DNA of 64,000 bases from Candidatus Saccharimonadota bacterium (GTDB taxonomy: Bacteria > Patescibacteriota > Saccharimonadia > Saccharimonadales > Saccharimonadaceae), in NCBI GenBank assembly GCA_017432025.1, contig JAFRJX010000003.1:62001-126000 (forward strand), written 5' to 3'. The notes under the pieces were generated by a model. That model had not been told where the DNA came from. It saw nothing but the letters and a program-made list of their open reading frames with translations, and searched no databases. The position numbers and the translations under genes were made by a program. Positions within the stretch are counted from its first letter, which is position 1; each line of letters starts with the position of its first letter. This document shows positions 1 to 64,000 of the stretch, one piece after another.

Positions 1-1
1 C

Positions 2-367
2 TACAAAAAAGACGACTTAACCGAAGTCGCCCGCGCCGAACTGAGTTTCGCCCCGACCTATTACAAAGTCGGCCATGATGGCGATTTCATCTTCTTAAGA
101 AACGGTAACAAACTTGCTACCTTCGACATGGAGGCTTTAGCACTCAAAGAATGGTCGCCAGAATCCGAAAAATTCGGTTGGATCACGAATTACATGATTT
201 ATACCGTTAAAAATAACGAGTTGATTGTTTATGACTACGATGGCTTGAATCGCCGTTCAATTTCCACTAACGTTTCTGCGCATTTCCCAGTTACTATCAC
301 CAATAATCGTTGGATGTATTACTTCAACGATGATGGTTTAGTGCGTGAATGGTTAATTCCTAGATAA
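2..367 (+). CDS. C-terminal part of a propeller-like protein (5' end outside window)
   Basis: The reading frame is open from the first bases of the window and ends at TAA 365-367, so only the last ~121 residues are present. The visible protein has short beta-strand-like repeats rich in Tyr/Trp/Asn/Gly (for example GDFIFLRNGNKLATFD and NRWMYYFNDDGLVREW), the sort of pattern found in beta-propeller or WG-type extracellular domains. It resembles in style, but I cannot say in homology, the WG-repeat protein at 19144-20820. The next gene, a sortase, converges on it with stop codons back to back, so the two are not one operon. Function unknown. Confidence 0.7.
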   Translation, partial: YKKDDLTEVARAELSFAPTYYKVGHDGDFIFLRNGNKLATFDMEALALKEWSPESEKFGWITNYMIYTVKNNELIVYDYDGLNRRSISTNVSAHFPVTITNNRWMYYFNDDGLVREWLIPR

Positions 368-1507
368 TTATTGTCCAGTAAACCAATTCCAGAGTCCTTC
401 GAAGAAGGATGGTTCATTGGATGGCAGTGCCGTGCTTTCGTCGATAGACGGGATGTCCCCACTGGATTCTTGGCTCGCGCCGTCATAGCTTGGTGAGATT
501 TGTTCGCCAGTTACGAGTAAACGATATCTCGAAGTTCCAAGTGGCGTACAAGTGACAAGTGTAATTAGTGGTTTATCGGTTTGCACAACGAGAGCAGCGA
601 CATTGGTTGGTTCAACCACCTCTTTTTTAATCACGCGGTAAGTGTAACGCACAGAATTGTAATTCACATAAATCAAATCACCATGTTCTAACCTTTCGAG
701 ACCAGAGAAAATGTATTTATATGGATTGGAACTATAAACATCACCTGCCGAGTGACCAGTCAGAATGAAGTTACCAATTTCGCCTGGATAGGCACTCGCA
801 CCAGCAATACGATAGTGAGCCACGCCATTATTCATCGCCTGCATAATGCCAGAAAGTGGCACATTATAACGTACTGGTACGTCCACATTGAGCTTTGGAA
901 TGATGAGTCTTGGATCCGCCGAAACGGTTTGCGTAATCGTTGGGTCGAGTGCTTCGATTTCCGAAGCGGGTACGTTCCCTGGCGACATATAGGCCATAAT
1001 TGGCGCAAAAATCAGACGGTTGTATTGTAAGAACAAAATCACGAGCGCAACGGTGAGACCAGCAAATAATGGGATAAACTTGCGCATGCGACGTGTTTTT
1101 TTCGCGTTTTCCGTGGCTTTCTTGCGAATCTTAATGCGAAGGCTACTGTCTTTTTCGTTTGCCTTGCTTTTTGACAAAATCTCTTCTTCTTCGGCTTTAT
1201 CACGGGCCTCGCGAAGCTTTTCTTTTGCGATATAGTCACGCGCGGCGTTTGAATAGTACTGGCTGTAATACTTCTGATAATAGTCTTGCCAAGCGGAGTG
1301 ATACTTTTTCCAAGATTCGGAATTAATCTTCTGTGGAACCGGTTGATCCTTCAAATGTTGACCCGGTTGCGCCTTTGCGGCATTCGCTTCCTCGGCTTTT
1401 TTCTGGGCCTGCGCAGTATAAGCCGCCAAAACTTTCTTTCTGGCGAGTTGTGCAGCTGCTTGCCTGCTGAGGTCACTCGAAGACTGCCCACCGGTATCTG
1501 GATTCAT
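368..1507 (-). CDS. sortase (transpeptidase) with long cytoplasmic N-terminus
   Basis: About 379 residues. An N-terminal ~140-residue Ala/Lys/Glu/Tyr-rich, probably coiled segment is followed by a single membrane span (~143-163) and a sortase domain. The catalytic residues are visible: His in LTGHSAGD (~252), Cys in TLVTCTPLG (~320) and Arg in TSRYRLLV (~327-329). Sortases cut a C-terminal sorting motif and join the surface protein to the cell wall or another protein. A likely substrate with a VPDTG signal lies at 47923-48828. I chose the ATG at 1507 rather than an upstream in-frame start because an extended -10 sits 6 nt before it. The cytoplasmic extension is unusually long for a sortase. 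Confidence 0.9.
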   Translation of the reverse strand: MNPDTGGQSSSDLSRQAAAQLARKKVLAAYTAQAQKKAEEANAAKAQPGQHLKDQPVPQKINSESWKKYHSAWQDYYQKYYSQYYSNAARDYIAKEKLREARDKAEEEEILSKSKANEKDSSLRIKIRKKATENAKKTRRMRKFIPLFAGLTVALVILFLQYNRLIFAPIMAYMSPGNVPASEIEALDPTITQTVSADPRLIIPKLNVDVPVRYNVPLSGIMQAMNNGVAHYRIAGASAYPGEIGNFILTGHSAGDVYSSNPYKYIFSGLERLEHGDLIYVNYNSVRYTYRVIKKEVVEPTNVAALVVQTDKPLITLVTCTPLGTSRYRLLVTGEQISPSYDGASQESSGDIPSIDESTALPSNEPSFFEGLWNWFTGQ

Positions 1508-1513
1508 AGTAAA

Positions 1514-1522
1514 ATTATAGCA
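1514..1522 (-). promoter_or_regulatory. extended -10 promoter of sortase gene
   Basis: TGCTATAAT reads on the minus strand with 6 nt between its last T and the ATG at 1507, predicting a leaderless mRNA. Confidence 0.75.
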
Positions 1523-1537
1523 TAAATACCTAAAATG

Positions 1538-1546
1538 TGTTAAAAT
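1538..1546 (+). promoter_or_regulatory. extended -10 of tRNA-Leu(CAA)
   Basis: TGTTAAAAT ends 9 nt before the first base of the tRNA. It is arranged divergently with the sortase promoter. Confidence 0.55.
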
Positions 1547-1555
1547 AATCACTAA

Positions 1556-1642
1556 GGGCGAGTGGCGGAACTGGTAGACGCGCTAGACTCAAAATCTGGT
1601 GACCGCAAGGTCGTAAGGGTTCGATTCCCTTCCCGCCCACCA
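1556..1642 (+). tRNA. tRNA-Leu(CAA)
   Basis: This is an 87-nt class II tRNA. The 7-bp acceptor stem has one A-C mismatch. The anticodon loop CTCAAAA gives anticodon CAA, which reads UUG. There is a long variable arm with GACC/GGTC pairing, a T-arm GGGTTCGATTCCC, and an encoded CCA at 1640-1642. It is followed by a terminator hairpin and then by a partial copy of its own 3' end (separate entry). Confidence 0.93.
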
Positions 1643-1650
1643 GAGAAAAA

Positions 1651-1681
1651 AAGAAGACTCTTTAGAGTCTTATTTTTTTCT
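1651..1681 (+). terminator. terminator after tRNA-Leu(CAA)
   Basis: Inverted repeat AAGACTC...GAGTCTT followed by a run of T residues. Confidence 0.75.
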
Positions 1682-1710
1682 CCCGATAGAACGGGAGGAA
1701 TTGAACCCGT

Positions 1711-1771
1711 AGGGTTCGCCCGCCGAAGGCGGATAGCGAGCGTAGCGAGCGTCTTCCCTTCCCGCCCACCA
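1711..1771 (+). repeat. partial duplicate of tRNA-Leu 3' end, split by a 35-nt insert
   Basis: The 18 nt TTCCCTTCCCGCCCACCA at 1754-1771 exactly repeat 1625-1642, the T-arm 3' side, acceptor and CCA of the tRNA just upstream. They are preceded by AGGGTTCG (1711-1718), which matches the T-arm 5' side. In place of the single A that joins these halves in the tRNA there are 35 nt (1719-1753) containing CCGCCGAAGGCGG and a tandem 9-mer TAGCGAGCG. No full second tRNA is present. This could be a decayed duplicate tRNA or an insertion or attachment scar. Confidence 0.8.
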
Positions 1772-1798
1772 AAAAACGACCAGGTGGCCGTCTTTTTT
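1771..1798. terminator. terminator between tRNA region and the DUF218 gene
   Basis: Imperfect hairpin ACGACC-AGG-TGGCCGT flanked by A6 and T6 runs. It could act on both strands and sits directly beyond the stop of the 1797-2438 gene. Confidence 0.6.
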
Positions 1799-2438
1799 AT
1801 TGTACGTATTTAGTATATCCAGCTCTCACCAATCTTTTATGCGCATCCCAAACGTCATCCGGTATATCAACTGGCACCTGGAAACCAGCCTCAGCGTAGG
1901 TTTTCATCCTCTGCATATCGCCGACCATTACATTAATCTCGCGTTCTAAATCGTCATCCGAAATGTATTCTTCAAGTGGGATCTTTTTCACCGCGACGCG
2001 CCACTCTACTTCCGGCCATTGTTTTCTAGCGGTCGCAAGCGCACGCTTCGCCATGTATGGCTTACAAATGATAATACCAGAATCAACTTTGATCCCCTCT
2101 TTTTCAAGCAAGGCTCTCGTCAAAGTAAAATTCTCGCCCGTATTCGTAGCATTTTTCTCAATCAAAATCTTTTCTTTTGGCACGCCCATTTCAATGCATT
2201 TTTTTGCAAAAACCTTACCCTCTTCTTCATTCCAAATCTCACGTGTGATTTTGCCAAACCCACCGCTACAAACAATGAGCGGTGCCATTTTTTCGGTAAA
2301 TAGTTCGGATGCTAAGACCGGCACCATTAAATCGTGGCTACCTAGCACCAACAAAAAATCCGCTTTTTCGGTCGGCTGAATGTGTCCAGAAAGATAATCG
2401 TAAATGATTTTAGCATCGGCTAGAATTCGCGCGTTCAT
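1797..2438 (-). CDS. YdcF-like (DUF218 / ElyC-SanA family) protein
   Basis: 213 residues. The family signature is visible: FLLVLGSHD near the N-terminus, then IVCSGGFGKITRE, and EKNATNTGENFTLTRALL. This pattern of a hydrophobic strand with GSHD, SGG and an N-T-x-EN motif is typical of DUF218 proteins. Some members bind S-adenosylmethionine (YdcF) and others affect envelope integrity (ElyC, SanA). The precise reaction is unknown. There is no signal peptide or membrane span, so this member is cytoplasmic. It is transcribed divergently from the glycosyltransferase at 2474, with only 35 bp between the start codons and two back-to-back leaderless promoters. Confidence 0.85.
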   Translation of the reverse strand: MNARILADAKIIYDYLSGHIQPTEKADFLLVLGSHDLMVPVLASELFTEKMAPLIVCSGGFGKITREIWNEEEGKVFAKKCIEMGVPKEKILIEKNATNTGENFTLTRALLEKEGIKVDSGIIICKPYMAKRALATARKQWPEVEWRVAVKKIPLEEYISDDDLEREINVMVGDMQRMKTYAEAGFQVPVDIPDDVWDAHKRLVRAGYTKYVQ

Positions 2439-2444
2439 AAAACT

Positions 2445-2453
2445 ATTATACCA
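2445..2453 (-). promoter_or_regulatory. extended -10 of DUF218 gene
   Basis: TGGTATAAT lies 6 nt before the ATG on the minus strand. Leaderless. Confidence 0.75.
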
Positions 2454-2458
2454 AGATG

Positions 2459-2467
2459 TGATATGAT
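2459..2467 (+). promoter_or_regulatory. extended -10 of glycosyltransferase gene
   Basis: TGATATGAT lies 6 nt before ATG 2474. Leaderless, and divergent with the preceding promoter. Confidence 0.65.
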
Positions 2468-2473
2468 AAAACT

Positions 2474-3718
2474 ATGAAAATTGCGATTTTTTCTGATTGC
2501 TACCTTGATCTTACCGGCGGCATCGTGTCCGTCATTAACATTGAAAAAGCCGAGCTCGAAAAACGTGGCCACACTGTAGAAGTTTTTTCGAGTGCTTACC
2601 AACATACTGACGCCGAAATTGCCGAACTCGCCAAGAAAAACATTTTTCCGGTGCCAAGCTGCAAGCACTTTGGTCTCGGCGCCACGCCGATTGCGCGTCG
2701 ACCCAAAATCGTGGAACGTTGGCTCTTAAAAAATCATCCTGAAATCAAAGATTATGATATTTTTTACGTTCATTATGAGGCTGGTTGCTCCATTGCCGGA
2801 CTTAGACTTGCGAAAAAACTTCATATTCCAGCCGTGCAAGTGATGCACGGTCGTGAAGACATGGGCGAAGAAAACCTGATTCCAAAAGGCCTTCGTACTT
2901 TTGTGGCGAGAAACCTAAATCGTTTTCATTCCTGGTACCTACCGCACGCAAAAAAGGTCACTCGTGATAATTATTTAGCAACTAGTATCGCTAAATCCAA
3001 AATGTGGACCATGATGGTAAACCACGCGAACTACGCGAACATCATCATTACTCCATCCGAGCATTTCAAAAAGAAACTCACGCACTATGGCGTCACGAAA
3101 AAGATTATTGCACTTCATCACGGTTTATCTTCCGAAAAAGTGAAGGTTGATACGAAGCCAAGAAGTCTAAATCCAGGCGAAACCTTAAACATCATTTGGC
3201 ATTCTCGGATTTCCGGCGAAAAACGCCCAATGGCCTTTCTCGAAGCGCTTGATATTTTGCAAACTAAATATCAAAAAACTAATTATTTCCTCGATGCCTA
3301 TGGCCCTGGCCCAGATTTAGAGCGCGCCAAAAAGTACGTGAAGGCACATCACCTCAAAGTTAAATTTTACGGCCCAAAACCCTTTGATGAGATTTGGAAA
3401 ACTATGGGCAAAGCCCACCTCGATGTTTTAGTTTCTTATAACTACGATACATTTGGCATGACTTTAATTGAAGCGGAAGCCGCTGGCATTCCATCGTTCT
3501 TCGTCGATAAAGACATGGAAGAAATCTTGCCGAAAGACAGCTACGTTTTAGCGGATGGTCCATCGCCAGAAGAAATGGCGAGGGCTCTCAATGATTTATT
3601 AGAGCATCCAGAACGCATCGCCAAAATGAGCGAAATCCTCATCAAAAACCGTGATAAACTCGATATTAAGCACAAAATTGATCAACTAGAAACCATTTTT
3701 AAGGAGCTAAAGAAATGA
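2474..3718 (+). CDS. GT4-family glycosyltransferase
   Basis: 414 residues with the two-domain GT-B plan. The N-terminal acceptor domain begins KIAIFSDCYLDLTGGIVSVI, including the glycine-rich loop. The C-terminal nucleotide-sugar domain contains IIWHSRISGEKRP and ends with DTFGMTLIEAEAAGIPSFF, the E-x7-E motif of retaining GT4 enzymes. It is related in general form to diacylglycerol or phosphatidylinositol glycosyltransferases. The next gene, overlapping by 4 nt, is a CDP-alcohol phosphatidyltransferase-like protein, so synthesis of a membrane glycolipid or phospholipid-linked sugar is plausible. The exact donor and acceptor cannot be read from sequence. Confidence 0.9.
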   Translation: MKIAIFSDCYLDLTGGIVSVINIEKAELEKRGHTVEVFSSAYQHTDAEIAELAKKNIFPVPSCKHFGLGATPIARRPKIVERWLLKNHPEIKDYDIFYVHYEAGCSIAGLRLAKKLHIPAVQVMHGREDMGEENLIPKGLRTFVARNLNRFHSWYLPHAKKVTRDNYLATSIAKSKMWTMMVNHANYANIIITPSEHFKKKLTHYGVTKKIIALHHGLSSEKVKVDTKPRSLNPGETLNIIWHSRISGEKRPMAFLEALDILQTKYQKTNYFLDAYGPGPDLERAKKYVKAHHLKVKFYGPKPFDEIWKTMGKAHLDVLVSYNYDTFGMTLIEAEAAGIPSFFVDKDMEEILPKDSYVLADGPSPEEMARALNDLLEHPERIAKMSEILIKNRDKLDIKHKIDQLETIFKELKK

Positions 3719-4374
3719 AAAAATACCTCGCCGACATTCTGACCTTCACCAGAATTATCCTCGCAATTATTTTAATTGTAATTGCCGTAATTCCAAACGA
3801 TTCCAAGGATTTAAACTGTATCGCCTTCTCGCTCTTTGTGATTGGCGAACTGACGGACGCCTTTGACGGCACCTGCGCTTCCAAATGGCCTTTTCCAAAA
3901 GGCAAAGCCCCGAAATATCGTAAATATGCTGCCGTTTACGATATGGCGGCCGACATTATGCTTGCCGGTGGTCTTTGTCTCTTCTTCCTAAACAAAATTA
4001 ATCTCGCACTTGGTCTTTCAGTCGGTATCGTTTATTCTGTTCTCGCCATTGCGCTAGATTTTATTATTTACGGCAAGTTTCTCGGCCACCCGGATACTGC
4101 TACCAAGAACTCTCTAATGGTCAAAAACTTCGATCTTGCAAAAACCATTGTCTTAACACGACGCAACATTTATCTAGCTTTAATTTTCGCTGCAACCACA
4201 GTCACGCTTTACGATTCGTCCTGGCCACTCGAAGTTAAAATCACCATTACGGTCATTGCCTGTGCGATTTGTCTCGCGCTTTGGATTTTCTTAGCGCAAC
4301 GCCGTCACAACATTTCCCGCGACGCCGTCGACATCGAAAAGAAACTATCAAAGAAAAACAAATCAACTAAATAA
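3715..4374 (+). CDS. CDP-alcohol phosphatidyltransferase-like membrane protein
   Basis: 219 residues with about five hydrophobic spans. It begins YLADILTFTRIILAIILIVI, as in PgsA/CdsA-type phosphatidyltransferases. The catalytic signature is recognisable as DAFDGTCA ... YDMAAD, giving the four acidic residues. However, the usual AR after the first half is AS, the spacer is about nine residues longer than standard, and the glycine four residues before the third Asp is Ala. Members join a CDP-activated lipid to an alcohol head group. The start overlaps the glycosyltransferase stop (ATGA), so the pair is translationally coupled. Its 3' end overlaps the convergent 4363-5136 gene by 12 nt. Confidence 0.8.
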   Translation: MKKYLADILTFTRIILAIILIVIAVIPNDSKDLNCIAFSLFVIGELTDAFDGTCASKWPFPKGKAPKYRKYAAVYDMAADIMLAGGLCLFFLNKINLALGLSVGIVYSVLAIALDFIIYGKFLGHPDTATKNSLMVKNFDLAKTIVLTRRNIYLALIFAATTVTLYDSSWPLEVKITITVIACAICLALWIFLAQRRHNISRDAVDIEKKLSKKNKSTK

Positions 4375-5136
4375 GGCCGCCGTCGTAGCATTTAGAACAT
4401 TATCCGGATTGAAAAGATTCATCACGGTAATCTTCGCGGCTAATTCCCCATTCCAAATTGTAAGTGGACTGTAGCCAGTTTTACTAAGCGGAATGATATG
4501 GGCAAGTCCATTCTTCGAAACCAAAATTTGGCCATCATGGAGCGTAATAACTGTAACTGGAAAACTCAGCGTAAATTTGTGCAAAATCTCTGATACTTGC
4601 ATCAAAGACTGGGTTAAAAGTAGCACCTTTGGATAGTAAACTGCACGGAGCAACTTTTGGAGCTGCGGCATCGAACTGAATATGATTAGGTTCTCATTCA
4701 TTAATGATTTTTCGGGCTTAAAACCGGCGAGTAAATCCACGCCATCACGCGTAATTACGATTTTACCTTTCGAATCACACGCGCTCGCAATTGCCTTTTC
4801 GGTAATGGAATTTTTCGAGAATTCGCCAATCAATAAATTGTAATCCGCGGCCGAAACCAGTTCTTTGAATTGGTCTGAATTATCAAACGAACCAGAATCC
4901 GTAGACGGCATATATATTATATTGTCGAATGGTGGCAGTTTCCCCTTCAGAGCGTCCGGCAAAACTACCTTTACGTCAACATGATATTGGCTCGTCATGT
5001 ATTCGGCTATTTTTACGCTCATGCGGAAGTTCTGCGAGTTGCCACCAATTAAATTAATCGTTTCCTTTGTTTGTTCGCCGAGATTCCAATAAAGATCCTG
5101 GAACGGATTCTCATTAAATTTATGCATGTAGTCCAT
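4363..5136 (-). CDS. NAD(P)HX dehydratase (NnrD/YjeF-C)-like protein, probably degenerate
   Basis: 257 residues with a ribokinase-like alpha/beta pattern. Segments such as NLIGGNSQNFRMSVKIA, YNLLIGEFSKNSITEKAI and VITRDGVDLLAGF match the layout of ADP-dependent NAD(P)HX dehydratases. These repair hydrated NADH. The glycine-rich phosphate loop (GTGD-type) expected near the C-terminus is not visible; that region reads YSPLTIWNGELAAKIT. I therefore suspect a non-catalytic or divergent paralog. It follows xth with a one-base overlap (TAATG) and so belongs to the smpB-xth transcript. Alternative: another ribokinase-fold regulator. Confidence 0.55.
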   Translation of the reverse strand: MDYMHKFNENPFQDLYWNLGEQTKETINLIGGNSQNFRMSVKIAEYMTSQYHVDVKVVLPDALKGKLPPFDNIIYMPSTDSGSFDNSDQFKELVSAADYNLLIGEFSKNSITEKAIASACDSKGKIVITRDGVDLLAGFKPEKSLMNENLIIFSSMPQLQKLLRAVYYPKVLLLTQSLMQVSEILHKFTLSFPVTVITLHDGQILVSKNGLAHIIPLSKTGYSPLTIWNGELAAKITVMNLFNPDNVLNATTAALFS

Positions 5137-5918
5137 TAAAACTCCAATTCAATACTAATTGGGCAGTGGTCCGAGCCCATTAATGCTTCGTGGATTTCAG
5201 CTGATTTCAAATTGTTTTTCAGCACCTTAGAAACAAAGAAATAATCGATCCGCCAACCGACGTTATTTTCACGCGCGTGGCCCCAGTGGCTCCACCAAGT
5301 ATAGCGAACCTCACCCGGATGTAAACTTCTGAACGTATCAATAAAACCGGCGCTAATCAAATTCGTAATTCCCTGTCTTTCTTCATCCGTAAAACCAGCG
5401 GAATGATGGTTCGTTTTTGGGCGCGCAATATCGATTTCTTCGTGCGCAGCATTAAAATCACCACACGTCACAACTGGCTTAGTTTTCTCAAGTTCCTTCA
5501 GATAATTTAAAAATTCCGGATCCCATTTTTTCTCACGGAGTGACAGCCTTTCTAGTTCATTTTTCGAATTTGGCGTATAGACATTTACGAGATAGAAGTT
5601 CTCAAATTCGGCGGTTAAAACGCGACCTTCTGTTAAAGGATTTCCAAATTCATCCGTCATATTAATCTCGGTTGGTAAAACATTTTTGACAGATAATGGT
5701 TTTAGTTTCGTAAAGATGGCGGTACCAGAATAGCCAGCGCGCTCCGCTGAATTCCAGAGCTCTTCATATTCCGGCAAATCGACTTCCGCTTGGCCTTGCT
5801 TAGCTTTTGTTTCTTGCAAACAAATAATATCCGGCGCTTCTGATTTAATCATCGCTTGAAGAGCACCCTTATTTAATACTGAACGGAGTCCATTCACGTT
5901 CCAAGAATAGATTTTCAT
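5136..5918 (-). CDS. xth: exodeoxyribonuclease III / AP endonuclease
   Basis: 260 residues, normal length for ExoIII (ExoA). Family motifs run in order: KIYSWNVNGLRS at the N-terminus, LQETKAK (metal-binding Glu), YSGTAIFTK, VTCGDFNAAHEEIDIARP (catalytic Asp/Asn) and the terminal GSDHCPISIEL (Asp-His). It cuts DNA 5' of abasic sites and removes 3' blocking groups in base excision repair. It overlaps the upstream smpB gene by 4 nt (ATGA) and the downstream gene by 1 nt, forming a tight three-gene operon. Confidence 0.96.
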   Translation of the reverse strand: MKIYSWNVNGLRSVLNKGALQAMIKSEAPDIICLQETKAKQGQAEVDLPEYEELWNSAERAGYSGTAIFTKLKPLSVKNVLPTEINMTDEFGNPLTEGRVLTAEFENFYLVNVYTPNSKNELERLSLREKKWDPEFLNYLKELEKTKPVVTCGDFNAAHEEIDIARPKTNHHSAGFTDEERQGITNLISAGFIDTFRSLHPGEVRYTWWSHWGHARENNVGWRIDYFFVSKVLKNNLKSAEIHEALMGSDHCPISIELEF

Positions 5919-6331
5919 GCGTACCTCCCGCGTTCAAAATCACGTTTTTTAATCGTTTCGCGTTTGTCGTATTTCTTCTTACCTTTACCTACCGCAATCA
6001 CGAGTTTAATATGGCGGTCGCCACCAAGTAATTTAACCGGCACAATCGTCGAGCCCGCCACTTTTTCACGCGCTAAACTAGCGATTTGTTTCCGCGTCGC
6101 GAGAAGCTTGATGTTCCTCGCCGTATCCGCGCCGAGCGTCAAATTATTCAGCCATAGTTCATCATTTCGAATCGTCACAAATGAACCTTTTAGTTGCACG
6201 TGGTGGTCACGAATTAATCTGACTTCTGGGCCCGTTAAAACCATCCCAGCAACAAGCTCATCGCCGAGCTGATAATCATAATGCGCTCTGCGGTTCACCG
6301 TCACTAAATCTGGTTTTTTCTGCTTTCCCAT
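5915..6331 (-). CDS. smpB: SsrA-binding protein
   Basis: 138 residues. Typical SmpB features are NRRAHYDYQL at the N-terminus, LTGPEVRLIRDHHVQLKGSF in the OB-fold core, LLATRKQIASL, and a basic tail GKGKKKYDKRETIKKRDFER. SmpB delivers tmRNA to stalled ribosomes and its C-terminal tail reaches into the mRNA channel. No tmRNA gene is recognisable in this window. A TGATATAAT element lies 9 nt before the ATG, so the mRNA leader would be only a few nucleotides. Confidence 0.97.
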   Translation of the reverse strand: MGKQKKPDLVTVNRRAHYDYQLGDELVAGMVLTGPEVRLIRDHHVQLKGSFVTIRNDELWLNNLTLGADTARNIKLLATRKQIASLAREKVAGSTIVPVKLLGGDRHIKLVIAVGKGKKKYDKRETIKKRDFERGRYA

Positions 6332-6369
6332 ATCATATATATTATATCATAAGGGAGCAACCCACCTCT

Positions 6370-9300
6370 TTATTTAACTTTGACCTTTTCTTCGCCGATG
6401 AGTTCTTTTAATTCTTTCAAAAGTTCATCGTTAATCTCAACTCTAAACGGCATTTTAAGCGGACGCTTAGTTTCGCCGTCCTTCATTACAAGTACAACAT
6501 CTTGCATGCCAAGATGAATATCTGCTAGCCTTCTAATTCCCGAAAGGATTTCCGTATTCTCTGGATCTTCAATCAAAATATACAAACGTTCTTTCAGTGG
6601 ATCCTTTGGCGGTGTCGTAATAACACGTGGCGGTTCAGCTGGCGCTGAATCTTTTTTCGGTCCGTAAACTCTTTCCGCCGAAGATTTACCATAACGTTTC
6701 TTGCCACCCGCCGCCATTACTGGAGCCGCGAGTTTCGTGCCAGTTGGTTGGTAGGCTTCCAACATCTCATCCGAGATTAATTCCACCGCATCCGCCGTTA
6801 CTTTTGCATCGGAAGTTAAATTCCCATCTTTATCCGTCGCATTAATCTTGCCAGTCACGCGCACCACATTATCTACCACGAGTTTTGCGCCACATTCTTG
6901 GAACACACTCGGAAACACAATAAATTCAGTCTCAGACGACTTATTTTCCATCTTGATAAACGCCATCTTGTCGCCTTTTTTCGTAAGAATCGTGCGGACA
7001 TTCGTGATAATACCACCAATCGTCACAACCTTATTGTTATTCTCTGGCGTAATTAAATCATACGGATGGGTTTGTTCATCGAAATAAACATCGTATTTAT
7101 CGAGTGGATGCGCCGAGAGATAAAGTCCCATCAAATCACGCTCCCACAAGAGCTGTTCCTTGTCCGAGAATTGGGTTGGTGAAGGCTTAATCTCCACTTC
7201 CGGAATCGCGCCCACATCGCCCATCATCGCAAACAAATCGGTTTGTCCGGAACCCACATCCTTTTGACATTTTGCACCATACGCCTGAATCGCTTCAAGG
7301 TTAAATAGTAAATCCGAACGCGAAGCAAACCGGTCAAACGCGCCAGTCTTAATCGCCGCTTCCCAAGATTTCTTATTAAACTTAGTCGAGTCAACACGCT
7401 TGGCAAAATCACAAATCGATTTAAATGGGCCATTCTTGTCACGTTCTGGAATCACAATATCTTCGACCAGTGCCTTACCCATACTTTTAATGCCAGAAAG
7501 TCCAAAGCGAATCGTTTTTTCGCCACCCACGATACCAAAATCACCGTAAGACTGGTTGATATCCGGCCCGAGTACTTTTAGACCCATACGCTTACATTCC
7601 GCAATCTCAATCGCGAGGCGATCTGTCCAACGCATATCTGCCGTCATTAAAGCCGCCATAAAGGCATCCGGATAGTGTGCCTTTAAATAGGCCGTCCAAT
7701 ATGCAATCAAAGCGTAACACGCGGCGTGAGACTTGTTAAAACAGTAGTTTGCAAAGTCGAGAAGCTGGCTCCAGAATTTTTCGGCGATTTCTTCGGTTGC
7801 CCCACCGACTTCAATCGCGCCCTTAATAAATTCCGGCTTCACCTTCTTCATGAGGTCCACTTTTTTCTTACCTACAGCTTTACGGAGCGTATCAGCCTGG
7901 CCACCAGTAAAGCCACACCATTCCTTCGAAATCTGCATGAACTGTTCCTGGTAAATCAAAATACCGTAAGTATTCTTGAGCGAATTCTCCAGCCCCGGAT
8001 GGAGATAAGTAATTGGTTCTTCGCCGTGTTTACGTTTAATAAAGGAATCGATAAACTGCATCGGACCCGGGCGGTAGAGTGCCACCATAGCGATAATATC
8101 TTCAAAAGTAGAGGCTTTGAGGTCCTTAAGATAGCGCTTCATGCCGGCCGATTCTAGCTGGAATACGCCAGTCGTTTCCGCGCGTTGCAAGAGCTCATAA
8201 GTCTTCTGATCGTCCAGCGGCAAATTCGAGAGATCAATATCATCGTGATAAACTTTTCGTACCATGCGAAGCGCATTGTTAATCACGGACAAGTTCGACA
8301 ACCCGAGAAAGTCCATTTTAAGTAGCCCAAGTTCCTCAACTTGGCCCATTGGGAACTGTGCAGCAATCGGGCCTTTCGCCGAAACTTCGAGCGGCAAGAA
8401 TTTCACTAAATCATCTGGTGCAATAATCACGCCACAAGCATGCACGCCGTGGTTTCTAATCGTTCCCTCGAGCCTAGAGGCAAAATCAATCACTTCCTTC
8501 GCGGTCGGGTTAGTTTCGTATTCGTGTTTCAAATCCGGCACGTCTTTAATCGCGTCAGCGAGCTTCACATGATGCCCCATCACTGGATCCGGTACCATTT
8601 TGGCAATCCGATCGGCCTCGGCGTATGGTACTTCGAGCACACGAGCCACATCGCGCACGGCGTTTTTTGCCATCATCTTACCAAAGGTTGCGATATTTGA
8701 TACTCTGCCCTCGCCGTATTTACGTGTACAGTATTCAATCACCTCGTCGCGCCGAGTGTCCTGAATATCGGTATCGATATCTGGCATTGAAATACGGTCT
8801 GGGTTCAAAAATCTTTCGAAAAGCAGATCATACTTTAATGGATCAAGTTCCGTAATGCGGAGCGCATAAGCGAGAATCGAACCGGCTGCCGAGCCACGTC
8901 CTGGGCCGTACACGATACGTTGGCCCTTGCCCCAGTTGATGAAGTCCTGCACGATTAAGAAATAGCCGTTGTAGCCCATTTTATCGACCACAGACAACTC
9001 ATAATCGATGCGTGGCAAAACCTTATGTAAGTCATCCCGTTCCTTGTCGGCTTCCTCAAGCAATTTACGACATTCCGGCACGGTAAGCTTCGTCGTCTCT
9101 TCGAGTTTCTTTCCAGCATAACGGTAAGTCAAACCTTGGAACACGAGTTTATCAAGATAAGTCTTCTCGTCTTCGCCGTCCGGTACTGGAAATTTCGGAA
9201 TCAAGATGCGGCCAAGTTGCAAATCCACATTGCAGCGGTCGGCAATCTTCTTAGTATTTAACACCGCTTCTGGGCAAGTATCCTTCCAGTGATCGATGAT

Positions 9301-10080
9301 TTCTTTCGCCGGAATCACATGTAAATCGTAATCGCGTAAAGTCATGCGATTTTGGTCGGATAGATTTGCCGCCGTACCAATACAAAGTAAAACTTCGTGC
9401 GCATCTTGATCTTCTTTCTTCAAATAGTGCGCGTCGCAAGTTACGACTAGAGGAATCCCGAGCTCCTTCGCGTGTGCCATGTGCCAATCATTTACGCGTT
9501 TCTGTTCTTCGGAATGCGTACTGGACTTCGGATGACCGTGGTCTTGCATTTCAAGATAGAAGCGGTCGCCAAAAACACCCTTATACCACTTAATTAATTC
9601 AATCGCTCGTTTATCGTCGCCAGCGCGAATCGCTTCCGAAATCTCGGAGCCCATACAACCAGATAGACAGATGATTCCCTCGTTATACTTTTCGAGCTCA
9701 TCGTGATCGGTGCGCGGTTTGTAATACTTACCATATTCTTCAGCATTACTCATGATGCGACAAAGGTTTTCAAAACCCTTATTATTCATCGCAATTAAAG
9801 TAATGTGGAACCTTTGCTTATCGTGCGCTGGGTCACGGTCGGTCATTTTGCGAGCCGCTACATATGATTCGAGACCAAGTAGAGGCTTGATCCCGGCATC
9901 GTTACAACATTTATAGAGCTCAACTAAGCCGCTCATGGTACCATGATCGGTCACCGCAACTGCCTCCATCCCGTCATTCTTTACGAAGTCAACTAATTCA
10001 GGTATCTTAGTTAACCCATCTAGTAAAGAGTAATGGGTGTGGTTGTGCAGATGCACGAAATCGCTCGGCTTCAGTTCCAT
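6370..10080 (-). CDS. dnaE: DNA polymerase III alpha subunit
   Basis: 1236 residues. It starts with a PHP domain (HLHNHTHYSLLDG at residues 11-23). The polymerase core contains YGPGRGSAAGS and PDIDTDIQDTRRDEVI with the catalytic Asp pair, and GVFQLESAGMK is the finger motif. It is followed by helix-hairpin-helix and OB-fold segments (KVVTIGGIITNVRTILTKKGDKMAFI). This is the DnaE1-type replicative polymerase. The length is slightly above the classic ~1160 because of a Lys/Pro-rich linker before the last ~60 residues. It is the last gene of a three-gene transcript that starts near 10621; only six bases separate it from the 10087-10350 gene. Confidence 0.97.
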   Translation of the reverse strand: MELKPSDFVHLHNHTHYSLLDGLTKIPELVDFVKNDGMEAVAVTDHGTMSGLVELYKCCNDAGIKPLLGLESYVAARKMTDRDPAHDKQRFHITLIAMNNKGFENLCRIMSNAEEYGKYYKPRTDHDELEKYNEGIICLSGCMGSEISEAIRAGDDKRAIELIKWYKGVFGDRFYLEMQDHGHPKSSTHSEEQKRVNDWHMAHAKELGIPLVVTCDAHYLKKEDQDAHEVLLCIGTAANLSDQNRMTLRDYDLHVIPAKEIIDHWKDTCPEAVLNTKKIADRCNVDLQLGRILIPKFPVPDGEDEKTYLDKLVFQGLTYRYAGKKLEETTKLTVPECRKLLEEADKERDDLHKVLPRIDYELSVVDKMGYNGYFLIVQDFINWGKGQRIVYGPGRGSAAGSILAYALRITELDPLKYDLLFERFLNPDRISMPDIDTDIQDTRRDEVIEYCTRKYGEGRVSNIATFGKMMAKNAVRDVARVLEVPYAEADRIAKMVPDPVMGHHVKLADAIKDVPDLKHEYETNPTAKEVIDFASRLEGTIRNHGVHACGVIIAPDDLVKFLPLEVSAKGPIAAQFPMGQVEELGLLKMDFLGLSNLSVINNALRMVRKVYHDDIDLSNLPLDDQKTYELLQRAETTGVFQLESAGMKRYLKDLKASTFEDIIAMVALYRPGPMQFIDSFIKRKHGEEPITYLHPGLENSLKNTYGILIYQEQFMQISKEWCGFTGGQADTLRKAVGKKKVDLMKKVKPEFIKGAIEVGGATEEIAEKFWSQLLDFANYCFNKSHAACYALIAYWTAYLKAHYPDAFMAALMTADMRWTDRLAIEIAECKRMGLKVLGPDINQSYGDFGIVGGEKTIRFGLSGIKSMGKALVEDIVIPERDKNGPFKSICDFAKRVDSTKFNKKSWEAAIKTGAFDRFASRSDLLFNLEAIQAYGAKCQKDVGSGQTDLFAMMGDVGAIPEVEIKPSPTQFSDKEQLLWERDLMGLYLSAHPLDKYDVYFDEQTHPYDLITPENNNKVVTIGGIITNVRTILTKKGDKMAFIKMENKSSETEFIVFPSVFQECGAKLVVDNVVRVTGKINATDKDGNLTSDAKVTADAVELISDEMLEAYQPTGTKLAAPVMAAGGKKRYGKSSAERVYGPKKDSAPAEPPRVITTPPKDPLKERLYILIEDPENTEILSGIRRLADIHLGMQDVVLVMKDGETKRPLKMPFRVEINDELLKELKELIGEEKVKVK

Positions 10081-10086
10081 GTAGAA

Positions 10087-10350
10087 CTAAGCTTTCTTTT
10101 TCTTCTCAGCTTTTTCGACTTTTTCTTCTTTTTTGTCAGCTTCTTTTGGCTCTTTTTCGCACTTGCAGTCATCGCAATCGCAATCAGGGCCACATTCGCA
10201 CTCGCCATCTGGAGCGCATTCTTTTTCAGCTTCTTTGACTTTGTCATGAATGAATTTACCAGCTACTGCACCAGCAATTGCGCCAAGGGCAGCTCCGAGG
10301 AAAAACTTTCCTGCACCACTGCTACTTTTTTCCGTCTTTTCCTTCGCCAT
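10087..10350 (-). CDS. small YtxH-like protein with Cys-rich acidic tail
   Basis: 87 residues from the preferred ATG at 10350, which has GGAG 12 nt upstream; an in-frame ATG nine codons earlier lies within the previous gene. It has a glycine/alanine-rich hydrophobic segment (GKFFLGAALGAIAGAVAGKF), as in YtxH/gas-vesicle-like small membrane proteins. Next comes an acidic stretch with seven cysteines (ECAPDGECECGPDCDCDDCK) and a Lys/Glu tail. The cysteines, mostly in CxC or CxxxC spacing, suggest metal or redox binding, but no known motif fits. The gene overlaps the preceding one by about 29 nt. Function unknown. Confidence 0.7.
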   Translation of the reverse strand: MAKEKTEKSSSGAGKFFLGAALGAIAGAVAGKFIHDKVKEAEKECAPDGECECGPDCDCDDCKCEKEPKEADKKEEKVEKAEKKKKA

Positions 10351-10621
10351 CTTCTTTTTTCTCCTTCTTCGGCTCATCTTTTAACTTTTGATTAATGTAC
10401 TTGTCCACCAACTTCTCCACTGCGCCGCCAATCGAAGTCATACCCTTTACATTGGATACGACGCCGTTCGCATTGTCGGCAATATCTTGGCCCTTCGCAA
10501 TCATCTTCTTCGCTTCGTCCACTAGGCCAAAGACTTTTAACATTAATATGATTCCTACGATGAGGAAGATAAATAGAGTAACACTTAGTATTACTACAAT
10601 AATCCACTCCGCTATATTCAT
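10322..10621 (-). CDS. single-pass membrane protein, DUF948-like
   Basis: 99 residues. One N-terminal membrane span (WIIVVILSVTLFIFLIVGIILML) is followed by an amphipathic helix (VDEAKKMIAKGQDIADNANGVVSNVKG) and a Lys/Glu-rich tail. This layout matches short DUF948-like envelope proteins of Gram-positives, whose role is unclear. An AAAGGAG ribosome binding site precedes the ATG, and a TATAAT lies ~20 nt further up. It heads the transcript leading to dnaE. Confidence 0.65.
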   Translation of the reverse strand: MNIAEWIIVVILSVTLFIFLIVGIILMLKVFGLVDEAKKMIAKGQDIADNANGVVSNVKGMTSIGGAVEKLVDKYINQKLKDEPKKEKKEDGEGKDGKK

Positions 10622-10649
10622 AAACTCTCCTTTTCTAAATTATAACACA

Positions 10650-11522
10650 TTAGTTTTCAGCGACGAATTTTCGTACGGCATCACCATAGTCTGAATATTT
10701 GAGCGAATATTCAAGATGTGCCAAGAAATAATTCTTTGGATCACCAGTCGTAATCCATTTGCCTTTACTTCTGGCGACTACCACATCGCCGACCTCGGCG
10801 AGTTTTGTAATCGCATCCACCGTCCAAAGCTCACCATCAAGCCCAGTGTTGGTTGGAACGAGATAGTCAAAGACTTCCGGAGTTAAGAGATAGCGACCAT
10901 AGGAAGTCAAATTGCTTGGTGATAAATCTGGAGTTTTTGGTTTTTCAACGATATGGGACAAAGTTCCGTTTTCTTTTAAGGCAATCATGCCGTACTTATT
11001 CCAAACTTCTTCCGGCATTTCTTGGGCGGCAATTACAGCTTTCGCATTTTTGTTTTGTTCATAAGTTTCGATTAAAGTTTTAACATCGCCTTCACCAAAG
11101 ATTAAATCATCTGAATAAAGCACGACGAAAGCTTCCTCGTTTTCGACGAACTGCTTGGCGGAAAGAATCGGCGAGCCATTACCATATGGCAAACTGGCAT
11201 CCTGCTCAATCACGGTAATTTTCGGTAGATTCAGTACTTTTTCGACCGGCTCGAAACGCTCCATTTTGCCCTGCTTTTCGAGCAAAGCTTTCACGTTTTC
11301 GGATGAATTGTGGAAATAGTCATCATAAATCTGGCGTCCCATCGTATTTGGGGTCGCCACAATCACGATTTCCTCAATCCCAGCCTCAGCGCATTCTTCT
11401 ACGCAAAGCTGCATTACAGGCTTCGCGCCCATTGGTATCATTGCTTTTGGAATTGTTTTAGTGATAGGTAGATACCGGCTCGCAAAGCCAGCATCAGTAA
11501 TAATTGCCTTTTTGACAGACAT
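10650..11522 (-). CDS. galU: UTP-glucose-1-phosphate uridylyltransferase
   Basis: 290 residues. It begins KKAIITDAGFASRYLPITKTIPKAMIPMG, the nucleotidyltransferase signature of GalU. The usual G-x-G-T-R variant is read here as AGFASR, as is common in GalU. ECAEAGIEEIVIV, LYSDDLIFGEGD and GRYLLTPEVFDYL are further family blocks, followed by the C-terminal ARSKGKWITTGDPKNYFLA. The enzyme makes UDP-glucose for glycolipids and surface polysaccharides. It has its own promoter (TGTTATAAT) and an AAGGAGG ribosome binding site, and stands alone. Confidence 0.95.
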   Translation of the reverse strand: MSVKKAIITDAGFASRYLPITKTIPKAMIPMGAKPVMQLCVEECAEAGIEEIVIVATPNTMGRQIYDDYFHNSSENVKALLEKQGKMERFEPVEKVLNLPKITVIEQDASLPYGNGSPILSAKQFVENEEAFVVLYSDDLIFGEGDVKTLIETYEQNKNAKAVIAAQEMPEEVWNKYGMIALKENGTLSHIVEKPKTPDLSPSNLTSYGRYLLTPEVFDYLVPTNTGLDGELWTVDAITKLAEVGDVVVARSKGKWITTGDPKNYFLAHLEYSLKYSDYGDAVRKFVAEN

Positions 11523-11564
11523 TCGTCCTCCTTAAGCTATTATTATAACACAAAAATGCTTAAT

Positions 11565-12215
11565 TTAGTGCTTCTTAACAGATTTAGCAGCTTTTCTAAC
11601 GGCGACTTTTTTAGCGGATTTTTTGACAACTTTTTTAACGCGAGCTTCTTTTCTGGCAATCTTGTCTTCAATGTTCTGAGCGCGGTTGTGTGCGCCATAA
11701 ATCAAGCTCGAAATACCAACAATCAGCATGTATGCACCGAAGAAGCGAATAAAGGTGCTGGTTTCGAAATCACCAGCGTTCAGAATCACAAAGCCCATCA
11801 CAGCGCCAAGTACGCCGACGAGTGCACGGATGAAACGATCGGTTGGATCGACCGTAGAAAGGAAGCTATGCAAGATGTCGATGATGCCGGATACAAAGGT
11901 ATAGGCAGCGACAATAATCAGGCAAGCGACCAAATTGTCGCGGGCGAAGAATAGTAGTGCGAGTGCCGCGACCACATCGACGAGCGCATCAATCACGGAG
12001 TTCACCCAGCCGTGCTTTTTCGTAGAACTGTAAAGCGCACCAACCGAATCGATAATGCCCATTGCGAGCAAGAATACACTAATAATTGCAACGACAGATT
12101 CCCAGTTGTTTAAATTGCTAAACAAAGCAAAGAATCCAAAAAGACCAGCCAGACCACCGCGAACGATGAAGACCAGCCAATGCTTATCGATAAATCTTCG
12201 GTTAATATGTGCCAT
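11565..12215 (-). CDS. HdeD-family (DUF308) membrane protein with histone-like tail
   Basis: 216 residues with six hydrophobic spans in pairs, starting RGGLAGLFGFFALF, which is the HdeD/DUF308 repeat pattern (RG-x-x-G-x-x-x-G repeated). The family is linked to acid or envelope stress in enterobacteria, but its mechanism is unknown. The last ~45 residues are Lys/Arg/Ala-rich (KVVKKSAKKVAVRKAAKSVK), resembling histone H1 or nucleic-acid-binding tails, and would be cytoplasmic. The promoter TGCTATAAT lies ~25 nt upstream of the start, with a weak GGA ribosome site. It is monocistronic. Confidence 0.8.
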   Translation of the reverse strand: MAHINRRFIDKHWLVFIVRGGLAGLFGFFALFSNLNNWESVVAIISVFLLAMGIIDSVGALYSSTKKHGWVNSVIDALVDVVAALALLFFARDNLVACLIIVAAYTFVSGIIDILHSFLSTVDPTDRFIRALVGVLGAVMGFVILNAGDFETSTFIRFFGAYMLIVGISSLIYGAHNRAQNIEDKIARKEARVKKVVKKSAKKVAVRKAAKSVKKH

Positions 12216-12286
12216 AAAAATCCTTTATTACTTATGCTTATTATAGCATAAAAACATCAAAAAATAATACTAAATGACCATGTTTT

Positions 12287-13306
12287 TTAGACGTGGCGAA
12301 TGCGTTTCCTGGTTGACTCGACGAGTTTCGTGAGTTGGTATTTGGCTGGCTTCAAAACTAGGTCGTGCGCCGGGGCGTATTTTAGTTCATCGCAACCGAA
12401 CGAGCGCTTAAACTCCGATACACCGTAAAAACGATGGGATTTTTCTTCGAGACCCACAATTCCCCACAGATTATATCGAATCATGCCACGCTTTCTGGCT
12501 TCGCGCATGGCCTCCATATGGAGTAAAGGTGCCGCCGAGTATTTCGTGCCAAGATCCGACGATACGCCGTAATGGTAGCTCGCTTCTGGTCCGTAGAAAA
12601 TCATGAAATTCTGGGCTAAAATCTCGCCATCCTTCTTTGCAGTATACATAATGACTTCGTCATTTTTAGAAAAAGCTTCGAATTGTTTCGTGAGGAAACT
12701 TTCTGAAAATGCCACAAAACCCTGACGTTTCGCGTGTTTCACTTCGAGTTCGTAAAAAGTCTTCACAATCTTTGGGTCGGTGGAAGTTTCCACTGTGATT
12801 TCGGCTTTTTCGGCCTTGCGGAGTTTCCTTCTAAAGCCTTGTGATGCATTCGCGAGCATCTCTTCTTCGCTCTTTCTTAAATCGAGCACACCAGCATATT
12901 CCACCGAGAGATACATCGGTGCTTTCTTTAACCCTAAGTCCTTCATGAGCTTCAAAGATTTATCAGAAAGAGGCAGTTGTGGGCGCACACGCACAAATAC
13001 ACAACCGAGGTTTTTCCCCTCAGTTTTAATATCGTCAAATACCGCCTTCACCAATGTTTTGTTCTTGAAATCCATAATCGGGCCACCAGCAATCGCCATG
13101 TAAGTGCCGCGCTTCGCGGTTTCCACGACGCCAGCATAAGCCGCCTTAACTTCGTCATCCACATAAAATAGACGTCGCACCACCTTTTTGCCACGCGCAA
13201 GATGGAATTCGTAAAAATCGAAGGACTGTAAGAAATTCGACTCTTCGTGGGATTTAATAAATTCGTCCCAAATTTCTCGATCTACTGCTGTTTCTACCCT
13301 AATCAT
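12287..13306 (-). CDS. FemAB-family peptidoglycan aminoacyl ligase (copy 2)
   Basis: 339 residues with two GNAT-like halves. FLQSFDFYEFHLARGKKVVRRLF opens the fold, SQGFRRKLRKAEKAEI marks the domain junction, and YNLWGIVGLEEKSHRFYGVSEFKRSFG is the C-terminal FemAB signature. FemX/FemA/MurM enzymes add amino acids from aminoacyl-tRNA to the peptide stem of lipid II. It overlaps the preceding paralog (13303-14277) by 4 nt (ATGA) and is the last gene of the envelope operon starting at 17298. The two copies probably add successive residues of an interpeptide bridge; this is inferred from the pairing. Confidence 0.88.
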   Translation of the reverse strand: MIRVETAVDREIWDEFIKSHEESNFLQSFDFYEFHLARGKKVVRRLFYVDDEVKAAYAGVVETAKRGTYMAIAGGPIMDFKNKTLVKAVFDDIKTEGKNLGCVFVRVRPQLPLSDKSLKLMKDLGLKKAPMYLSVEYAGVLDLRKSEEEMLANASQGFRRKLRKAEKAEITVETSTDPKIVKTFYELEVKHAKRQGFVAFSESFLTKQFEAFSKNDEVIMYTAKKDGEILAQNFMIFYGPEASYHYGVSSDLGTKYSAAPLLHMEAMREARKRGMIRYNLWGIVGLEEKSHRFYGVSEFKRSFGCDELKYAPAHDLVLKPAKYQLTKLVESTRKRIRHV

Positions 13307-14277
13307 AAATGCCTCTTTTTCTTGCGAATCGCTTCCACCATATAATCTTTTAAGTATCCTATTTTCGATAAGACTAAGTCGTGCGCTGGCACATACTCAA
13401 CCACTTCGCCACCAAAGCCAGTCTTAAAGGTCGTAACACCAGCGTAGCGGTGATTTGGCTGGTTGGGCGGAGCAATTCCCCAGAGGTTAAATCGCTCGTA
13501 GCCTTCCGCCTTCAAATCTTTCGCGGCCTGCCAAAGCAAAGCGTATGCGCCTGGAAGTTTGCGGTTTAGATCAGTCGAAGCCGCTTCATAGTAGTCACCT
13601 TCCTTGCCACCCTTAATAAACATGCCATAGGCAATCGGCTTACCTTCTTCGGTTTTTGCTACGTAAATCACGAGGTTGCCCTTAAACGCTTCTCTTTCAG
13701 CGAGTAAAGTATTGAGATTTGGTGGCACGAATCCTTGGCGCTTTGCCGTCTCGGCCTGCACTTTATGGAATTCTTTAAATAATGCCTCCGAATCGTCTTT
13801 TTCGACTTTAATACCGAGTTTATCAGCACGGCGCACCTCATAACGAGTTTGGCGACGCATATCAGCGAGTAGTTCGTCCTCAGATTTTCTAAGATCTAGC
13901 ATCACTGTATGCTCGGCCGCAAGATGCATTGGAGATTTCTTGAGTCCCAATTCTTCGAGGAGTTTCAAGTTCTTTTCGGTGCCACTAAGCTGCGGACGGA
14001 CGCGCACAAACACGCACTTTTCGGCCTTACCGACCTTGGCGATTTCGTCAAATACGGTTTTCACGGTCTTCTTATTTGTCCAATCCGTGAGCGGCCCACA
14101 CGGGATTTCGAGGTAGCGTCCACGCTTCGCATTTCGGACAATCATAAGCGCGTGTCCGAGCCCATTAAAATCAGAAACAATAATCTTATCGTGAAGGAGT
14201 TCATTCATCTTGCCATACTCCGGCGATTGCAAAAAGTTGGCTTCTGGGTATTTTTTTACGACTTCGTCAAAGTTCAT
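13303..14277 (-). CDS. FemAB-family peptidoglycan aminoacyl ligase (copy 1)
   Basis: 324 residues, paralogous to the next gene downstream. Shared blocks include NFLQSPEYGKMNE, RGRYLEIPCGPLTDW, RRQTRYEVRRADKLGI at the domain junction, and FNLWGIAPPNQPNHRYAGVTTFKTGFG near the end. The aminoacyl-tRNA-dependent ligase activity on lipid II is a family property. The start codon overlaps the aminotransferase stop (ATGA), and its own stop overlaps the next start, so these are translationally coupled. Confidence 0.88.
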   Translation of the reverse strand: MNFDEVVKKYPEANFLQSPEYGKMNELLHDKIIVSDFNGLGHALMIVRNAKRGRYLEIPCGPLTDWTNKKTVKTVFDEIAKVGKAEKCVFVRVRPQLSGTEKNLKLLEELGLKKSPMHLAAEHTVMLDLRKSEDELLADMRRQTRYEVRRADKLGIKVEKDDSEALFKEFHKVQAETAKRQGFVPPNLNTLLAEREAFKGNLVIYVAKTEEGKPIAYGMFIKGGKEGDYYEAASTDLNRKLPGAYALLWQAAKDLKAEGYERFNLWGIAPPNQPNHRYAGVTTFKTGFGGEVVEYVPAHDLVLSKIGYLKDYMVEAIRKKKRHL

Positions 14278-15347
14278 AAATACTCCTTTACAATTTCTTT
14301 AGCTCTTTCTAGCTCCTTTTTATCATAATGGGTTGGAAAGTTAATAATCGTGCTAGCGACCATCACCGCCACCGGGCAGTCGCCCTCTGGAAAATGCACT
14401 TTATTATAATACCTCGCCGGCGAAATCGGCTTCTCGTACCAAAATCCGTCGAAATAGTACCCGGCCTTCTTCAGTTTCTTCAAGACTTCGTCGCGACTTC
14501 TTACTAGATAAAATTCGCGAAGCGGCTTCTCGTTTTTCAAGGTTTTAATCTGCTCGAGCGCGAGTTTCGCTTCAAATTTCGCTGGTTTAACCGAGAGATC
14601 TAACTTATTATCGGCCGACTTCTCCACCATGTGAAGCTTCAAGAACAATTTCATCATCGCGCCACCGAGGTGTACATAAGAGAGCCCACGGCACATCGCG
14701 CCCGCCATCGGATAGAATCTCGCCCGGAAATTATCGGATCTAGCCGGAACTTCTGCCGGCGCTTTAATTTCATGCTTTCTCGGCGCTCTAAATATCACGG
14801 CACCACCAGTAATCGTATCAATCGATTTATCTTTACCAAATGACAAAGCAGTCGCAATTCCCACTGTACCGGCTTCGCGCCCGTCCCTATAATTAATCCC
14901 GACACAGTGCGCCAGATCTTCGATAATTAAGAGATTCTTTTCTTTCGCAAATGCCTCAATCGCCTCGATATCCACCGGATTCCCGAGCGTATTCTGAATG
15001 ATAATTCCCTTTGCGCCCTCGGCAACCTTACTAATCGTTTCCACCGAGAAATTCAAATCTTCCTTCGTAATGTCGGCAAACACTGGTGTAAGCCCAGCGG
15101 CCTTTACCGCCTCATATACAGCATAGCAAGTAAAGCCATTTACAATGACTTTGTCGCCCTTCTCAAAGTAGCCTTTAAGTGCGAGTGCGAGCGCCGAGCG
15201 CCCGTTCTTGGTTAGCATAGTTTCACCCTGATAGCGTTCTTGTAAATAGATCTTCAAATGATTTAAATCGTATTTTGAACCGTGAACGAACAGTTGCCTC
15301 CATGCCCCCTTTTTCCTCGCCGCTAAACCTAAATAATGATGTTTCAC
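14274..15347 (-). CDS. DegT/DnrJ/EryC1-type PLP aminotransferase-like protein
   Basis: 358 residues when started at the GTG that overlaps the upstream stop (GTGA). Longer starts run deep into the hydrolase gene. PLP-enzyme features are LTKNGRSALALALKGYF, VIVNGFTCYAVYEAVKAAG, LLIIEDLAHCVG (Asp near the pyridine nitrogen) and TALSFGKDKSIDTITGGAV, with the likely PLP lysine in the last. DegT enzymes form amino sugars by transamination. Here the setting next to a Mur ligase and FemAB enzymes suggests a peptidoglycan or surface amino-sugar role, but the substrate is unknown. Confidence 0.82.
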   Translation of the reverse strand: MKHHYLGLAARKKGAWRQLFVHGSKYDLNHLKIYLQERYQGETMLTKNGRSALALALKGYFEKGDKVIVNGFTCYAVYEAVKAAGLTPVFADITKEDLNFSVETISKVAEGAKGIIIQNTLGNPVDIEAIEAFAKEKNLLIIEDLAHCVGINYRDGREAGTVGIATALSFGKDKSIDTITGGAVIFRAPRKHEIKAPAEVPARSDNFRARFYPMAGAMCRGLSYVHLGGAMMKLFLKLHMVEKSADNKLDLSVKPAKFEAKLALEQIKTLKNEKPLREFYLVRSRDEVLKKLKKAGYYFDGFWYEKPISPARYYNKVHFPEGDCPVAVMVASTIINFPTHYDKKELERAKEIVKEYL

Positions 15348-16030
15348 TGTTCTAACCTCGACATTAATGTGATTAACGCCCGGGCTAAATCGTCCGGATG
15401 CGAAATATACGGCGCATGTGTCCAATTAGCGTATGTTTTGAGCTCCGAATCAGCAATTCCAGCGTGCATTATTTCAGCGTGGCGCGGTGGCGTGACGGCG
15501 TCTTTTTGGCCCCATAAAATGTAGGTTTTCACCTTCACGTCCTCAAATTTCAGATTTTTATCAGACTCGAGCATATTCGCGAGCGTCTTCTTCATGTTCT
15601 CCGGCGCCTTCGAATAATCGGTCGTACCAGTCGCGCGGTGGAATGCCTTATCGATGATTTTAATCTTCTTAAACGGCTTACCAATCTTCGCGAGTGCCGC
15701 TACGGCTTTCTTCTTCTTGGTCATTTCAAACACTCCGGCCGAATCGAGCAAAATCAGGTTCTTTAGCTTCCCCGGTTTTTTAACCGAAAGATTTAAGAGA
15801 ATTCTACCACCATTTGAATGTCCGAGCGCAATCGCATCATCCGGAATCATCTGGTCAGCCCATTTCACGTAGTCCTCAATCGTAAATACCTTATCGCTCG
15901 GCTCCGTGAGACCCGGTACATGGAGCATCGTCACTTTAATACCAGCTTCTTTCAAGAGTTCCAGAGTTCTTTTCCAAGGCTCTACCGTGTACGTCCAACC
16001 GTGGATGATGTATAATTCTGGCTTGCTCAT
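15344..16030 (-). CDS. alpha/beta hydrolase
   Basis: 228 residues from the ATG at 16030 that overlaps the Mur ligase stop as ATGA. The complete triad is visible: nucleophile Ser in ALGHSNGGR, Asp in LWGQKDAVTPP, and His in NWTHAPYISHPD. The oxyanion region is LYIIHGWTYTVEPW. Members include esterases, lipases and amidases. The substrate cannot be told, but being coupled between a Mur ligase and an aminotransferase suggests envelope precursor chemistry. Confidence 0.88.
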   Translation of the reverse strand: MSKPELYIIHGWTYTVEPWKRTLELLKEAGIKVTMLHVPGLTEPSDKVFTIEDYVKWADQMIPDDAIALGHSNGGRILLNLSVKKPGKLKNLILLDSAGVFEMTKKKKAVAALAKIGKPFKKIKIIDKAFHRATGTTDYSKAPENMKKTLANMLESDKNLKFEDVKVKTYILWGQKDAVTPPRHAEIMHAGIADSELKTYANWTHAPYISHPDDLARALITLMSRLEQ

Positions 16031-17298
16031 GAGTCCAACCCCCAACTTTTACGCCTTTGGACGGCAGCTTTTTCTCTGCGACAGAGTTTTGCCGCGTCCT
16101 TCGGATTGGCTAATAATTTCTCAATAATCCATTCAAGATAGTGGCTACCCTTAAAGATCAGTGTTTCTTTGCCAGTGATATGCTTCTCGATGTAGGCAAG
16201 TGCCTTTCTTGGATCGGTGGTTGCTACTGCCGAAACGCCGAGCTCTTTTAGCTTTGGCGCGGTGTATTTTTTCGTACGATGGCCAACCAAAATCACTAAA
16301 TCTGGTTTCACGTCGGCAATCAATTTTGCGAGTTTTTCGTGCTCTTCGCCCTCAATTGACCCCTGGTCCACAATATCACCAATAATCAGCCATTTGCGTT
16401 CCGCGTGCATTCTCTTCGCCATATCAAGAATCGAAGTCATCGAAATCATATGGGCGTTGTAACTGCTGTCTACAATCTGGATACCTTTTTTACCTTCAAA
16501 GTACGAGCTACGACCAGGTGCCACCTTTAGTTCTGAGAAGTCCGGATTAAATGGCAACTTCAAATATTTCATCAAATCCTGCAAAACAAACAGATTAAAG
16601 GAGATATCCTTCGGCTCTGGATGATTAAAATGGAAAGTCGTGTCACCATAGGTAAAGTCGGTCGAATCTGGGTAAACCACGTATTTCTTGAGGTTAGACT
16701 TCTTGATTGGAATCACCTTCGCCTTGATGTCAGCGGTTGCTTCTACCATCAGTTTCGAGTCAGCATCAATATAAACCCGCTTTGAAGTATTGAGCGGCAA
16801 ATTGGCAAATTCGGCCGTAATTGCCTCCGAAAGCGAGCCAAATTTCCCCTCTGCGACGACTTTTTCAAACTGAATCGCGTGCGAAAGCCCAATCGATACC
16901 CAGATCGTCACTTCTGGCTTTAGCCATTCGGCGAGGAATTCCGCTTCATGTGGGCGCTCGCCATCAATCTCGACTACGTAAAATGGCTCTTTGTGACGAT
17001 AAAACAGTCCACGGAATGGCGCCGCAATTAAAAGCCAGATCCAGCGGATTTTCGACCCGCGAATCCCTTTTAGTCCCAACATATCAAAAGAAATCCCGAA
17101 TGCCGAGTTGGCATCGTGGGAAAAGTGCGCGTGTTTGCCCATTTCGTGCTCCAAGAGGTTTAGCATGGTAGTTTTACCTGCCGAACCAGTGACAGCAATT
17201 ACGCGTGGGTTCCAGCGCTTAAAAGCTCGATTAGCAAAAAACCGAAAATATTTCGCAACAGAGAAATATAGACGCTTTTTTAACTTGCTAGCGGTCAT
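16027..17298 (-). CDS. Mur ligase family protein (MurF-like)
   Basis: 423 residues. ATP-binding loop VIAVTGSAGKTTMLNLLEHE, then NSAFGISFDMLGLKG, a central-domain E/H region (VVEIDGERPHEAEFLAEWLKPEVTIWVSIGLSHAIQFEK), and the C-terminal YNAHMISMTSILDMAKRM and LIIGDIVDQGS blocks resemble MurF, which adds D-Ala-D-Ala to UDP-MurNAc-tripeptide. It begins with an extra basic, hydrophobic N-terminus (KKRLYFSVAKYFRFF). I do not call it the canonical MurF, because a dedicated paralog acting on another precursor is equally possible. It heads the operon murF-like, hydrolase, aminotransferase, FemAB, FemAB. Confidence 0.82.
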   Translation of the reverse strand: MTASKLKKRLYFSVAKYFRFFANRAFKRWNPRVIAVTGSAGKTTMLNLLEHEMGKHAHFSHDANSAFGISFDMLGLKGIRGSKIRWIWLLIAAPFRGLFYRHKEPFYVVEIDGERPHEAEFLAEWLKPEVTIWVSIGLSHAIQFEKVVAEGKFGSLSEAITAEFANLPLNTSKRVYIDADSKLMVEATADIKAKVIPIKKSNLKKYVVYPDSTDFTYGDTTFHFNHPEPKDISFNLFVLQDLMKYLKLPFNPDFSELKVAPGRSSYFEGKKGIQIVDSSYNAHMISMTSILDMAKRMHAERKWLIIGDIVDQGSIEGEEHEKLAKLIADVKPDLVILVGHRTKKYTAPKLKELGVSAVATTDPRKALAYIEKHITGKETLIFKGSHYLEWIIEKLLANPKDAAKLCRREKAAVQRRKSWGLDS

Positions 17299-17304
17299 GC
17301 AACA

Positions 17305-17313
17305 ATTATATCA
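17305..17313 (-). promoter_or_regulatory. extended -10 of the Mur-ligase operon
   Basis: TGATATAAT lies 6 nt before the ATG at 17298. Leaderless. Confidence 0.75.
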
Positions 17314-17350
17314 TAGAACGCATAAAAATGCCGATTTCGGCTGATAAGCA

Positions 17351-17406
17351 TTGACATTTTAGTCAATCTATGCTATAATAGCAAATATATACCGTTTTTG
17401 GTATAT
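17351..17406 (+). promoter_or_regulatory. consensus promoter and leader hairpin of guanylyltransferase gene
   Basis: TTGACA (17351-17356) and TATAAT (17374-17379) are separated by exactly 17 bp, with TGC before the -10. The transcript then carries an inverted repeat ATATACC/GGTATAT (17387-17393 and 17400-17406), which could be an operator or leader hairpin, before an AGGAGG site. Confidence 0.85.
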
Positions 17407-17441
17407 TTTTATGCACATTAAAAATCTAGGAGGTCATTATC

Positions 17442-18629
17442 ATGGAAACTGAACATCTCTGGACAGCGATTATTGCTGGCGGAAAAGGCACTCGCCTCTT
17501 CCCAATTAGTCACCCGGACTGCCCCAAGCAGTTCTGCCAATTGGATGAGCGTAATACCTTCATTCAAGCGGTGGTGGACAACTTCACCTTTCTCGGAGTT
17601 AAACCCACTAATATTGTCGTAATTACCACTTCGGACAGCCAAACCGAGCTCGCAAAAAAGCAGTGCCTGCCGAGAGGCATTCTGTCCCAGAATATCCTGC
17701 AGCTGAGCCCGCAACTTGGTTACGCCGGCTCCATGATAAAAGCAACTAGCGAAATCTACAAGCTCGACCCTGCCGCCATTATTATCAATACTCCGGCCGA
17801 TCAGTATCTGGTCCCGGACTTTGAGTTTAAAGCGGCGATTGAATCGGCCGTGGCTGGTGCCAAAAACGGTAATTCGGTGATTGTTGGCGTCAAAGTCAAC
17901 GACATCGTAACCGCGATGGGCTGTGGCCACGCGATTTACGAAGAGACCAACACCGCTTGTTTCCCTGTTACCGGCTTCGTTGAGAAACCGGACAAGAAAA
18001 AGGCGGACGAGATCATGCGTCAAGGTAATTCTGCCTGCAACACTGGCATCAACGTCTGGCGCGCCGATGTCGTGAATGGCATCTTTGAGAACAAGCGGTA
18101 TCGTGGCATCTCTACCAACAAAATGATGGAAATGCTAGGTGATTTACAGGTCGCCGTCGGCTACTTCGAGTGGCATGACTGTGGAACTCTGAAATCACTC
18201 TACGACATCAGCCGGAAAAGCCCCAATACCAAAAACGCCACGATTGGCGGGGGCACTTTCGAGCGGATGGATTGTCATCGCAGTCTGCTTTACGCTATCG
18301 AAGGTTTTGAACTCCGCGTCAGCGGTGCCGAAGATGATGCGGTACTCTTTACCAGCATCAATGAGCGCCCAATTGTGGTGGTCGCGAAACTCTCCGATAG
18401 CCAGAAGATCAAGCTCCTCGCCGAGGATTACCTCGTGCACGAAGAAATCCTAACGGACGACTTCTCGATGGGGGCTCGCAACAATACCGTGCTTCGTTCG
18501 AATGTCTCGGATGAAATCGTGGTTGGCTTCGTCGGCGTGCAAAATTACGCTGTCTATGTCCATCGGAACGCCGATGGCAACCTCGAAGCCGTCGTTTCTC
18601 AGCAAATGGCAAAAGCGCGTAAGACTTGA
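17442..18629 (+). CDS. mannose-1-phosphate guanylyltransferase
   Basis: 395 residues. The signature TAIIAGGKGTRLFPISHPDCPKQF near the N-terminus is the GMP/ManC nucleotide-binding motif, with the GG-x-G-T-R-L-x-P core and the Lys of PKQF. NTPADQYLVPD is the metal/sugar site, and FVEKPDKKKADE is the second conserved block. It makes GDP-mannose, a donor for mannosylated glycans. The start is set by AGGAGG eight bases before the ATG. It stands alone between its own consensus promoter and a strong terminator, and is divergent from the envelope operon. Confidence 0.92.
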   Translation: METEHLWTAIIAGGKGTRLFPISHPDCPKQFCQLDERNTFIQAVVDNFTFLGVKPTNIVVITTSDSQTELAKKQCLPRGILSQNILQLSPQLGYAGSMIKATSEIYKLDPAAIIINTPADQYLVPDFEFKAAIESAVAGAKNGNSVIVGVKVNDIVTAMGCGHAIYEETNTACFPVTGFVEKPDKKKADEIMRQGNSACNTGINVWRADVVNGIFENKRYRGISTNKMMEMLGDLQVAVGYFEWHDCGTLKSLYDISRKSPNTKNATIGGGTFERMDCHRSLLYAIEGFELRVSGAEDDAVLFTSINERPIVVVAKLSDSQKIKLLAEDYLVHEEILTDDFSMGARNNTVLRSNVSDEIVVGFVGVQNYAVYVHRNADGNLEAVVSQQMAKARKT

Positions 18630-18645
18630 AAAACCTAGAACCATC

Positions 18646-18674
18646 AAAAATCCCCCACTCAGGGGGATTTTTCA
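18646..18674. terminator. terminator between guanylyltransferase and rpsJ (convergent)
   Basis: AAAATCCCCC-actca-GGGGGATTTTT hairpin with A and T runs on either side, usable from both strands. Confidence 0.9.
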
Positions 18675-19001
18675 TTACATCTTAATTTCTGCGTCAACAC
18701 CAGCTGGGAGTGAGAGGTTTTGAAGGCTCTCAATCGTCTTTGGGTTAGCGTTCGAGATGTCGATTAAGCGCTTGTGAACTTTCATTTCGAAAGCTTCACC
18801 ACCAGTCTTGTAGACGTGTGGGGACTTCACTACTGTAAAAGTGCTACGCTTGGTTGGTAGAGGGATTGGACCACTGATTTTAGCGCCGGTGCGAATCGCG
18901 GTGTCCACGATTTGGCGTGCGCTCTGATCGATCACGCGGTGATCATAGGCTTTGAGACGAATGCGAATAGTTAAGCCTTCGTCTTTCTTGGTTTCTGCCA
19001 T
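18675..19001 (-). CDS. rpsJ: 30S ribosomal protein S10
   Basis: 108 residues. [39 protein letters not shown] and the C-terminal [19 protein letters not shown] blocks are universal S10 sequence. S10 is part of the 30S head and, with NusB, of the antitermination complex. In most bacteria rpsJ opens the S10 ribosomal operon. Here it is monocistronic, with its own ~80-nt leader from a TATAAT near 19080 and terminators on both sides. Confidence 0.98.
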
Positions 19002-19107
19002 GTGTTTGACCTTTCTTTGTCTGATAACCTCGAAAGAATGGAGTTTTTCAGACTTGATAATTATTTTTAATGTGAGTGAATTATACCACAGTCAAAATAA
19101 AAAGTCA

Positions 19108-19142
19108 AAAAATCCCCCTTTTTCAAGGGGGATTTTCGTTTT
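19108..19142. terminator. terminator after the WG-repeat gene
   Basis: AAATCCCCCTTTTTCAAGGGGGATTTT hairpin just beyond the stop of the 19144-20820 gene. Confidence 0.88.
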
Positions 19143-19143
19143 A

Positions 19144-20820
19144 CTACTTAGTGGCAGTAAAGAAGAGTTTACCTTCGTAAGTGTAATACTCTAATTTATT
19201 GTCGTCATTCTTGACGGTGAAGTAATTAGCATAGAATGTTTGAGTATTGGCATGCTCTAACAAAACTTTGCCAGTATCTACATCAATCACATCAAAGTCA
19301 GAGTAGTCATTTTTGCCAGTCCAGATGTTGTGGTCGACTGGGTTAGTGCGATAGCTAACACTGTCGTACCATTTAGCATTTTCAAGTGGCTTACCGTTTT
19401 TGTCGAGAATGCTGTACTCAGCATCGGTATTACGGACTTCGTAACCGCCCTTATTGGCGTAGATTCTACGATAAGTGGTCTCGCCGTCGCCGATGCGATT
19501 ACCGCCAGCATCGATTAGATAATATTTGCCCTCTTCTTCCGCAACTACAGCGTGGTGGTGGCGATCGAACAATGTGTCGATATCGTCCCATTCTTTACCG
19601 CCGAAGGCTTCATTGCCGTCGAGGGTGTAGAATTTCCATTTGCCGTTGTTGCTGATAGCGTAGTAGTCTTCATACATGACGCCGCTAAGTGAGCTAGCAT
19701 CTTCCTCAAAGGTTTTAATCACTTCGCCATTGCGATAGATCTCAACTTTGTCATCATCCGTTTCGGCCGCAAAGTTGTTATAATCCTTAAGGATGACGTA
19801 AGAGCTAACTTTTCTTGCAACCTTGAAATCATTGTCGAGCAAAGCGATTTCACTGTAGTCATCGTAGCCAATCACATCATTTAGGGTGGTAAATGAGTAA
19901 TACTTGGTTTCGTCGAGGTCGTAAACTCTGCCGTTTGCGATTAGCTTGTAGCTATTTGAGTTTTCGCTGTTCTCAAGGAGCACCTTTGAACGGTCATTTG
20001 ATACTTCATCAATTGTGAAACGATCGCCCTCGAAATCAGCGAGAATATTGCCACTACGAGCATCGAAAATGATATTGCGATTGTTGTAATAAACTGCGCC
20101 AAAATCGTTCGAACTATCGAGTCTAGCCGAGCTAGCATCCTCTTTAACTTCCATTTCGGCCAGCGTCTTGCCGTCGTGGTTAAAGGCGTAAATCTTGTCT
20201 GGAGTTTCGGCTAGCGCAAAGGCACTGGATGAGTAGCTCGTACGGAGGCTAATTGTCTCACCTTCGAGCAATACTCTACCATCGCCAGTCACGACATAAT
20301 TTTTCTTAGTATTGCCGTCTTTAGCAAGGAACAAACCGCCTCTTTGGGTGAGCTCGCCATAGCGCCCAAATTCAATAGCTACGCCACCATTGTCGCGAAT
20401 TACACCAACTTGGGTGTCCTTTCTAGCGTAAGCATAACCAGCGATAAACGAAGAAATGTAATCATATTCTTCTTCGCTCACTTTTTCGCCGCTCTTGTTC
20501 CAAATCGTGTATTTGCCATCGTCTTGGATCGAGAAAGCTGATGAGTAATTCAAAGCGTTCTTTGGATCGCTTGGATCGCCACTACCTTTTGGCAGGAAGA
20601 TTGCCAGTAGCACACCCGCTACAATTGCAAGACCACCGAAAATAAAACCGAAAATCAAGCCTTTTTTCGACTTTTTCTCCCTTTCCTCGGCTGGTTTAGT
20701 GGTTTTCTCGACCGGCTTTTCAGCTGGTTTTTCTTCTTTAGTTTCCTTCGGAGCTTCGGCCGGCTTCTTGGCCTCCTCCGGCTTCTTATCTGGTTTTTTA
20801 GTTGGCTTCTCTTCTGCCAT
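19144..20820 (-). CDS. membrane-anchored WG-repeat / propeller-like protein
   Basis: 558 residues. A cytoplasmic Lys/Pro/Glu-rich repeat tail (~residues 1-50) is followed by a membrane span (~52-74, GLIFGFIFGGLAIVAGVLLAIFL) and a large external domain of ~25-45-residue repeats. Examples are GKYTIWNKSGEKVSEEEYDYISSFIAGYAYARK and GKWKFYTLDGNEAFGGKEWDDI, matching the WG-repeat (KWGYIN-type) pattern. WG repeats are thought to fold as beta-propeller-like binding surfaces. It has its own promoter (TGCTATAAT) and a GGAG site. It separates tuf from rpsJ. The partner is unknown. Confidence 0.85.
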   Translation of the reverse strand: MAEEKPTKKPDKKPEEAKKPAEAPKETKEEKPAEKPVEKTTKPAEEREKKSKKGLIFGFIFGGLAIVAGVLLAIFLPKGSGDPSDPKNALNYSSAFSIQDDGKYTIWNKSGEKVSEEEYDYISSFIAGYAYARKDTQVGVIRDNGGVAIEFGRYGELTQRGGLFLAKDGNTKKNYVVTGDGRVLLEGETISLRTSYSSSAFALAETPDKIYAFNHDGKTLAEMEVKEDASSARLDSSNDFGAVYYNNRNIIFDARSGNILADFEGDRFTIDEVSNDRSKVLLENSENSNSYKLIANGRVYDLDETKYYSFTTLNDVIGYDDYSEIALLDNDFKVARKVSSYVILKDYNNFAAETDDDKVEIYRNGEVIKTFEEDASSLSGVMYEDYYAISNNGKWKFYTLDGNEAFGGKEWDDIDTLFDRHHHAVVAEEEGKYYLIDAGGNRIGDGETTYRRIYANKGGYEVRNTDAEYSILDKNGKPLENAKWYDSVSYRTNPVDHNIWTGKNDYSDFDVIDVDTGKVLLEHANTQTFYANYFTVKNDDNKLEYYTYEGKLFFTATK

Positions 20821-20848
20821 AATAACTCCTATTAGTTATAACCATTAT

Positions 20849-20882
20849 AGCAAAAATCCCCCGCTTTCGCGAGGGATTTTAA
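20849..20882. terminator. terminator after tuf
   Basis: AAAATCCCCCGC-tttc-GCGAGGGATTTT hairpin with flanking A and T runs, between tuf and the WG-repeat gene. Confidence 0.88.
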
Positions 20883-20895
20883 GTTCATTTTCAGA

Positions 20896-22080
20896 TTATT
20901 TAATAACCTTGGTAATGACACCAGAACCAACGGTCTTGCCACCTTCACGGATAGCGAAGCGGTCGTTGTTGTTCATTGCAACTGGAGCAAGCAACTTTAC
21001 GTTGAAGGTTACTTGGTCGCCTGGCATGACAATTTCCTTGTCAGCTGGAAGTTCGACTTCACCAGTAACATCCGTAGTACGGAAGTAGAATTGTGGCTTG
21101 TAACCCTTTGAGAATGGAGTGTGGCGACCACCTTCCTCTTTCTTAAGGATGTAAACCTGTGCCTCAAATTCAGTGTGTGGGGTGATTGAACCTGGCTTTG
21201 CAATAACTTGGCCACGCTCAATTTGATCACGCTCGATACCACGGAGGAGAAGACCAGCGTTATCGCCAGCTTGACCTTGATCGAGAGTCTTGTGGAAGGC
21301 CTCAATACCAGTCACAACAGACTTCTGAGTGTCGCGGAGACCAACGATTTCAACTTCGTCGTTGAGTTTCACAACACCTTGCTCAATACGACCAGTAGCT
21401 ACAGTACCACGGCCTTTGATTGAGAAGACATCCTCGATTGGCATGAGGAATGGCTTCTGAAGATCGTGTTCAGGAATGTCGAAGTATTCGTCCATAGCGT
21501 GAACTAGATCCATGATAGCATCTTCGGCTTCCTTATCACCTTCGAGAGCCTTAGTAGCAGAACCCTTGATGATTGGAGCGTTGTCGCCATCGAAGCCGTA
21601 CTTGTTAAGAAGCTCACGAACATCCATTTCAACGAGCTCAACGAGTTCTGGATCAGCGAGGTCCATCTTGTTGAGGAAGACGATGATTTTTGGAACGTTC
21701 ACCTGGTGAGCAAGAAGTACGTGCTCGCGGGTTTGTGGAAGTGGACCATCGTTCGCAGCAACTACGAGGATAGCACCATCAACCTGTGCAGCACCGGTAA
21801 TCATGTTTTTAATGTAGTCTGCGTGGCCTGGCATGTCTACGTGTGCGTAGTGGCGCTTCTCAGACTCATACTCCTGGTGAGAGGTAGCGATGGTGATACC
21901 ACGAGCTTTCTCTTCTGGAGCGTTATCGATTTGATCATAAGCGACTGGTTTGTTTACGTCCGATGGAAGTCTCTTTGCGAGGACGGTCGTAATCGCAGCA
22001 GTTAAAGTGGTTTTACCATGGTCGACGTGACCCATGGTGCCGACATTGATATGCGGCTTGGAACGGTCAAAATTTGCCAT
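20896..22080 (-). CDS. tuf: elongation factor Tu
   Basis: 394 residues, the normal length. [17 protein letters not shown] is the P-loop, [15 protein letters not shown] switch [20 protein letters not shown] the DxxG switch II, and FLNKMDLAD the NKxD motif. Domains II and III follow with the conserved [21 protein letters not shown] and GQTPxF-type C-terminal strand. EF-Tu carries aminoacyl-tRNA to the ribosome. An AAAGGAG site precedes the ATG, and a 9-bp stem-loop lies in the leader. Confidence 0.98.
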
Positions 22081-22105
22081 TCATTCTCCTTTTATATTAA
22101 TTAAT

Positions 22106-22137
22106 GTTTGGAGCGCTAATAAAAACCAGCTCCAAAC
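22106..22137 (-). promoter_or_regulatory. stem-loop in the tuf 5' leader
   Basis: GTTTGGAGC (22106-22114) pairs with GCTCCAAAC (22129-22137): a perfect 9-bp stem with a 14-nt loop, ~26-57 nt before the tuf start. No U run follows it on the minus strand, so it is not an obvious terminator. It could stabilise the mRNA or act in autoregulation. Confidence 0.6.
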
Positions 22138-22196
22138 CTCTACAGTATTATTTTAGACTATTTTTAGAGAATTGTAAAGGGTAAAAAGTATAAAAA

Positions 22197-22221
22197 GTCC
22201 CCGATTTTTGTCGGGGACTTT
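22197..22221 (-). terminator. terminator after fusA
   Basis: AAAGTCCCCG-atttttgt-CGGGGACTTT hairpin directly beyond the fusA stop. Confidence 0.8.
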
Positions 22222-22227
22222 GTGATG

Positions 22228-24327
22228 TTATTTCGAGTTTCTCTTCTCGATGATTTCCTGTGCTACGTTTGGTGGAACTTCCTCGTAAGCAAAGAGCTCC
22301 ATCGAAGAAGCCGCACGACCTTGCGTCATACCACGGAGATCACCAGTGTAACCGAAGAGGTTGGCGAGTGGACAGAAAGCCTTGATAAGCTTAGCGCCAC
22401 CGTTCAAATCTTCCATCTCATCGATGCGGCCACGGCGAGAGTTGATATCACCAATCACGTCACCCATGAATTCTTCTGGAGTCGTGATTTCCATCTTCAT
22501 AACTGGCTCAAGTAAGACTGGGTTGGCTTTCTTGATACCTTCGCGAGTTGCAAGTGCACCGGCGAGGGTGAAGGCGAGTTCGGATGAGTCGACATCGTGG
22601 TAAGAACCATCATAGAGGGTAGCTTTCACATCGACGACTGGGTAGCCGGCAATCACACCACCAGCGAGGGTGTCTTCGACACCTTTTTGGACTGGCTTGC
22701 GGTATTCTTGTGGCACCACGCCACCTTTAATCATATCGATGAACTCAAAGCCTTTGCCTGGTTCATTTGGCTCAAACTTAATCCATACGTCACCATACTG
22801 ACCACGACCACCGGACTGCTTGATGTGCTTACCTTGGGCTTCAGCCGTGCCACGAATAGTTTCACGATAGGCTACTTGTGGAGCACCCGTGTTAGCTTCA
22901 ACGCCGTGCTCACGCTTCAAACGATCGATGATGATTTCAAGGTGAAGCTCGCCCATGCCAGAAATAATGGTTTGGCCAGTTTCTTCATCGGTGTGCACGC
23001 GGAAGGTTGGATCTTCTTCAGCCATCTTAGAGAGGCCGATACCCATCTTTTCCTGATCGGCTTTGGTCTTTGGCTCCACGGCGATTGATACCGGTGGATC
23101 CGGGAAGTCGATTGATTCAAGATGAATTGGATGAGCTGGATCACAAAGGGTGGTACCAGTGGTACATTCCTTCAAACCAACCACAGCAGCGATATCGCCA
23201 GCGGTAATTTCGGAAATTTCCTCACGCTTATCAGCGAACATACGGACTACGCGACCAATGCGTTCCTTGTTGCCAGTCGTAGCGTTAAGAACAAATGAAC
23301 CAGATTTAAGAACGCCAGCGTAAACGCGGACGAAGATGAGCTTGCCAACGAATGGATCGGTAGCAATCTTAAATGCGAGTGCGGTAAGTGGCTCGTTATC
23401 AGAAGCCTTGCGAACGATTTGGTCACCAGTTTTTGGATCAGTACCAACGGTTTGACCTTGGTCACGATCAAGTGGGCTTGGGAGATAGTCGGTCATGAGG
23501 TCGAGAACCTTCTCGACAATCACACCACGGCCATCACCACCGGTGACGAGGAAGAAATCACCCTCAAGCACGCGCTTACGAAGAGCGGCTTTAAGTTCGA
23601 TTTCGGTAATTGCATCTTCACCTTGGTTGAAGTACTTATCCATCAAAGCTTCATCGGCTTGGACGGCTTCTTCTATAAGCATTGAACGGGCGTTCTTAGC
23701 TTTTTCAACCATGTCGGCTGGAATTTCACCAACGGTGAGCTCATGATCAGCGTAATCTTTGTAGGTGTAAGCCTTCATATCGATGAGGTCAACCACACCA
23801 CAAATGTCTTTTTCAAAACCGATTGGGAGGTGGATTGCCACGGCGTTTTTAGAAAGACGCTTGTGAATCGAATCGAGCGATTTGTAGAAATCACCACCGA
23901 TTTGGTTGATCTTGTTCACGAAACAAATGCGTGGGATACCATATTTAGTAGCTTGGCGCCACACGGTTTCAGACTGAGCTTCAACGCCCATCTTGCCATC
24001 GAACACCACGACGGCACCATCGAGCACACGAAGCGAACGCTCCACTTCAGCGGTAAAGTCGATGTGACCCGGGGTATCAATAATATTAATCTTGTGACCT
24101 TTCCAGTAAGTCGTCACGGCAGCAGAAGTAATCGTGATACCACGTTCCTTTTCCTGTTCCATCCAGTCGGTCGTTGCACCACCGGTGTCGCCTTTCACGA
24201 GGTCAATTTTGTGCTTAAGTCCGGTACGATAAAGGATCGCCTCGGAGGTAGTAGTTTTGCCTGCGTCAATGTGTGCAATAATACCAATATTGCGCAACTT
24301 CGCGAGGTCTTTAATCTCAGTAGCCAT
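22228..24327 (-). CDS. fusA: elongation factor G
   Basis: 699 residues. [21 protein letters not shown] is the P-loop, [16 protein letters not shown] switch [26 protein letters not shown] the DxxG block, and [12 protein letters not shown] the NKxD-type motif. Domains II-V follow with [22 protein letters not shown] and a terminal [17 protein letters not shown] drives translocation and ribosome recycling. An AAAGGAG site lies 4 nt before the ATG. rpsL and rpsG, its usual partners, are not upstream; an RNA gene is. Confidence 0.98.
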
Positions 24328-24461
24328 ATGCTCCTTTTAATATTATTATTACTTATTCGTTCTTGCTAAGTTACCACACTCAAAAACAAGAGACAATTTA
24401 TGTGAAGATTTTACCACATATCTGCAAAAAAATAAAGCAAAATCAGAAATAATAATCAATG

Positions 24462-24489
24462 AAAAACCCCAGTGCTGGCTGCACTGGGG
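24462..24489 (-). terminator. terminator of the ~680-nt RNA
   Basis: CCCCAGTGC-agcca-GCACTGGGG followed by TTTTT on the minus strand. Confidence 0.9.
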
Positions 24490-25140
24490 TGCTGGGGGAT
24501 GGAGGCCTAGCCTCCGCTGTCCGAGCCGAGCTCGGCACATGAGGTGAATGTACAACAGAACCGCTTAATCACCACTGAAGAAAGGAGACTTCAACCATGA
24601 CTACAACAGATTTTGGGTAGACAAGGGGTACAATACCATCTCACTCGGGTGAACCACTCCCTCGGATTAGTTTAATTGTACCCCACAACAGAATGGAGGT
24701 AATTAGAAAGGAGTGAAAATTAAAATGACAGACTATTATCAAAGGAAAGGATCAATTAAATGAACGTTATGGGAACATTGTCAGGTCGCTCTTCATTTTC
24801 GGAGGAATTGGTGGCTAAGCCACTAGGGGTGTTAAAACCCCTAAATCTACTGGGGTTCCACCTTCCGATAATAGAAACGCGCCGTATTATGCTTCCGATC
24901 AGCCCACTGCGAAATTGAAGTCATAGGAACGACTTTTCTTTGTCCACTTTGACATATAGTCGCATTAGCGGCCAGTTTAAACTGGCATGGAAATACGAGA
25001 AATCCGATTCTTACCAAAGGTGCCCCTCCCTTCTTGGGTAAGATTTCCGCATATTTGCGAAGCCCTGTATTTTTAAATTACGGCTCTTGCGAAGAGCCGC
25101 AAGAACAAATAGGGGATGGAAGCCGTAGCCACCATCCGTG
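24462..25140 (-). ncRNA. large structured non-coding RNA (~680 nt), unknown family
   Basis: There is no convincing protein gene between 24328 and 25251. A perfect promoter (TTGACG, 17 bp, TATAAT) reads leftward at 25147-25175, and a strong hairpin plus U run at 24462-24489 would end the transcript. Between them are many helices. GGGGTACAAT/ATTGTACCCC (24625-24634 with 24675-24684) is a 10-bp stem closing a ~40-nt domain. Others are CGGCTCT/AGAGCCG (~25080-25099), a GCCAGTTTAAACTGGC palindrome near 24970-24985, and nested GAAATC/GATTTC and CTTACC/GGTAAG helices (~24994-25050). Both ends carry a related 21-22-nt motif. I could not match it to RNase P, tmRNA, 6S or SRP RNA. Boundaries are predicted from the promoter and terminator. 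Confidence 0.72.
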
Positions 25141-25146
25141 CAAAAC

Positions 25147-25175
25147 ATTATATCGCATATTTCTTACGGCGTCAA
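25147..25175 (-). promoter_or_regulatory. consensus sigma70-type promoter of the ~680-nt RNA
   Basis: On the minus strand TTGACG (25170-25175) and TATAAT (25147-25152) are separated by exactly 17 bp. It is one of the strongest promoters in the window. Confidence 0.88.
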
Positions 25176-25251
25176 CAGTTTTTTAGGCAGAATACAAAAA
25201 GATTCATTTGTGAGACTTTCCGAATTGTCGAACAAATGAACTTTTCGTATT

Positions 25252-25707
25252 CTAACTCACCAAATTTGTAACACCATAAGTAATGAGCAATACAATAATT
25301 CCCGCAATGAATACACCGGCGGTAATGGCGAGCATCGCAGGTTTTTTGCGCATCTTAAAACAACTTGCAACGAGAGCGCCGGTCCATGCTCCGGTGCCTG
25401 GCAGTGGAATCGCTACAAGTAAAATTAGTCCTAGCCAACCATATTTATCAATTTTAGTGCGGTTTTTATCGGCCTTCTTCTCGAGCCAAGCGACCAGTTT
25501 CTTGGTATGTTTCTTGTCGCGCATGAAATCGAAAATCTTTTGGAGCAAAATCAAAATAAATGGAATTGGCACTAGATTACCGATGATTGCAATCGCAGCC
25601 GCGGCGAGTGGCGGAAGCCCCATGCCAACACCAATTGGAAGCGCGCCACGTAATTCAATTACCGGCACCATTGCCACGAAAAAAGTCGTTAAAATCGCTT
25701 CAATCAC
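25252..25707 (-). CDS. small multi-drug export family (PF06695-like) membrane protein
   Basis: 151 residues. IEAILTTFFVAMVPVIELRGALPIGVGMGLPP is the signature start of the small multi-drug export family. It is followed by three further hydrophobic spans and the conserved VAIPLPGTGAWTGALVASCF block. The family name comes from early annotation and the transport role is poorly tested. It overlaps the gatB stop by 4 nt (ATGA), so it is the last gene of the gatCAB transcript. Confidence 0.85.
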   Translation of the reverse strand: MIEAILTTFFVAMVPVIELRGALPIGVGMGLPPLAAAAIAIIGNLVPIPFILILLQKIFDFMRDKKHTKKLVAWLEKKADKNRTKIDKYGWLGLILLVAIPLPGTGAWTGALVASCFKMRKKPAMLAITAGVFIAGIIVLLITYGVTNLVS

Positions 25708-27116
25708 TTCAGCTTATCCCGCAGAATTTGTTGCACTGCTGATGGGTTGGCTTTACCTTTCGACTCTTTCATCACCTGGCCCACCAAGAATCCAATTACT
25801 TTTTCTTCCCCGTTTCTAAAATCATCTTGCGCTTTTTTCGTTTCTGGCTTTGCAAGTACTGCATCGACAATCGCCTCGAGCGCACCGAGGTCATTTTCCT
25901 GAATCAATCCGAGTTCTTTGGCAATCGTCTTCGTATCACGACCCTTCATTTGTGGATCGAACAGCCTTAAGAATACCTCCTTAGTTGCCGTCGAACTAAG
26001 TTCCTTCTTTTCGTTCATTTCGGCGAGGTCATTGAGTTTCTTAGTATCCGGCAAATCGTTAAGATATTCCGCGGACTTCTCTTCTGCGAGCAAAACCGAC
26101 GTAAACAAATTCGCAATCATCGTGATGTGCTTCTCGTCAATACCATTCATCGTCTCCATGAGTTCTGGATAATCGAGCAAAATCTCGAGAATATCGGTCG
26201 AAATAGTCTGGCCGAACTTTTCGCGGTAATCAGATGGCATCATTGGGAGTTTTGCCGACTCATCATTGATGAATTGCCTCGACAAATTAATTGGTGGCAA
26301 ATCCGGTTCTGGCATGTAGCGATAATCCTTCGCCTCTTCCTTTGAACGTTGACCGGTGGTTTTACCGGTTGCATCGCTCCAACCACGGGTTTCCTGGACG
26401 ACCTTTTCGCCGGCTTCGAGAATCTTGGTCTGGCGAGCAATCTCGTATTCCACGGCTCTCTCTACAGAGCGAAATGAGTTCAAATTCTTCACTTCAGCAC
26501 GCGTACCGAGTTTGTCGGAGCCTTCCGGCGCGAGCGAAACGTTCACATCAAAACGCATATTGCCATTGTAAAGATCGCCATAAGTCACCTTCGCATAACG
26601 CATTAGGCGCCAAAGCTCTTTACAATAATCGTGTGCGTCCTTTGCGGAGTGAATGTCCGGCATCGACACGATTTCAATCAGTGGCGTATCAACGCGGTTC
26701 AAATCCACGAGTGAATAATTGTCAAAATGGGTGAGCTTGCCAGCATCACCTTCAAGGTGAGCGTGTTCAATGCGAATCTTGGTTCCGGATGGTAGTTCTA
26801 CGTAACCGGCACCAATAATCGGATGATAAAACTGTGTAATCTGATAGCCTTTTGGTGAATCTGGATAGAAATAATGTTTGCGATCAAAACGCGACTGGGC
26901 GTTAATTTCACAATTCATCGCACGGCCAGCGCGAATCGCGAATTTAATTGCTTCCCCGTTCAGTCTTGGAAGCATACCTGGCAGTGCGTAGCAGACTGGT
27001 GACACGCAAGAGTTTGGTTCTTTCCCACGTGCGTCATTGTCGACTTCGGAAAACAATTTGGTTTTAGTAGAAAGCTGTACGTGGCATTCAATGCCGATGG
27101 TAGGATAGTATTTCAT
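25704..27116 (-). CDS. gatB: Asp-tRNA(Asn)/Glu-tRNA(Gln) amidotransferase subunit B
   Basis: 470 residues, near the usual ~475-480. YYPTIGIECHVQLSTKTKLFSEV is the N-terminal signature, SRFDRKHYFYPDSPKGYQI and HLEGDAGKLTHFD the kinase-like catalytic core, and the C-terminal YqeY-like tail ends GFLVGQVMKESKGKANPSAVQQILRDKL. GatB activates the misacylated tRNA by phosphorylation. It implies that Gln-tRNA and/or Asn-tRNA are made by transamidation in this organism. Confidence 0.97.
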   Translation of the reverse strand: MKYYPTIGIECHVQLSTKTKLFSEVDNDARGKEPNSCVSPVCYALPGMLPRLNGEAIKFAIRAGRAMNCEINAQSRFDRKHYFYPDSPKGYQITQFYHPIIGAGYVELPSGTKIRIEHAHLEGDAGKLTHFDNYSLVDLNRVDTPLIEIVSMPDIHSAKDAHDYCKELWRLMRYAKVTYGDLYNGNMRFDVNVSLAPEGSDKLGTRAEVKNLNSFRSVERAVEYEIARQTKILEAGEKVVQETRGWSDATGKTTGQRSKEEAKDYRYMPEPDLPPINLSRQFINDESAKLPMMPSDYREKFGQTISTDILEILLDYPELMETMNGIDEKHITMIANLFTSVLLAEEKSAEYLNDLPDTKKLNDLAEMNEKKELSSTATKEVFLRLFDPQMKGRDTKTIAKELGLIQENDLGALEAIVDAVLAKPETKKAQDDFRNGEEKVIGFLVGQVMKESKGKANPSAVQQILRDKLK

Positions 27117-27535
27117 TAGATAGCTCCTAAGTCTTTTAATGCTTGCTTATAAACTTCGACTGCGTTTTGGGCTTGTTTGTAGGTCAATTCAAAATCGCTC
27201 TCATGGGCAATCATATTGCGCATTTTGTGGACCCGCCAAACGGCATCAAGATTATTAAACTTGGTGCCACAGCGTTTCAACCGGTCGCCCATCGTCTTAC
27301 CCGGAATCCCCATTTCAATCAGGGCGCGGTCGAGTAATTTGTCGCAGTTAATAATGGTCGTTTCAAAAGTGGCTGGATTCTCGCGATTTAACTTGTTTTC
27401 AATCGCCAGAAATCTAGCTTGGTATTCGCGCATATCGAATTTGTGTCCACGCTTGCCAGTTAAACCAAAGGCGATAAATAAAAACACACCAATAATTAAT
27501 ATGGCAATAACAAATGTAATGACCCCACCATCCAT
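27116..27535 (-). CDS. membrane-anchored HEPN-like protein of unknown function
   Basis: 139 residues. One N-terminal span (VITFVIAILIIGVFLFIAFGL) is followed by a helical soluble domain ending in a pattern typical of HEPN-fold proteins: KMRNMIAHESDFELTYKQAQNAVEVY. R106 and H111 fit the R-x4-H motif. HEPN domains with intact R and H are often RNases, but many act only in binding. It overlaps gatA and gatB by single bases, so it is co-translated with the amidotransferase. The link to tRNA amidation is unexplained. Confidence 0.6.
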   Translation of the reverse strand: MDGGVITFVIAILIIGVFLFIAFGLTGKRGHKFDMREYQARFLAIENKLNRENPATFETTIINCDKLLDRALIEMGIPGKTMGDRLKRCGTKFNNLDAVWRVHKMRNMIAHESDFELTYKQAQNAVEVYKQALKDLGAI

Positions 27536-28905
27536 TATTTAAGCTCCTTTGCGAATTCAATTAACGCTTTATCGCTACGCCTTGGTCCGACTAATTGCAA
27601 ACCAATTGGTAAACCAGTTTTAGTTTTCCCTACCGGCACAGCAAGACCTGGCACACCGGCAAGGTTGAGCGACACACTCATCAAATCTTCGAGATACATG
27701 GCAATCGGATCGTTCACTTTTTCACCAAGCTTAAAGGCGTAGTTTGGTGAAACTGGCGTCAGAATAAAGTCGCATTTCTTAAAGGCTTCTTCATATTCTT
27801 TGACGATGAGAGTCCTAGCCTTCGCGGCTTTCAAGAAATATGCATCATAAAAACCGGATGACAACACAAAGTTACCAATCATAATACGGCGCTTGTTTTC
27901 TGGCATAAAACCTTCATCGCGCGTGTTTTCGTAAAGTGATTCAAGATTCTTGGAATTCTCTGAACGAAAACCATAACGTACGCCATCATGGCGCGATAAG
28001 TTCGAAGCGACCTCGGCTGGCACAATAATATAATAGGCAGCGAGCGCGTATTTCAGAGTCGGCATGTCAAGTTCGACAACCTCGTAACCTTTTTTCTTCA
28101 AATCGTCCGTCTTCTTCTTCAACGCTTCGCGAATTTCAATATTCACTGAGTCATTATCAAAATCTTTAATCACACCAATTTTCTTTACTTTCTTCACTTC
28201 GGATTTTTCATAGAAATCCGGGAGCGAAGTCATATCCTTTGGATCCTGACCAGTTGCAATCGACATGAGAAGATCCATGTCTTCTGGCGTCTTTGTAAAG
28301 AAGCCCATACAGTCAGTCGAAGAAGCCATTGCTACGACGCCATAACGCGAAACGGCACCATAAGTTGGTTTCAGGCCATAAACGCCGTTGAATGAAGCTG
28401 GCTGACGAATTGAGCCACCAGTATCGGAGCCGGTCGCAAATTCCACAATATCCAGTGCTACGGCTACGGCGGAGCCACCGGACGAACCACCAGCGACGCG
28501 TTCTTTATCGTAGGCATTTAAAGTCGGGCCATAATAAGAGTTCTCAGTCGATGAACCATGCGCGAAAGCATCGAGGTTAGTGCGCCCAATCATAATGGCG
28601 CCCTCGGCTTCGAGTTTCTCGACACAAGTCGCCGTAATTGGTGAAGTAAAGCCTTCAAGAATATGAGCCGAAGCGGTCGTCTCGCCTTCTGGGCTCAAGT
28701 AATTATCCTTAATTGCAAATGGCACACCAGCAAGTTTTCCGACCTTTTCACCACGTGCAATTCTTTCGTCGATTTCGGCAGCTTTCTTTAGAGCACCTTC
28801 TTCATTGAGATAGTTAAAGATATTGTATTCTTTAAAATGCTTCGCTTTCTCAAGCGCATCTTTTACTAGTTTAGTTGCAGTGACAGTTTTATTCGCAGTT
28901 TTCAT
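27535..28905 (-). CDS. gatA: Asp-tRNA(Asn)/Glu-tRNA(Gln) amidotransferase subunit A
   Basis: 456 residues. Amidase-signature family catalytic elements are present: the Lys in GVPFAIKDNYL, and AGGSSGGSAVAVALDIVEFATGSDTGGSIRQPAS with the Ser-cisSer-Ser parts. GatA releases ammonia from glutamine and channels it to GatB. The length is slightly shorter than the ~485 typical. One-base TAATG overlap with gatC upstream. Confidence 0.97.
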   Translation of the reverse strand: MKTANKTVTATKLVKDALEKAKHFKEYNIFNYLNEEGALKKAAEIDERIARGEKVGKLAGVPFAIKDNYLSPEGETTASAHILEGFTSPITATCVEKLEAEGAIMIGRTNLDAFAHGSSTENSYYGPTLNAYDKERVAGGSSGGSAVAVALDIVEFATGSDTGGSIRQPASFNGVYGLKPTYGAVSRYGVVAMASSTDCMGFFTKTPEDMDLLMSIATGQDPKDMTSLPDFYEKSEVKKVKKIGVIKDFDNDSVNIEIREALKKKTDDLKKKGYEVVELDMPTLKYALAAYYIIVPAEVASNLSRHDGVRYGFRSENSKNLESLYENTRDEGFMPENKRRIMIGNFVLSSGFYDAYFLKAAKARTLIVKEYEEAFKKCDFILTPVSPNYAFKLGEKVNDPIAMYLEDLMSVSLNLAGVPGLAVPVGKTKTGLPIGLQLVGPRRSDKALIEFAKELK

Positions 28906-29192
28906 TACAACACCTTTGGCACTTTAATTTGATGATCTTTTTCTTCTTTAGTTAATGCGAGTAATTGTTCACGGTCAGCATCTTGGGGCAGGATTTCGTC
29001 GTCACGCCAAACATTCTCCATCTCAAACACTTGATAAGTTGGCTCGATGCCATCAGTGTCGAGTTTGTCGAGTTCAGAAATATAGTTGATAATATTTTTT
29101 AAGTCTCCAGTAAGCGACTCGGTTTCCTTATCGCTTAATGACATATTTGACAAATCTGCCAAATGCTTAATAGTCTCGCAGTTAACTTCCAT
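28905..29192 (-). CDS. gatC: Asp-tRNA(Asn)/Glu-tRNA(Gln) amidotransferase subunit C
   Basis: 95 residues. IKHLADLSNMSLSDKETESLTGDLKNIINYISELDKLDTDGIEPT is the characteristic helical GatC core, which wraps the GatA-GatB interface. It heads the operon gatC, gatA, HEPN-like, gatB, membrane protein. Confidence 0.95.
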   Translation of the reverse strand: MEVNCETIKHLADLSNMSLSDKETESLTGDLKNIINYISELDKLDTDGIEPTYQVFEMENVWRDDEILPQDADREQLLALTKEEKDHQIKVPKVL

Positions 29193-29199
29193 ATCTTAA

Positions 29200-29208
29200 A
29201 TTATAGCA
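29200..29208 (-). promoter_or_regulatory. extended -10 of gatCAB operon
   Basis: TGCTATAAT lies 7 nt before the gatC ATG. Leaderless. Confidence 0.75.
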
Positions 29209-30849
29209 CTATTTGAGATTTTTGAAGAGGATTTTCTTGACACCTGCCACAATTGGTTTTACTTCTTCAAGATCGAGGAAGAAGCTCGCAATACCATAAA
29301 CAATGATCGAAGCGCCGGAAATGAGCAAGAATTTCGGAATCGTGATTACGAGCGACGAGTCGGTCGCCATCAGCGGAATAAATTTAGTGAGTGAAAAGGC
29401 GGCACAACCGGCGATAATCGTAGCGGCCACAATCTTAGCGGTTGCTTTCCAGAATTCTTTGTTTAGAATTCGATTCTCTGAACGTCGTTGTAGTATATAT
29501 AATAAAATAATAATTTCGATAATCGCACCGAGCGACTGTGCCATGCCGAGCCCATCCACGCCAAATCCCATTAAATAGAACCAGACTGATAGTACAATTG
29601 TAAGACCAATCGCCACAATCGAAACGCGAAACGGTGTCTTAGTATCCTGATAAGCGTAGAATCCACGTGATGCGATATGGAAAATTGAACGCGCAAAAAT
29701 CGCGATACATAAGGTTCCTAGTACCGACGCGATTGTGCCGTTACTGTCGTTATTGCCAATGTTCGAAATGAAGCTCACTACATAGCCACGCGTAAAGAAT
29801 GCAATTGCCGCAACCGGAAGTGAAATCCAAATAATCATGCGGAGTGCTTTTCTAAATGTATTAAAGAATTCATTGTCATCACCGGTCCCGAGCTCCTCAG
29901 TCAGTTTTGGGAAGAAAGCGGTCGAAATCGCAACACCAATCAAATTCACTGGCATCTGGTGAAGTGATGAAGCTTGGTTAAATGAACGTACCGCACCGGC
30001 ACCCATACGGGAAGAAAGATTGGTGTTTACAATGGCATTTACGTAATCAATTCCCTGGTCGAGCGAACGAGCTGGGAGTAATTTCAAAATAGTACGAAAG
30101 CCCTGGTTCTTCCAATTGATTTTAAAATTATAGTCAAAACCAAGACCGAATAAACCAATTAACGACACAATGAGTTGCATGATGGCGCCGAGAATCACGC
30201 CAAGTGCGACACCCATGATGCCACCCTCAAAAATCTGCACGCCGAACAAATTTATTCCACCCGTGAACCAAGTAATACCAATAATGATACCAATATTATA
30301 TATAGCCGGTGCAAACGCATAGAACACGAACCGCCCCACTGCCTGCTGGATGGAAGTTAAGACTGTTGCAATACTAAATAAGAACGGGTTAATCGCAATC
30401 ACGCGCGTCATGTTAATGGCAAGAATCATGCCGGACTCATCAAGACCTGGACTTACCACATAACGGATGAGCGGCTCTGCAAAGATCATAATCAAAATAC
30501 TAGCCGTAAGTGTGAGCAGAGCCAGCAAATTCGTTAAGCTAGCGGAAAGTTCCCATGCGGATTTCTTATTGCCAGTCGCGAGGCGCTGGTTGAAAACCGG
30601 AATAAATGACACAGCGAGTGCGCCAGAAGTTAAAATGAAAAACATGAAATCCGGAATCGTAAACGCAGCCGTGTAGGCATCAATACCAGTTGGATAAGTA
30701 CCAAGATAATATGAGTTTAAAAGACGATCGCGGAACAAACCAAGTAGGGCCGAAATAAGCGTGGAGCTGGCCAGAACGATAGCTGCAGCCTTAACGGACA
30801 TTTTCATATTTGCAAGCTGCACCACGGACTTAAAACGGAACTTTTTCAT
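29209..30849 (-). CDS. murJ: lipid II flippase MurJ
   Basis: 546 residues from the ATG at 30849, chosen because an extended -10 lies 7 nt upstream; earlier in-frame starts fall beyond the promoter. About 14 membrane spans. ALLGLFRDRLLNSYYLGTYPTGIDAYTAAFTIPDFMF is the MVF/MurJ signature, with SFIPVFNQRLATG and YVNAIVNTNLSSRMGAGAVRSFNQASSLHQMPVNLIG further in. It moves lipid II across the membrane for peptidoglycan synthesis. It is divergent from the class A PBP with only 33 bp between starts. Confidence 0.94.
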   Translation of the reverse strand: MKKFRFKSVVQLANMKMSVKAAAIVLASSTLISALLGLFRDRLLNSYYLGTYPTGIDAYTAAFTIPDFMFFILTSGALAVSFIPVFNQRLATGNKKSAWELSASLTNLLALLTLTASILIMIFAEPLIRYVVSPGLDESGMILAINMTRVIAINPFLFSIATVLTSIQQAVGRFVFYAFAPAIYNIGIIIGITWFTGGINLFGVQIFEGGIMGVALGVILGAIMQLIVSLIGLFGLGFDYNFKINWKNQGFRTILKLLPARSLDQGIDYVNAIVNTNLSSRMGAGAVRSFNQASSLHQMPVNLIGVAISTAFFPKLTEELGTGDDNEFFNTFRKALRMIIWISLPVAAIAFFTRGYVVSFISNIGNNDSNGTIASVLGTLCIAIFARSIFHIASRGFYAYQDTKTPFRVSIVAIGLTIVLSVWFYLMGFGVDGLGMAQSLGAIIEIIILLYILQRRSENRILNKEFWKATAKIVAATIIAGCAAFSLTKFIPLMATDSSLVITIPKFLLISGASIIVYGIASFFLDLEEVKPIVAGVKKILFKNLK

Positions 30850-30856
30850 GTTTATT

Positions 30857-30865
30857 ATTATAACA
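30857..30865 (-). promoter_or_regulatory. extended -10 of murJ
   Basis: TGTTATAAT lies 7 nt before the murJ ATG on the minus strand. Confidence 0.75.
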
Positions 30866-30867
30866 TG

Positions 30868-30876
30868 TGCTACAAT
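30868..30876 (+). promoter_or_regulatory. extended -10 of the class A PBP gene
   Basis: TGCTACAAT lies 6 nt before ATG 30883. Only 2 bp separate it from the murJ element on the other strand. Confidence 0.72.
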
Positions 30877-30882
30877 AAATAT

Positions 30883-33800
30883 ATGGCTAAAAAGAAAAGA
30901 GTGGACGTTATTTTGCCGTCTAGCAAGCCTAGAACACCAAATCAAAAAAAGCCCGATGCGGTCGTCAAAAAATCAAGCGAGAATGCGAATAAAGTCAAGA
31001 TTCGCATAAACGATTTAAATGACGAAAAAGTTGAAAAGGCGCCTGAGGTTACCGAGAGTAAAGTAGTGAAAAAAATCACTGTTGATGCCAAGGTACCTGA
31101 GGAAAAACCGGTTGCAAGAGTTACTGATATCAAGCCACCGGTCAAGCCAGTAGCAGTTAAAGCAACTGCCGAGCCTGTGCAAAAAGCTCCTGAAGCAAAA
31201 ACTCAGGAAGATGTTAAAGAAGATAAGGTGTCCGAGGAGATGGCGAAAGCAAAGAAATCTAAGAAGCAGAAGCAATCAAAACCAAAGAATAGTTTGGGCT
31301 TTTTTGCTAGGTGGCGTGAACGCCGCAAGGCTAAAAAAGAAGCTGAAGCTCGCCGTAAGGCAGAAGATCTTGCATCATTGCCAAAAGAACCAATTAAGAG
31401 ATTCTTCGCGAGACTACATCCGAAGCGCGTCTTCCGTTGGTGGTTCTCCTGGCGTGGTCAAAAAGCCATTCTTAAATTCATCGGCACTTGTTTCCTACTC
31501 TTAGTCATCTTTATCGCCGGTCTATTCTTATATTACAAGAAAGATTTGGATGAAATTCGTCTAGACGAAATGTCGATTTCCGAAACGGTGAATACTTATC
31601 TCGACCGTAATGGTATGTTGCTTTGGAAAGATACTGGTAACGAAAACTATCGCCTCGTGGTTGATAGTGAAGATATTCCAGAAATCATGAAACAAGCCAC
31701 GGTTGCAATTGAGGATAAGAATTTCTACAACCATATCGGCGTCGATTTGATTGGTCTAACCCGTGCTTTCTTCATGACCGTTACTGGTAAGCAGGTGCAG
31801 GGTGGTTCTACTCTCACTCAGCAGCTTATTAAGCAGGTTTACTTTGCTGATGAAGCCGCTAGCTCGAACCGTGGTGGTCTTTCCCGTAAGATCAAGGAGC
31901 TTATCCTTGCCATCGAACTTGAGCGCATGTACTCAAAAGACGAAATTCTCACAATGTACCTCAATCAATCACCATACGGCGGTCGTCGTAACGGTGTTGA
32001 ATCCGCCGCTCGTACTTATTTTGGTAAGTCCGTTAAAGATTTGACTCTCGCTGAATGTGCCCTTCTGGCTGCCATTCCAAATAACCCAGCCGTGTTTAAC
32101 CCATATAATGAATATGGTCACGACCAGCTGATTTGGCGTCAGCAACACACGCTCGATGTAATGGCAGAGCTTGGCTATATTACAACCGAACAAGCTGAAG
32201 AAGCTAAAGCTGTCGATATTCTCGCTACGATTAAGCCGGAATCCAGCCAATATGCTAATATGAAAGCTCCGCACTTTGTGCTTGAAGTGAAGAAGCAACT
32301 TGAAGAGAAATATGGTATCTCGACGATGCGTGCCGGTGGCTGGACGATTGTCACTACACTTGATTATCGTCTCCAAGATATGGCACAAGATGCCGTTAAC
32401 ATCGGCATGGAAAAAGCCGCGGTTACGAACCGTACTAACAATATGGCAATGGTTTCCATTGATGTTGAGACTTCACAAGTAGTTGCCATGGTTGGCTCCG
32501 CCGACTTTAGTAATAAAGCCTTCGGTGAGCTGAACGTCACGACCGATTCTTTGATTGAGCCAGGTTCGTCCATTAAGCCGATTCTCGATTATGCCCCACT
32601 CTTCATGCAACGTGACGGCATCAATTATGGTCCGGGTACGATTTTGAAAGATGAAAACATCGATAAACTCTATTGTAACGGCGCCGTGAGAAACTGTATG
32701 ACGAATGCTACGAATACCTTCTATGGCAATGTTTCAATTCGTTTCTCGCTTGGTCACTCTTTGAACATTGCCGCTGTGAAAGCGCTCTACATCAACGGCA
32801 TCGACAACTCTTTGAAGGTTGCTCACGCCCTTGGTGACGAAACCTACTGTAAAGACCGTAGCGGTTATGGCCTTTCCATTGCTATCGGCTCCGGTTGTGG
32901 TGTCCGTATGGTTGAGCATGCTAACGCCTACGCTTCACTTGCTCGTGGTGGTTCTTACAAACCACTCACCTATATACTCGAAGTGAAGAATTCAGCTGGT
33001 GACACCATTGAAAAATGGACCGATTCCCCAGCCACCCGCGTCGTAGATGAACAGGTCGCCTACATGGTTTCAAGCATCTTGAATGACCGTTCTGCCCGCT
33101 GGGCCAACAGTACTACCGGCTTCCTCATTCCAAACGTTTGGACTGCTACGAAGACTGGTACTACCACGACCGCTAGCTCCACCACCGTCAAGGACTCCCT
33201 CATCGAGAGTTATTCAACCGCTCTTTCAACGTTCGTTTGGAACGGTAACGCAGATGGTTCCGGCTTCGCCGTCGGTTCCGGTGATCCAGTGAGGTTCGCC
33301 GTCCAACGTTACATGGAAAGGGCTCATAACGAGGTCTACATTCCAGAAGGTAAATATGTTGCCAATCAAGCTCCAGCACAGCCAGCCGGCATTAAGCGTT
33401 TGACCGTCAACGGTCAAAACGACATATGGCCGAGCTGGTACGATCCCAGTAAGAACTCGGGTGTCACTAAGGAAACGTTAGTCTTTAACCGTTATAACTA
33501 CAAGTTGGCTTCGTCCTGTACGCAAGAAGCCTTCAAGATTGGTATCGAAGTGAACAAAGTCATGGATCCAATCACTAAGAAGGAATCCTACAACGTTCCA
33601 GAGCCATATAATAATGAAGTCAGCGATACTTGTGATTACACGCCACCTTCCGTCTCGCTCTCGACATCCGGCAATCAAATCATTGCCACGATTCGTCGCG
33701 GTTCGAACGCTATCACTGGCTACACGCTCTATGTGGATGGTGTCGAGAATAACGCAATCTCCGTGGCTTCAAATGGTGTAATTAATGGCTACACTTTGAA

Positions 33801-33888
33801 TGGCACCGAGAAATCACTCAAAATCATGATCTCAGATAATGTCGGCTACGTCGCCGTAGCAGAATTACAAATCGACCAAGGTAGTTAG
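30883..33888 (+). CDS. class A penicillin-binding protein (transglycosylase/transpeptidase)
   Basis: 1001 residues. A very long Lys/Pro/Ala-rich cytoplasmic tail (~1-190) is followed by a membrane span (~196-218). The GT51 glycosyltransferase domain has its catalytic Glu in ATVAIEDKNFYNHIG (~277), then QGGSTLTQQLIKQVYF and LNQSPYGGRRNGVESAARTYFGK. The transpeptidase domain has SxxK in EPGSSIKPI (~562) and KTGTTTTA (~756). A C-terminal ~100-residue Ig/fibronectin-like domain begins near CDYTPPSVSL. It polymerises and cross-links peptidoglycan. Upstream in-frame codons are ignored because the -10 overlaps them. Confidence 0.95.
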   Translation: MAKKKRVDVILPSSKPRTPNQKKPDAVVKKSSENANKVKIRINDLNDEKVEKAPEVTESKVVKKITVDAKVPEEKPVARVTDIKPPVKPVAVKATAEPVQKAPEAKTQEDVKEDKVSEEMAKAKKSKKQKQSKPKNSLGFFARWRERRKAKKEAEARRKAEDLASLPKEPIKRFFARLHPKRVFRWWFSWRGQKAILKFIGTCFLLLVIFIAGLFLYYKKDLDEIRLDEMSISETVNTYLDRNGMLLWKDTGNENYRLVVDSEDIPEIMKQATVAIEDKNFYNHIGVDLIGLTRAFFMTVTGKQVQGGSTLTQQLIKQVYFADEAASSNRGGLSRKIKELILAIELERMYSKDEILTMYLNQSPYGGRRNGVESAARTYFGKSVKDLTLAECALLAAIPNNPAVFNPYNEYGHDQLIWRQQHTLDVMAELGYITTEQAEEAKAVDILATIKPESSQYANMKAPHFVLEVKKQLEEKYGISTMRAGGWTIVTTLDYRLQDMAQDAVNIGMEKAAVTNRTNNMAMVSIDVETSQVVAMVGSADFSNKAFGELNVTTDSLIEPGSSIKPILDYAPLFMQRDGINYGPGTILKDENIDKLYCNGAVRNCMTNATNTFYGNVSIRFSLGHSLNIAAVKALYINGIDNSLKVAHALGDETYCKDRSGYGLSIAIGSGCGVRMVEHANAYASLARGGSYKPLTYILEVKNSAGDTIEKWTDSPATRVVDEQVAYMVSSILNDRSARWANSTTGFLIPNVWTATKTGTTTTASSTTVKDSLIESYSTALSTFVWNGNADGSGFAVGSGDPVRFAVQRYMERAHNEVYIPEGKYVANQAPAQPAGIKRLTVNGQNDIWPSWYDPSKNSGVTKETLVFNRYNYKLASSCTQEAFKIGIEVNKVMDPITKKESYNVPEPYNNEVSDTCDYTPPSVSLSTSGNQIIATIRRGSNAITGYTLYVDGVENNAISVASNGVINGYTLNGTEKSLKIMISDNVGYVAVAELQIDQGS

Positions 33889-34575
33889 TTAATTCTTCTT
33901 CACTGGTCTGGCAAAGATCATTTTACCGGCAGGGGTTTCGTAGAATTTCACAAATTCTACGATAATCTCCTTGCCGATTTTGTTGGCAGCCGATTCAACC
34001 ACCACCATCGTGCCATCATTTAAATGACCGACGCCCTGTCCGCGGTTAGAGCCTTTTTCGAGAATCTTAATCTTGATTTTTTCACCCGGTAAGAATTCAT
34101 TTCGAAGCGCGAGCGCAAGTTCGTTGACATTCAAAGTTTCAATCTTCTCGGCATTTGCTACTTTAATCAAATTGTAATCAAGCGTTAGAATCGCACCTTT
34201 CGTTTCCTTAGCGAGTTTCAATAATTCTTCGTCGACTTTTTTATAACGGCCACCGTTATCTAAAATCTCTGTGTTTACATTCACGACACGCTCGAGCTCG
34301 GCCACCGTTTCAAGACCCGCTCTCGCCCTTGCACGCTTGTCGGAATCTTTACCATCGGCAAGGAGTTGCATTTCAAGTAGCACGCTTTTTAAAACGATTA
34401 AATCACCGTCTAAAAAGCCACTTCTTGCGATATTTAGAATGCGTCCGTCAATTAATACTGACGTATCGACATAGATTTTACGTTTACTATTAAAAGTTGG
34501 TTTGTATTTACGTAATACAAGAACGGTAGTCTCGGCAAGAATCGCGAGCACTACAATCAAAATAAATAATTCCAT
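33889..34575 (-). CDS. PIN-TRAM domain protein (YacL-like)
   Basis: 228 residues. A single N-terminal membrane span (LFILIVVLAILAETTVLVL) leads to a PIN nuclease domain with the acidic residues in IYVDTSVLIDGR, the E of KSVLLEMQLLADG and ILTLDYNLIKVA. A C-terminal TRAM RNA-binding domain (FLPGEKIKIKILEKGSNRGQGVGHLNDGTMVVVE) follows. This layout matches Bacillus YacL, a membrane PIN-TRAM protein, but with one span instead of four. RNA cleavage is likely, with unknown target. TGTTATTAT lies 9 nt before the ATG. It converges on the PBP gene with no gap. Confidence 0.88.
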   Translation of the reverse strand: MELFILIVVLAILAETTVLVLRKYKPTFNSKRKIYVDTSVLIDGRILNIARSGFLDGDLIVLKSVLLEMQLLADGKDSDKRARARAGLETVAELERVVNVNTEILDNGGRYKKVDEELLKLAKETKGAILTLDYNLIKVANAEKIETLNVNELALALRNEFLPGEKIKIKILEKGSNRGQGVGHLNDGTMVVVESAANKIGKEIIVEFVKFYETPAGKMIFARPVKKN

Positions 34576-34600
34576 AATACAGATATAATAACATAATTTT

Positions 34601-35779
34601 TTATTTAATCAAATCTTCGCCAAAGAAAACGGCATGTTCGTGGTTGGCATCCAGGACATCCTGGTACTTATTAGCCAGACGATTTTGCCAGAGTGCCGCC
34701 GCGATGTCGTGAGCAATATCATATCTTGAGGCCATATTTCTCCTAAGCATTTCAAATGGCGTCGTTGTCGATCCTTCTTCATTAAAGCCATGGACGCGAA
34801 GTCTCCTGCGCTCCGTGTAGTTTTCCAGAATATTTTCAAGCGTTTCCGGATAACCATGGAAGTTAGCCACAATCGGAATTCCCTCGAGGAATAGCTCGTC
34901 AAACTTTTCGTGCGACAACTTATTATCAGTCGTACCAATCGCACGGTAAGACAATGCATTAATACCTACAAAACGCATTTTTAGGTTTGGCATATCAGCA
35001 CGCAAAATTTTCATCGCCTCGAGCGTTTCGTGCGTGGCGATGTCGCCCGCGGCCGTTAGAATAATATCTGGATCCTCATCGGAAGCAAAACGATAAATCG
35101 AAGCACCGGAATTATCAAACAGGTATCTGGCGTGATGCGAATCGATGTAACGCGGTCTTGGGTTCTTATTAAATGTTGTAAGATTTACAACATCTCTCGA
35201 ACCGAGCATAAAGTGAAAGGCGGCCTCAGCTGCCACGTCATCTACTGGAAAAATACAGTTACAAAGATCGGATGGATGGCTAAGTAAGGTCGAAATCAGA
35301 GCCGGCGATTGGTGCGTGAAGCCATTATGATCCTGACGCCAACAAGTCGAAGTCGAAAGTAGGTTCACGGCCGGCATCGGTTCGCGCCACGGGCAAGTCT
35401 TGGATTGCTTGATAAACTTAATCTGCTGCAACAGTTGCGCTGTAATCACCGGGAAGAAGGCTTCATAGCTTCCCATCATCGCTTGTTCGCCATTGGCGAG
35501 GTGTCCAGTCATCACCGAGAATAACACATTTTCAGATAGCATTTCGATAATGCGGCCACGGTCACTTTCCGGCAAATCCCAATTCTTCTTGATGAGATCG
35601 CCCCACGCGCGCTCCTCAATTTCGAATACGGCATCAAAACGATTCGAAGTCGTCTCGTCCGGCGAGAAGAAATAGAAATACGGATTATTAATGAATTGTT
35701 GCTTCAATAAATCACCAATCCGCTCAGCTGGTGAGTAGTAATCTTTTCCTGGGAATTCGACAAAATCTACTGCATTCAT
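34601..35779 (-). CDS. phosphoketolase, C-terminal half as a separate gene
   Basis: 392 residues corresponding to the middle (pyrimidine-binding) and C-terminal domains of xylulose-5-P/fructose-6-P phosphoketolase. FFSPDETTSNRF, SYEAFFPVITAQL, CPWREPMPAVNLLSTST and WRQDHNGFTHQSP are the conserved blocks, and the end has HGFNEEGSTTTPFEMLRRN. Conventional phosphoketolase is one ~800-residue chain. Here the start codon overlaps the N-terminal-half stop by 4 nt (ATGA), so the two polypeptides are co-translated and presumably form one enzyme. All blocks look intact, arguing against a decaying gene. Confidence 0.9.
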   Translation of the reverse strand: MNAVDFVEFPGKDYYSPAERIGDLLKQQFINNPYFYFFSPDETTSNRFDAVFEIEERAWGDLIKKNWDLPESDRGRIIEMLSENVLFSVMTGHLANGEQAMMGSYEAFFPVITAQLLQQIKFIKQSKTCPWREPMPAVNLLSTSTCWRQDHNGFTHQSPALISTLLSHPSDLCNCIFPVDDVAAEAAFHFMLGSRDVVNLTTFNKNPRPRYIDSHHARYLFDNSGASIYRFASDEDPDIILTAAGDIATHETLEAMKILRADMPNLKMRFVGINALSYRAIGTTDNKLSHEKFDELFLEGIPIVANFHGYPETLENILENYTERRRLRVHGFNEEGSTTTPFEMLRRNMASRYDIAHDIAAALWQNRLANKYQDVLDANHEHAVFFGEDLIK

Positions 35780-36711
35780 ATCTTAATTCCCTCTTCTTTT
35801 GTAAACAATTCGCGAATCCCATACGATGCTAACCAGTACTCGAGTACTTTAAGTTCTTTTGGATCGGTTGCCGGTTTCTTTAACGGAATCTGATGCGCAT
35901 TATGATACTGATTCGGGCCACCAGCGCCCTTCTCGGTTTCCAGAATATAAAATGGTGATTCGACTTCCTTCTCGAGCGCCGCTTGAAATTCTTCCGGCTC
36001 GTCACCATGAATCCAAACCGGCGTAAAACCAAAACCACGCACCAGTTCGTTTAATTCCCGTTCGGAGCGACGTGCATAAATCGACGGTGCCGAAATCTTA
36101 TAACCGTTCAGGTGTAAAATCGGTAAAACGCGACCATTAATGTCACTAGCTAATAAATCGCGAAGGTTGAGTGAAGCCAGCGCCGTAGCCGTTTCAAGTT
36201 CCCCATCGCCAATTAAGACCGCCAAGGTTTTCTCCGGGTGTCCAAGCGCCATTCCGTAGGCATTTGCAAGCGCGTAACCGAGCTCGCCACCTTCTGTAAT
36301 CACGCCCGGAGTCATCGGGCTGGCGTGTGACGGAAAACCGTCTGGCCACGAAAACTTTTTACAAAGATATGCGAGACCATCGTAATCAAGCGTCGCCTTT
36401 TCGTCGACTTTGGCGAGTTCTCCATCCACGAATAAATTGGCTTGTAGAGCCGGAAAACCATGCCCAGGCCCGAGGATAAAACTAAAATTAGCATTGCCTT
36501 TAAAAAAACTTCTGAGATTAGCATAGGCTACATTAATTCCGTGACAAGTGCCCCAGTGACCGAGCAGTCTCGGCTTGATGTCATCTGCTTTTAATGGATG
36601 TTCCAAAAGAAAATTATCACGTAGATACAGCTGAGCCACTGACAAATAATCACAAAAACGAATCCTCTTATTGATTCTTTCGAGCGTTTTAATGTCAGCA
36701 TGCCCACTCAT
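35776..36711 (-). CDS. phosphoketolase, N-terminal half as a separate gene
   Basis: 311 residues matching the N-terminal, pyrophosphate-binding domain of phosphoketolase. YLSVAQLYLRDN, RLLGHWGTCHGIN, FILGPGHGFPALQ, EGGELGYALANAYG, AVLIGDGELETATAL (ThDP/Mg motif GDG) and LPILHLNGYKISAPSI are present in order. It ends where the full-length enzyme has its inter-domain linker. With the downstream half it would cleave ketose phosphates to acetyl phosphate, giving ATP by acetate kinase or carbon for the pentose phosphate pathway. Confidence 0.92.
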   Translation of the reverse strand: MSGHADIKTLERINKRIRFCDYLSVAQLYLRDNFLLEHPLKADDIKPRLLGHWGTCHGINVAYANLRSFFKGNANFSFILGPGHGFPALQANLFVDGELAKVDEKATLDYDGLAYLCKKFSWPDGFPSHASPMTPGVITEGGELGYALANAYGMALGHPEKTLAVLIGDGELETATALASLNLRDLLASDINGRVLPILHLNGYKISAPSIYARRSERELNELVRGFGFTPVWIHGDEPEEFQAALEKEVESPFYILETEKGAGGPNQYHNAHQIPLKKPATDPKELKVLEYWLASYGIRELFTKEEGIKI

Positions 36712-36718
36712 ACTAGTA

Positions 36719-36727
36719 ATTATAGCA
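36719..36727 (-). promoter_or_regulatory. extended -10 of the split phosphoketolase operon
   Basis: TGCTATAAT lies 7 nt before the ATG at 36711. Leaderless. Confidence 0.75.
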
Positions 36728-36743
36728 TAAACGCAATAGTTTT

Positions 36744-38738
36744 TTAGCCGATGTATTCTTTGATTTTATTAATCTCGTCACGAATCAGCGCCGCGCGTTC
36801 AAATTCAAGGTTGGCGGCGGCAAGTTGCATCTCGGAAGTCAGTTGTTTCACAAGATTCGGGAGTTCGTCTTTTGGAACACGCTTAATATCGAGCTTATTT
36901 TCAGCCTGTTTTTCTGGGATAATCGCGCGGAGCCCGAGCGACACACCCTTCTTAATCGAAGTTGGCGTGATGTGATGCTTCTCGTTATACTCTTTCTGGA
37001 TTTCACGACGGCGGTTCGTCTCGGAAATCGCTTTTTCCATACTTTCCGTGATGAAATTGGCGTACATAATAACTTTGCCTTCCACGTGGCGCGCAGCACG
37101 GCCAATCGTTTGAATAAGCGCCGATTCGGAACGCAGAAACCCTTCCTTATCCGCATCAAGAATCGCGACCAGTGACACTTCCGGGAGATCCAAACCTTCG
37201 CGAAGCAGGTTAATTCCGACCAGTACATCGTAAACACCTTCACGCAAATCCCGGAGAATATCACCGCGCTCCAAAGTGTCCACATCAGAGTGAATGTAGG
37301 CGGTCTTAACACCCCGTTCTTTCAAGTGGTCAGTCAAATCTTCCGCCATCCGCTTCGTTAAAGTCGTGATGAGTGTCCTCTGTCCCTTGGCAATACGTTT
37401 ATCAATCTCTTCCATGAGATCGTCAATCTGGCCATCGCTACTACGGACTTCAATTTCTGGATCAAGCAGGCCAGTTGGGCGAATCACCTGTTCAGCTGGC
37501 TTCGGCGAGTTTTCAAGCTCGTATTCACCCGGCGTCGCTGAAACATAAATCGCCTGGTTCACATGCTTCTGGAACTCACCATAAGTGAGCGGACGGTTGT
37601 CCAGCGCGCTTGGCAACCTAAAACCATAGTCTACGAGCGTGAGTTTGCGCGCATGGTCACCGTTATACATACCACGTACTTGCGGCAAAGTCATGTGCGA
37701 CTCATCCACAATCAAAAGAAAATCATCTGGGAAGAAATCGAGCAAAGTGGAAGGCGGTTCACCAGCCTTGCGCCCTTCGAGATGTCTAGAATAGTTTTCG
37801 ATTCCCTTCACAAAGCCAGTCTCACGGAGCATCTCTAAATCATATTTAGTGCGCTGCGATAAACGCTCGGCTTCGAGATATTTCTCGTGTTCGCGGAAAT
37901 AGGCCAAGCGTTCCTTAAACTCGGCTTCTATGGCCTTTAAAGCGCCTTCTAGCTGCTCTTTTGGCGTCGCATAGTGTGTGTTTGGGAAAATGTGAATATG
38001 GTCCGGTTTTTCGCGAATTTCAAACGTCAGCGGGTCGACAATCTTCACGTCTTCCAAAGCATCGAAACCAAATTCAAAACGGTAAGCGTACTCACCGTTT
38101 GCCGGATATAAATCAATTGTGTCGCCCATCACGCGGAAATTACCACGTTCAAAGGCAAGGTCATTGCGGTGATACTGCATCCCGACTAAAGTTCGAATAA
38201 AGCCAATCTGGTCCAGAGTGTTTTTGTCGCTGTCCATCCAGACACCCTTTTCCTGCCAAAGCGGGAGTGACATTTCGGCGTAGTACTCCGGTGAACCGAT
38301 GCCATAAATACAAGACACGGATGCCACCACAATCACATCGCGGCGCGTCAGCAGGGCTTCCGTCGCAGCGTGGCGAAGTCGGTCAATCTCATCGTTAATC
38401 GCCGAATCTTTCTCGATGTAAGTATCGGTCGAAGCGATGTAAGCTTCCGGCTGATAATAATCAAAATAAGACACAAAATAATGGACTTCGTTCTCTGGGA
38501 AAAAGTCGCGAAATTCCGAATAAAGCTGCGCCGCCAAAGTCTTATTATGTGCCAGAATCAAAGTCGGACGCTGGACATTCTGAATGATATTTGCCATCGT
38601 AAAAGTCTTACCAGAACCGGTCACGCCGAGCAAAGTCTGTTCTCTTTCGCCCGCCAAAATCCCATCCGTGAGCTGTTTAATCGCACTCGGCTGATCTCCA
38701 GTCGGCTGGAACTTCGATACTAACTTAAATTTAGGCAT
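36744..38738 (-). CDS. uvrB: excinuclease ABC subunit B
   Basis: 664 residues. [18 protein letters not shown] is the Walker A motif, [25 protein letters not shown] the beta-hairpin region, and [21 protein letters not shown] the DE-x-H block. Helicase motifs V and VI follow ([41 protein letters not shown]). A terminal UVR domain ([17 protein letters not shown]) binds UvrC. It is the damage-verification protein of nucleotide excision repair; uvrC is at 62412. Confidence 0.98.
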
Positions 38739-38744
38739 AATCTA

Positions 38745-38753
38745 ATTATATCA
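38745..38753 (-). promoter_or_regulatory. extended -10 of uvrB
   Basis: TGATATAAT lies 6 nt before the uvrB ATG. Leaderless. Confidence 0.75.
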
Positions 38754-40196
38754 CTCGCCTTGGCGAATAATTGGAAACGGCACCGCTTCGCGCCCAGACA
38801 CACCTTCAAGTAACCAGAAATTACGTTCGGAATTACCCCAACCACAGGCTGGTGGCATACCATATTCAAGCATTTCGACAAAGTCCATATCAAGCATCTG
38901 TGCTTCCTCATCACCGGCATCGCGGGCGGCTTGTTGCTCCTTGAAGCGTTCGAGCTGATCGAGTGGATCGTTTAATTCCGAGAAGCCATTCCCCATTTCC
39001 GTACCGGCAATTACCGGGTGGAATCTTTCGGTCACAAGTTGATTGTCGGCCGATTTCTTTGCAAGTGGCGACAAGCTTAATGGTTCTTCAATCACCCAGT
39101 ACGGGCCAGCGGAAGTCTTGCGAATCAATTTCCAAACGTGGTCAATTAAGTGTGGCGTCGTCATGTCAAAATTCGATTCAACGCCATTATCCTTCAAAAT
39201 CTGAATCAGTTGCTCGCGATTTGGATTAAAGACGTCCACATTAAACTTCTCACGAAGTAAATCAGCATATTTAACGCGTGGCCATTCGCAGTCTAAATCA
39301 ATATCAAAGCCATTTACCTTAAACTTCAAAGTTCCCCAAGTTTCCATCGCGACATATTTAATCATCTCTTCATAGAACTTCATGCCGTCTTCGTAATTCT
39401 CATACGCAGCGTAAGCTTCAAATGCGATGTGCTCCGGCAAATGTTCATCATCAATACCCTCATTACGGAAACGTGGGCCGATGTCATAAACTTTCTCAAA
39501 GCCACCACCAAGTAGGCGCTTTAATGGCAACTCGTGCGAGATACGTAGATAAAAATCCTCATCCAGGGCATTCATGTGCGTCACAAATGGCGTTGCATCG
39601 GCACCACCAGTGGTGTGCTCTAAGACTGGTACATTTACCTCAACGAAGCCATGCTTGTTCATAAAATCGCGTGTGGCTTGCCAGAATTTCGAACGGCGGA
39701 CGAGCCTCTCGCGGACCTCGGGGTTCGCATTCATATCAACATAACGACGGCGGTAGCGCTCTTCCTTGTTTGTAAAGACATCTGGGAGCGGACGGAGCGT
39801 CTTGGTAAGTAATTTCACATAGTTTGAGAACACCGAAATTTCACCAGTCTGGGACTTATCGACCGTACCAGTTACTTCGATAAAATCGCCGATATCAAGT
39901 AATCTGACGTCTTTCGCGCCAAACAAACCTTCTTTCGGTTCATCGTCGGCTTTCATAAAAATCTGCACTTCGGCAGTATAATCGCGGACCTTCAAAAACA
40001 CGAGTTTTCCAAATGAACGAATCGCCACGATGCGACCGGCAATGGTCACTTCTTGGCCTTTCTTCTCCTCAAAATGGTTCACTACTTCGGAAATTTTAGC
40101 ATTACGAAAACACTTCGACGGGTACGGATCAATTCCCCGCGCTCTAATTTCCTCTAATTTTTTTAATCTCTCGTTTCGATAGTCCTCAAGTAACAT
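38751..40196 (-). CDS. lysS: lysyl-tRNA synthetase, class II
   Basis: 481 residues. The N-terminal OB-fold anticodon domain (VTIAGRIVAIRSFGKLVFLKVRD) is followed by the class II core: RYRRRYVDMNANPEVRERLVRRSKF, FVEVNVPVLEHTTGGADATPFVTHMNALD, ISHELPLKRLLGGGFEKVYDIGPRFRNEG (motif 2) and ACGWGNSERNFWLLEG (motif 3). Motif 3 departs from the common GIGIDRLVM form, a version I associate with candidate-phylum LysRS. The uvrB promoter overlaps its 3' end. Confidence 0.93.
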   Translation of the reverse strand: MLLEDYRNERLKKLEEIRARGIDPYPSKCFRNAKISEVVNHFEEKKGQEVTIAGRIVAIRSFGKLVFLKVRDYTAEVQIFMKADDEPKEGLFGAKDVRLLDIGDFIEVTGTVDKSQTGEISVFSNYVKLLTKTLRPLPDVFTNKEERYRRRYVDMNANPEVRERLVRRSKFWQATRDFMNKHGFVEVNVPVLEHTTGGADATPFVTHMNALDEDFYLRISHELPLKRLLGGGFEKVYDIGPRFRNEGIDDEHLPEHIAFEAYAAYENYEDGMKFYEEMIKYVAMETWGTLKFKVNGFDIDLDCEWPRVKYADLLREKFNVDVFNPNREQLIQILKDNGVESNFDMTTPHLIDHVWKLIRKTSAGPYWVIEEPLSLSPLAKKSADNQLVTERFHPVIAGTEMGNGFSELNDPLDQLERFKEQQAARDAGDEEAQMLDMDFVEMLEYGMPPACGWGNSERNFWLLEGVSGREAVPFPIIRQGE

Positions 40197-40203
40197 ACTA
40201 TAT

Positions 40204-40212
40204 ATTATAGCA
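40204..40212 (-). promoter_or_regulatory. extended -10 of lysS
   Basis: TGCTATAAT lies 7 nt before the lysS ATG. Leaderless. Confidence 0.75.
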
Positions 40213-40214
40213 TA

Positions 40215-40661
40215 TTATTTGATTTCTTCTAGTTTCACCGTCTTGCCGTTAAAGTCAAATGAATCACCGGCTTTTTTACCCATCACGGCTTTGCCGATTG
40301 GGGATTCGTTCGAAATTTTACCCTCAAGTGGGTTCGCTTCAGTTGCACCAACTAAGATATAAGTCACTTTGCGACCACCCATATCAAGGACGACGGTTGA
40401 ACCAAGTGCTACTGAATCACGTTTCACCGCCTTAATAATCTTGGCGCTCTTCAATATTTCTTGAATCTCGAGAATACGAGTCTCGGCCATTTTTTGTTCG
40501 TTACGTGCAGAGCTGTATTCTTCGTTTTCGGAAAGGTCACCAAAAGCACGAGCTGTCGCAATCTTCTCTGCAATAGCAGGACGATTCTTAATTAATTCAT
40601 TAAGTTCAGCTTCAAGTTCCTTTTTTCCGGCAGCAGTAATGCTAATACTTTTCTTAATCAT
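40215..40661 (-). CDS. greA: transcription elongation factor GreA
   Basis: 148 residues. The N-terminal coiled coil ITAAGKKELEAELNELIKNRPAIAEKIATARAFGDLSENEEY contains the acidic tip DLSENEEY, which is inserted into RNA polymerase. The C-terminal FKBP-like domain ends SNESPIGKAVMGKKAGDSFDF. GreA stimulates transcript cleavage in backtracked polymerase. Its leader is ~25 nt with a GTGGAG-type site. Confidence 0.97.
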   Translation of the reverse strand: MIKKSISITAAGKKELEAELNELIKNRPAIAEKIATARAFGDLSENEEYSSARNEQKMAETRILEIQEILKSAKIIKAVKRDSVALGSTVVLDMGGRKVTYILVGATEANPLEGKISNESPIGKAVMGKKAGDSFDFNGKTVKLEEIK

Positions 40662-40724
40662 CTTTAGTGAGACTCCACTTTAATCAATTATAGAGTTTAC
40701 AGGAAAATGCTTATTTCGTCAAGA

Positions 40725-41942
40725 TTATAATTCAGAGATTTTGACGAGTCTTGATTCGCCAGTTCTACGGTCGGTGACTTCAGCCGAATCCTCAGCTAAA
40801 GTCTTATCCGAAATCACAATGCGATACGGCATGCCCATTAGTTCGGCGTCAGCAAATTTCTCGCCTGGGCGGAGATCGCGATCATCAAACAGAACCTCAC
40901 CTGGGTGGTTAGCATAGAACTCTTCTGCACGTTTCATGCCATTCTCGCCGATGCCAATCAAATGGTATTTGAATGGCGCGACACTTTCTGGCCAGACTAG
41001 ACCCTTGTCATCAGCGTATTTCTCAACTATTACACCCATTACGCGGGATACGCCAATACCATAACAGCCCATATAAACGACTTGCTGAGTGTTTTGCTCG
41101 TCAGAATACTTCAGACCGAGTGGCTCTGAGTACTTGAACTTGAGCTTAAAGATATTACCGACCTCAGCTGCAGTTGCTTGCTTTAATTCCTCTTCCTTTA
41201 CGCCAAGGTCATTCAAAGTCTCCGCGTTCAAAACTTCCTTATTTAAGACTACCGACTTATCAGCATTGTAATAAACATCATCCTCGCCCACTGGCAAGAA
41301 AGTCTGGAATTCGTGCGAGTACTTCGAGAAAATACCACCCGAAGCGAATGTTTCGAATGTATCCTCGCCAAGACCGAGTCTTTCGTAAATCTTCTTGTAA
41401 GCGACTTCAACTTCAGCATAAAACTTATCGAGATCTTCTTCATTGGTATGGAAGCTATAGAGATCTTTCATCAAGAATTCGCGACCGCGCAAGATGCCAG
41501 ACTTCGCACGGAGTTCGTTCCTAAACTTCGTCTGGAATTGGTAAACAGAAAGCGGCAAATCTTTGTAACTAGAGATATAAGACTTCATGAGATTTACAAT
41601 TGGCTCTTCGTGCGTTGGCGCGAGACCAAGTTCGCCACCGCTCGCGAGATTTGTCTTGAACCAAATATCAACGGCCTGATCCGAAAAACGTCCAGTCTTT
41701 TCCCACGGCTCTGGGTTCTGAAGCGCTGTCATCTGGAGCTCTTCGCAGCCGAGCTTGTTTAGCTCATCGCGAATGATATTTTTAATGTTTTCAATCACAC
41801 GGATGCCAAGTGGCAAAAAATCATAAACGCCGGCCATTTCTTTATGGATAAAGCCTGCGCGCGTGAGCAAAGCGCCGTTTTTGGCGGTCTCGTCCTTTGG
41901 TGCTTCCCTCAAAGTTTTTACAAAAGTCTTTGATAATCTCAT
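40725..41942 (-). CDS. proS: prolyl-tRNA synthetase, short form lacking the insertion domain
   Basis: 405 residues against ~570 for the common bacterial ProRS. The class II core is clear: GFIHKEMAGVYDFLPLGIRVIENI, GELGLAPTHEEPIVNLMKSYISSYKDLPL (motif 2 region), KFRNELRAKSGILRGREFLMKDLYSFH, and YMGCYGIGVSRVMGVIVEKYADDKGLVWPESVAPF (motif 3), followed by the anticodon-binding domain. What is missing is the ~180-residue INS editing domain between motifs 2 and 3; only ~75 residues lie there. Mischarged Ala-tRNA(Pro) would therefore need a separate deacylase, if any. Confidence 0.95.
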   Translation of the reverse strand: MRLSKTFVKTLREAPKDETAKNGALLTRAGFIHKEMAGVYDFLPLGIRVIENIKNIIRDELNKLGCEELQMTALQNPEPWEKTGRFSDQAVDIWFKTNLASGGELGLAPTHEEPIVNLMKSYISSYKDLPLSVYQFQTKFRNELRAKSGILRGREFLMKDLYSFHTNEEDLDKFYAEVEVAYKKIYERLGLGEDTFETFASGGIFSKYSHEFQTFLPVGEDDVYYNADKSVVLNKEVLNAETLNDLGVKEEELKQATAAEVGNIFKLKFKYSEPLGLKYSDEQNTQQVVYMGCYGIGVSRVMGVIVEKYADDKGLVWPESVAPFKYHLIGIGENGMKRAEEFYANHPGEVLFDDRDLRPGEKFADAELMGMPYRIVISDKTLAEDSAEVTDRRTGESRLVKISEL

Positions 41943-41951
41943 AATAGGTTA

Positions 41952-41960
41952 ATTATATCA
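41952..41960 (-). promoter_or_regulatory. extended -10 of proS
   Basis: TGATATAAT lies 9 nt before the proS ATG. The mRNA leader would be about 2-3 nt. Confidence 0.65.
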
Positions 41961-42720
41961 CACCTATAACATAGATAAGGTAAAAGGCAACGCCGTTCTT
42001 AATTATATGCGTTAGCATACCGGCGTAAATCGTCCCGGTGATTTCGCGCATCGCGCAGAGCACAATTGAAAGCGCAAAGACATTGACGCCCACATTCCAC
42101 TGCAGATGGACTAAACCGAACACAAACGAAGCAATGAATGAGGAAATAATGATTCCCCAAATCTCGCTGAGTTTGCCGTTTAGTTTTTCGCGGAGTTTAC
42201 CATAAAGCCAACCCCGGAAGATAATCTCTTCGGCGATTGGCGCAACCACCACGAGCGTTAGAAATGCCAAAACCCGATTAAAGCCCGGCGACATGACGCT
42301 GAAGGCCAAATCTTGCGTTTGATCAGCCACGAACCATGGGAATTTGCTGAAAATAAAGACAAGTAATGCGGCAAGGAGCAGTGACGCGATAAACCCAATC
42401 GGGCCAAGTCCCACATCTGTCCAAGTCGGCAGACCATCGAGCCCGAGTTCTTTGCGCATCTCGGCCGGTGTTTCGATTTTCTTTTTCTTCCGTTTGTTCT
42501 GAATCAAAAGTGGTACAAAGACAGTAATAATTAACGCCAAAATATAGACGACTGCGGAATAAACTGAAGTCCAAACCGGTTGATTAAACTGCGATTTGCC
42601 AAGCAGTGACAGCATAATATAGCCAATGACTAGTTGCGTCGCGATTACCACCGCAAACACCCAAATACACATCCCGACAATGGTTAGAATTAGTTCGCCC
42701 ACACCGCGTTTTTTCGTCAT
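41953..42720 (-). CDS. CPBP-family (CAAX protease-like) intramembrane protease
   Basis: 255 residues with about seven hydrophobic spans. The Abi/CPBP motifs are visible: VVAPIAEEIIFRGWLYGKLREKL (Glu-Glu and Arg), FVFGLVHLQWNVGVNVFALSIVLC (His), and TGTIYAGMLTHIIKNGVAFY (His/Asn). Members are membrane metalloprotease-like enzymes involved in bacteriocin immunity or protein processing. It overlaps rseP by 4 nt (ATGA), so two membrane proteases are co-expressed. Confidence 0.9.
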   Translation of the reverse strand: MTKKRGVGELILTIVGMCIWVFAVVIATQLVIGYIMLSLLGKSQFNQPVWTSVYSAVVYILALIITVFVPLLIQNKRKKKKIETPAEMRKELGLDGLPTWTDVGLGPIGFIASLLLAALLVFIFSKFPWFVADQTQDLAFSVMSPGFNRVLAFLTLVVVAPIAEEIIFRGWLYGKLREKLNGKLSEIWGIIISSFIASFVFGLVHLQWNVGVNVFALSIVLCAMREITGTIYAGMLTHIIKNGVAFYLIYVIGVI

Positions 42721-43979
42721 CGGAAGAACCTCGTAATATCAAGTACAGTTACGATTAACATCAGTAGAATCAATACGATAAACGCGCGCGAAACAATCTT
42801 TTCTTCAATCTCCTTGGTGAGTTTCTTGTGACGCAAACGGAAGATTGCAATTAGAAGCCATCTACCACCGTCGAGTGCCGGAATCGGCAGTACATTCATA
42901 CAAGCGAGTGAAATCGAAATAATGGCCGCGAGAAAGGCGAGGTTAGCCGGACCCGCCGAAGTAAAGGCTGGGAATAATACGCCAATAATACCGACTGGGC
43001 CAGAAACGGATTCGCCAACTTCGGAAATCGCCTGCTGTCCGCTTTCGCGCACGCTCGAATCAAAGCTAAAGAGCGAACCTACGCCCCGCACCAGGTTCCA
43101 CAACAAATCGCCAATCCCATGGAAAGTTTCCGCAGTGATTTGGGCGGTTAAACCAACCCCGACGAGCGGTGCTGACCAAGTCGAATACTTCATCGTTTGT
43201 GAGCTCTCCATCATCACACCGAGGAGATAATCGCTTCCTTCAGGATTAAGCGTCGCCGCTAGCTCTAATTGTTCGGCGTCCTTGGCACACTCGCAGGAAT
43301 CCTTATCGCAAGTTGGCTTTTTAATGCAATCTTCGTCCACGCCGCGCATCACGAGGAATGTTACCGTTTGTCCGGCGCGCATATTGTTATAATCTGTAAT
43401 ATCGCTAGAGTATCTCACGGAATTACCGTCCACCGAAAGTACAAAATCGCCCTCTTTTATCCCGGCGAGATCGGCCGGTGAATCCTTCTCTACCACAGCA
43501 ATTCTTACCGGCACCCATTCGGTGCGCGTGTCGTCCGCAACCGTAAACTGGTCGTCTAGAAATTCCGGCATCCCAACCCAAGCAAGAATCGTGAAAATCA
43601 CAATCCCGGTTAGCCAGTTCATTGCGACGCCACCAAACAGAATCTTCGTCTTCTTCCAGAAGCTGACGCTTCCAAAGGTCCCCTTTCTGGTCTCGGCGTC
43701 CGATTCCCCATCCATCTGGCAGAAGCCGCCAATCGGTAGCCAGTTCAAGCTAAAAATCAAACCATCTTGTGGCTTACCCCATTCTTTTTTCGGTAGGCGT
43801 TTCCATTTTTTGGTTTTTGGATCTTTGACCCACGCAATCGCTTTTGGTGGGAAACCAATCCCAAATTCCAGGACTTTTACACCATTTCGTCTTGCCATAA
43901 TAAAATGACCAAACTCGTGGAGCGTTACTAAAACCATCAATACCAAGAGACCAACAATTACGCCTACAAAAATATCCAT
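42717..43979 (-). CDS. rseP: site-2 metalloprotease RseP/RIP family
   Basis: 420 residues. The zinc site HEFGH lies in VTLHEFGHFIMARRNGVKVLEFGIGFPP near the N-terminus, the second metal ligand region NVLPIPALDGGRWL (NxxPxPxLDGG) near the C-terminus. One PDZ domain lies between (VEKDSPADLAGIKEGDFVLSVDG), with a cysteine-containing insert CIKKPTCDKDSCECAKD. This family cuts transmembrane anti-sigma factors or leftover signal peptides. The gene name is by family similarity; no rseA-like substrate is seen here. Confidence 0.94.
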   Translation of the reverse strand: MDIFVGVIVGLLVLMVLVTLHEFGHFIMARRNGVKVLEFGIGFPPKAIAWVKDPKTKKWKRLPKKEWGKPQDGLIFSLNWLPIGGFCQMDGESDAETRKGTFGSVSFWKKTKILFGGVAMNWLTGIVIFTILAWVGMPEFLDDQFTVADDTRTEWVPVRIAVVEKDSPADLAGIKEGDFVLSVDGNSVRYSSDITDYNNMRAGQTVTFLVMRGVDEDCIKKPTCDKDSCECAKDAEQLELAATLNPEGSDYLLGVMMESSQTMKYSTWSAPLVGVGLTAQITAETFHGIGDLLWNLVRGVGSLFSFDSSVRESGQQAISEVGESVSGPVGIIGVLFPAFTSAGPANLAFLAAIISISLACMNVLPIPALDGGRWLLIAIFRLRHKKLTKEIEEKIVSRAFIVLILLMLIVTVLDITRFFR

Positions 43980-43985
43980 AATTCT

Positions 43986-43994
43986 ATTATAGCA
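43986..43994 (-). promoter_or_regulatory. extended -10 of rseP
   Basis: TGCTATAAT lies 6 nt before the rseP ATG. Leaderless. Confidence 0.75.
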
Positions 43995-44663
43995 TTACTT
44001 GCCGAAACGACGGTTACGTTTTTCGTATTCTTCTAAGATTATTTTAATGTCGTCATAGCCCATTTCTGGGAAATACTTTTTTACGAAATAGAATTCTGCA
44101 TAAGAAGCACGCCAAAGCATAAATCCAGAGATTCTTTCTTCGCCACTCGTTCTTACGACCATGTCGATATTTGGGATTTCTGGGTGATATAAGTGCTTTC
44201 TAATCGTATCCGGCGTAATCTCGTCTTCAACTTCGTTTGCAATCGTCGCCGCGTCGGCAATTTCCTGCTCGCCACCGTAATTAAAACAGAAACAGACCGT
44301 AATGCCGGTGCAATCAGCAGTTAGCTTCTCTGCTTCTTCAATCGCGCTAGCTAGCTTTGGCGGTACATTCCTCTTGGAGCCGAGGATAATCATCTTGCTG
44401 TTGTTTTTCTTCAACTTCTCAGCATATTTTGGAATTTTCGTCTCGGCGAGCTTCATAATGTAGCTCACTTCGTCTTTCGAACGGCCCCAGTTTTCAGTGC
44501 TAAAGACATAAAAAGTTATATATTTGATGCCGGCATCTCTTGCGCCAATCACCATTTGCTCAATTGAATCAAGACCTCGGCGGTGGCCTTCAATTGTTGG
44601 GAGACCACGCTCTTTCGCCCACCGACGGTTGCCGTCGGCAATTACACCCAAGTGTTCTAGCAT
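43995..44663 (-). CDS. uppS: undecaprenyl pyrophosphate synthase
   Basis: 222 residues. HLGVIADGNRRWAKERGLPTIEGHRRG is the cis-prenyltransferase signature with catalytic Asp, usually written MDGNGRWA but ADGNRRWA here. YITFYVFSTENWGRSKDEV, CFNYGGEQEIADA and VVRTSGEERISGFMLWRASYAEFYF follow. It makes the C55 lipid carrier used by peptidoglycan and glycan pathways. It lies 9 nt after frr. Confidence 0.96.
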   Translation of the reverse strand: MLEHLGVIADGNRRWAKERGLPTIEGHRRGLDSIEQMVIGARDAGIKYITFYVFSTENWGRSKDEVSYIMKLAETKIPKYAEKLKKNNSKMIILGSKRNVPPKLASAIEEAEKLTADCTGITVCFCFNYGGEQEIADAATIANEVEDEITPDTIRKHLYHPEIPNIDMVVRTSGEERISGFMLWRASYAEFYFVKKYFPEMGYDDIKIILEEYEKRNRRFGK

Positions 44664-44672
44664 ATATTTATC

Positions 44673-45218
44673 CTACAATTTCATGATTTCGTCAGACTTA
44701 TTCTTGAATTCGGCATCAATTTTGTCTGAGAATTCTTTAGTAATATCATCAATTTCTTTTTCCGCGCGCTTCTTCACATCCTCGCCCATTTCGGTTGCAA
44801 TCTTTACGGCTTTGCGGGCATCCTCACGGACGTTGCGAATCGCGACTTTAGCTTGCTCAACTTTCGCGGAAGCATTCTTCACGATTTCCTTGCGGCGTTC
44901 CTCAGTGAGAGCTGGAATTGGCACACGAATCACGCGGCCATCATCAGCTGGGTTAAGGCCAAGTGATTGGTCAGCACGGATTGCAGCCGAAATCGCTTGA
45001 ATCGTGCCCGGATCAAACGGAGTAATTACAAGAAGCGTGGCGTCAGCCGCCGTGACATTGGCAACTTGATTCAGTGGCATGAATTGCCCGTAAGCTTCTA
45101 CTTTGATGCCAGCAAGCATGTCTGGATGAGCGCGCCCAGTGCGAACTTTCTTCATTTCTTCAAGAAAGCGCGTGACGACCTCCTCCATCTTCTTACGATC
45201 TTCTTTGGTATCAAACAT
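44673..45218 (-). CDS. frr: ribosome recycling factor
   Basis: 181 residues from ATG 45218, preceded by AAGGAG at proper spacing; an earlier in-frame start would cross the promoter. RTGRAHPDMLAGIKVEAYGQFMPLNQVANVTAADATLLVITPFDPG and RVPIPALTEERRKEIVKNASAKVEQAKVAIRNVREDA are the classic RRF blocks. It splits post-termination ribosomes with EF-G. Confidence 0.97.
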   Translation of the reverse strand: MFDTKEDRKKMEEVVTRFLEEMKKVRTGRAHPDMLAGIKVEAYGQFMPLNQVANVTAADATLLVITPFDPGTIQAISAAIRADQSLGLNPADDGRVIRVPIPALTEERRKEIVKNASAKVEQAKVAIRNVREDARKAVKIATEMGEDVKKRAEKEIDDITKEFSDKIDAEFKNKSDEIMKL

Positions 45219-45260
45219 AATAACTCCTTGTTTTACTATCTTAATTATATCATACAATCA

Positions 45261-45286
45261 AAAAATGCACCTTTCGGTGCATTTTT
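45261..45286. terminator. terminator between tsf and frr
   Basis: AAAAATGCACC-ttt-CGGTGCATTTTT hairpin next to the tsf stop. Confidence 0.88.
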
Positions 45287-45288
45287 GA

Positions 45289-45879
45289 TTACTCGGTTAC
45301 ACCAAGTTCAATACGCTTGAATTGCTTAACAGTGATGTTTTCACCAGTCTTCGCAATGGCTTCCTTGATGAATTGTTCCACCGTCTTGGTGTCATCAAGA
45401 ATGTATGGTTGGTTCATGAGAACTTTGTCAGCGAAAGCTTTTTTCATTTGGCCTTCGAGGATTTTATCCTTCATGTTTTCTGGGCCTTTGAAGTTAGCTT
45501 CGAGCTCTTTGATCTTAGCCTTGCGGACATCTTCCGGGATGTCATCTTCTGAAACATAAAGTGGGTTCATCGAAGCAATTTGCATGGCAAGTTGGTGAGC
45601 CAAAGTCTTGAACTCATCCGTCTTGGCGACGAAAGAAGTTTCACAGTTTACTTCGACGATTGCGCCGAGGCGACCATCATGGATGTAAGCTTCAATGAGA
45701 CCTTCGCGAGTTTCGCGGTCACCACGCTTCTCGGCCTTGGTGAGACCTTTTTTACGCATTGCTTCAAGAGCTTTATCAAAATCGCCCTTAGCTTCAACGA
45801 GTGCCTTCTTCGCATCGGTGAGACCGGCGCCAGAAAGCTCTTTTAATTTTTTGATTTGTTCAACTGAAATTTCAGCCAT
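45289..45879 (-). CDS. tsf: elongation factor Ts
   Basis: 196 residues. VEQIKKLKELSGAGLTDAKKALVEAKGDFDKALEAMRKKG is the UBA-like N-terminus. REGLIEAYIHDGRLGAIVEVNCETSFVAKTDEF carries the TDFVA-like EF-Tu-contact region. Length matches the short EF-Ts type. It exchanges GDP for GTP on EF-Tu. An AGGAGG site precedes the ATG and it follows rpsB in the usual order. Confidence 0.97.
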   Translation of the reverse strand: MAEISVEQIKKLKELSGAGLTDAKKALVEAKGDFDKALEAMRKKGLTKAEKRGDRETREGLIEAYIHDGRLGAIVEVNCETSFVAKTDEFKTLAHQLAMQIASMNPLYVSEDDIPEDVRKAKIKELEANFKGPENMKDKILEGQMKKAFADKVLMNQPYILDDTKTVEQFIKEAIAKTGENITVKQFKRIELGVTE

Positions 45880-45896
45880 TTGTGCCTCCTAAATAA

Positions 45897-46583
45897 TTAT
45901 TTTTTACCTTCTTTGATAGCTTCAACGAAGTAGCCAAGGACGAGCTTGGTTGCCTTGATCGCATCATCGTTCATTGGAATGACGTAATCAATATTGGTTG
46001 GATCGACGTTGGTGTCAGTCATGGCAAATACGGGGATCTTAAGACCATTAGCTTCCTTGATGGCATTCTTGTCTTCGATTGCATCGACGACGATGATAGC
46101 AGCTGGTTGCTCGGTCATTTCCTTGATACCGCCGTAGCGCTCGTTTAATAGATCAATCTCTTCTTGGAATCTCTGAACTTCGAGCTTCGAGTAGCGATTC
46201 TCGAGTTCACCAGAAGCCATCCGGCGCTCTAAGTCTTTGAGTTTCTTGATTTGGCGATTTACCGTCTCAACGTTCGTGAGCGTACCACCAACCCAGCGTA
46301 CCGTGACGTAAGGCATGTCAACTGAAGTAGCAGCTTCTTTCACCGCTTCCTTCATTTGCTTCTTGGTACCGACGAAAAGAATCTTCTTGCCGTTTTTCGC
46401 AATCTCAGTCACCTTTGGGAGAGCGACTTCGAGGGCATCGACGGTCTTTTCGAGGTTAATAATGTGTGCATCCTGGCGTTTGCTGTGGATGTATGGCGCC
46501 ATCTTTGGGTGCCAGCGGCTCGTTTTGTGACCAAAATGGGCACCGGACTCGAGCAGAGCTTTCATATCGACTTTCACAGTCAT
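45897..46583 (-). CDS. rpsB: 30S ribosomal protein S2
   Basis: 228 residues. LLESGAHFGHKTSRWHPKMAPYIHSKRQDAHIINLEKT, KILFVGTKKQMKEAVKEAA, VRWVGGTLTNVETV and PAAIIVVDAIEDKNAIKEANGLKIPVFAMTDTNVDP are universal S2 blocks. It forms the rpsB-tsf operon. The ~85-nt leader carries a hairpin (separate entry). Confidence 0.98.
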   Translation of the reverse strand: MTVKVDMKALLESGAHFGHKTSRWHPKMAPYIHSKRQDAHIINLEKTVDALEVALPKVTEIAKNGKKILFVGTKKQMKEAVKEAATSVDMPYVTVRWVGGTLTNVETVNRQIKKLKDLERRMASGELENRYSKLEVQRFQEEIDLLNERYGGIKEMTEQPAAIIVVDAIEDKNAIKEANGLKIPVFAMTDTNVDPTNIDYVIPMNDDAIKATKLVLGYFVEAIKEGKK

Positions 46584-46603
46584 CTATGATTTCCTTTCCT
46601 TTA

Positions 46604-46633
46604 CTATGGGTTTATTCAGGAAACCTCCCATAG
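46604..46633 (-). promoter_or_regulatory. hairpin in the rpsB leader
   Basis: CTATGGG and CCCATAG pair (7 bp), with further GGTTT/AAACC pairing inside, ~20-50 nt upstream of the rpsB start. S2 operons in other bacteria are autoregulated through leader structures. Whether this one is such an element is not known. Confidence 0.5.
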
Positions 46634-46766
46634 CTGTTTCATTAAATTTATTAATGAACGAATTATAACACACATGCTTGAAAAAAGCAATAAATTTTGC
46701 TAAAATTTCCCTCAAGCACTTATCTATCAGCGGATAAGAGCAATTTAAAAAGAGGAGGTGGCAGTA

Positions 46767-47408
46767 ATGTCATTCGAAATCCCGCGTGATATGCTGAAAA
46801 TCACCACTAACGCAGAAGAGTATCGTATGCTCGAAGATCTGAAAGAAAGGAGACTTTATCTCTACCGCGAGATCGAACCACTCGGCTACGAAGAAACCTC
46901 GAACGAATATGCTTCAACGGCAACCCATATTGTCCAGTCAATCCTGGACTTTAACCGCGATGACATGAACGTTCCAATTTCAGATCGCAAGCCAATCAAG
47001 TTGTTCATCAACTCTCCCGGCGGAGACGTCACAGACGGTATGCCTATAATCGCGGCTATCGAACTCAGCAAGACTCCGGTCTACACAATCAATCTTGGTC
47101 AGTGGTGCTCAATGGCTTTTCTCATTGGTATTACTGGCCACAAACGTTTCTCGCTCCCGTATGCGACCTTCCTGCTCCATGAGGGCACTTCCTTTGCTGG
47201 TGGTGCCACCAACAAGGTTCAGGACCGGGTCAAATTCGACGAACGGGTCGAAAAAGAAGTCATCAAACCTCACGTGCTGAAGCACAGTAACATGAAACAA
47301 CACGAATACGATGCCCTGGCACGCGTTGAGTACTATCTGCTTCCGCCCGACGCCAAGGAGCGTGGTTTCATTGACGAAATCGTCACCGATTTGAACGTTA
47401 TCCTCTAA
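46767..47408 (+). CDS. ClpP-like serine protease
   Basis: 213 residues from ATG 46767; AGGAGG lies 8 nt upstream, favouring this over an earlier GTG. INSPGGDVTDGMPIIAAIEL is the oxyanion region. Nucleophile Ser115 is in LGQWCSMAFLIGITG, and His138 is in ATFLLHEGTSF. In alignment the third triad residue, Asp in ClpP, falls on Glu in YYLLPPDAKERGFIDEIV, although a nearby Asp might serve. It is therefore a divergent ClpP or a ClpP-like paralog. It stands alone with a TTGAAA/TAAAAT promoter and a CTTATC/GATAAG leader hairpin. Confidence 0.82.
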   Translation: MSFEIPRDMLKITTNAEEYRMLEDLKERRLYLYREIEPLGYEETSNEYASTATHIVQSILDFNRDDMNVPISDRKPIKLFINSPGGDVTDGMPIIAAIELSKTPVYTINLGQWCSMAFLIGITGHKRFSLPYATFLLHEGTSFAGGATNKVQDRVKFDERVEKEVIKPHVLKHSNMKQHEYDALARVEYYLLPPDAKERGFIDEIVTDLNVIL

Positions 47409-47416
47409 GCACCTTG

Positions 47417-47442
47417 ATAGGCGAGTCTCCGGACTCGCCTAT
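47417..47442 (+). terminator. terminator after ClpP-like gene
   Basis: GGCGAGTC-tccg-GACTCGCC stem followed by TATTCTTT. Confidence 0.85.
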
Positions 47443-47490
47443 TCTTTCTCTTTACATTTTATTATTTCTCTGATATAATAGGGGCTAGTT

Positions 47491-47817
47491 ATGAGTAAAA
47501 AAGAATTACATCCTAAAGATTATCGTGATGTCGTCTTCATGGACGAAGCCGCGAATTTTTCGTTCCTCACCAAATCTACTGCGAAGAGCGAAGAGACCAT
47601 CAAGTGGAAAGATGGCAATGAATACCCACTAGTTAAGGTTCAAATTTCTTCTAAGTCTCACCCATTCTTTACCGGTGAAGAGAAGATTATCGATACCGAA
47701 GGTCGTGTCGACCGCTTCAAGGCTCGCGCCGCCAAAGCTGAGGCTCTTAAAAAGGCCCTCGAAAACAAAGCTTTGAAAGCTAAAAAAGAAGCTGAGAAAA
47801 AAGAAGCTAAAAAATAA
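47491..47817 (+). CDS. rpmE2: 50S ribosomal protein L31 type B with extended tail
   Basis: 108 residues. [59 protein letters not shown] is type B (cysteine-free) L31. The normal protein ends soon after the RVDRF motif. Here ~35 more residues form an Ala/Lys/Glu helix ([20 protein letters not shown]). It is monocistronic, with a TGATATAAT 11 nt before the ATG and a strong terminator. Confidence 0.94.
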
Positions 47818-47825
47818 TTAGACTA

Positions 47826-47854
47826 AAAAACGGGCCGAGAAAAGCCCGTTTTTT
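47826..47854 (+). terminator. terminator after rpmE2
   Basis: AAAAAACGGGC-cgagaaaa-GCCCGTTTTTT hairpin. Confidence 0.9.
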
Positions 47855-47863
47855 GAAACCTCC

Positions 47864-47899
47864 GTACAGGCGCCCTCGCAGTTTAAATGGCGCCTGTAC
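47864..47899. repeat. 11-bp inverted repeat downstream of sortase-substrate gene
   Basis: GTACAGGCGCC (47864-47874) and GGCGCCTGTAC (47889-47899) are perfect complements around a 14-nt loop CTCGCAGTTTAAAT. No U run follows on either side. A related segment with CTCGCAGT and GGGCGCC occurs at 48864-48893, on the other side of the 47923-48828 gene. Confidence 0.8.
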
Positions 47900-47922
47900 T
47901 AAGAGCTAGAGTATGATAATAA

Positions 47923-48828
47923 TTAGTGGCGTTTCCTTCTCAGATTCGTGCTTCTCTTATTCCTTGTGACAATTCCAAATGCTACAATGCCTAGCACGAA
48001 GAATACGATTAAACCGGTGACTAGATAATCTTCACTCGCAATATTTAGGTTTCTAAAGAATCTACCGGTATCAGGTACATCGGTGTGCGGGACAAATCCT
48101 GCATCAAAGTCTACATCAATATCAGGCATTCTGGCTGAGCTTCCGTCAGCGTACTTGGCTTTTAATTCGAGCGTGTACGTGCCTGAGTCTTTATCTTCAA
48201 ATGAAAGTTTCTGTACTTTATCAAGATCTTCTTTTGGTACTGTTTTGATTAGCTTCCCCTCTAACCAGATTTCAATTTCTTCAACGTCATCTTGATAATC
48301 AATGAAGCGCACTTCTACCATGCCATCTTCTTCGTTCTGCTCTGCTACCGCCTTTACTGGTGTGAAATCAAGTGCGATTTGATCTAGCGGGAGCTCCCCA
48401 TCGTTCTCATCTACGCCTACCACCGAAAATACGTACCTACCATAGCCGAAGCCACCGGAACCTAATGTATAATCCTGTTCAACTGTCCCTGGCTCCGAAA
48501 GATCTAAACCTGCCTGGTGATAGAAAATATGATTTGCGGACTCGTTTCCATCTTCATCAATAAATTTAATATAGATGGTGATTTCCTTAATTTTTTCGTA
48601 ATTAACTGTGACATGTTGGGTCGGTTTCGTTACCGTAATCCCATTGGCTGGAGAAACAATCTCCGCAGTCGGCACATTATTGAGCACCCTCACAGTAATG
48701 GTGTCAGTTACCGACGGTGATGCCGTTGCGGATACCCCAGGAGTCGGCATAGTTGCAGCTACTACCGTCATGGTAGCAACTACCGACAACCCGAAGAAGC
48801 CTAGCATCCTCTTGTGTGTGTTCTTCAT
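47923..48828 (-). CDS. secreted surface protein with VPDTG sorting signal
   Basis: 301 residues. A signal peptide (MKNTHKRMLGFFGLSVVATMTV...) is followed by beta-rich, Ig-like segments beginning VRVLNNVPTAEIVSPANGITV. At the C-terminus TDVPDTGRFF is followed by a hydrophobic span (YLVTGLIVFFVLGIVAFGIV) and a basic tail RNKRSTNLRRKRH. That order of motif, membrane span and positive charge is a sortase sorting signal, with VPDTG in place of LPxTG. The sortase at 368-1507 is the natural candidate to process it. It lies downstream of another secreted membrane protein on the same strand. Confidence 0.88.
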   Translation of the reverse strand: MKNTHKRMLGFFGLSVVATMTVVAATMPTPGVSATASPSVTDTITVRVLNNVPTAEIVSPANGITVTKPTQHVTVNYEKIKEITIYIKFIDEDGNESANHIFYHQAGLDLSEPGTVEQDYTLGSGGFGYGRYVFSVVGVDENDGELPLDQIALDFTPVKAVAEQNEEDGMVEVRFIDYQDDVEEIEIWLEGKLIKTVPKEDLDKVQKLSFEDKDSGTYTLELKAKYADGSSARMPDIDVDFDAGFVPHTDVPDTGRFFRNLNIASEDYLVTGLIVFFVLGIVAFGIVTRNKRSTNLRRKRH

Positions 48829-48897
48829 ACTCTACACTCTTTTTTATGTTTAATATTTATTTTGGCCTCGCAGTCCCGCTCCACACGGGCGCCATTT

Positions 48898-49884
48898 CTA
48901 GACGGTACCGAACCTAGAACGGCGTTCTTTGCGTTTCCTAACCATAATTGTAATCCAAATTCCAATAATTGTCAATAGTAAAATCATAAGTACGATGATT
49001 GGTACAGGAAGAATCAGGACTAAACGCGAGATTTCCTTCGTTTCGTCTCTGACGGTCACGGACCAAGTCACATTAAAGAGCCCAAAGTACGGCGTATCTT
49101 CCCACGTATCGGACACGGCGAGTTCGGTTTCTGGAATAATCGAAACACCCTTCGTTTCCGGCGTGACATAGTACTGATGACCAAAGATGCCGCGCACAGT
49201 CAGTTTTCCGTAAGCCATGAAATCCACGTTGCCGGAGTTATTCACCATTGAGGTACCATTAATCTTAGTAACGGTCTTCTCGCCATCGTTTATGGTCTTA
49301 TTAATCTTTAAATCGTAAATCTCAGATTCAAACCTCGTTACGCCGTTTGAACGACCATAAACGACGAGCCCTGGGCTAGCTTCCGTCCTCAGGCCACCGG
49401 ATTCAGTGTCGTCTGAAAGCGTGTGGGCAAAGATCACAGCGTATTGCCCGCCATCCGGGATACTCGACGGAGTCTTAATGCGGTAATGCACTACAAAAGT
49501 ATCGCCCGGATTCACCTTGAATTTCGGCTTACTCGTATAGGCGCCACTGCTGTCCCTGAAAGTAATCCAACGCGTAATCTGCGTATAAGTGGTCTCCGTG
49601 CTAAAACCGAGCTTATATTCCCCATCCTCATCAGACTTAGTATAAGAATACGGCGAGGCATAAACCTCGAATTTAATCACATCCGCACCGTTATTCATTA
49701 CCTTAAACGAATCATCATAAGTCTTGTTCGGCTCGAGTTTCACTACCTTATTGACCGGGCTAATACTGATACTGGTTGCCGGTTTCGCTTCTTCTTCGCC
49801 TTCAGCAAAAACTGTACCGTTCGCACCAGCAAAAGCCAAAAATCCAGCCAAAACTACCGTCAACCCTCGCAATATTTTCTTCAC
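48898..49884 (-). CDS. DUF916/WxL-like secreted membrane-anchored protein
   Basis: 328 residues. Signal peptide (VVLAGFLAFAGANGTVFA), then an immunoglobulin-like domain with SISISPVNKVVKLEPNKTYDDSFKVMNNGADVIKFEVYASPYSY. That arrangement, including FVVHYRIKTPSSIPDGGQYAVIFAHTL, is found in DUF916 proteins that accompany WxL cell-wall systems. A C-terminal span (LVLILPVPIIVLMILLLTIIGIWI) and basic tail anchor it. It is probably co-transcribed with the sortase-substrate gene downstream, though ~70 bp separate them. Confidence 0.82.
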   Translation of the reverse strand: MKKILRGLTVVLAGFLAFAGANGTVFAEGEEEAKPATSISISPVNKVVKLEPNKTYDDSFKVMNNGADVIKFEVYASPYSYTKSDEDGEYKLGFSTETTYTQITRWITFRDSSGAYTSKPKFKVNPGDTFVVHYRIKTPSSIPDGGQYAVIFAHTLSDDTESGGLRTEASPGLVVYGRSNGVTRFESEIYDLKINKTINDGEKTVTKINGTSMVNNSGNVDFMAYGKLTVRGIFGHQYYVTPETKGVSIIPETELAVSDTWEDTPYFGLFNVTWSVTVRDETKEISRLVLILPVPIIVLMILLLTIIGIWITIMVRKRKERRSRFGTV

Positions 49885-49948
49885 TTAACCTCCTTTGTTT
49901 CATCTATTATAACACAGAGAAACCGAATCGTTCAAATTTCCCCTTATC

Positions 49949-49977
49949 TTGACAAAAATGCCCATGTGTGCTATAAT
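49949..49977 (+). promoter_or_regulatory. consensus promoter of the 50054 gene
   Basis: TTGACA and TATAAT are separated by exactly 17 bp, with TGC before the -10. A ~70-nt leader follows, ending in AAGGAGG. Confidence 0.88.
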
Positions 49978-50053
49978 ATAAGAGATGACCATTAGGTCGT
50001 GGCAATTTAACTTGCTAGAAAAACCGGCGGGTTTACGCAAGGAGGTTAGTTTG

Positions 50054-50581
50054 ATGGCGAAATACGAAAACCTGGGGTTTTGCCCCCACAACAGCTTCGT
50101 GAATGCCGAATTATTCCCGAATAAGCAAACTGTTTTGAGTGTACTCGGCAACCGCATCGCTGATATGTACTACCCGGAAGACGACAAAGCTTGGAGTGAC
50201 GATGTTTCCATCGTCTCGGCCATGCTCGGCGGCGACGGCAGCCTCGGAATGCAGCTGGCCTGCTTCTTAAGGTTCTGCTCGCCAATTTCGAATCACGAAA
50301 TCGGCAAACCGATCCGGATTCACGACGTGTTGAATCCCAAGCACATCTCGCAGTATTTGTACTGTGAGGACCCCCAGCACTGCCAGGGCTGGTCCTTCTT
50401 CGAGAATGACGTAGTCAAAAAAGACGACATCATCACCTGGAAAGAAGGCCTCTTCCTCTTTGAGGACGAAAGCTATCTGGTAGGCGCCAAGGATGACCTT
50501 GGCGAAGACCCTCATGTGGACATCTGGATTTTCCAGAAGCCCATCACCATGCCGCTCCCTAGCCCTACTGAGGTAGGATAA
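50054..50581 (+). CDS. hypothetical protein, strongly expressed by its signals
   Basis: 175 residues from ATG 50054, chosen because AAGGAGG lies 9 nt before it; an in-frame ATG at 49985 is too close to the -10. I do not recognise the family. It is soluble, with no signal peptide or membrane span, and is rich in Asp/Glu and aromatic residues (MYYPEDDKAWSDDVSIVSAML, HISQYLYCEDPQHCQGWSFFE). Four cysteines are present. The perfect promoter, leader and terminator resemble those of the guanylyltransferase and ClpP-like genes. A second unknown gene follows after the terminator. Confidence 0.75.
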   Translation: MAKYENLGFCPHNSFVNAELFPNKQTVLSVLGNRIADMYYPEDDKAWSDDVSIVSAMLGGDGSLGMQLACFLRFCSPISNHEIGKPIRIHDVLNPKHISQYLYCEDPQHCQGWSFFENDVVKKDDIITWKEGLFLFEDESYLVGAKDDLGEDPHVDIWIFQKPITMPLPSPTEVG

Positions 50582-50589
50582 CCTAGCAA

Positions 50590-50617
50590 GCTCCCCCGGG
50601 CTTATGTCCGGGGGAAT
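50590..50617 (+). terminator. terminator after 50054 gene
   Basis: CTCCCCCGG-gcttatgt-CCGGGGGAATTT hairpin. The T run is weak, so partial readthrough into the next gene is possible. Confidence 0.75.
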
Positions 50618-50638
50618 TTAACAATTTGGAGGTGTTTT

Positions 50639-51433
50639 ATGGAAAAACTTTACGGCAACCTAATCGAGGAGGTCGAGAAAGTCGACCCCAGAAGGCGAAT
50701 CTATATCGGCACCAAAAACGGCAGCGGCTTCTTCTTCATTGGAACTAAAAATGAGTTTAGCTCCGAGTACGAATTTATTTATGACCGCAAGGTCTACTCG
50801 GTATATAACAAAAATTCCGTTCCAGAGGAGGCTGGTACCGTCATCTTGATTGCCGGCTCCGCCGTTGGCGGGTGCTTCTGGTTTCACGATGAATTTGTCG
50901 CCGCCAACAATCGCCTGAATCCGTTCAGCGCTATCGTTGAGTTTCGCAACAAGCGTTTCTTATTCGATAACAAACTATCCATCGGCAAGTTCAACCGGCT
51001 TTATCATGAAGTTCGGCTGGACTATTTTGGCACTAAATTCCCACTCTCGACGTTCTCGTCTAGCGATATAGATCGTATCGGCACGAGTCGTCTGCAGGGC
51101 GAAAACATTTTTATTCCGTCCGACGTCGAGCTCGGTGCCTACATCGAGAACGCGCTTGGCGATAATTGGACACATGAACCGGAAAGTGTACTGGCATTTC
51201 TCAAAGTAGAGCCGCATGGTCTGGTTACCGATGGCCGAGTCACCGAAATGGGCTCGTCTATCGAACTCGCAACCAGAACCAAAATTATCACTGGGCGTCG
51301 TGTCGTCCTGAAGATTACGGAGAATAACGCGCAGTTCAAAAACATGGTGGACGGTAGTTGCATTTACGTCCCCGTATTCTTTAACCGACAATTTATGAAT
51401 GCCCGCCTCCATGCAGATCAACAACAGTTTTGA
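50639..51433 (+). CDS. hypothetical protein
   Basis: 264 residues, with GGAGG 9 nt before the ATG. No family recognised. Notable segments are RIYIGTKNGSGFFFIGTKNEF near the N-terminus, a small Gly-rich stretch VILIAGSAVGGCFWFHDEFV, and a beta-rich C-terminal half ending IYVPVFFNRQFM. There is no signal peptide. It lies 57 nt after the preceding unknown gene and a leaky-looking hairpin, so the two are probably expressed together. Confidence 0.72.
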   Translation: MEKLYGNLIEEVEKVDPRRRIYIGTKNGSGFFFIGTKNEFSSEYEFIYDRKVYSVYNKNSVPEEAGTVILIAGSAVGGCFWFHDEFVAANNRLNPFSAIVEFRNKRFLFDNKLSIGKFNRLYHEVRLDYFGTKFPLSTFSSSDIDRIGTSRLQGENIFIPSDVELGAYIENALGDNWTHEPESVLAFLKVEPHGLVTDGRVTEMGSSIELATRTKIITGRRVVLKITENNAQFKNMVDGSCIYVPVFFNRQFMNARLHADQQQF

Positions 51434-51440
51434 TCTAAAG

Positions 51441-51466
51441 CCCCCTCGTAGCGAGGGGGATTTTTC
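51441..51466 (+). terminator. terminator after 50639 gene
   Basis: GCCCCCTCG-ta-GCGAGGGGGATTTTT hairpin. Confidence 0.88.
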
Positions 51467-51472
51467 ATGGTA

Positions 51473-51500
51473 AAAAAATGCCCACGCTTCAGGCGTGGGC
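51473..51500 (-). terminator. terminator for the 51508 gene
   Basis: On the minus strand GCCCACGC-ctgaa-GCGTGGGCATTTTTT. Confidence 0.85.
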
Positions 51501-51507
51501 TAGGGGG

Positions 51508-51822
51508 TTACGGGAACATTTCGTGGTAATACCGGGCGTAGACTCGCCGAATCTCGGTGCCACTCATCGAATGGAGCATATAAAGCTTTTCGTCAGCCTG
51601 CGCCTTGATAGATTCTAACTTGTCATATTCACGATCGTAAAATTTTCGGTCCGGGGTTTCCCCGTTCTTCCATTTCTCTTCCAATTTCTTTGAAAAATTG
51701 TCCGCCAAATAATCACAGGCTGCTTTATAACGGATGAATAAGTAATCGGTCAAGATTTCGTGCATGCGGAGCTCTTCATCATCAAGATAAATCGAATTAG
51801 CCGTAATAATCCCTCCTTTCAA
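51508..51822 (-). CDS. small helical protein of unknown function, start uncertain
   Basis: Up to 104 residues, no family recognised. Highly charged and helical (DYLFIRYKAACDYLADNFSKKLEEKWKNGETPDRKFYDREYDKLESIKAQADEKLYML). There is no ATG in the first ~18 codons. The nearest candidates are a TTG at 51822 or an unusual ATT a few bases after a strong GAAAGGAGGG. That purine-rich site lies inside the reading frame, suggesting that the true start is just downstream of it. A TGTTATAAT lies further up, near 51860. The AT-rich island begins immediately upstream of it. Confidence 0.6.
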   Translation of the reverse strand: MKGGIITANSIYLDDEELRMHEILTDYLFIRYKAACDYLADNFSKKLEEKWKNGETPDRKFYDREYDKLESIKAQADEKLYMLHSMSGTEIRRVYARYYHEMFP

Positions 51823-51952
51823 AGAACTTACATGACTTCGTCATATATATCTATATTATAACATAAATAGATTAAAAAGTAAATAGCATAAGCAACTCAA
51901 GAACCTGCCCCAGCTAGAATGGTTTTTAAGTGTTCTTTTTCTGTTTTTGTGT

Positions 51953-52411
51953 TTACCATCTTACTACATTAAAATCTGAATCATCAAAATGGAATGCATC
52001 GCCACCCCACTTATTTCTATAGTATAGATTCTGTTTATAGATATCGTCAACTCCTAATAATAGGATATACGGACGATAGCAGTAGGCCTCGACATAATTG
52101 AAATGAATATCCGATAAGAAATCTTCACGGCTGGTATCGAGAAAACCAGACGGATAATTGGCAGCAATTTGGGATATTAAATTATATCTATTAAGCAAGC
52201 CTGTGTCTGACTTATTGTTCTCACACCCATTCTTAACAAATTGTATTTGTCTCTTTTGTAAATCTCGGTATTTTTCAAGTTTAGCTTTGTCTTCATTTGC
52301 ACTAGCAATAGTGGTTAATAAAAAAGAACATTGTATAACATTCGCAACCACGCTAATGCATAGTAAAACGATTACGATAATAATTGCATGGCTGTTCTTA
52401 TTATTACTCAT
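51953..52411 (-). CDS. single-pass membrane protein, tandem paralog B
   Basis: 152 residues. A short basic N-terminus, one membrane span (AIIIVIVLLCISVVANVIQCSFLL) and a helical segment EKYRDLQKRQIQFVKNGCENN, followed by an extracytoplasmic domain ending DSDFNVVRW. It is paralogous to the gene upstream: the YR(D/E)LQ-x-(R/K)QI-x-x-VK-x-x-C block, one following Cys, and the terminal (V/K)(R/K)W are shared. Its ATG directly follows the stop of paralog A (TAAATG). No known family. Confidence 0.7.
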   Translation of the reverse strand: MSNNKNSHAIIIVIVLLCISVVANVIQCSFLLTTIASANEDKAKLEKYRDLQKRQIQFVKNGCENNKSDTGLLNRYNLISQIAANYPSGFLDTSREDFLSDIHFNYVEAYCYRPYILLLGVDDIYKQNLYYRNKWGGDAFHFDDSDFNVVRW

Positions 52412-52963
52412 TTACCACTTTACCTTATCAAAAGCATTATCCTTTAATTTGACCGATCCGTCCCTGAATATTTTATTAACATTTTCAGAATACTCACCTT
52501 CAGTATAGCCAGAAATCACTAAGGCTGGAATTTTGCATCGAAGGTTTATATTTGCTTTATACGCGTTCGCAAGGGTGGTGTTGTAAAGCCATATTATTTT
52601 TAAATATTGTTGAAGTGTATTATTAAATGCTTCTTCTATTTTACTACAATTCTGCTTTACCGTTTCTATCTGTTTATTTTGGAGTTCTCGGTAATTAGTA
52701 AGCCTCCAAGACGCATCGTCTGCGTCTTTTTGTAAATAAAACTGCGCAAACGCTTGGCCGATATTTGCCAAAAGACAAATAGCAAACAAAACATATAGTA
52801 ATGCTATCCTTCCTCGCTTACTGTTATTGAGTGGCGCCTGTTTGACTGAATCGTTTTCCTCTATTTGTACTGTTTTCGGTTTTACGGTATTATTGGTGTC
52901 TAGATTTTCTGAAGGAGAATCAAGATCGTCTAATCCCGTATTGCTAATATCGTCCGCATCCAT
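52412..52963 (-). CDS. single-pass membrane protein, tandem paralog A
   Basis: 183 residues. An acidic Asp/Asn/Ser-rich cytoplasmic tail (~45 residues) precedes a membrane span (IALLYVLFAICLLANIGQAFAQFYL). Then come TNYRELQNKQIETVKQNCSKIEEAF and an outer domain ending AFDKVKW. Shares sequence and layout with the next gene. Both end in Trp at the extreme C-terminus, a rarely seen shared feature that may be functional. Low GC compared with the flanking genes. Function unknown. Confidence 0.7.
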   Translation of the reverse strand: MDADDISNTGLDDLDSPSENLDTNNTVKPKTVQIEENDSVKQAPLNNSKRGRIALLYVLFAICLLANIGQAFAQFYLQKDADDASWRLTNYRELQNKQIETVKQNCSKIEEAFNNTLQQYLKIIWLYNTTLANAYKANINLRCKIPALVISGYTEGEYSENVNKIFRDGSVKLKDNAFDKVKW

Positions 52964-53095
52964 ATCTGTTTCAAATATAAAAACCTATTATTACTCTTAT
53001 GATAACACTTAAAATAAAAAAGAAGAAGGCTTGAAATAAGCTAGTACTATTACGAAAAACGAAAATACATGTTTTAGTAATAATTCGGTACCTCG

Positions 53096-53124
53096 TTGAC
53101 TTTTCCAATACTTTTGATTATTCT
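53096..53124 (+). promoter_or_regulatory. promoter of the 53129 gene
   Basis: TTGACT and TATTCT are separated by 17 bp, with only 4 nt from the -10 to the ATG. Confidence 0.55.
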
Positions 53125-53128
53125 TAGA

Positions 53129-53401
53129 ATGATTACCATAAAAATGAAAATGAAAGATTTTATACATAAATACGGAGAGATAATTAGCGTAATACTATAT
53201 ATGATAGGATTATTTTTCGCATTTGGTGTATATTACATATGGTCAGACATTAGCGGAGCCACATATGTTAGAGCATCACTAGCGTCCTTACCAGGCGCTT
53301 TTCTCGCCTTCTTATTCAAAGATAATATAGTTATCCCAATCATTCTTACTATTATATTTCTCGTAGGTGGTTTTTTGATTTCCAGGTACAGTAAAAAATA
53401 A
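53129..53401 (+). CDS. small two-span membrane protein
   Basis: 90 residues. Basic N-terminus (MITIKMKMKDFIHKYGE), two or three hydrophobic spans (IISVILYMIGLFFAFGVYYIW, ASLPGAFLAFLF, IVIPIILTIIFLVGGFLI) and the tail SRYSKK. No family recognised. In the AT-rich island; small membrane proteins of this sort are sometimes toxins or effectors of conflict systems, but nothing here proves it. Its stop lies 8 nt before the -10 of the structured RNA. Confidence 0.6.
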   Translation: MITIKMKMKDFIHKYGEIISVILYMIGLFFAFGVYYIWSDISGATYVRASLASLPGAFLAFLFKDNIVIPIILTIIFLVGGFLISRYSKK

Positions 53402-53406
53402 AGATG

Positions 53407-53415
53407 TGATATAAT
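53407..53415 (+). promoter_or_regulatory. extended -10 of the GC-rich RNA
   Basis: TGATATAAT ends ~6 nt before the GGG where GC-rich sequence starts. Confidence 0.75.
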
Positions 53416-53420
53416 GATAG

Positions 53421-53861
53421 GGATCTAACTGCGGTGCGGTAAGCCGCCCGTGGTAATGATTTACTCAGGGGAAGGGGACGTTCTCTGGTCGGGGTAAGAG
53501 GCCGTGGCATAGCCACAATCACCTCACACGCGCCTTTGCGCGGAGATTTATCCCGGGTAGAAACGCCCCTGAGTAAAAAGCCCCTCGGGGCAATACCGCC
53601 GTAGGGACGCCTGCGGATGGTACACGACGCCGCATCTGCCAATTGGCGGCGCGGAATGACTCGCACGGGGAAGGCCGTGCAGGGTGAAAAAAGTCCATAG
53701 CGGGACACGTCCTGCCTATGGGATACGGATGAAGCGCTGCGGATTCCGTAGCTCGGCCGGCTACCGCCGGTAACAGAGCTCCCGGGACCCACTCGGTGTC
53801 CGGACGTCGAGCCTTGGAGCTCTCGCACATTTCCCTACCCGCTCCAATGGAGCGGGTTTTT
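53421..53861 (+). ncRNA. GC-rich structured RNA (~440 nt), unknown family
   Basis: A ~60% GC block in AT-rich surroundings, bounded by an extended -10 and a perfect terminator, with no credible reading frame. Helices include a 12-bp long-range stem TTTACTCAGGGG/CCCCTGAGTAAA (53460-53471 with 53565-53576) and hairpins GTGGC/GCCAC, GCGC/GCGC and GCCCC/GGGGC. Further ones are GCACGG/CCGTGC, CCATAG/CTATGG with inner GGGAC/GTCC, TACGGA/TCCGTA, CCGGC/GCCGG, and a closing GAGCTCC/GGAGCTC (~53776 with ~53816). Conserved cores of RNase P (GAGGAAAGTCC, ACAGAACCCGG), tmRNA (tRNA-like ends) and SRP RNA are not found. It lies directly upstream of the ATPase/HTH pair. Confidence 0.78.
53838..53861 (+). terminator. 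terminator of the GC-rich RNA
   Basis: CCCGCTCC-aat-GGAGCGGG followed by TTTTT. Confidence 0.93.
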
Positions 53862-54048
53862 ATATGCGCGCGCATAATAAATGATAGATTTGATGATTGA
53901 CATAAGCAGTCCAAAGGCCTCAGCACCAAAGGCTCCGACGACGAGTGGATGTTAAAAGGAAGATGATTTATAACAAAGCAGATGGACTCGTTTGATTATT
54001 ACTTTTTTAATGCTACTGAGTAAATCTGGGATCAATTAAAAAAGGGTA

Positions 54049-54077
54049 TTGACATTATTTTTTGAACGTGATACAAT
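54049..54077 (+). promoter_or_regulatory. consensus promoter of the GHKL ATPase operon
   Basis: TTGACA and TACAAT are separated by exactly 17 bp, with TGA before the -10. The 53877-54048 stretch before it holds no gene that I can see. Confidence 0.85.
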
Positions 54078-54112
54078 AAGCGAAAATTAATAATTTAATG
54101 CGAGGAATCCCC

Positions 54113-55567
54113 ATGGATTACAAAGAACCAAGGGGTGGGCAAGAAAACATACTTCCTGATGCAGCAGGCCTTTTTTATGCATTAAGAAGTATGGGCTACG
54201 AGAACACAGCTGCAGTAGCCGACCTTATCGATAATTCTATTGATGCAGAAGCCAATAATATTTGGATTTCGGTAGATGAAGACCTGAACAAAATCTTTAT
54301 TGCAGATGACGGTGTTGGTATGTCGGAAGACACGCTTCACGATGCTATTCGACTTGGCGGCAAAAAGGCTCATGATGGCGCCTCTGATCTGGGCAAGTAT
54401 GGCCTAGGTCTTATTACTGCCTCTATTTCGATGGGCCGTGTAATTCGTATTATTACGAAAAAAGATGGTGCGTACAATACAGCCGTGCTAGATTACGATG
54501 CCATTCGCCAAACGAATCTGTTTAATGCGGATTTTCATAAATCAACAGATACGGAAATTGCAAGCTTCAATTTCCGCACTAATAATTCAAAAAGTGGCAC
54601 AGTATTAGCCATTGACAAGTGCGATAAATTACAATACACAAGAGCAAAAGATCTAATTAGTGCCGTTGATGAATACGTCGGCGAAGCCTTTCGCGCATTC
54701 CTTAAGAGTGGGAAGAAGATATTTATCAATGGTTCGGAAGTTCATCTATATGACCCTCTTCTCACCGGTTTCGGCACGGCGATAGTTGATACGGATATTG
54801 ACATAAAATCAAAATCTGGTATTGAAGGAAAAATGCATGTGCTAGCGGTTAAAATTCCAGATCAAGGCCCAAAAGCCAATAAGGCTCTTCGGCTGAATAT
54901 TAAAGGCCAAGGTTTTTATATCTTGAGAAACAGACGTGAGGTAGCCGCAGCGTTGGAATTCCCTGAAATCTTCAAAAAACATAATGATTTTAACCTATTA
55001 AGGATCGAACTCGGCTTCAATTCGGATCTTGACGATTTGATGGGCGTCAACTTGAAAAAACACGACATTGCGCCATCGAATGAGATTATCGACGCTCTTA
55101 AGGTCGTGTTGGATGAGCCAGTCAAAAAAGTGCGCGAAGAAATGAAGGAAAAACAAAGGAGAACACAAGATGACAATCCTTTCATTCTTTCACAGACGCC
55201 AAAAAAACCTGGAAAAACAGTTTTGACGCCTACCAAAAAAGAAAAAGAAATCGAAGTGCCAGTCCCTAACGATGAATCAGCGAAAGAGTTAAAATTCGAA
55301 ATAGTATTCTCGAATTACGCCGGCGACGAAAAAGGCCCACTTTTTAAGCATACGATCCAGGGTGAAAAAATCACGGTTCTTTATAATACTTGTAGCGAGT
55401 ACTACTATGAGAAAATGCCAGCAGATGGCAGTAGTACGAAAACGAAGGAAGTGCTCGATGATATTATTAAAGCGAGTATTATGTCGTATATCAGGCAATC
55501 TGATGCACTTTCATCTATCGGCCCTTTCCTCGAAGAAGTATCAAACGCCTTTTCAAAAACGGAGTAG
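54113..55567 (+). CDS. GHKL (MORC/MutL-like) ATPase
   Basis: 484 residues from ATG 54113, which has GAGGA 7 nt upstream (an in-frame ATG at 54098 is an alternative). The Bergerat ATP-binding fold is plain: ADLIDNSIDA (N-box, Asn41), ADDGVGM (65-70) and GKYGLGL (94-100). Then come an S5-like transducer region (~150-300), a Lys/Pro/Glu linker and a ~100-residue C-terminal domain (ELKFEIVFSNYAGDEKGPLFKHTIQGEKITVLYN). Prokaryotic MORC-like ATPases are known from restriction-like and other conflict systems. No MutL endonuclease motif is seen. It is followed 3 nt later by an HTH protein. Confidence 0.85.
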   Translation: MDYKEPRGGQENILPDAAGLFYALRSMGYENTAAVADLIDNSIDAEANNIWISVDEDLNKIFIADDGVGMSEDTLHDAIRLGGKKAHDGASDLGKYGLGLITASISMGRVIRIITKKDGAYNTAVLDYDAIRQTNLFNADFHKSTDTEIASFNFRTNNSKSGTVLAIDKCDKLQYTRAKDLISAVDEYVGEAFRAFLKSGKKIFINGSEVHLYDPLLTGFGTAIVDTDIDIKSKSGIEGKMHVLAVKIPDQGPKANKALRLNIKGQGFYILRNRREVAAALEFPEIFKKHNDFNLLRIELGFNSDLDDLMGVNLKKHDIAPSNEIIDALKVVLDEPVKKVREEMKEKQRRTQDDNPFILSQTPKKPGKTVLTPTKKEKEIEVPVPNDESAKELKFEIVFSNYAGDEKGPLFKHTIQGEKITVLYNTCSEYYYEKMPADGSSTKTKEVLDDIIKASIMSYIRQSDALSSIGPFLEEVSNAFSKTE

Positions 55568-55570
55568 TAA

Positions 55571-56983
55571 ATGATAGATTCGCAAGCTAATGTAAAGACT
55601 CTTGGGCTTTCTAAGCGTACCGTCAATACGCTTATTAGAAATGGCGTTAGTTCCCTAAGCGAATTAATAACCTTGTCGGAAGAAGATATCATGAATATGG
55701 ATGGGATGGGCGCTGGCGGCCTAGGCGAAATCAGGGATTTAGCTCAACAGATTGCTGTGAATGATGATTTAACTATCCAGACTTACAGTATTGGCGAATA
55801 CTGGAAAGAAGTTTCAAGAGATGAGAGAAATTTCAATGTACTTGTAGATTATTACAATGGCAATTCAAAACTTACCCTTCAGGATCTTGCTGATAAATAT
55901 AAAGTATCAAGAGAGCGAATTAGGCAAATTATTTCTAATGGCACGGAACGCATTTATTATGCATTTACGAGCGGAATTATCAGCCCGAGAATTGCCGAAA
56001 AACTAGTAGAATATGCGAATAAGCGCACCGAAATCCATATGATTAATATCTCGGACGCTGTTTTTACGGGAATTGGCATCGCGAATTTAGCCGCAGCATT
56101 TAGGCCAAAAGTATTTCAGATAGTTTCCAACAGAAACGTAAACGGAAATTGGTTTACGAATGTTGACGATAATTTAAACTCAATCCTGAACATTGTTGTT
56201 GACGGATTAAAAAACCACTCCAAACCATTATTAATTTCCGAAGTAAAGGAGCTATATTCAATCGACGATAGTATATTAATGAGCATTAAGGGCATCATTG
56301 AAAAAGATGGCTACGTAACGCACGAAAAAAACAAAGTAACTACTGGTAGCGATAGGTTTTTTATTATTACGAGATATCTCGAAAGCGTCAATAGGCCAGC
56401 CTCAATCCCAGAGATTATCAGTAATACCTGCCTAACTTTTGGCCAAATCCGTGGAGCATTAAGTTACAAGAATACATATGTTAATGTGGGAAAATCTGTT
56501 TATGATCTTGTAGACCGCGAATATAACGAATTATCGGCTGCAGAACTTGCCGTCAATATACTAACGGCCGAAAATCGCGCGCTTAAAATAGAAGCAGTTA
56601 TAAAATATATACAAAGATATAGAAACATAAGCAAGACTAGTGCTATCGTCTTGCTATATGATTCGCGACTTTTATTCATACACGATAACTATGTGCTAAT
56701 CAAGGGTTGGCCATTGGAAATGATTAAAAGAGAAACGATTAAAAAAGATTATAGAGTATCTCTCGAAGATGCAGTGTTAGAAACAATTAATGCGTCGGAT
56801 GAAATTTTTGATCGTGAAAAAATTACTGATGAACTAAAAAAATACGGCAACTCCGTGTCTATGAATCCTAACTCTATTAGGGGAACATTAATTAGACTTG
56901 CCGATAAAGGAAGAATCATACGTGTAGGTGGGGCAAGAACAGGATGTTACGCAAGAAAAATAGTAAATGGCATCGCGGAGTAA
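55571..56983 (+). CDS. alpha-CTD-like / sigma-region-4 / winged-helix protein
   Basis: 470 residues. Residues ~9-62 (LGLSKRTVNTLIRNGVSSLSELITLSEEDIMNM) resemble the RNA polymerase alpha C-terminal helix-hairpin-helix domain. Residues ~100-128 (LTLQDLADKYKVSRERIRQI) are a textbook sigma70 region 4 helix-turn-helix. The remaining ~340 residues contain several helical repeats of winged-helix type (SVNRPASIPEIISN, INASDEIFDREKITDELKKYG). It contacts DNA and perhaps RNA polymerase. It is coupled to the ATPase gene (3-nt gap), so the two likely act together. Confidence 0.8.
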   Translation: MIDSQANVKTLGLSKRTVNTLIRNGVSSLSELITLSEEDIMNMDGMGAGGLGEIRDLAQQIAVNDDLTIQTYSIGEYWKEVSRDERNFNVLVDYYNGNSKLTLQDLADKYKVSRERIRQIISNGTERIYYAFTSGIISPRIAEKLVEYANKRTEIHMINISDAVFTGIGIANLAAAFRPKVFQIVSNRNVNGNWFTNVDDNLNSILNIVVDGLKNHSKPLLISEVKELYSIDDSILMSIKGIIEKDGYVTHEKNKVTTGSDRFFIITRYLESVNRPASIPEIISNTCLTFGQIRGALSYKNTYVNVGKSVYDLVDREYNELSAAELAVNILTAENRALKIEAVIKYIQRYRNISKTSAIVLLYDSRLLFIHDNYVLIKGWPLEMIKRETIKKDYRVSLEDAVLETINASDEIFDREKITDELKKYGNSVSMNPNSIRGTLIRLADKGRIIRVGGARTGCYARKIVNGIAE

Positions 56984-56988
56984 CAAAA

Positions 56989-57258
56989 ATGTGTGTGGAA
57001 TTAACAAAACATTACATCAAGAGATTCAGAAAACGCATTGCAAGAACGGATCGTATTGAACTTTTTGCTGAGGAAGCCCTGCAAAATGGCAAAGTACTAT
57101 CGGAGGCCAAAAGTAGTAGATATGTTAAAAAGCTAAAATATAAAGAAATCGTGAATGGTAGCACTGCGATTCTCTATAAGGGATGCGTCCATTGGTTCAG
57201 GGGCAACGTAGCAATCACCCTGTACCCTCTCCCACAGAAAATGCACCACAAGATTTAG
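56989..57258 (+). CDS. small phage-type hypothetical protein
   Basis: 89 residues from ATG 56989, with GCGGAG nine nt upstream. TKHYIKRFRKRIARTDRIELFAEEALQNGKVLSE is followed by RYVKKLKYKEIVNGSTAILYKGCVHWFRGNVAITLYPLP. This resembles small phage/plasmid proteins in which a helical H..R.R motif precedes a beta-sheet with a terminal 'hydrophobic-T-hydrophobic-x-L-P' strand, perhaps distantly DUF4258/RelE-like. Unrecognised role. Co-transcribed with the two genes upstream (5-nt gap). Confidence 0.65.
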   Translation: MCVELTKHYIKRFRKRIARTDRIELFAEEALQNGKVLSEAKSSRYVKKLKYKEIVNGSTAILYKGCVHWFRGNVAITLYPLPQKMHHKI

Positions 57259-57265
57259 GAGTAAA

Positions 57266-57757
57266 ATGGATAACGACATTATATATAGCCATAGAGTTAA
57301 AGGTACATACTGTCCACAATACGATTATTACGAAATACATAAAGATGGGACAGTTAAGTTCGAGGGCGGTCAAATCTATAATGAAAAAGAGCGAATCGGG
57401 TGTATGGGCAAGATTCCACAATATGTCGTCGATGAAATAGAAAGAATCATAAAAGACAACCCAAGGGTTTTTGTGATAGACGAAATAACTAATAATGATT
57501 ACTGCTGCACGGACGGTGCGTATACGACATTCTTCTTCTCGTATAGGCAAAGCAAAAATGAGATCGAAGTGTACGATATAGAAAGATTTATCGATCTAAA
57601 AAAAGACGGAATAATCTATCGCGATGCCCTGCTCTTAATCAAAATCGAGAGAAAGATTGAAAGAATTCTGACTGAAATCGGAATTAACCCTCAAGAAATA
57701 TGCTATGGCCCATGCGTTTCGCCATGCATTACTCCACTTACTCCGAAATATCTATAA
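57266..57757 (+). CDS. hypothetical protein
   Basis: 163 residues, GGAG 5 nt before the ATG. No known family. It contains CPQYDYYEIHKDGTVKFEGGQIY, a YCCTDGAYTTFFFSYRQSKN region, a helical RIERILTEIG-like segment and a cysteine-rich end CYGPCVSPCITP. There are seven cysteines in all. No signal peptide. It follows the previous gene by 7 nt, so it is the fourth gene of the ATPase operon. Confidence 0.65.
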   Translation: MDNDIIYSHRVKGTYCPQYDYYEIHKDGTVKFEGGQIYNEKERIGCMGKIPQYVVDEIERIIKDNPRVFVIDEITNNDYCCTDGAYTTFFFSYRQSKNEIEVYDIERFIDLKKDGIIYRDALLLIKIERKIERILTEIGINPQEICYGPCVSPCITPLTPKYL

Positions 57758-57817
57758 TAAAACAATGGTCAAGATACTTTGGCTTGAACTCTTATGGTAC
57801 ATTTTCTCTACCCAAAA

Positions 57818-57826
57818 TGATATAAT
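57818..57826 (+). promoter_or_regulatory. extended -10 of the 57833 gene
   Basis: TGATATAAT lies 6 nt before the ATG. Leaderless. Confidence 0.72.
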
Positions 57827-57832
57827 AGATAT

Positions 57833-58039
57833 ATGGAAGAAGTAGAGAGTAGAATAATCGACTACAAAGATATTAAACTAAAAATTATAAAACGCAAAGA
57901 CGGCGAGTTTATTTTTGAATACATTCCTGAGAAAAAGACGACAACGGTGCTACGATGTTTCTGTAGAAATGATAACGAACGTGCAATTGAAAAATTCTAC
58001 TTAAATATTAAACACGGTACCTACGGCCCACTAGCCTAA
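57833..58039 (+). CDS. small hypothetical protein with leaderless promoter
   Basis: 68 residues, no family recognised. Charged, beta-like (YKDIKLKIIKRKDGEFIFEYIPEKKTTTVLRCF), no signal peptide. Own promoter directly at the start codon, unlike the operon before it. Its stop overlaps the convergent CBS-protein gene by 4 nt, an arrangement that could allow mutual interference. It may be a small inhibitor or regulator. Confidence 0.6.
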   Translation: MEEVESRIIDYKDIKLKIIKRKDGEFIFEYIPEKKTTTVLRCFCRNDNERAIEKFYLNIKHGTYGPLA

Positions 58040-58755
58040 TAATCTTTACTTTGAGGCATATCCCACGGCGATATGATACCAAGGATACGGTTGTTTGGCA
58101 GACCATTCTGAGTGATAAAGATTAAACCGACCCTTTGGTTTGCACTGAGCGCCTCGCTAAAGATTTCCCGTATTTCGATAATTGTTGCATCTGGCGAAGC
58201 GAATCTGAAACACTCGGTTGAATGGTTTTTTAATGGTAACAACCCTTTTATGTTTTTATCATTGAAGGTCGTTGTCTCTTCTATTACTACTATATCGTCA
58301 TTAGAAAAAAGAGATAGAAGGGTATTCTCGCTAAAAACACCAATAACACGACCATCGTCGAGAATTGGAATGTGCGTATAGGTATTCTCAATCATCTTCC
58401 TAATAATCGGTCGTACAGTGTCAGTGATGGCAGCAGAACAAACATTTTGGGCATTCACCATCAATGATCTTGCAGTTATCGGTTTTGCCACGCTCTCCCT
58501 TATCGTATTAAGGAAATTAATCAATTCGCGTTTTGGGATAATTGGATAGCCACCGCATAAAGAATCATGAGATAAAAGATTGCGTATTTCTTTGCACATA
58601 TCTAACCTTTTCTTGTGCATTCGATACTCTTTTTGATTACCAAGGAATACTATGGGATTATCTTTAACTTGGCTACCATTATTATACCTTTCCTTAATGC
58701 TTGTTTCTAAGTATCGATAGTTGACTAAAAAATCATCTCCATTTTTTTCGTCCAT
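58036..58755 (-). CDS. HEPN-like plus CBS-pair protein
   Basis: 239 residues. The N-terminal helical domain ends with KEIRNLLSHDSL; R58 and H63 fit the HEPN R-x4-H motif. A tandem CBS pair follows from ~93 (ARSLMVNAQNVCSAAI, KMIENTYTHIPILDDGRVIGVFSENTL, FRFASPDATIIEIREIF, RILGIISPWDM). CBS pairs bind adenosine nucleotides such as AMP, ATP or SAM. A nucleotide-controlled HEPN protein is thus implied. It is the last gene of a three-gene operon (start 2 nt past the preceding stop). Confidence 0.78.
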   Translation of the reverse strand: MDEKNGDDFLVNYRYLETSIKERYNNGSQVKDNPIVFLGNQKEYRMHKKRLDMCKEIRNLLSHDSLCGGYPIIPKRELINFLNTIRESVAKPITARSLMVNAQNVCSAAITDTVRPIIRKMIENTYTHIPILDDGRVIGVFSENTLLSLFSNDDIVVIEETTTFNDKNIKGLLPLKNHSTECFRFASPDATIIEIREIFSEALSANQRVGLIFITQNGLPNNRILGIISPWDMPQSKDY

Positions 58756-58756
58756 A

Positions 58757-59059
58757 TTATCTATTATTCTCTCTAAGATAATTAACTAGCATAAACACAT
58801 CGATGTCTTTTTCAAGATATCCACGCATGATTTCATAATCTCGCTCTGAAGTCTTTTCGTTCTTAAACTCTTCCAATAAATAGTAAAGAGTTTTGAATTT
58901 AATTGTCGGCTTAATCGTAGGGAAAACGCGAATCATGTCGACCAGGCGCTCATCATCTATCGCATTGAGCGTCTTTTCGAATGCCTTTTTCAGTTTTATA
59001 TAGTCTGATGACTCACTCCCTATGATTAATTCCTTGAAGTTTTTATCGATTTGGTACAT
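58757..59059 (-). CDS. small helical protein between two HEPN genes
   Basis: 100 residues, all-helical and charged (SSDYIKLKKAFEKTLNAIDDERLVDMIRVFP, RDYEIMRGYLEKDIDVFMLVNYL). No known family. AAGGAG lies 4 nt before the ATG. It overlaps the HEPN gene before it by 17 nt and lies 1 nt before the HEPN-CBS gene. The position, between two HEPN genes, is what one would expect of an antitoxin or adapter, but this is inference. Confidence 0.65.
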   Translation of the reverse strand: MYQIDKNFKELIIGSESSDYIKLKKAFEKTLNAIDDERLVDMIRVFPTIKPTIKFKTLYYLLEEFKNEKTSERDYEIMRGYLEKDIDVFMLVNYLRENNR

Positions 59060-59624
59060 TTTGCTCCTTTCTTTCTAGCATCATACATAAAGTATTATTA
59101 CAGATAATAAAAAGGTCCTTTTGGCTATCTAAATCATATGGGTTCTTGATGCCATGGAACATATTATTCCGGACACGTGTAATAATCAATAACAAAAAAT
59201 GAAGCCTGTCTGCACTGGATTTAGCATGCATTATCCTTTTAAGATCACCCTCGTCAATATCCTTATAAATACCAATAACATTCCCTTTTTTATCCTTTTT
59301 AGGACGATTAATGTCGAAATGTCTCTTCAGTGCATTACATTCAAAAATGCCGTAATGTTTTCTGATATACGAAACAAGCATTATGTATAACTCTTTTATC
59401 CTCTCTCGATACTCACTATCTATTTTAGACTCATTCTTGCCGAGTTCATCGAGACAAAAATTTTTAAGCTCCATAATCTTTTGGTCATTATGGTGAAAAC
59501 AGTTTTCGTACTCGTTCCAAAGAATTGCGAAATCAGAAATTTTCATCCTCGTATCAAAATGAACGCACATATTTTCGTTGATATAGTCATCTATATGGTC
59601 GTAATCGTTGTGTTCGTCCAACAT
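59043..59624 (-). CDS. HEPN-motif protein (Apea/MAE-like)
   Basis: 193 residues from ATG 59624, which has GAGGAG just upstream (a GTG at 59657 is possible). Mostly helical. Near the end is ITRVRNNMFHGIKNPYDL: R152 and H157 in the R-N-x-x-x-H form typical of HEPN ribonucleases and the abortive-infection-like RNNxFHG(G/I)K group. The final helix is DLFIICNNTLCMMLE. A short leader from TGATATAAT near 59690. First gene of the operon. Confidence 0.75.
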   Translation of the reverse strand: MLDEHNDYDHIDDYINENMCVHFDTRMKISDFAILWNEYENCFHHNDQKIMELKNFCLDELGKNESKIDSEYRERIKELYIMLVSYIRKHYGIFECNALKRHFDINRPKKDKKGNVIGIYKDIDEGDLKRIMHAKSSADRLHFLLLIITRVRNNMFHGIKNPYDLDSQKDLFIICNNTLCMMLERKEQNVPNR

Positions 59625-59765
59625 ATTCTCCTCTTGCCAAAACCTCAAAATAGGCACTCATCGTGCCCATCAGAATTATTATATCATATTAATCCGTTCC
59701 TTTACGAAAAGGAAATCTGAATTCTATTCATATCGTCTCGTCTCGTCTACTCTGGCAATACTATG

Positions 59766-59799
59766 GACAAAAATAATGCCTTAAAGGCATTCTTTTTTT
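59766..59799. terminator. terminator after tRNA-Leu(GAG)
   Basis: AATGCCTT-AAAGGCATT hairpin with T8 on one side and A5 on the other. Acts on the tRNA transcript. Confidence 0.75.
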
Positions 59800-59890
59800 T
59801 GGTGCGCCTGACTAGACTCGAACTAGCACAGCCGTGAATGTGGCCACTACCACCTCAAGGTAGCGTGTCTACCAATTCCACCACAGGCGC
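59800..59890 (-). tRNA. tRNA-Leu(GAG)
   Basis: A 91-nt class II tRNA. GCGCCTG/CAGGCGC acceptor, anticodon stem CTACC/GGTAG with loop TTGAGGT (anticodon GAG, reads CUC/CUU), long variable arm, T-loop TTCGAGT, encoded CCA at 59800-59802. Its 3' end faces the AT-rich island. Confidence 0.94.
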
Positions 59891-59898
59891 ATGCAAAT

Positions 59899-59907
59899 AT
59901 TATATCA
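59899..59907 (-). promoter_or_regulatory. extended -10 of tRNA-Leu(GAG)
   Basis: TGATATAAT lies 8 nt before the mature 5' end. Confidence 0.75.
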
Positions 59908-59950
59908 CATTTTCACGAAAAAGTGCAACAAATCCCGCGCTAAACCCAAA

Positions 59951-60391
59951 TTAAAACTTCATATTCGGCACAATAATCAAAAACAACAAAGCCGCCACAA
60001 TTACATACACTCCAGAAATAATCGCATTCATCGCATCCTTCCCGGTTGCTTTCTTATACATAATTGCCGCCACAATTGCTGCAATTCCCGGAATCACCGC
60101 GAGTATAATTAAAGCCCCCGCGATTATCCACGTATTGCCCACATTAAGATACTTCAACGGAAACGCTAAAACCGCACCACCGACAGACATAAATACCGCA
60201 ATTTCAGACAGTCTCTCGGCACTATCACCTAAGGCATCCTTGTCGCGCGTATATCCTTTTTTTGGTGCAAAACTCTCCGCCCCGAGAATCGCGACATTCG
60301 CTTTACTCTCAGTGTCCTTCGCATCCTCGGCCTTCCTGATTTCGGCCTTAATGCGCTTCTTCTCTTCCCAATCTTCCGGTTCCCGATCCAT
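59951..60391 (-). CDS. three-span membrane protein
   Basis: 146 residues. A charged N-terminus rich in Lys/Glu/Ala (~60 residues) is followed by hydrophobic spans (LSEIAVFMSVGGAVLAF, WIIAGALIILAVIPGIAAIVAAIMY, AIISGVYVIVAALLFLIIV). No family recognised. One-base overlap (TAATG) with the binding-protein gene upstream suggests a functional link, perhaps assembly or anchoring. Confidence 0.65.
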   Translation of the reverse strand: MDREPEDWEEKKRIKAEIRKAEDAKDTESKANVAILGAESFAPKKGYTRDKDALGDSAERLSEIAVFMSVGGAVLAFPLKYLNVGNTWIIAGALIILAVIPGIAAIVAAIMYKKATGKDAMNAIISGVYVIVAALLFLIIVPNMKF

Positions 60392-62127
60392 TATGGTGTC
60401 CTATTCTTGGTAGCTTTCGTTGCAGCGTAGCTAGTCACATCCGAGAAGCGATCGAGTGGCGTTACGAGCGTCACGTTATTGCCAAACGCCCGCGTATTCT
60501 TGTTGTAGATATAAGTCATATTCGCTTGGTATAAACCAATTGCTGGCACGTCATCAACCCAGTAGTTTAAGAATGATTCGTATTTCTTAATGCGAAGCGA
60601 CGTATCAAGTGTTTCCCTTGCACCAATTAGTAAATCATCCACCAAGGCATTCTTGTAGTTAGACAAATTCAGCCCCGATGCAGTCGCCTGTGTTGAGTGA
60701 TAATACGGCAAAAGGTCCGGATCGGCGCCAAGTTCAACCTCATAAAGCAGGATATCATAGCTACGCTTCGATACGATATTACCAATGAATTCTTGCGTCT
60801 CTTCGTAGGCTGTCACAGTAGCATTGACACCAAGAAGCTCGAGTTGACCCTTAATACTCTCAGCTACTGCCGGCAAGAAGCCGGAGTTCACCGTTACGAT
60901 ATTTAGGTTTATTCCGTTTTCGCCAGCCAGCTCAGTGATTTTTTCCTTTGCCTTATCGAAATCATAGGCTGGGATCTTTGGGTAGGTTGTTAGCTTAATT
61001 TGCGAATCAATCAAAGGATAGTCGAGCATCACAGTACCTGGCGCATTGGTGCGGACATTAATAAGATCGAGCCCTTGGCGAATCGCCTTCCTCAAATCTT
61101 TATTCTTTACAGCATCGCTTGTCAAATTAAAGAACATAAAAGCACCGGAATTAATGCCTTGGTCAGTGCGGACAAAGCTCGTCGAAGTCACGCGATCGGC
61201 TTCCGGACCGGAAAGTTCCGCCGTTGCTGTTACGGCGCCAGAATTCAAAGCACCTACAACCGCTTCCTTGTCGCTATAAGCATGCACCGCAAAGCTATTT
61301 AACATTGGTTTGCCGCGATAATAATATGGGTTAGCGGACAAAAACACCGTCACGTCGTCACCAATCGTGTTCTTCTGTGTCGCATTGAACATAAATGGTC
61401 CCGACACCACCGGAGTTTGCGAGAATTCATCCTCGACCAGAGTTGCGGCCGGAGTATCCTCGAGCGCATGACGTGGCACAATCGGAAAATCGAGCGCCGT
61501 CGCGAAGTCCGCGTATGCCGAAGGCAATGTAAATGTAATCGAGGCATCTTCTTCTTCCTTCACCTTCACATTGCGAAGGCTAGAAGAATAAATCGAATTC
61601 ACCGCCGGGTTTTGAATCAACGAAATCGTGTACAAAATGTCATCATTCGAAATGTATTCTCCGTCAGACCACTTGAGACCGTGTCGAAGTACTGCCTTCC
61701 AGATTTTGCCGTTCTCGTCTGGTGTTAATGATTCGAGCAAACCCATCCCAATATTGCCGGAATAATCCACTGTTGTTAGGGTCGAGAACATCAATCTACT
61801 AAGCACTCTCTCGCTGTTTGTCATCGCAAAGAGTGGATTCAAAGAGTTCACGGCACCCACGGTTGCCTCCGTGTAACTACCACCACTTACAAACACGTCC
61901 TGTGCGTACGAAGAACCAGACCAAAAAGCCTGCGTTACAGCGAGCATCACGAGACCTGCCACGAGGAGACACCACTCAGCGATGAGGAGCTTAATATCAC
62001 GGATATGTGAAACGCGCGCAATCAAGTTTTCCTTGATGTGCTCTTTCCCTTCCTCGCGGGCTTTCACCGAGATGCGAGAAAACTTCCGAACTATTTTTTG
62101 CCCACGCTTTTTGAGTGAATTTGCCAT
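60391..62127 (-). CDS. membrane-anchored OppA-like (SBP family 5) protein
   Basis: 578 residues. A basic cytoplasmic tail (~45), one membrane span (~47-70, LLIAEWCLLVAGLVMLAVTQAFW) and then a family 5 solute-binding domain (YTEATVGAVNSLNPLFAMTNSERVLSRLMFSTLTTVDYSGNI, WSDGEYISNDDILYTI). These usually bind peptides or nickel and are lipoproteins; this one is anchored by a transmembrane helix. No permease or ATPase gene is adjacent, so the transporter, if any, is elsewhere. Confidence 0.88.
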   Translation of the reverse strand: MANSLKKRGQKIVRKFSRISVKAREEGKEHIKENLIARVSHIRDIKLLIAEWCLLVAGLVMLAVTQAFWSGSSYAQDVFVSGGSYTEATVGAVNSLNPLFAMTNSERVLSRLMFSTLTTVDYSGNIGMGLLESLTPDENGKIWKAVLRHGLKWSDGEYISNDDILYTISLIQNPAVNSIYSSSLRNVKVKEEEDASITFTLPSAYADFATALDFPIVPRHALEDTPAATLVEDEFSQTPVVSGPFMFNATQKNTIGDDVTVFLSANPYYYRGKPMLNSFAVHAYSDKEAVVGALNSGAVTATAELSGPEADRVTSTSFVRTDQGINSGAFMFFNLTSDAVKNKDLRKAIRQGLDLINVRTNAPGTVMLDYPLIDSQIKLTTYPKIPAYDFDKAKEKITELAGENGINLNIVTVNSGFLPAVAESIKGQLELLGVNATVTAYEETQEFIGNIVSKRSYDILLYEVELGADPDLLPYYHSTQATASGLNLSNYKNALVDDLLIGARETLDTSLRIKKYESFLNYWVDDVPAIGLYQANMTYIYNKNTRAFGNNVTLVTPLDRFSDVTSYAATKATKNRTP

Positions 62128-62128
62128 A

Positions 62129-62356
62129 TTATGCTGGAATTAATAATAATCCTAAAATCGACGTAACAAAGATGATAGACGTTACAATGGTCGTGACGAA
62201 AAGTGACTTTTCGAGGCCACGACGAGTCGTATAAAGCTCTCCTGAGCTACCAAATCCGGCACCTAGTGATGCCCCGCGTTGTTGCAACAAGATCAGGACG
62301 ATTGTGAGAAAGGCTGAGATTAATATAACTACTTCTAGAAAACTTCCTATTTGCAT
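62129..62356 (-). CDS. secG: protein translocase subunit SecG
   Basis: 75 residues from ATG 62356, with AGGAG 6 nt upstream. Two spans (LEVVILISAFLTIVLILLQQ and LFVTTIVTSIIFVTSILGLLL), with the SecG signature LLQQRGASLGAGFGSSGELYTTRRGLEK between them. Accessory subunit of the SecYEG channel. Confidence 0.93.
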   Translation of the reverse strand: MQIGSFLEVVILISAFLTIVLILLQQRGASLGAGFGSSGELYTTRRGLEKSLFVTTIVTSIIFVTSILGLLLIPA

Positions 62357-62411
62357 GATAACTCCTAGTACTATCAATTATAAAGGAAAATCCTAGAAAA
62401 GTAAAGCAAAC

Positions 62412-63668
62412 TTACTTCAGCATGCCCTTGCGTTTTAAGAGTGAATGATAAGTAATCGCGAATCGGTGTGACTCTTCGTCAATCCTTGCAATTAATCTCG
62501 CAATATGGGAATTTTGGCTCAGCGGCACAATGCCTTTACCTGGCACGATAATCTTTACGCCTGCCGATTTTGAATGATCGCCAGACTTGTCGCGTCCAAT
62601 CACCGGGATATTAAATGGCTCTACGAGCGGCAAAATTGCGTTTACTTGCCCCACGCCGCCATCGAGCACGATAAGATTCGGATAATCCCATTCCTCGTGC
62701 TTTAAACGCCTTGAAATCACTTCCTGCATGCTTTTTAAGTCATCATTGGTGCTGGTGCGGATTTTAAACTTGCGGTATTCGCTTCTCGCCGACGCGCCAT
62801 TCAGAAATACCACCATGCTAGCAACTGTATTGGTGCCAGACTGGTGCGAAATATCGTAACCTTCAATGCGGCGTGGCGGCTCATCCAAATCTAATAATTC
62901 CTGTAAGGATTTTAGCGCCTGGTCCGAGGAAATATCTAAGAATTCTTTATCCGAGAAGACAATCTTCTTCTTTAATTCTTTGAGGCCAAAGAGTTGGTCG
63001 CGGGCTTCCGCCGCAAGTTCGTAATTTCCCTTTGATGCCTCGTCATACATTGTCTTTTCGAGCTCTTTTAAAAGCCCTTCACGCTCGCCATTTAAATAAC
63101 GAATCAGTTTACGCAAGTTTCTTTTGTAGTCTTTCGGCGTACATTTACCGATTTCAATTCCTGGTGTTAAGCCCAGATCCGTATCGAGCGACTTCTTGCC
63201 GTCATACGGTTTCGTATAATACGGGAAAATCCGGCGGAGCATCCTTACGGACTTTTCGACCACCGATTTGCCATAAAACGGCCCAATGTAAGTGGCTTTA
63301 TCGTCTAAAGGGTTTCTTGTAAACGATACATCCGGCACCTCTTCCTGCATCGAAATTCGCACATAGCTTACAGTTTTGTCGTCGCGAAGCAAAATATTCC
63401 ACTTTGGCATATAGCGTTTAATCATCTCGGATTCTAAAAACAACGCATCCATCTCGGTATCGACCGTAATCCAATCGGTGTCATAAATCTCGGCGACTAA
63501 AGCTTCGGTTTTTACATCTTTTTTCGACTTCTGGAAGTATTGACGCACCCGGTTTTTTAGAACGGCCGCCTTGCCAACATAAATAATCTCGCCACTAGCG
63601 TTTTTATGAAAATAAACTCCCGGGCTGTCCGGGAGTTTACTGAGTTTCTGTTTTAGCCTCTCGTCCAT
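62412..63668 (-). CDS. uvrC: excinuclease ABC subunit C, C-terminally short
   Basis: 418 residues against ~600 for most UvrC. The GIY-YIG nuclease (LPDSPGVYFHKNASGEIIYVGKA), the UVR motif (NYELAAEARDQLFGLKEL) and the RNase H-like endonuclease (YDISHQSGTNTVASMVVFLNG, LIVLDGGVGQVNAI) are intact. The protein ends after SHRFAITYHSLLKRKGMLK, where typical UvrC continues into two helix-hairpin-helix motifs. So the C-terminal HhH DNA-binding domain is missing. Acts with UvrB in nucleotide excision repair. Confidence 0.95.
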   Translation of the reverse strand: MDERLKQKLSKLPDSPGVYFHKNASGEIIYVGKAAVLKNRVRQYFQKSKKDVKTEALVAEIYDTDWITVDTEMDALFLESEMIKRYMPKWNILLRDDKTVSYVRISMQEEVPDVSFTRNPLDDKATYIGPFYGKSVVEKSVRMLRRIFPYYTKPYDGKKSLDTDLGLTPGIEIGKCTPKDYKRNLRKLIRYLNGEREGLLKELEKTMYDEASKGNYELAAEARDQLFGLKELKKKIVFSDKEFLDISSDQALKSLQELLDLDEPPRRIEGYDISHQSGTNTVASMVVFLNGASARSEYRKFKIRTSTNDDLKSMQEVISRRLKHEEWDYPNLIVLDGGVGQVNAILPLVEPFNIPVIGRDKSGDHSKSAGVKIIVPGKGIVPLSQNSHIARLIARIDEESHRFAITYHSLLKRKGMLK

Positions 63669-63674
63669 TTCTTA

Positions 63675-63680
63675 ATTATA
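63675..63680 (-). promoter_or_regulatory. -10 element of uvrC
   Basis: TATAAT lies 6 nt before the uvrC ATG. Leaderless; no TGn extension here. Confidence 0.65.
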
Positions 63681-63713
63681 TAACATATTTAAGAAATGTA
63701 AAGCATAATGCTT

Positions 63714-64000
63714 TTAGTTTACGCTATTTTCAACTGAGAACATGCTCTTGATGAGATCTTCAAGCTTGACTGATTCGCTTGGAGCAGTTGCTTCAACAGT
63801 TGGGTTGTAGTTAAGGGTGAGATCGACTTTAATTCCTAGGCTTTCGTCACTCATCGTGTAATTAGTGTAGAATCTAGTGAAGTTATTGTCGCTATTTACT
63901 TCTACATAAACGACAGGAAGCTCTTTCACGATTTCGCTGATTTGTTCAGCGGTAACTTCTTCAGAAGAAGTAGTGTCGATACACTTAGCAGCATCGCTTG
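63714..64000 (-). CDS. C-terminal part of an uncharacterised protein (5' end outside window)
   Basis: The reading frame is open from the window edge to a TAA at 63714; the last ~95 residues are seen. They include AKCIDTTSSEEVTAEQISEI and VVYVEVNSDNNFTRFYTNYTM, suggesting a beta-rich secreted or surface domain. The Thr/Ser/Asn content fits an extracytoplasmic location. No family recognised. Confidence 0.65.
   Translation of the reverse strand, partial: SDAAKCIDTTSSEEVTAEQISEIVKELPVVYVEVNSDNNFTRFYTNYTMSDESLGIKVDLTLNYNPTVEATAPSESVKLEDLIKSMFSVENSVN

Follow-up and report, generated by a model that had tools for sequence, protein, structure and literature searches.

The large bacterial RNAs ROOL, GOLLD and OLE form homo-oligomers (PMC12286853). 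ROOL (Rumen-Originating, Ornate, Large) is often encoded near tRNA genes, and GOLLD, which likewise shows tRNA proximity, has a 3' region that is conserved throughout, whereas the rest of the molecule varies (PMC12286853). In a 64,000-nucleotide stretch of DNA (hereafter, the window) from an 859-kb Saccharibacteria genome, we analysed an RNA of about 440 nt that is in the style of these three RNAs and, by covariance-model test, is a member of none of them. Like ROOL, it is a large, GC-rich, stand-alone structured bacterial RNA of no known function that is found in tRNA proximity and in ruminant sources, some of its homologues coming from ruminant MAG records (roe deer). It differs from ROOL in length (~440 versus ~660 nt), in giving no match to the ROOL covariance model at either gathering or permissive scores, and in its surroundings, in which phage or prophage context was looked for and none was found. 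Besides tRNA proximity, a partial likeness to GOLLD may be seen in the constant 3' domain and variable centre, but here a 5' hairpin is constant too; moreover, the GOLLD model gives no match, phage context is missing, and the present RNA is much shorter than GOLLD, which often exceeds 800 nt. To OLE, a large ornate RNA, it is comparable in style only, since there is no covariance-model match and OLE-type neighbours were not recognised. It also recalls the HEARO/omega RNAs of IscB-TnpB in being a large structured RNA near variable genes, but it matches none of these and no nuclease gene was recognised at any of its seven loci. Outside subscription journals, we found no description of such an RNA in Saccharibacteria or Patescibacteria.

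The RNA gene occupies 53421-53866 (+) when taken through the end of its terminator, and its limits are marked by composition, by signals and by conservation. In the GC profile, an abrupt rise at 53421-53861, from ~0.31-0.34 to 0.52-0.56, is followed by a drop back; the RNA itself is 61% GC and its surroundings 34-40%. The minimum free energy of the RNA is -215.9 kcal/mol, compared with -175.8 ± 6.4 for shuffled sequences (z = -6.2), and none of 100 shuffles folded as well. An extended -10 element, TGATATAAT (TGA-TATAAT), lies at 53407-53415 (+), and TGnTATAAT is retained in six close homologues; in the genome G377, which carries the most divergent homologue, TTGACA and TATGAT stand in its place. 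At the other end, an intrinsic terminator at 53837-53861 (+) consists of a hairpin (53837-53857) and a T-run. The hairpin and T-run pattern by itself is no better than chance (1 seen, 1.3 expected), but the terminator contains two compensatory pairs and is retained in every homologue that is not truncated by a contig end. Thus, the GC jump and the extended -10 that a preliminary description of this locus had reported hold up, and its terminator does so by conservation in homologues. The same description had found no reading frame. That is correct for the sense strand, on which no ORF is conserved among the homologues compared, and incorrect for the antisense strand, on which ORFs of 158 and 136 aa run across the RNA. 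Because the antisense ORFs do not keep their frame from one homologue to the next and the sense strand has no conserved ORF, we rejected both as coding; the antisense ORFs look like by-products of high GC. Judged by these sequence features, 53421-53861 (+) is a stand-alone non-coding RNA gene that looks transcribed.

High GC and a strong fold are typical of housekeeping RNAs, and a divergent RNase P, tmRNA, SRP or 6S RNA would fit both properties. We consider this reading extremely unlikely. Rfam at gathering score identified two tRNAs in the whole window and nothing on the RNA. Permissive Rfam scans of the window RNA and the loci of four homologues returned sub-threshold matches only, which sit on the terminator and the hairpin preceding it (anti-hemB, 25.6 bits against a cut-off of 49.5). 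RNase P is found on another contig of the same genome (G000:C2:52700-53038, 229 bits), and RF00010, the bacterial class A RNase P model, gives no match at the RNA locus. ARAGORN finds just two tRNAs in the window, and neither a tmRNA tRNA-like domain nor a tag frame was found. In addition, 167 of the 174 genomes of the genus lack the RNA, a distribution that alone makes a housekeeping RNA unlikely. The earlier view of the locus as a structured RNA that lacks an RNase P core is therefore upheld, and the RNA stands outside all Rfam families, at gathering and permissive scores alike.

The seven carriers among these 174 genomes, as identified with our second covariance model (R2), are the window's genome, G050, G020, G418, G411, G402 and G377, all of them gut-type Saccharibacteria; five of these seven known sequences come from one small clade. 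DNA similarity search initially gave G050 (95%) and G020 (81%); with a covariance model built on the 3' part, G418, G411 and G402 were recovered as well, along with a strongly divergent, shorter copy in G377. Model R2 scores the 3' domain (helix P10, below) at 81-108 bits in all seven carriers, and the RNA is single-copy, with no second match within its own genome. Outside the genus, covariance-model scores were at chance level among the 295 order-level and 195 class-level genomes sampled, the weak matches in G226 (19.6 bits) and G130 (23.6 bits) being no higher than a search of hundreds of genomes would yield by chance. A pattern for the 5' hairpin, scanned against 198 genomes, hit the window only, besides two unrelated matches with three mismatches. 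A pattern scan of ~85,000 species genomes returned 62 places, six of which are Saccharibacteria carriers already known, and the remaining places score at most 18.5 bits with R2. Short BLAST matches to the RNA occur in G097 and others. As far as these searches show, the RNA appears restricted to one Saccharibacteria genus, and more diverged members may exist elsewhere.

Comparison of the copies defines the unit that is conserved. The block shared with G050, G418 and G402 runs from 53401 or 53402 to 53862-53866, and the window DNA flanking 53401-53866 is not shared at the same distance in these genomes. Because the alignments stop at the -10 and just past the terminator, where the flanks differ, we take 53401-53866 as the conserved unit. 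Identity over the block is 94-96% in G050, G418 and G411, compared with 84% over the stretch with a divergently placed 104-aa gene. These bounds, together with a block identity above that of the 104-aa-gene stretch, argue most clearly that what is selected is the RNA rather than the island in which it lies.

Within the unit, conservation is concentrated at the two ends. When the window is compared with G402, identity is 91% in the 5' hairpin and 98-100% in the last 100 columns before and through the terminator, but 46-73% in the centre. For the centre, the corresponding values are 51-84% between the window and G020, and 40-73% between G402 and G020. Among these three copies, the ends are 76-100% identical and the centre 40-84%, mostly 40-73%. 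The divergent G377 copy keeps P1, P7-P10 and the UCUCGCAC tail, and its middle is shorter and different. By these alignments, the central domain is replaced between copies, or fast-diverging, yet still structured.

The fold consists of at least ten helices that are backed by covariation across the aligned sequences, all of them on the + strand. P1, the 5' hairpin (ACUGCGG-U-GCGG-UAAG-CCGC-CCGUGGU, 53428-53454), is conserved even in G377 and shows a compensatory C-G to U-A change in G020, plus G-U/A-U exchanges. The variable central domain (53455-53684) comprises P2, which encloses the hairpins P2b and P2c, followed by P3-P6, with compensatory changes in P2, P2b, P4, P5b and P6. P2 with its contents spans 53460-53577 and is a 12-bp long-range helix in which UUUACUCAGGGG (53460-53471) pairs with CCCCUGAGUAAA (53566-53577). 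This helix, which had been proposed from the window sequence, is indeed present, and two compensatory changes in G020 preserve it. In G402, P2 is replaced by UGCUAGG/CCUAGCA, yet P2, P2b and P2c in the centre retain a three-way arrangement of the same kind. The hairpin P7 (CCAUAG-CGGGA-CACG-UCCUG-C-CUAUGG, 53695-53721) carries four compensatory pair changes relative to G377. The helix P8 (UACGGA/UCCGUA, 53725-53750) has a compensatory change in G377 and is tentative, because the window's minimum free energy fold prefers a competing local hairpin, CUGCGG-AUU-CCGUAG. The hairpin P9 (53756-53771) has a large loop insertion in G377. P10 (53775-53823), the helix of the 3' domain, is formed by AGAGCUCC and GGAGCUCU with an apical stem and a palindromic UCCGGA loop, and four compensatory pairs fall in P10a. 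The tail that follows P10, UCUCGCAC (53821-53828), has identical letters in every complete copy, and its first three bases also close P10. P1 and the tail may in addition form a GUGCG/CGCAC pairing.

The preliminary description had called for a test of covariation, and the result supports the fold. When a plain alignment of five sequences is read against the fold predicted for the window alone, both sides have changed at 14 pairs, compared with 5.3 ± 2.0 in shuffles and with 2-5 in a control in which the pairing was slid along the alignment. Likewise, 94.9% of the paired cells of the alignment are able to pair with the window fold, compared with 37-44% when it is slid. For the 3' domain with the divergent G377 copy included, both sides have changed at 6 pairs, versus 1.6. 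The hand-fitted helices show compensatory change at 27 of 117 pairs, a count that is biased towards pairing by construction and is thus descriptive.

Downstream of the RNA in the window lie two genes (54098-56983, +), for a GHKL ATPase resembling MzaB and for a protein that combines sigma-70 region 4 with an RNA polymerase alpha C-terminal domain. This pair recalls MzaA (sigma-70 family) and MzaB of the MZA anti-phage system, with scores far below the cut-offs (for the ATPase against NCBIfam MzaB, 117 bits, far under the 850-bit cut-off), and no other Mza genes were seen nearby. The preliminary description placed the RNA in this ATPase/HTH system, perhaps as its guide, sensor or product, and asked whether it always travels with the genes at 54113-56983. 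It does not. The two adjoin in the window, and in G402 they share a site, separated by a single 240-aa gene, but these are the only two of the seven RNA genomes in which both are present. The RNA occurs without the ATPase/HTH genes in at least three of the seven loci (G050, G418 and G377); in the incomplete genomes G020 and G411, no ATPase was found elsewhere. Conversely, four of the six genus genomes with the ATPase lack the RNA, namely G293 (L246), G354 (L247), G367 (L248) and G028 (L249), in which the relatives of the ATPase are 37-62% identical. The occurrence of RNA and genes is thus independent, which the preliminary description had itself named as evidence against its proposal. Furthermore, the gene pair has its own promoter-like site, TTGACA-17-TACAAT, at 54049-54077 (+), behind the RNA terminator. 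A guide role in particular is made less likely by the lack of any second match to the RNA within its genome. Taken together, these observations refute the assignment, and we consider it very unlikely that the RNA serves the adjoining genes.

The remaining neighbours vary as well. In the window, an AT-rich variable region (51830-59800) extends from the 104-aa gene to the 3' end of tRNA-Leu(GAG), and its content is wholly different in G050 and G418 except for the RNA. In G050, which is 98% complete, the RNA lies at the same site, between the 104-aa gene and tRNA-Leu(GAG), with 95% identity. Downstream of the RNA are the ATPase in the window, an antisense ORF and then tRNA-Leu in G050, and the 240-aa gene in G418 and G402. 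The G377 copy has a 184-aa gene on one side and, downstream, a gene of carboxypeptidase type. The G020 copy is at a different place, where the 3' half of a different tRNA (by eye, probably Leu) follows at a distance of ~60 nt, and G020 shares with the clade only the syntenic tRNA-Leu region. The contigs of G020 and G411 end at or near the RNA. Judged from these contexts, the RNA has occupied at least three places.

The 104-aa gene (51508-51822, -) is divergent to the RNA in the five-genome clade and matches no family in Pfam, PHROGs or NCBIfam. Among 170 genus genomes searched, it is present in exactly five, all of them RNA carriers, and this, together with the terminator at the end of the RNA, would suit a leader or attenuator acting in cis, or an RNA that regulates the 104-aa gene. 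We find either role quite unlikely. G020 and G377 have the RNA and lack the 104-aa gene, ~1.6 kb of other genes separates the two in the window, and the genes downstream of the RNA vary in identity and strand across carriers, so that a cis leader of one gene is excluded. Between the 104-aa gene and the RNA, in the window's genome only, there are two adjacent, similar ORFs (51953-52411 and 52412-52963, -) that look like single-span membrane proteins and match no family. Near the RNA in G020 are two adjacent small paralogous genes of 92 and 101 aa (L006, 6409-6687 and 6825-7130) with no assigned family. Comparison of the ORFs around the loci yielded no convincing common protein partner: the clade and G377 share one ClpP-like gene only. 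The ClpP-like proteins of the window (46758-47408) and G377 (L048, 5789-6487) are 43% identical, possibly by coincidence, and their genes lie ~6 kb and ~2 kb from the RNA, respectively.

The RNA might also belong to a mobile or phage-satellite element that inserts beside tRNA genes, resembling ROOL and GOLLD near tRNA islands. Its sporadic occurrence in 7 of 174 genomes is consistent with this, as is the tRNA half next to the G020 copy; in the window, G050 and G418, moreover, the variable region stops at the 3' side of tRNA-Leu(GAG). However, Pfam and PHROGs scans of the neighbours recognised no integrase or phage-type gene near the RNA, the window contains just one copy of the first ten bases of the tRNA 3' end, and within the clade the RNA persists as the cargo changes. 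No match to the RNA was found by blastn in phage and plasmid collections. Exact-pattern scans of IMG/VR gave chance matches or nothing, the single match (L035) being without further resemblance and apparently inside a coding stretch. The earlier suggestion of a phage-related RNA thus finds no support, and a mobile element seems to us a rather improbable explanation.

We favour, with a probability of roughly 0.7, the interpretation that the locus is a stand-alone gene whose product is a structural non-coding RNA acting in trans, constant at its ends and variable in its middle; the ground for action in trans is solely the changing neighbourhood. On this interpretation, the conserved signals suggest that the gene would be transcribed from its own promoter, with transcription stopping at its own terminator. 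Because the RNA outlives every change of neighbours, the product is probably a free structural RNA, acting alone or with proteins that would be encoded elsewhere. A common scaffold, or a part for assembly or binding, may be formed by the constant ends (P1, P7-P10 and the tail), and the changing centre may be the adapting part, under diversifying pressure. The palindromic UCCGGA loop on P10 could pair copies loop to loop, as in large ornate bacterial RNAs. A more speculative possibility, which we hold only tentatively, is that the RNA represents a class of its own among large ornate RNAs, and the first known to us that is specific to Saccharibacteria; it would assemble via its constant ends (for example, through the UCCGGA loop), and its exchangeable centre would be swapped between strains like a specificity module.

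We file the RNA as a new family among large structured RNAs of no assigned role. Such RNAs are rare and have proved to be machines of an unusual sort or assemblies made of RNA only. It is also clear from this case that an RNA can lie next to a defence-like operon without being part of it, and a replaceable structured centre flanked by constant ends is a design that can be tested. Since Saccharibacteria, with their reduced genomes, are expected to shed dispensable DNA, the RNA is likely to be useful to the cells that have kept it.
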